Below are positions 1 to 35,072 of a stretch of 35,072 bases of DNA, one piece after another; the first letter of the stretch is position 1, and each line of letters begins with the position of its first letter. The notes beneath the pieces were generated by a model. The model saw nothing but the letters and a program-made list of their open reading frames with translations, did no database searches and was not told where the DNA came from. A program made the translations under genes and the position numbers. The DNA comes from Gemmatimonadota bacterium (lineage in GTDB: Bacteria; Gemmatimonadota; Gemmatimonadetes; Longimicrobiales; Gaopeijiaceae), in the NCBI GenBank assembly GCA_003248075.1, contig QJYK01000112.1:1-35072 (forward strand), written 5' to 3'.

Positions 1-32
1 AGCAGCAGCGCGTGAAGTCGCATCGCCAGCAA
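1..32 (-). CDS. Possible start of a gene cut by the left edge
   Basis: A TTG codon at 32-30 is preceded on the minus strand by GGAGG (44-40) with a 7-base spacer, which is close to ideal. The first codons read MLAMRLHALL, basic then hydrophobic, as in the start of a signal peptide. An ATG lies three codons further in, at 23-21. Only ten codons are inside the window, so the product cannot be named. It would lie downstream of the ABC transporter genes on the same strand. Confidence 0.35.
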   Translation of the reverse strand, partial: MLAMRLHALL

Positions 33-148
33 GGGGACACCTCCAGCAAGTTTGCCACGTCTGGTTTTCGCAGCATCCGCTCCCGCCAGATCGGACGAGC
101 GGATGGTTCACGAGAGGGACGGATAATGGGTCGCGCCCTCGACGGGTG
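33..148. other. Spacer after the ABC transporter genes
   Basis: This 116-base stretch follows the stop codon of the last ABC transporter gene. Apart from the GGAGG at 40-44 that belongs to the possible next gene, no terminator, promoter or other gene could be supported. Confidence 0.4.
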
Positions 149-1168
149 TCAAGCCCCGGATTCCGCCTCCGAAAACGCCTTGAGACATGCCACCTGATGG
201 TGGTCAGACGTCCGCTCCAGAGGGGGTAGCACCGTCAGGCACGAGTCGTCCTTGCGCGGGTGCGCGCACCGCTCCGACCACGGGCATCCGCCAGGCGTCG
301 ACGGCCCGGAGGCCGTGATGGCAGCCGTCCCCTTCACGGCCTCGCGTCGTCGCCTGGAGCCGTCGACTCGCGGGACGGCGGCCAGCAGCTCCCGAGTGTA
401 CGGATGAAGTGCCCTTCGCTCCACATCGCGGGCGTGGGCGATCTCCATGGTGCGCCCGGCGTACATCACGACCACACGGTCGCACAGATGCCTGACCAGG
501 GCGAGGTCGTGCGCGATGAACAAGTACGTGAGCCGAAGGCGCTCCCTCAGGTCGAGAAGCAGGTTGACGATCTGGGCGCGTACCGACACGTCGAGGGCGC
601 TCACGGGCTCGTCGAGAAGGAGCAGCTCCGGCTCCACGGCCAAGGCGCGAGCGATTCCGAGTCGCTGACGCTGGCCTCCGCTGAGCTCGTGCGGATAGCG
701 AACGACCTCCGAACTCGAAAGCCCGACCTGCTCGAGCAGGTCCCGCACGCGCTCCTCCGAGCGGCTGGGGTCGTACCCGTGAACCAGGAGCACCTCACGT
801 AGGGTCGCTCCCACGGTGAGCCGGGGATCCAGGGCACCCGCCGAGTCCTGGAAGACGAGCTGGACCCGCCGCCGGAGACGCTTCAGCGCGGGTCGATCCA
901 TCGTGGTGACCTCCGCACCGTCGAAGCGTACCGACCCGGACGTAGGCTCCACGAGGCGGAGGATCGCCATGGCCGCCGTCGTCTTGCCGCACCCCGACTC
1001 GCCGACCAGCCCGAGGGTCTCCCCGCGCCTGACGTCGAAGCTCAGGCCATTCACGGCGTCCACCCATCGGCGCCCGCGGGGGTCGCTCCGTTCGCGGGGG
1101 TAGCGCTTCACCAGCTCCGCGACCTCCAACAACGGCGCGCCGTCTGCTCCGGCCAGAACCCGGCTCAC
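149..1168 (-). CDS. Peptide/nickel-type ABC transporter ATP-binding protein, OppF/DppF type
   Basis: This is the second ATPase of a peptide-type importer and powers uptake at the inner face of the membrane. The 339-residue protein has a Walker A GESGCGKTT at about residues 56-64, a Q-loop Q107, the signature LSGGQ at 162-166, Walker B LLLLDEP at 182-188 and an H-loop in FIAHD. It ends with the HPYT oligopeptide-transporter C-terminal domain, including a cysteine cluster (CPWSERC and later Cys). The start is GTG at 1168-1166, forming a GTGA overlap with the stop of the preceding ATPase gene. A longer reading frame exists upstream but would run deep into that gene. The substrate could be oligopeptide, dipeptide or another small solute; sequence alone does not decide. 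Confidence 0.93.
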   Translation of the reverse strand: MSRVLAGADGAPLLEVAELVKRYPRERSDPRGRRWVDAVNGLSFDVRRGETLGLVGESGCGKTTAAMAILRLVEPTSGSVRFDGAEVTTMDRPALKRLRRRVQLVFQDSAGALDPRLTVGATLREVLLVHGYDPSRSEERVRDLLEQVGLSSSEVVRYPHELSGGQRQRLGIARALAVEPELLLLDEPVSALDVSVRAQIVNLLLDLRERLRLTYLFIAHDLALVRHLCDRVVVMYAGRTMEIAHARDVERRALHPYTRELLAAVPRVDGSRRRREAVKGTAAITASGPSTPGGCPWSERCAHPRKDDSCLTVLPPLERTSDHHQVACLKAFSEAESGA

Positions 1169-2157
1169 GCACCCGCTCCGCCGGACGGGGTCTCGGCGAG
1201 CCAGCATCTGACGTGCCGGCCTTCGCCCGGGACCGCGAGGTCGGGCTCGGAGCGGCAACGCGGCATCGCGTGCGGACAACGGTCGCGAAAGCGGCACCCG
1301 GTCGGCCAAGCAGTGGACGGTGGGACGCTCCCTCCGATCGGCCGGAGGCGCCCCCCCGCGTGTCCCGCATCGGGCAGAGAGTCCAACAGACCGACGGTGT
1401 AGGGGTGGCGCGGATCGTCGAGCAACTGATCTACGGTGCCGGTCTCCACGATCCTGCCGGCGTACATCACCAACACCCGGTCACACATCTCGGCCACCAC
1501 CCCCAGATCATGGGTGATGAGCAGCATGGACATGCGCCGGCGCGCGCGCAGCCCCCCGAGGAGATCGAGGATCTGTCCCTGTACGGTCGCGTCCAGGGCG
1601 GTCGTGGGTTCGTCCGCGATCAGCAGCGCCGGCTCGCACGCCACTGCCATGGCGATCATGGCGCGCTGGCACATGCCGCCCGAAAGCTGGTGGGGGTAGG
1701 CCCGACCCACACGGGCGACATCCCCGAGCCCGACTTCGGCGAGGAGCTCGTCCGATCTGGGCAGGGCGGCCCTCCACGAGCCGCGGCCGTGGACGACAAG
1801 CGCCTCGGCGACCTGAACCCGCACCGGTCGAACTGGGTCGAGGGCGGCCGCGGGCTCCTGAAAGATCATCCCCACGTCCCTTCCGCGGATCTCACGGAGT
1901 CGAGAAGGGTCGGCACCCACCAGCTCCTCTCCCCTCAGGCGCACGGACGAGCCCTCCATGACCCGGCCCGGAGGGCTGGGGTGGAGGCCAAGCAACGAGA
2001 GGGCGGTCACGCTCTTGCCGCACCCCGACTCGCCGACGATGCCCACCGTCTCGCCTTCGGCGACATCGAAGGAAACGCCATCCACCGCGCGGGAGAGTCC
2101 GTCCCTGCGGAAGAACCAAGTCCGCAGATCGCGAACCTCGAGGAGGGGATCGCTCAC
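1165..2157 (-). CDS. Peptide/nickel-type ABC transporter ATP-binding protein, OppD/DppD type
   Basis: This is the first ATPase of the importer, 330 residues. Walker A GESGCGKS is at about 42-49. The ABC signature reads LSGGM rather than LSGGQ, which is common in OppD-type subunits, and is followed by Walker B LLIADEP and the H-loop ITHDL. The C-terminal oligopeptide domain carries CRFRDRC with further cysteines, a cluster typical of this family. The GTG start at 2157-2155 overlaps the stop of the upstream permease gene as GTGA, so translation is probably coupled. It pairs with the OppF-type ATPase as a heterodimer. Confidence 0.93.
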   Translation of the reverse strand: MSDPLLEVRDLRTWFFRRDGLSRAVDGVSFDVAEGETVGIVGESGCGKSVTALSLLGLHPSPPGRVMEGSSVRLRGEELVGADPSRLREIRGRDVGMIFQEPAAALDPVRPVRVQVAEALVVHGRGSWRAALPRSDELLAEVGLGDVARVGRAYPHQLSGGMCQRAMIAMAVACEPALLIADEPTTALDATVQGQILDLLGGLRARRRMSMLLITHDLGVVAEMCDRVLVMYAGRIVETGTVDQLLDDPRHPYTVGLLDSLPDAGHAGGRLRPIGGSVPPSTAWPTGCRFRDRCPHAMPRCRSEPDLAVPGEGRHVRCWLAETPSGGAGA

Positions 2158-3293
2158 GCCCGGAACCTGGGATCCAGGGCGTCGCGGAGGCCGTCCCCCA
2201 CCAGGTTGAACGCGAGCACCGTGCCGACGATCGCGAGTCCAGGGAATGTGGCAATCCACCAGGCACCCAGGAGGTTCGCGCGGCCTGCGTCCACCATCGA
2301 GCCCCACGACGCCGTCGGCGCCTGCACTCCGAGGCCGAGGAAGGAAAGGCCGGCTTCGAGCACGATCGTATCTCCGATGCCGAGCGTGGCAGCGACGATG
2401 ATGGGCCCCAGCGCGTTCGGGACGAGATGGCCGAACACGACACGCCTCCGCGAGAACCCGAGAGCCTCGGCGGCCAGGATGAAGTCCCGCCGCCGAAGGG
2501 CCAGGACCTCGGCCCGCACGAGGCGGGCGGTGGACGGCCACAGCGTGAGTCCCAACACCGCGACCACCAGCAGCGTACCGGGGTCGAAGAGCGCGACGAT
2601 CGTGATGAGCAGCACCAGCCTGGGGAAGGCGAGAAAGGTGTCCACGATGCGCATCACCACGGCGTCGACCCAGCCGCCTAGATAGCCGGCGACGGCTCCG
2701 ACGAGTGTTCCGATCGTGACGCTGACGGCGACGGCCAGCAAGCCGATCGTGAGCGAGACGCGAGCCCCGTACAGCAGCCGGGAAAAGACGTCGCGCGCGA
2801 GGTTGTCCGTGCCCAGGAGGTGGGCCCTGGAGGGCGGCAGAAACCGCTCGGCCACGAGGCTTCCCTGGACGTTGGGATCGAAGGGTGAGATCAGAGGGGC
2901 GAGGAGCGCCACCAGGCAGATCGCGCCCACGACCCAGATCCCGGCCAATGCGGTCGGGTCCGCGGCGAGCGCCCTCGCCATCTGGTGAAGCCGGCCCGTT
3001 CCAGCGCGAGCGGACGCCTCGCGGCGGGCGCTCCACCATCCCCACATCCACACCGCCGCGAGCCCGGCGAGCAGCCCGGCGGCGGCAAGCCGCTGATCCC
3101 AGCCGGCCGTCCACGCGTCGATCAGTCGCCCCCGGCGCCAAACGGCGGTCGTGATCAGGGCCACCCAGAGCGTCACGGACGCCAGGCCCGCGGCCCATTG
3201 GCCGCGCACGATCTGCGCGGTGCCCGGGAGCAGGAGGCCCGCCAAGGCGCGCGCGCCCCCCAGCCTCGCCCGCGTCTCAGTCGTACCGGACAC
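2154..3293 (-). CDS. Peptide-type ABC transporter permease, OppC/DppC type, with extended N-terminus
   Basis: This integral membrane subunit forms half of the translocation channel. The C-terminal two thirds are a standard BPD_transp_1 permease: the ISPFDPN periplasmic entry, the LGTDNLARDVFSRLLYGARVS segment, and an EAA loop around EALGFSRRRVVFGH that contacts the ATPase. Before it lie about 100 extra residues with two additional hydrophobic segments (about 13-50 and 68-88) and a PGTAQIVRGQW motif reminiscent of small TM2-like membrane domains. The usual OppC starts near residue 105 of this protein. The chosen GTG start at 3293-3291 overlaps the upstream permease gene by 17 bases; a TTG at 3326 is possible. 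Neither has a strong ribosome binding site. Confidence 0.88.
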   Translation of the reverse strand: MSGTTETRARLGGARALAGLLLPGTAQIVRGQWAAGLASVTLWVALITTAVWRRGRLIDAWTAGWDQRLAAAGLLAGLAAVWMWGWWSARREASARAGTGRLHQMARALAADPTALAGIWVVGAICLVALLAPLISPFDPNVQGSLVAERFLPPSRAHLLGTDNLARDVFSRLLYGARVSLTIGLLAVAVSVTIGTLVGAVAGYLGGWVDAVVMRIVDTFLAFPRLVLLITIVALFDPGTLLVVAVLGLTLWPSTARLVRAEVLALRRRDFILAAEALGFSRRRVVFGHLVPNALGPIIVAATLGIGDTIVLEAGLSFLGLGVQAPTASWGSMVDAGRANLLGAWWIATFPGLAIVGTVLAFNLVGDGLRDALDPRFRA

Positions 3294-4287
3294 GTGGATC
3301 CACGAACGCGTAGAGAAGGTCCGCAACCAGATTGCCGATCACCACCAGGGCCGCGAAGAGGAGCCCGCCACCCATGACCAGCGGATAATCCCGGGCCTGG
3401 ATCGCGCCGACGACGGTTCGGCCCATCCCCGGCCAGGCGAAGATCTCCTCCACGAAGATCGTGCCCGCGAACAGGATCGGGAGATAGAGCCCGAGGAGCG
3501 TCACCAAGGGAATCAACGCGTTGCGCAAGGCGTGTCTGAACAGGACGGCCCGCTCGGGGACCCCCTTCGCTCGGGCGGTCCGAATGAAGTCCTGCCGGAT
3601 CGTCTCGAGCATGCTCCCCCGTGCGAAGCGCGCGATGCCACCCATCATGACCAGGCTCAGCGAGGCAGCAGGCAGCACGAGGTGCATTCCACGGTCCCTC
3701 AGCTTCCCGAGCGCGGACAGAGCCTCGTAGTCGGCTCCCTGGATGCCCGAGGCTGGGAACCAGATCGGCCAACCCCAAAGCGTCGATGCCGCGTAGCTGA
3801 ACACGAGCATCATCATGAGGGCCAGCCAGAAGGAGGGCATCGAATAGAAGAACAGCGTGAAGAAGCTCAGGGTGGAATCGACGGCAGTGCGATGCCGCGC
3901 CGCCTGCAGGGCTCCGATCACGGTCCCGATCATGAAGGAGAGCACGAGGGCGACACCGGACAGGAGAAGAGTCGCCGGCAACGCAGAGGCGAGGACGTCG
4001 ACCACGGGCCGCCCCTGGGAGAAGCTCTGCCCCAGGTCCCCACTGGCGACCGACCCCAACCATTTCAGGTAGCGGACCGGGACCGGGTCGTCGAGCCCGA
4101 ACGAGGTCCGGATGCGCTCGACGACCTCGGCGCTCATGCCGGGTGAGATCAGGTACGAGGCCGGATCGCCCGGAGCGAGGTTGACCACGAAGAAGAGGAG
4201 CGTCGAGATGCCGAGGACGAGCGGGACCGCCCCGAGGATCCGGCGAAGCGCGTAGCGGCTCAAGTGCCCCCTAGGCAGGCTCTGCAC
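3277..4287 (-). CDS. Peptide-type ABC transporter permease, OppB/DppB type
   Basis: This is the other channel subunit, 336 residues from the GTG at 4287. The N-terminus SRYALRRILGAVPLVLGIS and the following NLAPGDPA are classic OppB features, and an EAA loop is visible around RTARAKGVPERAVLFRHALRNA. About six membrane segments are apparent, as expected. A TTG at 4263-4261 would give MSRYALRR, closer to the family's usual start, with a G-rich AGGGGG just upstream. The GTG has GGGGTG eight bases upstream, so the start is undecided. The 437-base repeat-rich gap upstream separates it from the binding-protein gene of the same transporter. Confidence 0.92.
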   Translation of the reverse strand: MQSLPRGHLSRYALRRILGAVPLVLGISTLLFFVVNLAPGDPASYLISPGMSAEVVERIRTSFGLDDPVPVRYLKWLGSVASGDLGQSFSQGRPVVDVLASALPATLLLSGVALVLSFMIGTVIGALQAARHRTAVDSTLSFFTLFFYSMPSFWLALMMMLVFSYAASTLWGWPIWFPASGIQGADYEALSALGKLRDRGMHLVLPAASLSLVMMGGIARFARGSMLETIRQDFIRTARAKGVPERAVLFRHALRNALIPLVTLLGLYLPILFAGTIFVEEIFAWPGMGRTVVGAIQARDYPLVMGGGLLFAALVVIGNLVADLLYAFVDPRVRYD

Positions 4288-4724
4288 GAGTACGGCACCC
4301 CGCGTCGGGCTTTCTCCGTGGCGACGGGCGCATGCAGAGCCTCCCTAGCAGGTCGCCGAAAGAGGGGAGCACCCCGTGACCCATGCTGCGCATGGGTACC
4401 CCGGAGCGCCACCGCCCCGAATCCCAGGCGGCGCGACGAGCCGAGCGCAGCGAGACCGCCGAGCATGCGAGGCGAAGGCATAGCCGTAGCTACGTCGAGG
4501 AGCGCCAACGACGGGGTAACAACGCGAAGCGTTGTCGGGGCCTTGCCGCCCCAACCCGCGGACACCTAAGATGATACATTGCAAACGGTTGGGCGCATGG
4601 TGGCTTCGCGGTTGATCCATCGTCTCTCCTCGTCGCCGTAGCGGTGCTACGACTCCTCGTCGTTCCTTGGCTGCACGCGCGAAAGCACCATGCGCGCGGG
4701 GTACTCCCCTCTTTCAGCGACCTG
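4288..4724. repeat. Intercistronic inverted-repeat mosaic inside the ABC transporter operon
   Basis: No gene is credible in this 437-base gap. It contains several inverted repeats. A 31-base arm at 4346-4376 is matched at 29 positions by the reverse complement of 4697-4727, which includes the stop codon of the binding-protein gene. A 16-base arm at 4271-4286 is matched at 15 positions by the reverse complement of 4332-4347, overlapping the oppB-like start. Local perfect hairpins lie at 4379-4397 (8-bp stem), 4519-4535 (7-bp stem, GAA loop) and 4637-4651 (6-bp stem), the last flanked by two copies of CTCCTCGTCG (4627-4636 and 4653-4662). This could be an interspersed repeat element, an RNA stabiliser or attenuator between binding protein and permeases, or both. 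Confidence 0.75.
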
Positions 4725-6428
4725 CTAGCGTCGGCCGGCGTCGATCCACCATTCCCTCACACCGGCCCACTCTCCGCGAACGTCGAACGACACGCCACGC
4801 ATCCGTCGGCCCACGGCATCGATCTTCTCCGGGAAGTAGAGCATGGTGTAGGGGTGCTCACGCTCCTGAACCCGCTGGTATTCGTCCCACAGCGGCTTCG
4901 CCGCGATCGGGTCCGACATCACGGCCAACGTGTCCATCAGGCGATCCATCTCCGATACGCGCGTACCGGACAGAGCATAGGGCCCCCGGTCCCGCTCCGA
5001 GTGGAATAGGTCGCGATCGTCGAACCTGTAGTCGTTCACGTAGCCGAAGACGAGACCGTCGAAGTCGCGCCGGTCCGGGTCGAGAACCTGCGCGGCCAGG
5101 GCGCTGGGCTCCACCGCCGTCGTCGTGACCTCCACGCCGACGGTCCGGAGCTGCGCCTGCATGATCTCGGCGATGTCCTGACGCTGCCGATTGCCCGTGT
5201 TGTACTTGAGCTCCACGTGAAGAGGCGTCCCTGCCGCGTTCTCGCGGACACCGTCCCCGTCCCCATCCCTCCACCCCGCTTCCTCGAGCAGCCGCCCCGC
5301 GCCGTCGGGGTCGTACGCTACGCCGGGCACCACGGACGGGTCGTACGCGCGGTGGAACGGCGGAATCGTCGTGTGGGCGACCCGTCCGTAACCCATGAGG
5401 CTGGCCTGGACGAGCTCCTCCCGGTTCGTTGCCATCGTGAATGCGCGACGTACCCGCGGATCGGCGAGCTGGGGGCGCCTGGAGTTCCACACCACGTAGA
5501 CTGAGCGCCGGTCCGGGTAGCGCAGGACCTCCAGACCCGCTTCCAGTATCCGCTGCACCTGGTCGGGTCGGGCGTCGACCAGCACGTCCACTCCTCCGGT
5601 GAGCAGCTCGGTCAACAGCGTGGTCTGATCGGGCACGACCCGGTGCACGATGCGGTCGAGGTAGGGCCGCCCACCCAGCGCGTCCGGAAAGGCTGGATTC
5701 GCCTCGAAGATCCAACGGTCCTGGGGGCGGTGCTCCCGGAAGACGAACGGGCCGTTGCCCACGGCGCAGCGCGAGCCGAAGGGATGCGCGGCGATCTCCT
5801 CGTGGGGAACGTCCGCCAGCAGGTGCGCCGGCATGATCGTCAGCGCCCTCCAGGCATCCATGTAGTCGGAGTGTGGGCGCAAGCCGATCCGTACCGTGAA
5901 GTCGTCTTGGACCTGCATACCCTCGGCGCGGTCGTACAGGTCGAAGTAGCCAGGGTTGGGATACCCCGTGGCAGGATCCGTGACGAGCGCGTACGTGAAG
6001 GCCACGTCGCGTGCATCGGTCCGCTCACCGTCGTGCCAGACAACGTCTTCGCGCAGATGGAAGACGATCTCGGTGGTATCGTCGTTCACCTCCCACGACC
6101 TGGCGAGGTAGGGCTTCGGCGTGAGCGTCGAATCGTAGGTCACCAGCGTCATCATTGAAACGAACTGCTGATACTGGGTCCCCAGCACGTCGTGCGCGGT
6201 GGGCCCGAGTCCCCCGGCGAGCTCGACCTGGGTACCCACCACCGCAGTCCCCCCGAAGCGCGGATCGTTGGGCAGTGGATGTTCGGTTCGAGCCCGCTGG
6301 AGGAAGGCGTCGACGGCCGTCATCGCGCGCTCACAGAAGGCCGCGGCTCCACCCTCCGCCCCACCTCCGGGTCGGTCGCCGCCGCAAGCACCCAGGGCGC
6401 AAGCGGCGAGCACCAGCACTGTCCTCAT
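4725..6428 (-). CDS. Extracellular solute-binding lipoprotein, SBP family 5 (peptide type)
   Basis: This protein captures substrate outside the membrane and delivers it to the permeases encoded just downstream. It has 567 residues from the ATG at 6428. The N-terminus MRTVLVLAACALGACGG is a lipoprotein signal with the likely lipidated Cys at 15; a second box ends at Cys10. Family-5 features include YLARSWEVNDDTTEIVFHLRE, VVWHDGE with a following DVAFTYALV, and RVRRAFTMATNREELV. The DGDGDG run near the middle could be a loop or a metal-binding insertion, as seen in some homologues. Its stop codon forms the end of the repeat arm at 4697-4727. The substrate is unknown. Confidence 0.93.
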   Translation of the reverse strand: MRTVLVLAACALGACGGDRPGGGAEGGAAAFCERAMTAVDAFLQRARTEHPLPNDPRFGGTAVVGTQVELAGGLGPTAHDVLGTQYQQFVSMMTLVTYDSTLTPKPYLARSWEVNDDTTEIVFHLREDVVWHDGERTDARDVAFTYALVTDPATGYPNPGYFDLYDRAEGMQVQDDFTVRIGLRPHSDYMDAWRALTIMPAHLLADVPHEEIAAHPFGSRCAVGNGPFVFREHRPQDRWIFEANPAFPDALGGRPYLDRIVHRVVPDQTTLLTELLTGGVDVLVDARPDQVQRILEAGLEVLRYPDRRSVYVVWNSRRPQLADPRVRRAFTMATNREELVQASLMGYGRVAHTTIPPFHRAYDPSVVPGVAYDPDGAGRLLEEAGWRDGDGDGVRENAAGTPLHVELKYNTGNRQRQDIAEIMQAQLRTVGVEVTTTAVEPSALAAQVLDPDRRDFDGLVFGYVNDYRFDDRDLFHSERDRGPYALSGTRVSEMDRLMDTLAVMSDPIAAKPLWDEYQRVQEREHPYTMLYFPEKIDAVGRRMRGVSFDVRGEWAGVREWWIDAGRR

Positions 6429-6438
6429 GGGCACTCCG

Positions 6439-7293
6439 TCATCGGCGCCAGGTCCACGCGTCCTGAGCGTACCGCTCACGCTCGAGCCGCTCCGCGACTC
6501 CCGTTTCCGCGGGTGAGTACCCACCGTTGCTCCAGCTTCCACCCAACGCAAGGAGGAGGCCTCCGGCCAGCGCTTCGATCACCCCGTCGCGGTCCACGTG
6601 GGTCAAGTGGCCCGCCAGCGTCGCGGGACGCGTGGCATCCGGAACCGCTCCAGCCAGGCGCGCCAGCGCGCTCTGGTCTCCCGAGAGAATGACCGAACCG
6701 TGCTGCAGAAGCTGGTCACCGAGTCGCGCCTGCGCCGATCCGATCAGCTTACCGCCGCCCGTGACCACCTCGCCGGGCGCAGGCGCACCAAAGCAAGGGC
6801 CGGCATCCGGTGCCAGCGATGGCCCGCCGTCCGACAACCAGGCCGCGATGCCGAGCCGGGCCAGTCCGCGGATGAGCCCCTCGTTGATCCGGCGATAGGC
6901 AGCGCGCGCGCCTCCGAGCGAGCGGATGGGTGCCATCACGCTGTACGTGATTTCGTGGGCATGCAAGACCGCCCGGCCCCCGGTGGGTCGGCGCACGAAA
7001 CGGATCCCTTCCCTTCGCGCGGCATCGAGATCGTATCGTCCGCGAGCCGGCTCGTTTCGTCCGAACGACACGGTCGGAGCCGTCCACGAATAGAAGCGGA
7101 CCACGCCCGCGCCACGTTCGAGGGTCGCCGCGAGCGCGTGGTCCAGAGCCATGTTGCGCGCGCCCGTAAGCGGGCTCGCCTCCAGCAGCAGCCGCCAGGT
7201 GAGCTCCGACGCCTCGTGTCGGTCCCTCGCAGCTTGTCGTCGGACTGCCGGTCCCGCAGCGGGGAAGCGGACCGGGTCGCTCAGAAGTCCCAA
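6439..7293 (-). CDS. Lipoate/octanoate transferase, LipM/LplA family
   Basis: This belongs to the biotin/lipoate protein ligase fold. It carries RRPTGGRAVLH (about 101-111), the family's RRxTGGxAVxH loop, and the GGGKLIGSAQ segment with Lys182, followed by LQHGS. A cysteine in the PCFGAPAPGE stretch (Cys167) sits where LipM-type octanoyltransferases have their catalytic Cys (CFxxPSxxE), favouring LipM over a simple lipoate ligase. In Bacillus, LipM loads octanoate onto GcvH, and gcvH lies in this cluster. The start is uncertain: TTG at 7293-7291 gives 284 residues and overlaps the previous gene by 13 bases. A GTG at 7380 and an ATG at 7152 are alternatives, the latter probably too short. Confidence 0.8.
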   Translation of the reverse strand: MGLLSDPVRFPAAGPAVRRQAARDRHEASELTWRLLLEASPLTGARNMALDHALAATLERGAGVVRFYSWTAPTVSFGRNEPARGRYDLDAARREGIRFVRRPTGGRAVLHAHEITYSVMAPIRSLGGARAAYRRINEGLIRGLARLGIAAWLSDGGPSLAPDAGPCFGAPAPGEVVTGGGKLIGSAQARLGDQLLQHGSVILSGDQSALARLAGAVPDATRPATLAGHLTHVDRDGVIEALAGGLLLALGGSWSNGGYSPAETGVAERLERERYAQDAWTWRR

Positions 7294-7961
7294 CTCGCGC
7301 CCGGGGCCAGGATCTCGACGAGCGCTTTGTCGCCCACCAGCCGCTTGAAGTCCTCCGGGTCCTGCTGGATGATCGGCCACGTGGAGTAGTGGATGGGGAT
7401 CACGACCCTGGGCTCGATCATGTCGACCGCGCGGGCGGCGTCTTCGGGGCCCATCGTGAAGTTGTCACCGATAGGGAGCAGCGCCACGTCCACACGGCCA
7501 CGCAGCAGCTGGAGGTCCATGATCAGCGCCGTGTCGCCCGCGTGGTAGAACCTCCTCCCGTCGAACTCGATCAGGATGCCGGCGCACGGTGTCGTGTGGG
7601 TACCGTCGTCCCCCGCCACGGAGCCTCCGTGCGCCGCCGGGGTGAGCTTCACGCGGCCGAAGGGGAACGCGTGCGCACCCCCGATGTTCATCCCGTGGAC
7701 GCGCTTGACCCCTTTCGCGGAGCAAAAGCCCACGAGCTCGACGGTGCTGATCACCGTGGCACCCGTCCTCTTCGCGATCGACACGCAGTCCCCGAGATGG
7801 TCCCCGTGCCCGTGGGTGACGAGGATATAGTCGGCATGCACGTCCCCGGCGCGCACGTCGCTGGCCGGGTTGTCATCGAAGAACGGATCGATCACGAGGC
7901 ACGTCCCGTCGTCGGTCCGAACCGTGCAGGCGGCATGGCCATGGAAGGTCAGCGTGGCCAA
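7281..7961 (-). CDS. Metal-dependent hydrolase, UPF0173 metallo-beta-lactamase fold
   Basis: This is a 226-residue small MBL-fold protein of the YtkL/UPF0173 type. The N-terminus TLTFHGHA is characteristic, and the metal-binding HGHGDH motif (H50, H52, D54, H55) is intact. Later AAHGG, FYHAGDTA and IPIHYSTWP supply the remaining metal ligands. The physiological substrate of this family is not established. The start is TTG at 7961-7959: it has AAGGAGG six bases upstream and gives the family's usual MATLTFHGHA. A GTG at 7985 would add eight residues but lacks such a site. It lies between gcvP and the lipoyl-pathway transferase on the same strand. Confidence 0.9.
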   Translation of the reverse strand: MATLTFHGHAACTVRTDDGTCLVIDPFFDDNPASDVRAGDVHADYILVTHGHGDHLGDCVSIAKRTGATVISTVELVGFCSAKGVKRVHGMNIGGAHAFPFGRVKLTPAAHGGSVAGDDGTHTTPCAGILIEFDGRRFYHAGDTALIMDLQLLRGRVDVALLPIGDNFTMGPEDAARAVDMIEPRVVIPIHYSTWPIIQQDPEDFKRLVGDKALVEILAPGASWDF

Positions 7962-7990
7962 GAAATGCCTCCTTTCCGGAATCACGGGCA

Positions 7991-8008
7991 GGACATCCCA
8001 AGATGTCC
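7991..8008. terminator. Hairpin in the gap between gcvP and the MBL-fold gene
   Basis: GGACATC and GATGTCC (7-bp perfect stem, CCAA loop) sit 30 bases upstream of the MBL-fold start. No T-tract follows, so it may be a processing site or weak attenuator rather than a strong terminator. Confidence 0.35.
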
Positions 8009-8041
8009 CCGACGGGCCGGGGACGCGAGCGGAGTTGCATC

Positions 8042-8093
8042 CGAGGGCGAAGCTCCGCAGTGACCACGTCGGCCCTCGACGTCGGACGTCCGA
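8042..8093. terminator. Dyads downstream of gcvP
   Basis: CGAGGGC (8042-8048) and GCCCTCG (8072-8078) form a 7-bp inverted repeat. It is followed by the perfect 12-base palindrome TCGGACGTCCGA (8082-8093). They lie within 90 bases after the gcvP stop. They could terminate or stabilise the gcvP transcript, or bind a protein. No T-run is present. Confidence 0.35.
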
Positions 8094-8126
8094 TGTGACT
8101 GCGGGTGGCGGCTGCCCCGTGTCTCG

Positions 8127-11006
8127 CTAGTCGGCCCCCGCCTCCACGTAACTTTCGATAGGCGGGCAGGCGCACACCAGGTTGCGGTCCCCGTACGCGT
8201 TGTCGACGCGGCGCACGACCGGCCAGAACTTGTGCTCGCGGGTCCAGGGGGCCGGGTAGGCCGCCTGGCTCCGAGGATAGGCATGGGTCCACTCGTCGGA
8301 CGTCACCATCGCCGCGGTGTGCGGCGCGTTCTTCAGCGCGTTGTCGTCCCGGTCGGCGATACCCAGCTCCACTTGCTCGATCTCCGCACGGATCGAGACG
8401 AGCGCGTCGCAAAGCCGGTCAAGCTCTTCCATCGGCTCGCTTTCGGTCGGCTCGATCATCAACGTCCCCGGCACCGGGAACGACACGGTGGGCGCGTGGA
8501 AGCCATAGTCGATCAGTCGTTTCGCCACGTCCTCCTCGGTGATCCCCGTCTCCTTCTTGAGTGGACGGAGGTCGATGATGAACTCGTGCGCGACCGTGCC
8601 GTTGTCGCCTCGATACAGCACGTCGAAGTGCGGCTCCAGGCGCTTCGCCATGTAGTTCGCGTTCAGGATCGCCACCTCCGAGGCGCGGCGGACTCCCTCG
8701 GGCCCAAGCATCGCGACATAGGCCCAGGAGATGGTGAGAATGCTTGCGCTGCCCCAGGGTGCGGACGATACCGCACCGATCGCCCTTTCTCCGCCCGTCG
8801 CGTGTACCACGTGTCCCGGGAGATACGGAGCGAGCTTCTCGTTTACGCAGATCGGTCCCATTCCCGGACCACCGCCACCGTGCGGAATCGCGAACGTCTT
8901 GTGCAGGTTGATGTGACAGACGTCCGCACCGTAATCGCCAGGACGTGCTAGGCCGACCTGCGCATTGAGGTTGGCGCCGTCCAGGTAGACCAGGCCCCCG
9001 TTGTCGTGCACGATCTCGCACACTCCGCGAATGCCCTTCTCGAAAACCCCGTGGGTCGACGGATAGGTGATCATCAGAGCCGCCAGATTGTCCCGGTGCT
9101 CGACGGCCTTGGCCTCGAGATCGGCGATGTCCACCTTGCCTTCCGCGTCACTCCTGACCACCACGACACGCATGCCCGCCATCACGGCGCTGGCCGGGTT
9201 GGTGCCGTGCGCCGACGCTGGAATGAGGCACACGTTCCGGTGCCCCTCGCCCTTGTCCTCGTGTCGCGCACGAATCACCAGGAGGCCGGTGTACTCACCC
9301 TGGGCTCCGGAGTTCGGCTGCAGCGAGCAGGCGCTGAAGCCCGAGATCTCCATCAGCCAGGCCGACAGCTCCCGAGCGATCAGCGCGTAGCCCTCCGCCT
9401 GATCGAGGGGAGCGAACGGATGGAGCGACCCCAGCTCGGGCCAGGTCACCCCTTCCATCTCGCTCGTCGCGTTCAGCTTCATAGTGCACGAGCCCAGAGG
9501 GATCATGCTCGTATTGAGCGCCAGATCTCGTGACTCAAGCCTGTGCAGGTACCTCAGCATCTCCGTCTCGGAGTGATACCGGTTGAATACCTCGTGCTCC
9601 ATGAATCGCGAGGTCCGGCGCAGAGCCGAGGGCAGCGCGGGCACCGAGCCGAGCTCGGCGATGGCGCGCGCATCCAACCCCGAGGGCTCACCGCCGTTGA
9701 AGGCGGCGAACAGGTCTTCGAGGTCCTCCGGAAGAACGGTCTCGTCGAGGGCGATCCCGAGCGTGTCGTCCCCGTGGTCGCGGAGGTTGATACCGAGCGC
9801 ACGCGCCGCCTCCAGGACGCCCGACGCTCCCCCCGACGGCCGCACACGCAACGTGTCGAAGAAGACGTCGTTGAGCACCTCGTGACCGAGGCGTCGCAGA
9901 CCCTCCGCCAACGTCCACGTCAGGTCGCGGACGCGCTGGGCGATGGCTTGGATTCCCTTCGGCCCGTGGTACACGGCATAGGCGCCCGCCATGATCGCCA
10001 GAAGCACCTGGGCCGTGCAGATGTTCGAGGTGGCCTTCTCCCTTCGGATGTGCTGCTCGCGAGTCTGCAGCGCCATCCGGAGCGCCGGGTTGCCGTCGGC
10101 GTCGATCGAGACGCCGATGATGCGCCCGGGCATCTTGCGCTTGAACGATTCGGTCGCGGCCATGTATGCCGCGTGCGGCCCTCCGAAGCCCATCGGGACC
10201 CCGAACCGTTGCGTGTTCCCGACCGCGACGTCCGCGCCCCACTCCCCGGGTGGTACGAGCAGCGCGAGCGACAGGAGGTCCGCGGCGACGACGACGAGCG
10301 CACCCGCCTCGTGCGCCCGCTCCGCGAAGACCCGGTAGTCGTACACACTGCCATCCGTGGCCGGGTACTGCACCAGCGCACCGAACACACCGCCGAGGTC
10401 GACGTCCCGGTGGTCACCGACGACGACCTCGATACCGAGTGGCCAGGCGCGCGTCCGTACCACGTCGATCGTCTGCGGGTGGCACTGCTCCGACACGAAG
10501 AAACGGTTGGCGTTCGGCTTCGCCTCTTGATGGGCCATGTGCATCGCTTCGGCAGCCGCGGTCCCCTCGTCGAGGAGCGAAGCGTTGGCAATCGAAAGCC
10601 CGGTGAGGTCGATGACCATCGTCTGGAAATTGAGGAGCGCTTCCAGGCGCCCCTGCGAGATCTCGGCCTGGTAGGGGGTGTATTGCGTATACCAGCCCGG
10701 GTTTTCCATCACGTTCCGCAGGATCACCGTCGGAACCAACGTGCCGTGGTAGCCCATCCCCAGGTAGGAGCGGAACATCCGGTTGCGCGACGCGACGTCC
10801 CTGAGCCGGTCGAGAAGCCGCGACTCGGGAAGCGGTGCCGGCAGCTGCAGCGTCCCGCGGAACCGAATGGCCGGGGGTACCACGTCATCCACCAGCGCAT
10901 CGATCGACTGGTAGCCGAGTGCGCCGAGCATCTTCTCGACATCCCGGTCATCCGGCCCAAGGTGACGGCCTGGAAAACCAGCGGGGAGATCTATTCGGGT
11001 AGCCAT
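8127..11006 (-). CDS. gcvP: Glycine dehydrogenase (aminomethyl-transferring), P-protein of the glycine cleavage system
   Basis: This PLP enzyme decarboxylates glycine and passes the aminomethyl group to the lipoyl arm of GcvH. It is the fused, single-chain form at 959 residues, the usual length. The N-terminus [17 protein letters not shown] is typical. The PLP lysine is Lys703 in [18 protein letters not shown], followed by the glycine-rich loop. The C-terminus RTKxxPV-like [23 protein letters not shown] is intact, so the protein is complete. The ATG start at 11006 follows 131 bases after gcvH. That gap contains a strong hairpin and three 13-base direct repeats, so gcvP may have its own control. 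No gcvT is present in the window. Confidence 0.98.
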
Positions 11007-11035
11007 GTTCCACTCTGTGGGTGCACCGCGGTCGC

Positions 11036-11074
11036 GTTACCGACCTGCATTACCGACCAAATGTACCGAATAAC
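11036..11074. promoter_or_regulatory. Three 13-base direct repeats upstream of gcvP
   Basis: On the plus strand, GTTACCGACCTGC, ATTACCGACCAAA and TGTACCGAATAAC follow each other exactly (11036-11048, 11049-11061, 11062-11074), sharing the core TACCGA(C/A). They lie 30-68 bases upstream of the gcvP ATG, read as GGTCGGTAA-type units on the coding strand. Spacing and position suggest a regulator-binding array or part of a promoter; no binding protein can be named. Confidence 0.5.
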
Positions 11075-11079
11075 GATCC

Positions 11080-11113
11080 AGGGCCGCGCCGCCACGAGGG
11101 AGGCCGCGGCCCT
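11080..11113. terminator. Terminator- or attenuator-like hairpin between gcvH and gcvP
   Basis: AGGGCCGCG (11080-11088) and CGCGGCCCT (11105-11113) form a perfect 9-bp GC-rich stem with a 16-base loop. It begins 24 bases after the gcvH stop. No T-run follows on the minus strand, so termination would be partial or Rho-assisted. Confidence 0.45.
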
Positions 11114-11137
11114 GTGTGTCGGACGGGAGTCCTGGGC

Positions 11138-11527
11138 CTACTCCCCGATGTGCTCTCCGTACTCCGTGCCGCCGAGCAGTCCGCTCAGGTCCTCCGGATT
11201 GGCGACCCTGAGCTTGATCATCCACCCCGATCCGTACGGATCCGAGTTCACCAGGCCGGGATCGTCATCGAGGGAGCTGTTGACCTCGGTGACCTCGCCG
11301 TCGAGGGGACAGTAGAGGTCGCTGACGGCCTTCACCGCCTCGATCGTCCCGAACGCCTCCATCCGCTTGAAGGTGCTGCCGACCTCGGGGAGCTCGACGA
11401 AGACCACGTCCCCGAGCTCCCCCTGGGCGTAGTCGGTGACGCCCACGAAATAGACGTCGTCCTCGCCGGTGGCCTTGAGGTACTCGTGCTCCTCGGTGTA
11501 GAGGAGATCGCTGGGAATCTCGGACAT
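11138..11527 (-). CDS. gcvH: Glycine cleavage system H protein
   Basis: This is the 129-residue lipoyl carrier that shuttles the aminomethyl intermediate between the P, T and L proteins. The start MSEIPSDLLYTEEHEY is typical. The lipoylated lysine is Lys66 in GTIEAVKAVSDLYCPLDGEV, matching the family's E(S/A)VKA motif. The C-terminal DPYGSGWMIKL segment is conserved. The ATG at 11527 has AGG-rich sequence about ten bases upstream. It is the first gene of the minus-strand cluster, divergent from the eIF2B-family gene. The LipM-like protein encoded downstream is a candidate for loading its lysine. Confidence 0.97.
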   Translation of the reverse strand: MSEIPSDLLYTEEHEYLKATGEDDVYFVGVTDYAQGELGDVVFVELPEVGSTFKRMEAFGTIEAVKAVSDLYCPLDGEVTEVNSSLDDDPGLVNSDPYGSGWMIKLRVANPEDLSGLLGGTEYGEHIGE

Positions 11528-11585
11528 CGGGGACCTGCCTTCGGGAGAGCGTCCTGTCGGGGCCGCATCCCGGCCTCGGGCCCTG

Positions 11586-11614
11586 ACGATGACGGGGTTT
11601 TTGGCGGCCGTCAA
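11586..11614 (-). promoter_or_regulatory. Candidate sigma70-type promoter for gcvH
   Basis: On the minus strand TTGACG (11614-11609, 5 of 6 to consensus) is followed after 17 bases by CATCGT (11591-11586, 3 of 6). It lies about 60 bases upstream of the gcvH ATG. The -35 is good and the -10 weak. No glycine riboswitch motif was recognised in this leader. Confidence 0.4.
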
Positions 11615-11670
11615 CCCTCGTACTTTGGCCGCAGAACAGGGGCTCCGCGCCCCCCATTTGGAGCATCCGG

Positions 11671-12630
11671 ATGGACAAGGCTCCACACCTCGACGCTCTC
11701 CTTGCACCCCTGCGCGCCGACGTCGTGTCGGGTGCCGCGGTCGTGGCCCGAATGGGCGCAGAGGTCATGCGCCGAGCGGCCGGCCGCGTGGAGGCCGCGT
11801 CGGTGGCGGAGCTTCGATCCGCGTTGGCCGGTGTAGGCATCCGGGTGATCGAGGCACAGCCGGCCATGGCACCCCTCGTGGGACTCGTCGGGAAGGCCCT
11901 GGAGGCCTCGAGCTCCTCGGCGACGGTCGAGGGAGGCCGCCAAGCGGTACGAGAGGCCTGTGATGCCTTTCGGGACGGCCTGGAGACCCGTGCCCGAGTC
12001 GTCGCCGCCCGGGCGGCTGGGCTGCTCCCCCGCGACGGCGACATCCTCACCGTGTCGTCCTCGTCCACGGTACGCGCCGCGTTGCTGCACGGGGCACGCG
12101 AGCGCCGTGGTCGCGTGGTGATCCTCGAGAGCCGTCCTATGCAAGAGGGTCGTGCGCTCGCCACCACGCTCGCCCGGGAGGGGGTTCCGGTGCTCTTCGC
12201 GGTCGACGCGGCTGCATGCGCCCTCGTGCCCCACTGCGCGATGGTACTCCTCGGGGCCGACTCGATCGGAGACCTCGGCATCGTGAACAAGATCGGCAGC
12301 CTCGCCGTGGCGCGAGCCGCAGACCTGGCCGGGATCCCCGTGATCGTAGCCACCGACGAGACGAAGATCTTGCCGATGGGCTTTCCCCAGCCGCTCGCGG
12401 ACGAGAGGCCCGCCGACGAGGTATGGCGGCCTCCGGCCAACGTCCGGGTGTGGAACCGCTACTTCGAGGCGATCCCGACCGAGGTGGTGCGTACCATCGT
12501 CACCGAGTCGGCCACCATGGGCCCTGACGAGATGGAGGTGCTTCGCGCGGACATTCCACTTCCGGACGAGCTCCGCCGCTGGGCTCGCGCTTGGGCCCAG
12601 GACGGCCCGGAATCGGGCGGATCGATGTAG
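11671..12630 (+). CDS. eIF2B alpha/beta/delta-family protein, MtnA / ribose-1,5-bisphosphate isomerase-like
   Basis: This 319-residue protein has an N-terminal helical region and the eIF2B/MtnA Rossmann-like C-terminal half. Visible motifs are ILTVSSSSTV (phosphate-binding serine cluster), VVILESRPMQEGR, the GADSIGDLGIVNKIGS block and VIVATDETKI. Family members isomerise aldose 1-phosphates (MtnA, methionine salvage) or ribose 1,5-bisphosphate. The Cys-containing motif expected of true MtnA is not clearly present: the corresponding loop reads SSSST. A sugar-phosphate isomerase is therefore only inferred. The ATG at 11671 is divergent from gcvH with 143 bases between the genes. The acyl-CoA dehydrogenase gene follows after 62 bases on the same strand. 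Confidence 0.82.
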   Translation: MDKAPHLDALLAPLRADVVSGAAVVARMGAEVMRRAAGRVEAASVAELRSALAGVGIRVIEAQPAMAPLVGLVGKALEASSSSATVEGGRQAVREACDAFRDGLETRARVVAARAAGLLPRDGDILTVSSSSTVRAALLHGARERRGRVVILESRPMQEGRALATTLAREGVPVLFAVDAAACALVPHCAMVLLGADSIGDLGIVNKIGSLAVARAADLAGIPVIVATDETKILPMGFPQPLADERPADEVWRPPANVRVWNRYFEAIPTEVVRTIVTESATMGPDEMEVLRADIPLPDELRRWARAWAQDGPESGGSM

Positions 12631-12692
12631 ATTCCGAGGCGCACCGGGGACCGCCCCGGGGCGCGGCACGTGACCCCAGCAATCAGATCGCC

Positions 12693-13859
12693 ATGTCGAC
12701 CGTCCTCTCCGCACCGCGCCCGGCGCTCACGACGCTCACGGAGCAGGAACGGATGTTCCGGGAGGCGGTCCGTGATTTCGCGGTTTCCGAGATCGCCCCC
12801 CGCGCGCTGGCCATGGACCAGGCTCAGCAGATGGACCGCTCCATCGTCGACCCGCTCTTCGAGCTGGGCCTCATGGGCGTCGAGATCCCCGAGAGCTACG
12901 GTGGAACCGGGGCCGACTTCTTCACCTCCGTGCTCGTCGTGGAGGAGCTCTCGAAGGTCGACCCGTCCATCGGGGTGCTCGTGGACGTTCAGAACACGCT
13001 CGTGGTCAACGCCATCCTCCGTTGGGCCGACGAGGCCCAGCGATCGCGCTGGCTTCCCGCCCTGGCGACGGACACGGTCGGGGCCTACGCGCTCTCCGAG
13101 AGCGGAAGCGGATCCGACGCCTTCGCGCTCACCTGTCGCGCCGTGGCGGACGGGGACGACTGGCTGCTCCGCGGTCAGAAGATGTGGATCACCAACGGCA
13201 ACGAGGCCGGCCTGTTCATCGTCTTCGCCACCGTCGACCCGGAAGCGGGATACAAGGGCATCACCGCCTTCGTGGTCGAGCGAGGTCGACCGGGCTTCTC
13301 GGTGGGCAAGAAGGAGGACAAGCTCGGAATCCGGGCCTCCTCCACCACGGAGCTCGTCTTCGATGGCGTCCGTATCCCGTCGCGGAACATTCTCGGAGAG
13401 GTCGGCAAGGGCTACAAGGTCGCCATCGAGACGCTCAACGAGGGCCGGATCGGAATCGGAGCGCAGATGCTGGGGCTGGCCCAGGGGGCGCTCGACCACA
13501 CCGTGTCCTACGTCCAGGAGCGAAAGCAGTTCGGCCGAGCGATCGCCTCCTTCCAGGGTGTGCAGTTCCAGATCGCCGAAATGGCCACGGACATCGAGGC
13601 TGCGCGTCTCCTGGTCTACAACGCAGCCCGCCTCAAGGATGCCGGAGAGCCCTTCCTCCAGCAGGCCGCCATGGCGAAGCTGTTCGCCTCCGAGGTCGCG
13701 CAGCGTGTGGCCTCGCGGTGCATCGACCTGTTCGGCGGCAACGGCTTCACCACGGAGTTCCCCGTCGAGAAGCTCTATCGCGATGCCAAGATCGGGACCA
13801 TCTATGAAGGGACCTCGAACATGCAGAAGCAGACCATCGCGAAGATGCTGCTGAAGTGA
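12693..13859 (+). CDS. Acyl-CoA dehydrogenase, short/branched-chain type
   Basis: This FAD enzyme introduces the alpha-beta double bond in acyl-CoA thioesters in fatty-acid or branched-chain amino-acid breakdown. It has 388 residues, the usual length. The FAD/substrate motifs AYALSESGSGSDA and MWITNGNEAGLF are present, followed by ERKQFGRAI and the C-terminal DLFGGNGFTTEFPVEKLYRDAK. The catalytic base is Glu372 in IYEGTSNMQ, the position used by short, medium and short/branched-chain enzymes rather than isovaleryl-CoA dehydrogenase. The ATG at 12693 gives MSTVLSAPRP. The substrate chain length cannot be fixed. The tatA-like gene follows after 25 bases. Confidence 0.95.
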   Translation: MSTVLSAPRPALTTLTEQERMFREAVRDFAVSEIAPRALAMDQAQQMDRSIVDPLFELGLMGVEIPESYGGTGADFFTSVLVVEELSKVDPSIGVLVDVQNTLVVNAILRWADEAQRSRWLPALATDTVGAYALSESGSGSDAFALTCRAVADGDDWLLRGQKMWITNGNEAGLFIVFATVDPEAGYKGITAFVVERGRPGFSVGKKEDKLGIRASSTTELVFDGVRIPSRNILGEVGKGYKVAIETLNEGRIGIGAQMLGLAQGALDHTVSYVQERKQFGRAIASFQGVQFQIAEMATDIEAARLLVYNAARLKDAGEPFLQQAAMAKLFASEVAQRVASRCIDLFGGNGFTTEFPVEKLYRDAKIGTIYEGTSNMQKQTIAKMLLK

Positions 13860-13884
13860 GGCCCACCACCTTCGGAGCCAGACA

Positions 13885-14073
13885 GTGACGACATTCACCG
13901 CCCCGTTCGCCCTGTTCACCTTCGGGTTCGGCGAGATGCTGCTGGTCTTCGGCATCCTGATGCTGCTGTTCGGCGCCAAGAAGCTGCCCATGCTCGCGCG
14001 AGGACTCGGCCAGGGCATCCGGAACTTCAAGGGTGAGCTCAAGCCACCCGAGGATGATCGCGAGGAGCCCTGA
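13885..14073 (+). CDS. tatA: Sec-independent protein translocase, TatA/E family
   Basis: This small 62-residue protein has one N-terminal membrane helix (FGFGEMLLVFGILMLLFG), the FGAKKLP hinge and an amphipathic helix LARGLGQGIRNFKGEL, then an acidic tail. This is the complete TatA/E layout; it multimerises to form the twin-arginine translocation pore. The start is GTG at 13885 with GGAG about eight bases upstream. No tatB or tatC is adjacent. At least one encoded protein here, the DUF1552-family protein at 29736-31118, carries a twin-arginine signal, but no direct link is implied. Confidence 0.93.
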   Translation: MTTFTAPFALFTFGFGEMLLVFGILMLLFGAKKLPMLARGLGQGIRNFKGELKPPEDDREEP

Positions 14074-14078
14074 GCGAG

Positions 14079-14825
14079 GTGCTTTCCCGGGTCGCCGTCG
14101 TCCTCGACCACCCTCAGGACGTGGTGAACATCGCTGGCGTCGTGCGGGTGATGATGAACTTCGGACTTTCGACGCTGCGGCTCGTCGAGCCGGACGACTT
14201 CGATCCGTACCGTATCGAGGGCATCGCCCACCGGAGCATGCCCCTGATCGAGGCGACAACCCTCCACGCCACGCTGGACGATGCGGTGGGAGACTGCGCG
14301 TACGTGCTGGGCACGACGGCCCGCGCACGGACCGCCGGAAGGAACTACCTGCGTCCGAGGGAGGCGGCCGGAGACGTCGTCCGCAGGGCCGAGGAGGGCG
14401 GTGTGGCGATCGTGTTCGGGCGCGAGGATCGGGGACTCTCGAACGAGGCGCTCGACCAGTGCCATTCGGTCGTGATCATCCCCACCCACGGGGAGTACCC
14501 GTCGATCAACCTCGCGCAGGCGTGTCTCGTGCTCGCCTACGAGACGTTCCTGGCCTCGGGCTCGGCCGACGCGGCCCTGCCGCGAGGTCGGCGCGCCACC
14601 CGGCCACCCAATCAGGAGGAGCTCGAGACGACTTATGCGGCTCTCGAGGCGGGGCTGAGGCGCATCGACTTCTTCAAGGCCCGGAAGCCCGCCGCTGTGA
14701 TGCGCACGCTGCGCACCTTGATCACGAGGGCCGAGCCCGATCTGCGGGAGGCGAAGCTGCTCGCCGCAGTGGGCTTCGAGGTCACCCACTACATCGACCG
14801 TCTCGCCCGCGCGGACGGCGATTGA
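14079..14825 (+). CDS. SPOUT-class RNA methyltransferase, TrmJ-like
   Basis: This 248-residue SPOUT enzyme has the three knot motifs: NIAGVVRVMMNFG (17-29), IVFGREDRGLSNEAL (111-125) and IPTHGEYPSINLAQA (134-147). These match the TrmH/TrmJ group that 2'-O-methylates RNA; TrmJ acts at tRNA position 32. The C-terminal helical extension (EELETTYAALEAGLRRIDFFK) also resembles TrmJ, so a tRNA target is more likely than rRNA. The GTG at 14079 lies five bases after the tatA-like stop, with AGGAG about eleven bases upstream inside that gene. It is probably co-transcribed with the two genes before it. Confidence 0.87.
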   Translation: MLSRVAVVLDHPQDVVNIAGVVRVMMNFGLSTLRLVEPDDFDPYRIEGIAHRSMPLIEATTLHATLDDAVGDCAYVLGTTARARTAGRNYLRPREAAGDVVRRAEEGGVAIVFGREDRGLSNEALDQCHSVVIIPTHGEYPSINLAQACLVLAYETFLASGSADAALPRGRRATRPPNQEELETTYAALEAGLRRIDFFKARKPAAVMRTLRTLITRAEPDLREAKLLAAVGFEVTHYIDRLARADGD

Positions 14826-14894
14826 CCGGAGCGACGCCCCGAGCATGCGCTGAGCGCGCGTCGCGGATCCGGCTGCCAGGGGTCGACGGCTCGG

Positions 14895-14924
14895 TTGTGA
14901 GGCCCGCCTAATGCCTCCTATCTT
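14895..14924 (+). promoter_or_regulatory. Candidate promoter for the diguanylate cyclase gene
   Basis: TTGTGA (14895-14900) and TATCTT (14919-14924) are separated by 18 bases and lie about 60 bases before the cyclase ATG. They sit in the 158-base gap after the RNA methyltransferase gene. The match is moderate (4 of 6 at each box). Confidence 0.35.
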
Positions 14925-14983
14925 GCTGTGCCAACCCGGGGAGCCATCGCACTGATCGGTGGCCGACAACGAGCGATCATCGG

Positions 14984-16501
14984 ATGCCAGGAAAGGAATC
15001 GGGCGGCGGTACCAGCATCGGCGAGCGCTATCGCGTGCTCCTCGACGTCGGCCGCACGCTCGCCGCGACGCTGAACTCGCAGGACGTGTACGCGGCCATC
15101 CATCGCGAGACCATCCGGGTCCTCGAAGCATCGGGCTTCTACGTTTCCCTCTATGATCCGTCGCGCGACCTCGCGAGGATCGTCTTCTGCGCCGACCGCC
15201 AGGGCGTGCGCACCGTCGCGGTCAGCTACCGTGGGTCGGACAGCGAGGTTTTGAGCTCACGCGAAGCCCGTGTGATCACGGACCTCGCGGACGACCCCTC
15301 GGTTCTGCCGCTCGGGCCGGACGAGAGTGACGACACCCGCTCGGCGATCTCGGCGCCGATGATCCACAAAGGGCGCCTGGTCGGAGCCCTGGCTGCCCAC
15401 ACCGACCGACCGAGCGCGTACGGCGAGGAGGACCTGGCTCTGCTCCAGGGCATCGCCGACATCGCCGCCGTCGCGATCGACAATGCGCACACCGTGGAGG
15501 AGCTCGACCGTCGGCGCGCCGAAGCGGAGCAGATCGAGGAGATCGGTCGCGCGCTCGCGGGCTCGCTCGACACGAAGGAGGTTCTGGATCTCGTGATCTC
15601 CGCGGTGCTCGATGTGGTGGAGGTCGACGGAGCAGGCGTGTGGTTGTGTGACGACCCGAGTGGGGTGGTGGCCCGGGTCGCCGCTTCGGGAGGCGAGATC
15701 GCGTTGCCCGTCGGACTGGAGTGGGACCTCGACGGGGTCTTGGCGGGTCAGCTTGTCGAAGCCAAGCAGCCCGTGCTGGTCGACGACCTGGCCGCCAGCC
15801 CCCTGATTCCCGCGCATCTTCGTGAGTATCTGGAAGCCGGTTCTGGCGCTGGAGTGCCCCTGGTGGTCGGCGGCGGTACCGCCGGCATCCTCACGGCGGG
15901 CAGCCGGAGCCTGCGGAGCTTCTCGCCGGACGATACCGCCGTGCTCCAGCGACTGGCCGCCCAGGCCTCCGTAGCGCTGGAGAACGCGCGGCTCCATTCG
16001 CACCTCCAGGCTCTGTCTCTCACCGATCCCCTCACCGGGCTCCCGAACCGGCGACGCCTCCAGATGCACCTGGACAAGGAAGTCGCCGCGGCCCGTCGAG
16101 GCCGGCCGGTGGTGGTCGTCGTCTTCGACATCGACGACTTCAAACACTACAACGACACCCTCGGACACATCACGGGGGACGACATCCTCAGGGCATTCGC
16201 GCAGATCCTGGACGAAACGAACCGGGCGATGAATCTGGTGGTCCGCTACGGTGGCGACGAGTTCATCTCGATCCTGTCCGATTCCGACCGGAAGGGCGCA
16301 CAGCTGTATGTCGACCGACTACGGGAGCGCGTGGCGGTCGATCCGATCCTCTCACCCCTGGGCATCTCCGTGAGCACCGGCATGGCCGAGTTCGATTCGA
16401 GCACGATGCGCACGATGGAGGACCTGATCAGGGCGGCCGACACCGAGATGTACCGCGCCAAGGCAGAGCGAAGAGCCCACAAGCGCTCGACGCCGTCCTG
16501 A
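14984..16501 (+). CDS. Diguanylate cyclase with two GAF sensor domains
   Basis: This 505-residue cytosolic signalling protein makes cyclic di-GMP from two GTP. A GAF domain spans about 16-170, a second about 185-336 after a short coiled linker (VEELDRRRAEAEQ), and a GGDEF domain about 342-500. The active site reads RYGGDEF (423-427 for GGDEF) and is intact, with the FDIDDFKHYND metal/GTP segment before it. The allosteric I-site, usually RxxD, reads RAMN at 414-417, so product inhibition is probably lost or weakened. There is no membrane segment, so the GAF domains must sense a cytosolic ligand or redox state. The ATG at 14984 was chosen because it opens the first GAF domain. Confidence 0.95.
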   Translation: MPGKESGGGTSIGERYRVLLDVGRTLAATLNSQDVYAAIHRETIRVLEASGFYVSLYDPSRDLARIVFCADRQGVRTVAVSYRGSDSEVLSSREARVITDLADDPSVLPLGPDESDDTRSAISAPMIHKGRLVGALAAHTDRPSAYGEEDLALLQGIADIAAVAIDNAHTVEELDRRRAEAEQIEEIGRALAGSLDTKEVLDLVISAVLDVVEVDGAGVWLCDDPSGVVARVAASGGEIALPVGLEWDLDGVLAGQLVEAKQPVLVDDLAASPLIPAHLREYLEAGSGAGVPLVVGGGTAGILTAGSRSLRSFSPDDTAVLQRLAAQASVALENARLHSHLQALSLTDPLTGLPNRRRLQMHLDKEVAAARRGRPVVVVVFDIDDFKHYNDTLGHITGDDILRAFAQILDETNRAMNLVVRYGGDEFISILSDSDRKGAQLYVDRLRERVAVDPILSPLGISVSTGMAEFDSSTMRTMEDLIRAADTEMYRAKAERRAHKRSTPS

Positions 16502-16533
16502 CGCGCCGACCCGGACGCCTTCCCCGCGGGCCC

Positions 16534-17334
16534 ATGGCCATCCCGTCGGACGAAATCAGCGAGCTGCTGGCCTTCGCGATTGAAGTCGCGAGCGCGGCGG
16601 GCGATCTCGCGCTCGGACATTTCGGGGGCGTCGTGGACTACGACGCGAAGGGCGACGGCAGCCCGGTCACCGTCGCCGATCGGGAGGGGGAACGCCTCAT
16701 CCGTACCCGCGTGGCCGAGCGGTATCCGGGCCATGGCGTCCTTGGCGAGGAGTTCGGAGAGAGCAACCCCGGGGCTCGCGTACGATGGATCCTCGACCCC
16801 ATCGACGGCACCCGCTCCTTCATGCGAGGGGTGCCTCTTTATGGCGTGCTCGTCGGGGTAGAGGTGAAAGGCGCCGCCGTCGTTGGCGTGGCCCATTTTC
16901 CTTCACTCGGTGAGACGGTGGCGGCCGGCCGGGGACTCGGCTGCACGCTGAACGGCGCCGAGTGCCGGGTCTCCCCCGTGTCGCGGCTGGAGAACGCCCT
17001 GGTGCTCACGACGGACGTCGAGCGCATCCTGAAGCGACCGGAGGGACGGGGCTGGCGGCGACTGCAGCAGCGGGCGGCGTTCTCGCGCACCTGGGGCGAC
17101 TGTTATGGGCATGCGCTCGTCGCGACCGGTCGCGCGGAGGTGATGGTGGACCCCGTCATGAACCCCTGGGACGCCGGCCCATTCCTGACGATCGTCACCG
17201 AGGCCGGAGGCCGCTTCACCACCCGGGAGGGCGAGGAGACCATCCACGGTGGCTCAGGAATCAGCACGAACGGCGCCTTGCACGACCTGGTGCTCGCCGA
17301 GCTCTCGTCCGACCCCGATGTCGCGGCACCCTGA
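16534..17334 (+). CDS. hisN: Inositol-monophosphatase-family phosphatase, HisN-like histidinol-phosphatase
   Basis: This Mg-dependent phosphatase has 266 residues. The metal ligands are visible: Asp49 in VTVADR, Glu72 in LGEEFG, Asp88 and Asp91 in ILDPIDGTRSF, and Asp213 in NPWDAGP. The block DPIDGTRSFMRGVPLYG is closer to HisN-type histidinol-phosphatases than to inositol monophosphatase or CysQ, where other residues follow the DGT. If correct, it makes histidinol in histidine synthesis, but no other his gene is nearby, so the substrate is inferred. The ATG at 16534 follows the cyclase stop by 32 bases. Its end faces the convergent heme-motif protein gene. Confidence 0.85.
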   Translation: MAIPSDEISELLAFAIEVASAAGDLALGHFGGVVDYDAKGDGSPVTVADREGERLIRTRVAERYPGHGVLGEEFGESNPGARVRWILDPIDGTRSFMRGVPLYGVLVGVEVKGAAVVGVAHFPSLGETVAAGRGLGCTLNGAECRVSPVSRLENALVLTTDVERILKRPEGRGWRRLQQRAAFSRTWGDCYGHALVATGRAEVMVDPVMNPWDAGPFLTIVTEAGGRFTTREGEETIHGGSGISTNGALHDLVLAELSSDPDVAAP

Positions 17335-17378
17335 GGTCCCAGCGCCCCGGCCGACCGGGGAACAGGTCAGCGGGGACC
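17335..17378. terminator. Bidirectional terminator-like dyad between convergent genes
   Basis: An inner hairpin, CCCCGG (17345-17350) and CCGGGG (17355-17360) with a CCGA loop, is nested in an outer pair GGTCCC (17335-17340) and GGGACC (17373-17378). It occupies the 32-base gap between convergent genes and runs into the minus-strand gene end. There is no T-tract. Confidence 0.45.
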
Positions 17379-17975
17379 CGGCGAGGTGTGCGTCACGGCC
17401 GTGTAGACCAGGTCCCCGAGAGGTGAGTCGTCACCGTTCGCGGAGTTCGCCGCGACGTGGAAGACCACATCGCCGCGCACGCTGGGCGCGCTCCAGGTCA
17501 TCGACCACGTGGCCGCGAAAGGGTCCGCCACCGACGTCCCCGCCCTGGTGTGGTGACCATAGGGGACGGCGGTCACCGAGTCTGCCGTGACCGCGGTGCG
17601 GTCGTCGAGCGGCCGGAGATCCCCGGCCGGGTATCCTGACTGCTCTCCGTTCTGGAAGCGGACGGCCATCTCGAAGCCTGCGCGCACCATTTCCTCGCTC
17701 TCCAGGCGGACCGTGAGCGTATAGGTGCGGCCGGGCTCGAACGCGTCCGGAACACCGAGGAGCATCAGCCGTCCGCCGGGCAGGTTCGGAGGGAACTCCA
17801 GATGGCACTCCACACAGGTCGCTTCCCCGAAGCCGCCGGTGCGCGCAGTCGGCGGACCCACGACGTGGCGCCCCGAGGACGGCACTCCCGCGCCGATCAG
17901 CGCGACCGCCGTCCCCGTGGCGACGAGGACGGCGGCGGCATTCCGCGGGAGGCGCCGGCCGGCGCGCCCGGTCAA
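17367..17975 (-). CDS. Exported choice-of-anchor V-like protein with a CxxCH heme motif
   Basis: This 202-residue protein begins with a basic N-terminus and a hydrophobic segment (NAAAVLVATGTAVALIGAG), a signal peptide or anchor. It then has ATCVECHLEF, a CxxCH motif (54-58) typical of covalent heme c. The rest is a beta-rich region (YTLTVRLESEE, WSMTWSAP, VVFHVAANSANGDDSP) like the Reelin/choice-of-anchor V domains often found with such motifs. The TTG start at 17975-17973 forms a TTGA overlap with the stop of the Vgb-like gene, so translation is probably coupled. No other in-frame start is close. A periplasmic electron-transfer or sensing role is inferred. Confidence 0.75.
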   Translation of the reverse strand: MTGRAGRRLPRNAAAVLVATGTAVALIGAGVPSSGRHVVGPPTARTGGFGEATCVECHLEFPPNLPGGRLMLLGVPDAFEPGRTYTLTVRLESEEMVRAGFEMAVRFQNGEQSGYPAGDLRPLDDRTAVTADSVTAVPYGHHTRAGTSVADPFAATWSMTWSAPSVRGDVVFHVAANSANGDDSPLGDLVYTAVTHTSPGPR

Positions 17976-19012
17976 CTCACGCGCTTCCGAGCAGGCGGGA
18001 GCACGGCGCGCCCGATCGTGTTGGTGTCGGCGCCGAACCAGACAGTGTTGGTGTCCGGGTCGAAGTACATGTGCCTGATCGTGCCCCCGCCGCTCTCGAC
18101 TTCCGTGCTGGTGAAGAAGTCCTCCGTGTTCGGATCGAAGCCCACGAACCGGTTCGGTTGGATCCCGGTCTCCACGAACCAGATCCGATCGTCCCCATCG
18201 ATCGCCATGCCGTACGGCCGCGAGCCGGCGCCGTCGGGCATCGGATACTCCTTCAAGGCCCCGGACGTCGGGTCGAGACGGCCAAGGAAGCCCCGCGCGT
18301 AGTCCACATACCAGACGGTGTCGTCGGACGTCAGCCCTATGCGACGCGGCCTCGAGCCCTCCGGCAGCTCGAACGTCTTCATCTCGAAGGTCTCCGGATC
18401 GACGGTCGCGATATGGTTCGAGTTGAACAGGGCGATCCAGGGGCGGTCTCGAGAATCCACGACGATGCCGTAGGGCCTGCTGCTGGTCATCTGGCCACCA
18501 CGTCCGGGCGCCTGCGGCGCCTCGACCATGCGCATCTCCCCGGTCTCCTTCCAGAACTTGCCCACCAGGTTGCCGCCCTGGACGGTGAACCACATGTCGC
18601 CTTTCGAATCGAACACCAGGGTGTGCGGGTCGCGCGCCGCCTGGTGAGGCACCTCGAAACGGCGGATCTCTCCCGTCGCCGGGTCCAGGCGTCCGATGTG
18701 GTGCTGGAGGTTCCCCGTGTACCAGACGATCCCCGCGTCGTCCACGACCAGGTTGTGCGGTCCGACGCCCTCCCCCAGGTCATACTTCCGGAAGTCGCCG
18801 GACTCCGGATCCAGAACGGCCGCGTAGTGACCGACCTGGCCGACGAACCACACTCGCCCGTCGGGCGCCACGTAGGGATCTCGGGGCCGCGTACCCTCCC
18901 AGGGCACCTCCCACTCCGAAAGGGCCGGATCCGTCTCGGTCTGGGCAGCCGCGTTGACTGGAAGCGTCGGGAGGACGGCGGCGAGCAATATCGGTGCGGT
19001 GGGTCGGCGCAT
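17972..19012 (-). CDS. Exported Vgb-like (virginiamycin B lyase-like) beta-propeller protein
   Basis: This 346-residue protein has a signal peptide (MRRPTAPILLAAVLPTLPVNAAAQ) and repeated propeller blades with GRVWF-, GIVWYTG-, GDMWFTV-, TVWYVD- and RIWFVET-type strands. Each is preceded by LDPxTGE-like loops, as in Vgb and SMP-30/NHL-like propellers. True Vgb opens streptogramin B antibiotics. Most environmental homologues with signal peptides have no proven activity, so a resistance role should not be assumed. The ATG at 19012 has AAGGAGG six bases upstream. Its coupling to the heme-motif gene suggests the two proteins act together outside the cytoplasm. Confidence 0.85.
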   Translation of the reverse strand: MRRPTAPILLAAVLPTLPVNAAAQTETDPALSEWEVPWEGTRPRDPYVAPDGRVWFVGQVGHYAAVLDPESGDFRKYDLGEGVGPHNLVVDDAGIVWYTGNLQHHIGRLDPATGEIRRFEVPHQAARDPHTLVFDSKGDMWFTVQGGNLVGKFWKETGEMRMVEAPQAPGRGGQMTSSRPYGIVVDSRDRPWIALFNSNHIATVDPETFEMKTFELPEGSRPRRIGLTSDDTVWYVDYARGFLGRLDPTSGALKEYPMPDGAGSRPYGMAIDGDDRIWFVETGIQPNRFVGFDPNTEDFFTSTEVESGGGTIRHMYFDPDTNTVWFGADTNTIGRAVLPPARKRVS

Positions 19013-19270
19013 GGTGCACCTCCTTGGAAGGGTCGACGACACCGGAGGCCAGGCGTTCACATATGGGGCCGCGGCGTCGCTCTGGCCAGGGGGCGGGCGC
19101 CCACACCGCTGCCCCGGCCCGACGCGGCACCTGGGCGTCCCCGACGGCCGCTGGCGCCGATTGCGTGCGATCCCGATCGGGGCGACTGTCCGGTCCTCCA
19201 GCCCCCCCGCCCCGCGCGCGTCGAGTCACCGGCGTAGGGCCGGGCGCACGGAAACCAAGCTCGGGATCAC
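19013..19270. other. Divergent intergenic region
   Basis: This 258-base GC-rich gap separates the Vgb-like gene from the membrane-protein gene on the opposite strand. It should hold promoters for both. Only the AAGGAGG of the Vgb-like gene (rc of 19019-19025) is clear; no convincing -35/-10 pair, hairpin or small gene was found. Confidence 0.5.
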
Positions 19271-19765
19271 ATGACCCTCAAGCCGGCGCCAGCGGACCCG
19301 CGGATCCCCCTAAGAGCGACCGTGGCGCGCGCGCGTGTGGAGCCCTGGCGTCGACTCGCGCTCTTCCTGCTCTTGTTGGGGATGCTCGGCACTTCGGTCG
19401 AGCTCGCGCTCCTTGAGCATTACGAGGACCCGAGGCAATGGATCCCGCTCGCGTCCCTCGGAGTCGGCTGCATCATCGCGCTGGTCGTCGCGTTGCGGCC
19501 CTCGGCTTCCGCCGTCCATGTGTTGAGGTTCACGATGGCCGCGTACCTGGTCGTAGCCGCTGCCGGCGTGTTCTTTCACCTCAAGTCGAACCTGGAGTTC
19601 GAGCTGGAGCTTCACCCGTCCATGGCGGGTAGAGAGCTGGCGATCGAGGTACTCAAGGGGGCGATGCCCGCGCTCGCCCCGAGCGCGATGGCGTACCTCG
19701 GGCTTCTCGGTCTGCTCGTCTGTTTTCGACATCCAGCGCTCGCGCCGGAGGGCGGCGCGACATGA
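19271..19765 (+). CDS. Four-segment integral membrane protein of unknown function
   Basis: This 164-residue protein has hydrophobic segments near residues 28-48 (RLALFLLLLGMLGTSVEL), 57-75 (WIPLASLGVGCIIALVVAL), 85-104 (VLRFTMAAYLVVAAAGVFFH) and 135-152 (LAPSAMAYLGLLGLLVCF). Charged residues flank them, giving a four-helix layout. The LEHYEDPRQWIPL loop and HLKSNLEFELE loop are acidic and hydrophilic. No known family was recognised. The ATG at 19271 follows a divergent intergenic region. The helix-hairpin-helix protein gene begins 26 bases after its stop, so the two are probably co-transcribed. Confidence 0.7.
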   Translation: MTLKPAPADPRIPLRATVARARVEPWRRLALFLLLLGMLGTSVELALLEHYEDPRQWIPLASLGVGCIIALVVALRPSASAVHVLRFTMAAYLVVAAAGVFFHLKSNLEFELELHPSMAGRELAIEVLKGAMPALAPSAMAYLGLLGLLVCFRHPALAPEGGAT

Positions 19766-19790
19766 ACGCATCATCCACGGGAGATCCACC

Positions 19791-20429
19791 ATGCACGGAG
19801 CACGGCTGACCACGCTGGCCCTGACGGCCGCGATTCTACTGACCTGGACGCCTGCGGGCGCCCAGGTCGGCAGGAACCTCGGTCTGGTGAACCCGAACCT
19901 CGCCACGGCCGCTGAGCTGAGCGGGGTGACCGGCCTGCCCCCCACCGCCCAGGAGGAGATCCTGGGCGCCCGCCCCTTCCTGCGCATGGCAAACCTCCAT
20001 GCCGTCGTCTCGAAGCACGTAGCCGAGGACGCCTACGACGGCATCTATGGTGCCATGTGGATCCCGATCGACCTCAACGACGTGACCGACGAGGAGATCC
20101 TCCTGATCCCCGGCATCGGCCAGCGGATGCTACACGAGTTCGAAGAGTACCGGCCCTATGCGGCGCTGGCACAGTTCCATCGGGAGATCGGCAAGTACGT
20201 CGACGACGACGAGCTCGCCCGCATGGAGCAGTACGTTTACGTGCGCATCGATCTCAACACCGCATCGGCAGAGGACATCCTGACCATTCCCGGCGTGGGC
20301 AATCGCATGCTGCACGAGTTCGAGGAGTACCGGCCGTACTCCGCGATGGCTCAGTTCCGCCGTGAGATAGGGAAGTACGTCGACGCCAGCGAGCTGGAGC
20401 GCCTGGCTCGCTACGTCGAGATCCGCTGA
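19791..20429 (+). CDS. Secreted protein of three 60-residue helix-hairpin-helix units
   Basis: This 212-residue protein has a signal peptide (MHGARLTTLALTAAILLTWT, cleaved near AGAQ) followed by three units of exactly 60 residues (33-92, 93-152, 153-212). Units 2 and 3 are 41 of 60 identical, each with IDLN, then IPG(I/V)GxRMLHEFEEYRPY and REIGKYVD. Unit 1 has lost the GIG hairpin (TGLPPTAQEE) but keeps the layout. The hairpins resemble ComEA-type DNA-binding motifs; an exported protein with them could bind DNA or act as a scaffold. The ATG at 19791 has GGGAG upstream. It ends 11 bases from a convergent gene. No enzyme motif is visible. Confidence 0.85.
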   Translation: MHGARLTTLALTAAILLTWTPAGAQVGRNLGLVNPNLATAAELSGVTGLPPTAQEEILGARPFLRMANLHAVVSKHVAEDAYDGIYGAMWIPIDLNDVTDEEILLIPGIGQRMLHEFEEYRPYAALAQFHREIGKYVDDDELARMEQYVYVRIDLNTASAEDILTIPGVGNRMLHEFEEYRPYSAMAQFRREIGKYVDASELERLARYVEIR

Positions 20430-20440
20430 CAGGCAGCGGG

Positions 20441-21310
20441 CTAGAAGGGTGACCGGAAGGGGGGCGGCGCGGAGGCGCTGCCCCCCTCGATGAACCGGAT
20501 ACGATAGGGCCCACCCGGCTCTGTACCCTCGGCGAGAAGGTAGAAGTCGTGGAAGCCGGGTCCGGTCGCGGTCAACGCCGCCTCGGCGCCGGGCTCGAGC
20601 CAAGCCGACGCACCTGCGGGGGAGCCGTCGGCCAGATGCAGAAGCCGGAACCTGAACGAGGCCGTGGCGAGGGCCGTCATGTCACCGCCGGTGGTCAGGA
20701 TCGCCGCGTAGCCGTCCGCTGGCCGCTCGACCCCGGGCTCGTCGGCCGGCGAGCGCCTGCAGTCGCCGGAGTTGATTCGTCCCTCCGCGACCGATCCGTA
20801 TGTGACCGAGGACTCGCGCCCGCAGCCCTCCTGGGGCACGGACTGCGGCACGGTCCACAGGGAGTAGGCTCCACGGGGCGCCTGGGCGGGGGTGTCCCCG
20901 CGTAGGTACGACGACGCGCGCAGCACGTACGCTCCTGCGGGGAAGAGGTGCTCACGGGTCAGGGTCGACACCGAGTCACTGGCCCACCCGGAGAGCTGGC
21001 TCTCGCCTAGGTAGGTGGGCACGAACGGCAGGAATCCGTCCGTGCTGAGGGTGAGGTCGAACAAAGTCGCTGATGGCAGCGTCAACAGGTAGGCGTCCCC
21101 GAGCCTACCGTCCCGATCGAAGCAATCGGTCGCGTCCAGGGTTCCCGATACCGTGTCGCCGAGCTCGAGCGGGAAGGGGCTCGCAGCGCACGGATCCGCG
21201 TCGGGCATGGGGTCGAGGATCGGTCCGCACGCCGCCACCAGTGCGGCCGGCCAGACCAGAACCCGCGAGCGGCGGCGGCAGGCCGGGCCCGCACCGGCGG
21301 ATGGCGTCAG
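20441..21310 (-). CDS. Hypothetical lipoprotein with a probable CTG start
   Basis: The body of this protein is beta-rich with paired PPC-like domains (DTVSGTLDATDCFD, DAYLLTLPSATLFDLTLSTDGF, then AYVLRASSYLRGDT), suggesting an exported binding or adhesion domain. Just upstream of the GTG at 21238 the same frame reads RRRSRVLVWPAALVAACGP, a lipoprotein signal with lipobox LVAAC. No ATG, GTG or TTG precedes it in frame. CTG at 21310-21308 has GGGAG six bases upstream and would give a 28-residue signal ending at the Cys. I therefore extend the gene to that CTG; the minimal frame from GTG 21238 would lack the signal. No family was firmly recognised. Confidence 0.6.
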   Translation of the reverse strand: MTPSAGAGPACRRRSRVLVWPAALVAACGPILDPMPDADPCAASPFPLELGDTVSGTLDATDCFDRDGRLGDAYLLTLPSATLFDLTLSTDGFLPFVPTYLGESQLSGWASDSVSTLTREHLFPAGAYVLRASSYLRGDTPAQAPRGAYSLWTVPQSVPQEGCGRESSVTYGSVAEGRINSGDCRRSPADEPGVERPADGYAAILTTGGDMTALATASFRFRLLHLADGSPAGASAWLEPGAEAALTATGPGFHDFYLLAEGTEPGGPYRIRFIEGGSASAPPPFRSPF

Positions 21311-21326
21311 CCGCGTCTCCCGCTGC

Positions 21327-23192
21327 CTAGCACGACATGCACTTGTGGTTGTTCTTGGAGCCGAGGCTCTCCAGTAGCGCGATCGTCTCCGGGAACGGCT
21401 GGACCCGCTGCTGGGGACCGTTGGCCATGTCCGCGGTCGTCTGACCCCGCCGGCTGATCACGGTCGCATCGGCCCCGTGATCGGCGAGGTAGCGGATCAT
21501 CTCGTTGTCACCACGGGCCGCGGCGTTGTGCATGGCTGAATAGCCATCGTGATCGCGCACGTTCACGTCCACGCCCAGGTCCTCGACCAGATACCGCACC
21601 GCAGCCATCCAGCCGTCCGGCACGTGGTTGTGCTGCTGCCCCACCCGCGAGGTCCCGTACCCTACGCCCGAAGCCGCGTGAAGCGGGTGCACGGCTGGTC
21701 CGCCGGCCTCCACGGGCGGAAGGCCTGACGGATCCTCCTCCACCTCCCCGGGCTCGTCGGGATCCCCGCCTCGGCGTCGCTCCGCAGGCTTCACGGTCGG
21801 GATGTTGGGATCGGCGCCGTAGGCCACCAACAGCCTCATCGCGTCCACGTCCAGCGAATAGGCCGCTCGCCAGAACGCGGTCGCGCCCGCGTAATCGACG
21901 CCGATGCGGCCGGCGTTGTATACGGCGTACCAGATGTGTGTGTCGAGCCGCTGGTTCACGTCTGCGCCCGCCTCGAGCAGGGCCTTCATGAGCTCGAGGT
22001 GCGTCGTGCGCTGCTGCTGCCATGCGGTCGGTTGCGGATACCATGTTCGGTGTGCCCAGCGGCTGTTGACCGTCGCGAACAGCGGACCGGCACCGTCTTC
22101 GCTGAGCATGTTGGGGTCCGCACCCCGGCCGAGCAGCTCCACCGCCAGGTCGTAGTTCCCGTTGATCACGGCCACGAGCAGAGGGGTGGAATGATCTCCG
22201 CCCGTGATGGCGTTCACTTCGGCGCCGGCGTCCAGGAGCAGCTCGGCTGCCTCGATTCGGCCGTCGCGGGCCGCGTAGTGGAGCGCCGTCATGCCTCCCT
22301 GGCGCCCCACCAGATCGGAATAGCCCAGGGGCTGCGGCCGGGGCGTCGACGGCTCCGCTCCTCCCTTCGCCGACGGCCCCTCGACGGTGGTGGGCCGGTC
22401 GGGATCGGCGCTCCCCGTCGCGGGGTGCACCTCGGCAGCGGCTCTCGAGGAGTCGGGCATCGGGGAGGGCCTCTCTCCGCCGGCTCGGGTCGCTGCCGGA
22501 GTCGCCGCCTGCCGCCCCCCCCCCTGCGCCGGTGGATCCTCGCCCCTGATGGCGGCCATCACACGCTGCCGTTGACGCCGGTCTGCCGCGTCCTCCTTCG
22601 TGAGCTCGACGTAGTCCACGACCCGGGTCTGGAGGGATGGATCTGCCCCTCCATCAAGCAGCGCCCGCATGACCTCGAGTCGGCCCATGCCGGTGGCGAA
22701 CATCAGAGGGGTCCGGTCCGAGTGCGAGTCCCGCGCATCGACGGTCGCACCGTGCTCGAGCAACACCTCGACGGTCCCAACGTCACCGGACTCCGCAGCG
22801 AAGTGGAGCGGCGTCGCGCCGGTGTGGGTGAGCACCTCCGCATCGGCGCCGCCCTCGAGGAGCGTGCGTACCACCACGGCGAAGCCGCGTTGGGCAGCGA
22901 AGTGGATCGGCGCATACCCTCCCAGACGCGTGGTCGCCTGCGGATGAGCTCCGGCGTACAGGAGCATGCTGGTCATCTCGGCGTCCTGATTCAACGCGGC
23001 CCAGTGCAGGGCGGTCATCCCGTCGCCCTGCGCGGCGTTCACGTCGGCGCCCTCGCGCACGAGGGCACGCACCGCCTCCAGATCGCCTCGCTCCGCGGCA
23101 TCCGCGACCGGCGACTCTATGGGGACGGCGATCGCGCCCGTGATCAGCAGCACGCCGGCGAAGCCCAGGTTCCTGATCCGCAGTAAACGCAT
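21327..23192 (-). CDS. Exported ankyrin-repeat protein with KNNHxCxxC tail (copy 1)
   Basis: This 621-residue protein has a signal peptide (MRLLRIRNLGFAGVLLITGAIA) and then ESPVADAA leading into a first ankyrin block (about 30-190). A low-complexity Pro/Gly/Ala linker (about 200-295) precedes a second ankyrin block to about 595. Late motifs outside the ankyrin consensus are VKPAERRRGG, DPSGLPP, HAASGVGYG and GQTTADMANGPQQR. The protein ends exactly LGSKNNHKCMSC. The linker contains ten consecutive Gs on the coding strand (22515-22524). The ATG at 23192 has GGAGG five bases upstream; an earlier GTG at 23252 overlaps the preceding stop. Ankyrins mediate protein binding; the partner is probably the neighbouring diheme protein. 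Function is unknown. Confidence 0.9.
   Translation of the reverse strand: MRLLRIRNLGFAGVLLITGAIAVPIESPVADAAERGDLEAVRALVREGADVNAAQGDGMTALHWAALNQDAEMTSMLLYAGAHPQATTRLGGYAPIHFAAQRGFAVVVRTLLEGGADAEVLTHTGATPLHFAAESGDVGTVEVLLEHGATVDARDSHSDRTPLMFATGMGRLEVMRALLDGGADPSLQTRVVDYVELTKEDAADRRQRQRVMAAIRGEDPPAQGGGRQAATPAATRAGGERPSPMPDSSRAAAEVHPATGSADPDRPTTVEGPSAKGGAEPSTPRPQPLGYSDLVGRQGGMTALHYAARDGRIEAAELLLDAGAEVNAITGGDHSTPLLVAVINGNYDLAVELLGRGADPNMLSEDGAGPLFATVNSRWAHRTWYPQPTAWQQQRTTHLELMKALLEAGADVNQRLDTHIWYAVYNAGRIGVDYAGATAFWRAAYSLDVDAMRLLVAYGADPNIPTVKPAERRRGGDPDEPGEVEEDPSGLPPVEAGGPAVHPLHAASGVGYGTSRVGQQHNHVPDGWMAAVRYLVEDLGVDVNVRDHDGYSAMHNAAARGDNEMIRYLADHGADATVISRRGQTTADMANGPQQRVQPFPETIALLESLGSKNNHKCMSC
22515..22524 (-). 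repeat. Ten-G homopolymer tract inside ankyrin gene copy 1
   Basis: The coding strand reads ten Gs, encoding the end of Gln223 and Gly224-226 in the linker between two ankyrin blocks. A one-base slip would truncate or garble the second block and remove the cysteine tail. It could be a contingency locus or a site of sequencing error. Confidence 0.7.
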
Positions 23193-23248
23193 CACAGCCT
23201 CCGACGGGCCACGCGCCCGCCCTCGCTCGGGTCCGACGTTCCGCTCGG

Positions 23249-25747
23249 TCACCGCTCCGAATTCCCGCCGGCTGACGGCGCCTCATCGGGCTGGGTCGTG
23301 GCGGCCGCTCGCGCCTGCTGGAAGGCGGGGCTGTGCACGACCCCCATCACGAAGGAAGACATAGGGTAGCCGTCGGCCTGGGCGCTCCGCGTGATGCCAC
23401 GGACCGTCGGCTGATCGTAGTACTCGACCCGGCGCCCGATCGCATACGCCATGAGGTTCTCCGTGAACGTGCGCAGGAAAACCTCCGGCCTGGCGAGGAG
23501 GGCTCGTCGAAGGTCGGCCGGCCCCGCCAGCTGTGTGCCGTCGTACATCTCGCCTACCGGGTCCACCGGGTTACCGCCGTCCCTCAGCCGCCAGGCGCCC
23601 GTCACGTCGAAGTTCTCGAGGGCGAGCCCGATGGGATCGATGAAACGATGACACGAGTTGCAGGTCGGGTTGGCTCGATGCTGCTCCATCCGTTCGCGCA
23701 CGGTCAGGACGCGGCCATCCTCGTCACCCGGGGTGACCTCGAGGTCGGGGACGTTCGGCGGTGGGGGAGGAGGGGGAGAGCCCATGAGCACCTCCATAAC
23801 CCATTTGCCGCGCAGCACGGGAGACGTCCTCGTGGCATGCGAGGTCTGGGTCAGGATGCTGCCGTGCCCCAGAAGCCCGCGCCGCCGGTCATCCGGGTAC
23901 TTCACCATGCGGAACTCGGCACCGGACACGTTCGGAATGCCGTAGTGCCGCGCCAAACGCTCGTTCACGAACGTGTAGTCGGCACCGAGAAGGTCGAGAA
24001 CACTCTCGTCCGCGCGCACGAGGTGGTCGAAGAGAAGCTCGGTCTCCCGGACCATCGCCTCGGCCAGGGTCGCGTCGTAGTACGGATAGTCCAGAGCGTC
24101 CGGGTGGACCTTTTCCAGATCGCCCAGCCGCAGCCACTGGGCCGCGAAACGGGTGGACAGGGCCTGCGAGCGCGGATCCGCCAACATGCGGCGGACCTGT
24201 TGATCCAACGTCGCCGGCACCGAGAGCCTGCCGCTGCTCGCCAGATCCAGGAGCTCCTGGTCGGGTCCGGTTCCCCACAGGAAAAACGAGAGACGCGACG
24301 CCAGGTCGACGTCCGTGATCCTGTACACGGTTCCCTGAGCACCGCGGTCGGCCTCCGTACGGAAGACGAAATGCGGGCTCGCGAGAACCGCCTGCAGCGC
24401 AAGGCGCACCCCCTCCTCGAAGCCACCCTGCTCTTCCCCCAGGTCGTAGAAGGACATCAGGCCGTCCACGTCCCTGCGCTCGACCGGCCGCCTGTAGGCC
24501 TTGGCGGCGAGGCGTTCCACGATGTCCTCGGCGCACGGGCGGGCCTCCTCCGGCTTCGTGGGGCGACACGAGAAGATCAACCGCCGCGACGGAGTGTCGG
24601 AGACACCGGTGGGATCGAACGGCCCGACCACCGTGAACGACTGCAGGTGCGGAAACGTGGTGATCCCGTAGTCGAGGCCGATCTGAGTGTCGGCCAAGGT
24701 GTGGTCCTGCGGAGTGATCAGGTCGTCGACCGGTCCCTCGAACCGCTTGAGGAACGCCGCCGTGACCCGGTGGGGTCCGGCTCTCACGAAGATCGAGTCG
24801 GTCGACAGGGTCATGCCGGACGGATCCGAATCGGACATCCAACGGTCGACGTCCAGAAGGGCCACGCGCTCGCCGTCGATGGAAACCTCGATCTGCTCCC
24901 CGCGCTGTGAGCGTCCGTACAGCTCGCCCTCGGGGGCGGAATACAGCATCGGACGAAAGACATACTCGCCGTCCGCCGGAAACGCGTGGATGACCGACAC
25001 GCCACCACGCGTCCCGAACGGCGCCCCGGGGACGCGCTCCTTCTGGGATTGCGTGCGCGGAATCCGGTACGGCGTCGAGGCCGGGTCCGCCCCGGGATCC
25101 CCGACGGCGTCCCGAGACACCTGGAACGCGGCGCGCAGGTAGCCCTCCATGAGCGTCGCGGACGGAAGCTGCACGTCCGCGATGTTGTCGAAGTTCGCGC
25201 TCTTGGTATCGAGGGGGAGGAACGCGTCGACATCCACATCCAACCCCAGGAGATCCTTCACCGACGCCCGATACTCGGCGCGGTTCAGGCGTTGGAACGT
25301 CCGATGGCCCGGGTTGGGCTCCGCCGCGGCGAGCCCGTCCATCGTGCTCTCGAGGGTGAGCATGAGCGCATCGAGCGAATCGATGCTGGGACGGCGGGCC
25401 CCGGGAGGGGGCATCATCCCCGCACGGAGCTTGCGGATCATCTTCTCCGCCACCGCTCCGTTCTCCCCGGCGTTCGCGATGTCGAAGGCCTCCAGGGACA
25501 GATTCCCGGTCAGACGTCGATCGCTGTGGCAGCGAGTGCAGTAGCGGTCTACCACCGCGTCCGCGACGGCGACGTCGTCCCCCGGTTCGGACCTCCGGTC
25601 CCGTTGCCGAGCCGTCGATGCGTGGGCGGCGCCGGACAAGATGGTGCGGCGCTCTCCGAAGCTTCCGCTGTCGAAGATGGTGGCGCTCGTGACCAACATG
25701 AGCGCCAGGACCCCCAGCGGGGCCATCGGGTGGGCAGGATGGATCAT
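23249..25747 (-). CDS. DUF1592-family (PSD) diheme c-type cytochrome-like exported protein (copy 1)
   Basis: This 832-residue exported protein has a hydrophobic N-terminus (PLGVLALMLVTSATIF). The domain order is that of the planctomycete-type PSD/PSCyt proteins. A first heme motif CTRCH (70-74) and MPPPG (112-116) precede RLNRAEYRASVKDLLG (DUF1587). A carbohydrate-binding-like middle follows, then DUF1595 (SPHFVFRTE), DUF1592 (DLASRLSFFLW and RFAAQWL), DUF1588 (RRGLLGHGSIL and CNSCHRFIDPIG at 696-700) and DUF1585 (FTENLMAYAIGRRVEYYD). Two CxxCH motifs imply two c-type hemes. The ATG at 25747 is used. Its stop overlaps a GTG that begins the ankyrin frame. The substrate is unknown; a role in polymer oxidation has been suggested for relatives. 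Confidence 0.92.
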   Translation of the reverse strand: MIHPAHPMAPLGVLALMLVTSATIFDSGSFGERRTILSGAAHASTARQRDRRSEPGDDVAVADAVVDRYCTRCHSDRRLTGNLSLEAFDIANAGENGAVAEKMIRKLRAGMMPPPGARRPSIDSLDALMLTLESTMDGLAAAEPNPGHRTFQRLNRAEYRASVKDLLGLDVDVDAFLPLDTKSANFDNIADVQLPSATLMEGYLRAAFQVSRDAVGDPGADPASTPYRIPRTQSQKERVPGAPFGTRGGVSVIHAFPADGEYVFRPMLYSAPEGELYGRSQRGEQIEVSIDGERVALLDVDRWMSDSDPSGMTLSTDSIFVRAGPHRVTAAFLKRFEGPVDDLITPQDHTLADTQIGLDYGITTFPHLQSFTVVGPFDPTGVSDTPSRRLIFSCRPTKPEEARPCAEDIVERLAAKAYRRPVERRDVDGLMSFYDLGEEQGGFEEGVRLALQAVLASPHFVFRTEADRGAQGTVYRITDVDLASRLSFFLWGTGPDQELLDLASSGRLSVPATLDQQVRRMLADPRSQALSTRFAAQWLRLGDLEKVHPDALDYPYYDATLAEAMVRETELLFDHLVRADESVLDLLGADYTFVNERLARHYGIPNVSGAEFRMVKYPDDRRRGLLGHGSILTQTSHATRTSPVLRGKWVMEVLMGSPPPPPPPNVPDLEVTPGDEDGRVLTVRERMEQHRANPTCNSCHRFIDPIGLALENFDVTGAWRLRDGGNPVDPVGEMYDGTQLAGPADLRRALLARPEVFLRTFTENLMAYAIGRRVEYYDQPTVRGITRSAQADGYPMSSFVMGVVHSPAFQQARAAATTQPDEAPSAGGNSER

Positions 25748-25935
25748 GAGAACCCTCGGGTTTCTACGGCCGACGGCCGGACATGCCTGTGACGGCCGCT
25801 CAGCCCACCCATGATAGGTGGCTCGCGGGCCGATCGTCCAGCAGAAAGGACACGCCGAGCCCGGGTGGCGCTGACCCCCTACCCCCTGTAGCGTCCACAG
25901 GACGCCGGCCACATCTCACTCCCCGCGCATCTCTG
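25748..25935. other. Divergent region between DUF1592 copy 1 and the cupredoxin gene
   Basis: This 188-base region separates oppositely oriented genes. A small hairpin AACCC/GGGTT (25751-25762) lies directly before the DUF1592-family ATG. No clear -35/-10 pair was found for either gene. An ATG at 25783 would extend the cupredoxin frame through this region, but that extension would sit before the lipoprotein signal. Confidence 0.5.
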
Positions 25936-26559
25936 TTGCCATCCCTCGCCCGAAAGATCGCCCAGCTGTCCGCGGTCGTCGCGCTCGCGGGCGCCTGCCG
26001 GGCGCAAGCGCCTCCGGATCAGGAGGACCTCCCGGTCCAACTCCTCCTGGGGACCGCGCCGGCGGCGGCCCGAGGTGTGCCCACCGTCGTCCTCCTACGC
26101 CCCCAGGAAGTCACGGGAAGGAGCATGCGACGGGACACGCTGGTCATGGACCAGTTCGGCATGGCCTTCTCCCCCGGCCTGCTGGTGTTGGAGCGTGGCC
26201 AGACCGTGCGCTTCCAGAACAGCGAGGATGTGGTGCACAACGTCCAGGTCAGATGGCTGGATCGCGACTCCACGCTGTTCAACGCGGGGACCGCACAGGG
26301 GTCGCCCTTCCACTTCACGTTCGAAGAGACGGGCTCGTACGACGTTTACTGCGACATCCATCCGGGAATGACGGCCATGCTGCTCGTCCACGATGCGGCC
26401 ATGGTAGTCACCGCCGCACGCGATGGCTCATTCCGCTTGGAGGACATCCCCCCAGGCTCGTATTCGGTCGAGGTCTGGAGCGCCGACCCGCGGCTCCGCG
26501 GGCGCCGGAGCGTCGTGGTAGGAGTCGGACGCACCGAGCTCGATCTGCGCGATCGCTAG
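25936..26559 (+). CDS. Cupredoxin lipoprotein with a C-terminal carboxypeptidase-regulatory-like domain
   Basis: From the TTG at 25936 the 207-residue protein begins MPSLARKIAQLSAVVALAGAC, a lipoprotein signal with Cys21. A plastocyanin-like domain follows with all four type 1 copper ligands visible: His101 (VVHNVQV), Cys139 and His142 (YCDIHPGM) and Met145. The end (GSFRLEDIPPGSYSVEVWS) is a small beta domain like those of carboxypeptidase-regulatory or Cna-B type. It should transfer electrons at the outer face of a membrane. It lies between two diheme modules on the opposite strand and shares its stop bases CTAG with the convergent amidase gene. An ATG at 25783 is an alternative start. Confidence 0.82.
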   Translation: MPSLARKIAQLSAVVALAGACRAQAPPDQEDLPVQLLLGTAPAAARGVPTVVLLRPQEVTGRSMRRDTLVMDQFGMAFSPGLLVLERGQTVRFQNSEDVVHNVQVRWLDRDSTLFNAGTAQGSPFHFTFEETGSYDVYCDIHPGMTAMLLVHDAAMVVTAARDGSFRLEDIPPGSYSVEVWSADPRLRGRRSVVVGVGRTELDLRDR

Positions 26560-27968
26560 GTGTCCAGCACCCGTGGCGGGACGCCCAACCGTTTCGGGGC
26601 GTCGCCGAGGATGCCCTCCGCCGCGAGCGCGACGGCCAGGGCGAGCTCGTCCTCGCCGCCCGGCGCGACGATCTGCAGCCCGACGGGAAGGCCCGCTTCG
26701 TCCCGGCCGACGGGGATCGTCACCGCACACAGGCCCAGGACGCTGACCGGACACGTCGGCCGGAGCGCAGTGGCATTCACGGCCGCATAGGGTCCGATCT
26801 CCGATACCGTGTCCACGGGAGGTGGCGTGAGCAGATGCGTGGGAAGCGCGAGCACGTCCACATCCGTGAAGAGCGCCGGCGCCGCTTCCGCCAGCCGCTG
26901 CCGTTCGTCCAGAGCGGCGCGGTAGGCCTCCATCGGCCGCGCCGCGGCGGCCTCGATCCGCCGACCGACGATCGGATGGAGGATCCCAGGCCATTCGGGG
27001 AGCCGCTCGTGGAGGAACCGTAGGCACTCCACCCCTGCGATCCCCCCGGTCGCATAGAGATCGTGGGCCTCGTCGAGGAGCCCGCCGTGGGCCCCGCCGA
27101 CGGGCCAGGAAGCGGCCGCCAGCTCCTCGAGCGCACCCCTGAGAACCGACGCGATGTCCGCCTGACAAGCCGCCCAGATCCCGCATTCCGGTACGGCCAC
27201 GCGGAATCCACCGGAGGCCCTTTCCGCCAGCCGACGGCGAAGGGCGCTGGGCCCTCCCGATCCCTGATCCACCGAGCCGAAGAACCAGACGGCGTCCTCC
27301 ACCGAACGCGTCAGGGCACCCACCGTGTCCAGGGTATCACTGAGCGGTACCACGCCGTCGGTGGGCCACCGTCCCTTGGTCGTCTTCTGCCCGACGACGC
27401 CGCTCATGGATGCGGGGATGCGGATCGATCCGCCGGTATCCGTTCCGAGAGCCACCAAAGCCGATCCCTCCGCCAGGCTCACGCCGGCACCACTCGAGGA
27501 TCCCCCGGGAATCCTGTGGACCGATGCGTCCCACGGGTTTCGGGGCGTCTCCCAGTTCGGGTTCAGGCCCACTCCCCCGTACGCCATCTCCACCGTGTGC
27601 GTCTTCCCGGTGAGGACGGCACCCTGGGCACGCAGACGGGCGACGAGCCACGCGTCCCTGGACCACTCGGCCGGGAGCGCTCGCCGCGTCCCGGCGAACG
27701 TCGGCAGATTGTCGACCGCGTACAGGTCCTTGACGGAGAACGGAATACCACACAAGGGAGGGGGCGTGCGCTCGGAGGCCAGCCGCTCGTCCGCCGCGCG
27801 CGCGGCCGAGCGCGCGCCGTCGGCATCGAAGAGCTTGTAGGCATGAAGGCGCCCGTGACGGGCCTCGTGCCGTTCGATGGCCACTTCGACCAGGTCTGCC
27901 GCCCTGACCTCGCCGGCTCTCAGCGCAGCCGCGACGTCGGGAAGAGAGCGATCCAGGACCGAAGACAA
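26556..27968 (-). CDS. Amidase-signature family amidohydrolase
   Basis: This is a 470-residue amidase-signature enzyme with the Ser-cisSer-Lys triad visible: Lys80 in PFSVKDL, Ser157 in PGGSSSG and nucleophile Ser181 in DTGGSIRIPAS. The 24-residue spacing between the serines matches the family. It hydrolyses amide bonds; members include GatA, fatty-acid amide hydrolase and many bacterial amidases. The GatA partner GatB is not nearby, so this is probably a free amidase. There is no signal peptide. The start is TTG at 27968-27966, seven bases after the ankyrin copy 2 stop, without a clear ribosome binding site. Its stop overlaps the convergent cupredoxin stop. Confidence 0.88.
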   Translation of the reverse strand: MSSVLDRSLPDVAAALRAGEVRAADLVEVAIERHEARHGRLHAYKLFDADGARSAARAADERLASERTPPPLCGIPFSVKDLYAVDNLPTFAGTRRALPAEWSRDAWLVARLRAQGAVLTGKTHTVEMAYGGVGLNPNWETPRNPWDASVHRIPGGSSSGAGVSLAEGSALVALGTDTGGSIRIPASMSGVVGQKTTKGRWPTDGVVPLSDTLDTVGALTRSVEDAVWFFGSVDQGSGGPSALRRRLAERASGGFRVAVPECGIWAACQADIASVLRGALEELAAASWPVGGAHGGLLDEAHDLYATGGIAGVECLRFLHERLPEWPGILHPIVGRRIEAAAARPMEAYRAALDERQRLAEAAPALFTDVDVLALPTHLLTPPPVDTVSEIGPYAAVNATALRPTCPVSVLGLCAVTIPVGRDEAGLPVGLQIVAPGGEDELALAVALAAEGILGDAPKRLGVPPRVLDT

Positions 27969-27975
27969 GCCGAGC

Positions 27976-29724
27976 TCAGCAGCCGACGCAGTTGTGGTTG
28001 TTCTTCGAGCCCAATCGCTCGAGCAGCGCTACCGTCGCGGGGAAGGGTGGAATGCGCTGTACCGGACCGTTCGCCATGTCCGCCGTGGTCTGCCCGGTGC
28101 GCGCCACAGCGGTGACATCCACCCCCTTCGACACGAGATAGAGGATGAGCTCGTCGTCACCACGCGCGGCCGCATGGTGAATCGCGTTGTATCCGTTGTG
28201 GTCCCGGACCGTCGGATCCACCCCGAGATCCTCGACGAGGTAGCGTACGGCCGGCAGCCACGCGCCGGGTACGTGCCGATGGATGTTGCCGGCGTAGCCC
28301 TCTCCGTAGCCAACCCCAGACGCAGCGTGGATCGGCCACACGCCGGGACCTCCGATGGAGACGGGCGGGAGGCCTGAGGGGTCCGGCCGATCGTCGCCGC
28401 CGCCACCACGGCGTCTCTCCGGCGGTTTCACGGTCGGGACGTTCGGGTCGGCGCCTCGTGCCACCAGGAGCTTCATCGCCGGCACGTCCAACGCGTACGC
28501 GGCCCTCCAGAACGGTGTCGCGCCCATGCGGTCGACGCCCAGATAGTCGTCCCCGAACGTCGTGAACCAGAGCTGCTTCGACAGCCGGACATTCGGGTCC
28601 GCACCCCGGTCCAGGAGCGCCGTCATCAGCTCCAGATAGGTCGTCCGCTGCTGCGCGGCGTACGTCGGCTGGGGGTGGCGCGACTTGGGGATCCACTCGG
28701 TGTTCAGCGTTGCATAGAGCGGCGTGGCGCCGGCGTCGCTCGCCAGAGTCGGGTCCGCGCCCCGTTCGAGAAGGCGCATCGCCAGATCGAAGTGGCCGTT
28801 GACGGTGGCCATGAGCAGCGGAGTGGTGTGGTCGCCGGCGCTGGGCTGGTCCACGTCCGCGCCCCGGTCCAGGAGCGCGAGGACGGTCTCGGCGTGGCCC
28901 TCTCGCACCGCGAGAAGCAGGGGCGTCAGGCCGCCGTAACCGCCGATCAGCTCCGCCTGGGTCAGCGGTTGGGGCCCCCGGTCGCGCTGACGTTCGTTGA
29001 CCTCGGCGCGAGAGAGTCCCTCGGTCGGGGGGGGTTCGCCGGCGACCGCCCGCGTGCCGCCTGCGCCCGTCGAAGCCTGTCCCTGCGCCCGTAGGGCCGT
29101 GACGTCGAGCGCGTGCTCCCGCTCGGCTGCCCGGTCCGCCTCGTCGCGGGATGGCAGGTCGAGGACTCGCGCGGTCCGCGACGGGTCGGCGCCGCCGTCG
29201 ATGAGCGCCTCGACCACCCCGGTGCGTCCGGCCGCGGCGGCGAACATGAGCGGCGTCTGCCCCCAACGCTCTTCCAGGGCGTCCACGGCCGCACCTCGCG
29301 CCAGCAACGCGGTCACCGTGGCGATGCTGCCCGAGGCGGCCGCAAAGTGGAGCGCCGTGACGCTCCCGGTGGTGGTTCGCGCGTCGGCGGACGCGCCGGC
29401 CGCGAGAAGAAGGGTGACGACGCGGTCGAAGCCGCCTCGTGCCGCCAGGTGCAGGGGCCGGTACGCGCCCACCCGCGTCTGCCGCTCCACGTCTGCGTGC
29501 ACGTCCAGGAGGAGCCGGGCCACCGCCGTGTCTCCCCGCTCCCCCGCCCAATGGAGGCCCGTCATCCCGTCGCCCTGCGCCGCGTCGGGATCGGCGCCCG
29601 CGTCAAGGAGCGCGCGCACCGCGGCGACATCGCCGTGCATGGCGGCGTCCGCCACGGGCGACTCCACGCGAGAGGCACCGGCGGCGATGAGCGCCACCGC
29701 CAGGGCACCGAGTAAGCGGGCCAC
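27976..29724 (-). CDS. Exported ankyrin-repeat protein with KNNHxCxxC tail (copy 2)
   Basis: This 582-residue paralogue of the copy at 21327-23192 has the same layout. There is a signal peptide (ARLLGALAVALIAAGA), ESPVADAA, a first ankyrin block to about 185, a linker (about 190-255) and a second ankyrin block. Then come VKPPERRRGG, DPSGLPP, HAASGVGYG, GQTTADMANGPVQR and the exact end LGSKNNHNCVGC. The GTG at 29724 has AGGAGG six bases upstream. A GTG at 29739 overlaps the DUF1552-family stop as GTGA but has a weaker site. The linker carries eight consecutive Cs on the coding strand. It is downstream of the DUF1552-family gene and upstream of the amidase gene. Confidence 0.9.
   Translation of the reverse strand: MARLLGALAVALIAAGASRVESPVADAAMHGDVAAVRALLDAGADPDAAQGDGMTGLHWAGERGDTAVARLLLDVHADVERQTRVGAYRPLHLAARGGFDRVVTLLLAAGASADARTTTGSVTALHFAAASGSIATVTALLARGAAVDALEERWGQTPLMFAAAAGRTGVVEALIDGGADPSRTARVLDLPSRDEADRAAEREHALDVTALRAQGQASTGAGGTRAVAGEPPPTEGLSRAEVNERQRDRGPQPLTQAELIGGYGGLTPLLLAVREGHAETVLALLDRGADVDQPSAGDHTTPLLMATVNGHFDLAMRLLERGADPTLASDAGATPLYATLNTEWIPKSRHPQPTYAAQQRTTYLELMTALLDRGADPNVRLSKQLWFTTFGDDYLGVDRMGATPFWRAAYALDVPAMKLLVARGADPNVPTVKPPERRRGGGGDDRPDPSGLPPVSIGGPGVWPIHAASGVGYGEGYAGNIHRHVPGAWLPAVRYLVEDLGVDPTVRDHNGYNAIHHAAARGDDELILYLVSKGVDVTAVARTGQTTADMANGPVQRIPPFPATVALLERLGSKNNHNCVGC
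29027..29034 (-). repeat. Eight-C homopolymer tract inside ankyrin gene copy 2
   Basis: The coding strand reads eight Cs in the Pro-rich linker (EPPPTEG), at the equivalent place to the ten-G tract of copy 1. Slippage would shift the frame before the second ankyrin block. Confidence 0.5.
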
Positions 29725-29735
29725 GCCGACCCTCC

Positions 29736-31118
29736 TCACAGCGCGAGCGTCCCCGTGCTGTCTCCGAACTCGGCGACGTCGTCCATCCCGAGCCGGTGCA
29801 TCAGCGTCAGCATGGCGTTGGCCATCGGCGTGCCGTCGGGGGCCCGCACGTGCTCCCCGCCCCGCATCGCGCCATTGGCGCCGCCCAGCACGATCAGGGG
29901 GCAGCGCCGATGGTTGTGGAGGTTCCCGTCGGCCATGGGGGACCCGTACACGACCATGGTCTTGTCCAGAAGGTTCGCATCGCCCTCCTGGATTTCGCGG
30001 AGCCGGTCGAGGAAGTAGGGGAGCTGGCCGACGTGGTAGGTGTTGATCTTGGCGAAATCGAGAACCGCGTCCTTCCTGCCTCCGTGGTGCGACGACGGAT
30101 GGAACGGCGTGTCCGTTCCGCTTTCGGGATAGACCCGCGAGGAGGCGTCGCGGCCGAGCTTGAACGAGAACACCCGGGTCATGTCCGACGCGAACGCCAG
30201 CGCCTGCAGATCGAACATGAGACGCACGTGCTCGCCGAACGAGTCGGGGACCCCCGCGGGCGCGCCCGGAAGATCGCGGGGCTCGCCGCTGGTGTTGTGG
30301 GCCTCGACGCCCTGGATCCGCCGCTCCAGCTCGCGGACGTTCTCCAGGTAGCGGTCCAGCCGCTCCACATCGTTGGGGCCCAGGGTGCGCTTGAGCTTTG
30401 CAACGTCACCGGCGATCCAATCGAGGATGCTGCCGGTGCTCCGGCGCCTGACCGCTCGCTCCTCCGCGCTGCCCCCCGCCCCGAACAGCTGATCGAACGC
30501 CACGCGTGGGTCGCGGATCATCGGGAGGGGCTCGGTGGGCGACGCCCAGGAGATCGTATCCGTGTATACGCACGCATACCCGTACGCGCAGCCGCCAGCC
30601 TGGTCGACGTTCTCGATGCACAGCTGCATGGACGGAATGGGCGTCCCCTGACCGGATCGCGTCGCGTAGAGCTGGTCCAACGAGGTGCCCACGTGGACGT
30701 CCGAGCTCTCGGTCTGCCGGGGGTGCGCCTGGGTCAGGAAGACCGCGCTGGATCGGAAGTGGTCGCCGCCGATCTCCTCGGCCTTGGCCGGCTCCGCCTG
30801 ACGCACGTCGGTGTTGCTGATGATGGTGAGGTAGTCCCGGTACCGCTCCAGCGGCCGAAGCGCGCTGGGCGTGAGGTCGAAGTCGCGTCCGGTCTCGGCA
30901 GGGGCCCAGAGGTGCTGCGTGGCGCCCCACTCGTTGCTGCCAGCGGCCCCATGGACGATCTCGATCGCCACGAAGCGCGTGGGATCCGATTCCACCTTGC
31001 GCCGACCGAACAGACGTCCAGCCGGAACCATCGCGTCCAGGAAGGGGAGGGCGACCGCGGCGCCCATCCCCCGGACGAAGGTACGCCGGGGCATGCTTCG
31101 ACCGGTGATGAAATCCAT
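29736..31118 (-). CDS. DUF1552-family protein with twin-arginine signal
   Basis: This 460-residue protein begins MDFITGRSMPRRTFVRGMGAAVALPFLDAM, a Tat signal (RR at 11-12 in PRRTFVRG) usual for this family. Body features are VAIEIVHGAAG, LTIISNTDVR, GGDHFRSSAVFLT, FHPSSHHGG and VVYGSPMADGNLHNHRRCP. DUF1552 proteins are thought by architecture to be relatives of DUF1501/alkaline-phosphatase-like proteins, but no reaction is known. They are often encoded with DUF1592-family diheme proteins, as here. The ATG at 31118 has AGGAG about ten bases upstream. An upstream frame extension to 31307 lacks the signal and is not used. Its stop overlaps a GTG of the ankyrin frame. Confidence 0.92.
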   Translation of the reverse strand: MDFITGRSMPRRTFVRGMGAAVALPFLDAMVPAGRLFGRRKVESDPTRFVAIEIVHGAAGSNEWGATQHLWAPAETGRDFDLTPSALRPLERYRDYLTIISNTDVRQAEPAKAEEIGGDHFRSSAVFLTQAHPRQTESSDVHVGTSLDQLYATRSGQGTPIPSMQLCIENVDQAGGCAYGYACVYTDTISWASPTEPLPMIRDPRVAFDQLFGAGGSAEERAVRRRSTGSILDWIAGDVAKLKRTLGPNDVERLDRYLENVRELERRIQGVEAHNTSGEPRDLPGAPAGVPDSFGEHVRLMFDLQALAFASDMTRVFSFKLGRDASSRVYPESGTDTPFHPSSHHGGRKDAVLDFAKINTYHVGQLPYFLDRLREIQEGDANLLDKTMVVYGSPMADGNLHNHRRCPLIVLGGANGAMRGGEHVRAPDGTPMANAMLTLMHRLGMDDVAEFGDSTGTLAL

Positions 31119-31155
31119 GACCTTCCGCTCCTGGGCGCGCCGGGGTGCGTCCAGC

Positions 31156-32004
31156 TTATTGCGTGTCTCCGCGGTCCACCAGCGTCTTGATGGCCCTCTC
31201 CGCCCGACCGGTGAGTCCCGGGTCGCCGAGCCGTGCCGCCCAGGTCGGGAGCGCGTTCCGGGGTCCCCTCCACCGAAGCGACTCCACGTCGCTGAAGAGG
31301 GGAGCATCCGTCCGTAGCGTCGCGAGGTCCTTGAACAGCAGGGCCCGATCGCGCTGGTCGCCGAGCGTGTCGTCCGGGAAGTCCTCGATCGGCCCGTGGC
31401 GGTTCAGGAGTCGCGCCGCTCCGACACGCCCCACGCCCCGGATTCCTGGAAAGCCGTCGGCGGCGTCACCGACCAGGGCCAGAAAGTCGGGGACGAGCCC
31501 CGGATCGACCCCGAACTTCTCTCGGACCCCGGCGGCATCCCGGATGGAGCCGGAACGGCGGTCGGCCTGGACGACCCGCTCGCCACGCACGCACTGGGCC
31601 AGGTCCTTGTCGGGGGTCCAGATGACCACCTTGGCCACCCGCGCATCCCCGGCGGCGAGGGTCGCCGCCGACGCCAGGGCGTCGTCGGCCTCGAGGTCGG
31701 TCATGGGCCAGACCGTCACGCCCAGCGCCTCGAGCGCCCCCTCCAGAGGCTCGAACTGGGCGCGTAGGGCCGGCTCCATGCCCTCGCCTGTCTTGTAGCC
31801 GGCCCAGAGATCGTTGCGGAAGGACTCGACGACGTGGTCGGTCGCGACGCCCAGGTGCGTCGCGCCCTCCTCGAGCATTCGGAGCACGGTGCGTACGACA
31901 CCCAGAACGGCGCCGAGCGGTGGGTCGTCACCGTCGCGGAAGCGGCGGAGCCCGTAGAAATGACGGAACAGCTCGTAGGTGCCGTCCACCAGATGCACGA
32001 TCAT
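31156..32004 (-). CDS. Stand-alone 5'-3' exonuclease (FEN/PolI-N type)
   Basis: This 282-residue protein resembles the 5'-nuclease domain of DNA polymerase I without the polymerase. Acidic metal ligands are visible: Asp8 (VDGTY), the DLEADDA block (Asp103, Glu105, Asp107, Asp108), TPDKDLAQ (Asp132, Asp134) and LVGDAADGFPGI (Asp180, Asp183), followed by the helix-3-turn-helix GVGRVGAARLL. It would act in the cytoplasm on flap or nicked DNA. The ATG at 32004 lies 10 bases after the DUF1592-family stop, and the DUF1552-family gene follows after 37 bases. Its presence inside an envelope-protein operon is odd. The weak ribosome binding site leaves expression level open. Confidence 0.92.
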   Translation of the reverse strand: MIVHLVDGTYELFRHFYGLRRFRDGDDPPLGAVLGVVRTVLRMLEEGATHLGVATDHVVESFRNDLWAGYKTGEGMEPALRAQFEPLEGALEALGVTVWPMTDLEADDALASAATLAAGDARVAKVVIWTPDKDLAQCVRGERVVQADRRSGSIRDAAGVREKFGVDPGLVPDFLALVGDAADGFPGIRGVGRVGAARLLNRHGPIEDFPDDTLGDQRDRALLFKDLATLRTDAPLFSDVESLRWRGPRNALPTWAARLGDPGLTGRAERAIKTLVDRGDTQ

Positions 32005-32014
32005 CCGGGGACGG

Positions 32015-34480
32015 CTACCCCTCCCGATCGCTGACGGGGGCGACGGTCCGGGGGAGGGTGGCTCGCTGCTTCTGGAAAGCGCCGCTGCCGATGACGCCCA
32101 GGATGAAAGCCGACATCCGGTAGCCCTGCGTCGCAGCGTCGCGCACGATGGCGCGCACGGTCGGCTGGTCGAAATACTCGACCCTGCGGCCCAGCGCATA
32201 CGTCATCAGGTTCTCGGTGAACGAGCGCAGCAACGGCTCCGGACGCGCAAGCAGGGCAGCCCGCAGGTCGGCCGGGGACCCGATCGGCGTTCCATCGTAC
32301 AGCTCGCCGCGTGTATCCAACGGGGCGCCATTCTCGCGGATACGCCACTTTCCGGTACCGTCGAAGTTGTCGAGCGCGAGCCCGATGGGGTCCATGAAGC
32401 GGTGGCAGGAATTACAGGTCGGATTGGCCCTGTGCGCCTCCATACGCTCACGAGTTGTCAGGACGCGCCCCTCGACCGACTCGGCGGTCTCCTCCAGGTC
32501 GGGCACGCCCGGTGGAGGCGGTGGTGGTGGCGTGCCCAACAGGACCTCCATCACCCACTTTCCACGCAGCACCGGCGACGTCCGGCCGGGGTGCGACGTG
32601 AGCGTGAGGACGCTGCCGTGGCCCAGAAGCCCCCGACGGGAGTCGTCGGGATAGGTCACCCGCTGGAACGCGTCTCCCGCGACCCCCTCGATCCCATAAT
32701 GCTCGGCGAGCGTCTGGTTCACGAACGTGAAGTTCGCCGTATAGAGCTCCAGAGCGCTCCGGTCGTCACGGACGAGGCTGTTGAAGAACAGCTCCGTCTC
32801 GGAGCGCATCGCGCTGGCGAGCTGGAGATGGTAGTCGGGCTGCAGCCGTACGTCCGGATGGATCTTGTCCAGGTCCTGCAAGCGGAGCCACTGGCCCGCG
32901 AAACGCGCGCCCAGCGCTTCCGCCTTCGGGTCCCTCAACATCCGGCGCGCCTGTCGCTCAAGCTCATCGCCTCCGCTGAGCGCGCCCTCTTCGGCCACAC
33001 GGGAGAGCTCTTCGTCCGGAGGCCCTCCCCACAGGAAGTACGAGAGCCGCGAAGCCAGATCGACGCCGGACACCGGGTAGACCTCCCCGGGCCGGACCAT
33101 CGCCGGCGGCTCCTCGAAGCGGAATACGAAGTGAGGGCTCGACAGGATCGCCTCGAGGGCGGATCGCACTCCCTGCTCGAAGCCGCCCTCGGCCGCGCCG
33201 ACCTCCCAGAAGCCCATCAGGGCCGCGGTCTCGTCGCCCTGCACGGGCCTCCGGAAGGCCTCGCGCGCGAGGGTCGCGACGATGCGCTCGGCGCAGCGTC
33301 GCTCCTCGGAGGGGGCCGTGGGAACGCAGGACAGCACCCTCCGTCGGCTGGGCGAGTCGGACACCCCCCGGGCGTTCCACGGCCCGGCGATCACCAGATC
33401 TCGAAGGTGCGGAAGGGACATCACGCCATAGGTGCCGGCGATCGCCGTGCTCGCCAGCGACCAGTCGTGCGGAGATACGAGATCCTGGACGGGACCCTCC
33501 GCAGCTCGTAGGAACGCCGCGCTCACCCGTCGCTGACCCGAGCGCACCAAGATCGGAGGGGTGCGCAGCTCGACCCCGTTCGGGTCGGAGACGTGCATCC
33601 AGCGGTCGATGTCCAGGAGCGCGACACGTTCGCCGTCGATCGAGATCTCGAGCTGCTCCGGCACCTCGGCGGAGTTCAGTGCCGAGCGACCGTTGCCCAC
33701 CATCGCGCCCGTCGTCTCGTGGTGGAACGAGACGCGGAAGACGTACTCTCCGTCGGCCACGAAGGTGTGCAGGACCGACGTGCCGCCCCTCGTGCCGAAC
33801 GGGGCGCCCTCCGCGCGCTCCATCTGCGAGGCCCAGCGCGGCACCGAGTACTGCTTTTCCGCCGGTGCCGCCCCGGTGTATCCGAGGGCGAGACGGCTGA
33901 TCTCGGCGGCCGCGGTCAGGTAGGCGTCGAGGAGCGTGGGCGAGAGGAGCTGTGCATCCGCGATGTTGTCGAAGTTCGCGCTCTTGGTGTCCAGCGGGAG
34001 ATAGTCACCGGCGTCGACCTCGAGATCCAGGAGGTCCCGGATCGAGCGCTCGTACTCGGCGCGGTTCAGACGCTGGAAGGGCCGGCCTCCCGGATCGGGG
34101 TGCTCTGCCGCGAAGCGGTCGAGCCGGGCTTCCAGCGCGACGGCGAGGGCCGTGAGTGAGTCGCCACCGGGCCGATCCGTCCCCGGCGGGGGCATCATTC
34201 CCGCCCTCAGCTTGCGGATCATGCGCTCGGCGATCTCGGCGGATTCCGGGGTCGCCTCGGGTCGCTGGGCGTCGAAACGTTCCAGCGACAGGTTCCCTCG
34301 CAGCCTCCGGTCGTTGTGGCACCGGACGCAGTACTCCTGGACGACTGCGTTGGGATCGTCGGCCACGGCCGCGCCGCGGACCACCGGCGCCGTGGCCCCT
34401 GGCGGAGGGTTCGCGGCGCCCGGGGCCTGCATGGCCAGGGCGACGCCGGCCGCACAAAGGGCGGCGGGAAGGTGCTTCAT
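32015..34480 (-). CDS. DUF1592-family (PSD) diheme c-type cytochrome-like exported protein (copy 2)
   Basis: This 821-residue paralogue of the protein at 23249-25747 has a signal peptide (MKHLPAALCAAGVALAMQAPGAA). The same domains follow in order: CVRCH (51-55), GMMPPPG, RLNRAEYERSIRDLL, TKSANFDNIAD, SPHFVFRFE, DLASRLSYFLW, RRGLLGHGSVL, CNSCHRFMDPIG (689-693) and FTENLMTYALGRRVEYFD. A region of about 20 extra residues (HHETTGAMVGNGRSALNSAEV) sits in the middle domain relative to copy 1. Two CxxCH motifs imply two hemes. The ATG at 34480 gives the signal peptide directly; no clear Shine-Dalgarno was seen. It heads the module of exonuclease, DUF1552-family, ankyrin and amidase genes. Confidence 0.92.
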   Translation of the reverse strand: MKHLPAALCAAGVALAMQAPGAANPPPGATAPVVRGAAVADDPNAVVQEYCVRCHNDRRLRGNLSLERFDAQRPEATPESAEIAERMIRKLRAGMMPPPGTDRPGGDSLTALAVALEARLDRFAAEHPDPGGRPFQRLNRAEYERSIRDLLDLEVDAGDYLPLDTKSANFDNIADAQLLSPTLLDAYLTAAAEISRLALGYTGAAPAEKQYSVPRWASQMERAEGAPFGTRGGTSVLHTFVADGEYVFRVSFHHETTGAMVGNGRSALNSAEVPEQLEISIDGERVALLDIDRWMHVSDPNGVELRTPPILVRSGQRRVSAAFLRAAEGPVQDLVSPHDWSLASTAIAGTYGVMSLPHLRDLVIAGPWNARGVSDSPSRRRVLSCVPTAPSEERRCAERIVATLAREAFRRPVQGDETAALMGFWEVGAAEGGFEQGVRSALEAILSSPHFVFRFEEPPAMVRPGEVYPVSGVDLASRLSYFLWGGPPDEELSRVAEEGALSGGDELERQARRMLRDPKAEALGARFAGQWLRLQDLDKIHPDVRLQPDYHLQLASAMRSETELFFNSLVRDDRSALELYTANFTFVNQTLAEHYGIEGVAGDAFQRVTYPDDSRRGLLGHGSVLTLTSHPGRTSPVLRGKWVMEVLLGTPPPPPPPGVPDLEETAESVEGRVLTTRERMEAHRANPTCNSCHRFMDPIGLALDNFDGTGKWRIRENGAPLDTRGELYDGTPIGSPADLRAALLARPEPLLRSFTENLMTYALGRRVEYFDQPTVRAIVRDAATQGYRMSAFILGVIGSGAFQKQRATLPRTVAPVSDREG

Positions 34481-34639
34481 GACGGCAGGTTAGTGCCCGC
34501 CCGGCTGGCGGGCCAGCGCTTTCACCGGCACCGTCGCGCCAGCCGGCACCTCGGGAGGGGGCGTGCTCCCCGGACGGGGCTTCACCATCTTGGTGGCCTG
34601 GCTCGCCGTCTTCTTCCCCCCTCCCCGTCCAGGAGCGTC

Positions 34640-34981
34640 ATGACGAACGCCGATTACTCGCCCCGCGAGCGCCTCTGGCTCTGGCTCGTGGCAGGCGTCG
34701 GCCTGGTGGGGATCAACGGAGCGTTCCTGGTGGGCCTCGCGACCCCGGGCACGCTCACGGCCGCGTTGGGCAACCCGATCGCCGCAGCCTTCATGGCGGA
34801 GGCGCTCATCCTCGTGGCCCTCATGGCCTACCTTCTCGCCAGGTGGAACGTCGCCAGGCTGCGATGGCCCTGGCTGGTGGTGCTGTCCCTCTTCGGCGGG
34901 CTGGCCTTCGCGATCCCGTTCGTGATCCTCTGGGGCCGACCCGGAGCCGCGTCCGGAGACCCCGTATCCAACACTCCTTGA
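34640..34981 (+). CDS. Small membrane protein of unknown function
   Basis: This 113-residue protein has three hydrophobic segments, at about 12-33 (LWLWLVAGVGLVGINGAFLVGL), 47-66 (IAAAFMAEALILVALMAYLL) and 76-97 (WPWLVVLSLFGGLAFAIPFVIL). Positively charged residues lie between the second and third. No family was recognised with confidence. The ATG at 34640 has AGGAG four bases upstream, which fixes the start; the frame is open further upstream but that sequence is Pro/Arg-rich and not membrane-like. It is divergent from the DUF1592 copy 2 gene. A promoter for the next gene overlaps its stop codon. Confidence 0.75.
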   Translation: MTNADYSPRERLWLWLVAGVGLVGINGAFLVGLATPGTLTAALGNPIAAAFMAEALILVALMAYLLARWNVARLRWPWLVVLSLFGGLAFAIPFVILWGRPGAASGDPVSNTP

Positions 34982-35014
34982 GGATGATGACAGCGTAAGG
35001 TAAGCTATCGCTGT
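34978..35014 (+). promoter_or_regulatory. Sigma70-like promoter overlapped by a dyad
   Basis: TTGAGG (34978-34983) and TAAGCT (35001-35006) are spaced by exactly 17 bases. A dyad ACAGCG (34990-34995) and CGCTGT (35009-35014) spans the spacer and the -10 box, an arrangement expected of an operator that blocks RNA polymerase. It lies 23 bases before the next ATG. Confidence 0.45.
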
Positions 35015-35036
35015 TAGGGTCATTCCAGGGGAAGCC

Positions 35037-35072
35037 ATGGGCAGCACACAGCGGCGGGCACGCGCCACCGCG
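35037..35072 (+). CDS. Start of a gene cut by the right edge
   Basis: ATG at 35037 is preceded by AGGGGA with a good spacer and opens MGSTQRRARATA, running off the window. The basic N-terminus and the upstream operator-like dyad would suit a TetR-type autoregulated repressor, but twelve codons are not enough to say. Confidence 0.5.
   Translation, partial: MGSTQRRARATA

Follow-up and report, generated by a model that had tools for sequence, protein, structure and literature searches.

Two exported ankyrin-repeat proteins encoded in the window share a C-terminal tail

The window, i.e. the whole stretch of 35,072 nucleotides that was analyzed, encodes two exported ankyrin-repeat proteins, here referred to as ANK1 and ANK2, in two gene sets together with DUF1592 and DUF1552 proteins. 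The relevant features are:

21327-23252, minus strand: ANK1, exported ankyrin-repeat protein; 641 amino acids as listed; two Cys in all, both in the tail
21330-21365 (stop codon 21327-21329), minus strand: ANK1 C-terminal tail, LGSKNNHKCMSC
23249-25912, minus strand: DUF1592a, PSD3-PSD5-PSD4-PSCyt3-PSD2, with two CXXCH (heme c) motifs; directly upstream of ANK1
27976-29739, minus strand: ANK2, exported ankyrin-repeat protein; 587 amino acids; hydrophobic N-terminus; two Cys in all, both in the tail
27979-28014 (stop codon 27976-27978), minus strand: ANK2 C-terminal tail, LGSKNNHNCVGC
29736-31307, minus strand: DUF1552 (HXXSHH) protein with a Tat-like SMPRRTFVRG sequence
32015-34480, minus strand: DUF1592b, PSCyt1-PSD3-PSD5-PSD4-PSCyt3-PSD2, two CXXCH motifs; lies upstream in the DUF1552-ANK2 set

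The start of ANK1 overlaps the stop of DUF1592a by four bases, and the start of ANK2 overlaps the stop of DUF1552 to the same extent. ANK1 and ANK2 are 55% identical across the full alignment and 67% identical across the last 125 residues, and both finish in LGSKNNHxCxxC with nine of the 12 tail positions identical between the copies.

Two further genes lie close by. A 5'-3' exonuclease gene (Pfam 5_3_exonuc; 31156-32199, minus strand) interrupts the usual operon order between DUF1592b and DUF1552, and as listed its reading frame overlaps both neighbors; the true starts of the exonuclease gene and of DUF1552 (the latter near 31118) are probably downstream of the listed ones. A divergent gene (25783-26559, plus strand) that adjoins both gene sets encodes a plastocyanin/azurin-like copper-binding domain and a carboxypeptidase-regulatory-like C-terminus.

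The tail is conserved far beyond chance

A contig scan with N-terminal peptide patterns identified 79 loci, chiefly in Gemmatimonadota and Acidobacteriota together with some records labelled Gammaproteobacteria. The family loci are mostly MAG contigs, and the approximately 110 tailed relatives come from MAGs of Gemmatimonadota, Acidobacteriota and Pseudomonadota. Because the 99 full ankyrin homologues were collected by means of N-terminal peptide patterns, the tail was not selected for; nevertheless, 98 of them end in CxxC followed by zero to four residues, and the remaining one belongs to a variant class (class B, see below). No Cys is present elsewhere in the mature region of 77 of the 99.

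Among the approximately 110 relatives the tail has the consensus [LMY]G[AS]xNN[HND]xCx[SGA]C followed by zero to four residues. In the alignment of the CxxC-type tails (class A), the Gly and each of the two Cys are present in all 109 rows, placing the Cys in the 99th conservation percentile, and the two Asn are present in 107 and 98 rows, respectively, while the third CxxC position is Ser in 90. The His position is less constrained (His in 74 rows, i.e. approximately 68%, Asn in 25 and Asp in seven), the Lys position is free, and Ala is commoner than Ser at the [AS] position. The first-pass annotation had described an exact LGSKNNHxCxxC tail directly at the stop codon. This description holds for both window copies and is too strict for the family: Lys varies, Ala outnumbers Ser, approximately one third of the members have Asn or Asp instead of His, and one to four residues follow the last Cys in 20 of the 98 CxxC-ending homologues. 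The codons at conserved tail residues vary synonymously and include both Ser codon families (TCN and AGY), which indicates that the tail is kept at the protein level. In total, the conservation of the tail is far beyond chance.

The two cysteines are present as a pair or not at all

In class B (11 loci), approximately nine extra residues lie between the two Cys (C-x11-C) and the C-terminus is longer; the NN, His and Ser have been lost and both Cys are retained. In a tree from which the tail residues of class A had been left out, class B branches inside class A, its sister being of the A type (97/94). We conclude from this nesting that the Cys spacing changed after the pair had arisen and that the pair outlived the change in spacing and context. 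Within the last 60 residues, two Cys are found in 108 class-A tails and three in two, two are found in class B (n = 11), and none in a distant class of ankyrin proteins (n = 10); a single tail Cys was not found among the counted members of the three classes.

The distant ankyrin paralogues, mostly 28-31% identical (up to 40% over short stretches), are also encoded in DUF1592-DUF1552 operons. Their C-terminal Cys are mostly absent, and one has a CxxC with a long extension after it. Given that these proteins occur in the same type of operon, the tail is in principle not needed by the module. It had been proposed initially that the idea would be refuted if homologues of this ankyrin architecture commonly lacked the cysteines or had unrelated C-terminal extensions. 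The answer is divided: the close homologues examined keep both Cys without exception, the extension of class B differs and still contains two Cys, and the paralogues that mostly lack the Cys are distant ones in the same operon context.

The tail is confined to one family that is linked to DUF1592 and DUF1552

Searched with a core-motif DNA pattern, 59 related genomes gave 79 matches, 76 of which are at the ends of family ankyrin genes; of the other three, two look like chance and one lies at a contig edge. The source genome encodes three tailed ankyrins, three DUF1552 proteins and three DUF1592 proteins. In other relatives, including G012, G025 and G006, many tailed ankyrin genes are present per genome, often in tandem gene sets, and G012 has nine matches to the core-motif pattern. 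In a plasmid search all matches were below 60% identity and, among the matches listed, were ankyrin proteins wherever a domain is named. No named NCBIfam family attains its cut-off for ANK; for T4SS_Ank, the family of Dot/Icm ankyrin effectors, the best ANK score is 112.9 bits compared to a cut-off of 600. Judged from these sequences, the tail marks a widespread and uncharacterized bacterial family.

Among the 47 tailed ankyrin genes with enough flanking sequence, 44 are accompanied by DUF1592 and DUF1552, in the order DUF1592, DUF1552, ANK, and the remaining three by DUF1592 only; partner assignment here rests on gene order. The linkage is also phyletic: among the 59 genomes, a strong ankyrin match (E <= 1e-28) and DUF1552 occur together in 23 of the 24 ankyrin-bearing genomes and neither occurs in the other 35, and the sole genome with the ankyrin and without DUF1552 is 82% complete.

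Conserved Cys in the DUF1592 proteins comprise the two CXXCH motifs and an additional pair, irrespective of the class of the ankyrin tail, and a conserved free Cys was not found in the DUF1592 proteins compared. DUF1552 proteins encoded beside class A or class B ankyrins often have two extra Cys at reference positions 230 (85% beside class A) and 469 (77%). These Cys are absent beside Cys-less ankyrins; they are not universal, and their occurrences are not strongly coupled.

When searched by sequence against the PDB, neither DUF1592b nor DUF1552 gave a match, and Foldseek with a model of DUF1592b found no solved structure at E <= 0.001. Weak similarity of the model to BcsB domains and CBM35-like (CBM35/36/6) beta sandwiches (E of approximately 0.004-0.03) presumably comes from a strand-rich insert at residues ~205-372 and hints that the two-heme DUF1592b could bind carbohydrate.

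The tail is predicted to be a flexible arm outside the ankyrin fold

ANK matches only Ank families in Pfam (Ank, Ank_2 and Ank_4), with repeats above the cut-off, and is modelled by AlphaFold as a confident helix-pair solenoid (mean pLDDT 91.5). The final helix spans residues 567-575, and the last seven residues, NHNCVGC, form one block with a pLDDT of 65 compared to 97 for the preceding block. The tail is therefore predicted to be flexible and to lie outside the ankyrin fold, and this predicted flexibility combined with the strong conservation is in line with a functional arm rather than with a segment packed into the fold. A hydrophobic N-terminus is present in 96 of the 110 class-A proteins and a lipobox is absent. 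The original proposal, that these exported proteins have a functional tail outside the ankyrin fold and that ankyrin structure does not explain its degree of conservation, is thus borne out.

The CXXCH heme attachment motif of c-type cytochromes is absent from ANK1 and ANK2; the order of the tail, HxCxxC, is the reverse of this motif and the His is not conserved. Similarly, neither a thioredoxin fold nor a Pfam domain surrounds the tail CxxC, unlike in a thioredoxin-like oxidoreductase. The source genome encodes VKOR, a disulfide-forming enzyme, and the thiol-handling protein CcmH.

Discussion

A Cys pair that is present or absent as a unit on a flexible, conserved arm, and that survived an insertion between its members, is best accounted for if selection maintains a sulfur-sulfur link. 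Given that the proteins are exported and that the genome encodes VKOR, an intramolecular disulfide is the expected state of the pair. The lack of a conserved free Cys in DUF1592 likewise favors a bond within ANK and argues against an obligate cross-link to DUF1592. As far as sequences can tell, a disulfide, whether structural or redox-active, remains the best reading of the tail. Moreover, the confinement of the tail to one family and its linkage to DUF1592 suggest that it works inside the module, most likely in docking.

Combining these data, we suggest that the arm, i.e. the flexible C-terminus bearing the sole two Cys of an exported ankyrin subunit, works as follows: (i) after export, the two tail Cys would pair with each other, (ii) the disulfide would close the arm into a locked knob where the ankyrin solenoid ends, and (iii) the knob would dock onto a partner of the same module, for which the DUF1592 protein is the best candidate because it is encoded beside every tailed ankyrin with enough flank. 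We consider this model of an intramolecular disulfide on a docking arm as likely to be right as wrong. Against it, the low-confidence AlphaFold tail yields no docking site, and the distant paralogues do without Cys in the same type of operon. Also, CxxC disulfides are often redox-active and not structural.

The latter point leads to the main rival to docking, in which the tail dithiol/disulfide relays electrons between a thiol enzyme of the periplasm and a partner, i.e. the DUF1592 heme protein or an apocytochrome Cys during heme attachment. The C-terminal Cys pair of ribonucleotide reductase serves that enzyme's own active site in this way. This model gains from the flexibility of the tail, from the position of the CxSC pair near a C-terminus that tolerates zero to four extra residues, from the two CXXCH motifs of the partner, from the presence of CcmH and VKOR in the genome and from the precedent of ribonucleotide reductase, in which a flexible C-terminal tail bears a Cys pair (PMC5704485). 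However, class B keeps the Cys and loses the CxxC spacing, ANK has neither a thioredoxin fold nor another redox domain, and the DUF1592 Cys are the same beside distant ankyrins, in this type of operon, that lack the tail Cys. We therefore regard electron shuttling as unlikely, while giving it more weight than any other alternative. A broader possibility, which we hold more tentatively still, is that ANK could serve specifically as a redox or assembly subunit within an exported two-heme enzyme system not described so far, in which the arm would pass electrons or disulfides to DUF1592 or escort its apo-form through heme attachment. If so, this would provide the first function for the DUF1592 and DUF1552 families; planctomycete-type PSCyt/PSD genes and adjoining families occur often in several phyla, and no function is known for them (PMC5615132).

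Alternatively, the tail Cys could join two ANK molecules or ANK to DUF1552. The occurrence of Cys 230 and 469 in DUF1552 beside class A and B ankyrins, and their absence beside Cys-less ones, is in line with such a cross-link. Nevertheless, we find an intermolecular disulfide improbable: these Cys are neither universal nor mutually linked, the tail is kept in ANK1 and in the three ankyrins that, as judged from their flanks, have no adjoining DUF1552, and a bond to a free Cys in DUF1592 is rejected because no such Cys is conserved there.

Slightly less probable again is a metal or heme site, as considered in the first-pass annotation, in which Zn, Fe, Cu or heme would be bound by His, Asn or Asp and the two Cys, either of one tail or of two tails in a dimer as in a zinc hook. 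HxCxxC is found in both window copies and in approximately two thirds of the family, but the replacement of His in the remaining third leaves no invariant His/Cys ligand set, and class B has lost the spacing and the NNH context along with it, so that HxCxxC as a fixed set of metal ligands is rejected; for heme, ANK moreover lacks CXXCH. We also dropped the idea that the tail mimics the DUF1592 heme motif (NPxCxSCH compared to NHxCxSC, a likeness seen by eye) because the shared N and S are gone from class B. Finally, recognition of the tail by a general sorting or processing enzyme, suggested initially by its C-terminal position on exported proteins, is highly improbable given that the motif search of the 59 genomes confines it to essentially one family, that residues beyond the last Cys are tolerated, and that the TM helix and basic tail are absent, with only zero to four residues following the motif, unlike in tags of the PEP-CTERM or MYXO-CTERM type.

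Whichever role it has, the tail is a testable handle: it marks the ankyrin subunit associated with DUF1592 and DUF1552, occurs several times per genome, and exists in three natural variants that can be compared (CxxC, C-x11-C and none).

Gene sets of the kind found in the window have been noted before as a planctomycete-specific cytochrome c gene with an adjoining family of unknown function (DUF1592/DUF1552, PSCyt3-type) in Verrucomicrobia and Planctomycetes (PMC5615132). The sets described here differ in having an ankyrin gene as a third member after these two; "ankyrin" is not mentioned in the main text of that paper, and the open papers searched, a scope that leaves out most subscription journals, contain no account of an ankyrin-DUF1552/DUF1592 link or of the tail. 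As in ribonucleotide reductase, ANK has two Cys on a flexible C-terminal tail; it differs in having no catalytic domain of its own, and the likeness would be an analogy of mechanism only. Ankyrin proteins of the Cj1386 and AnkB type support catalase and thus represent ankyrin partners encoded beside a heme protein. The heme protein is a different one in that case and the parallel may serve as a lead only. With ankyrin-repeat proteins in general, ANK shares the repeat sequence and the predicted solenoid, the best PDB match being ankyrin-B R13-24 (5y4f; TM 0.82 by target length), whereas it differs from ordinary members in being exported and in having conserved insert loops with Trp/His and the two-Cys tail.
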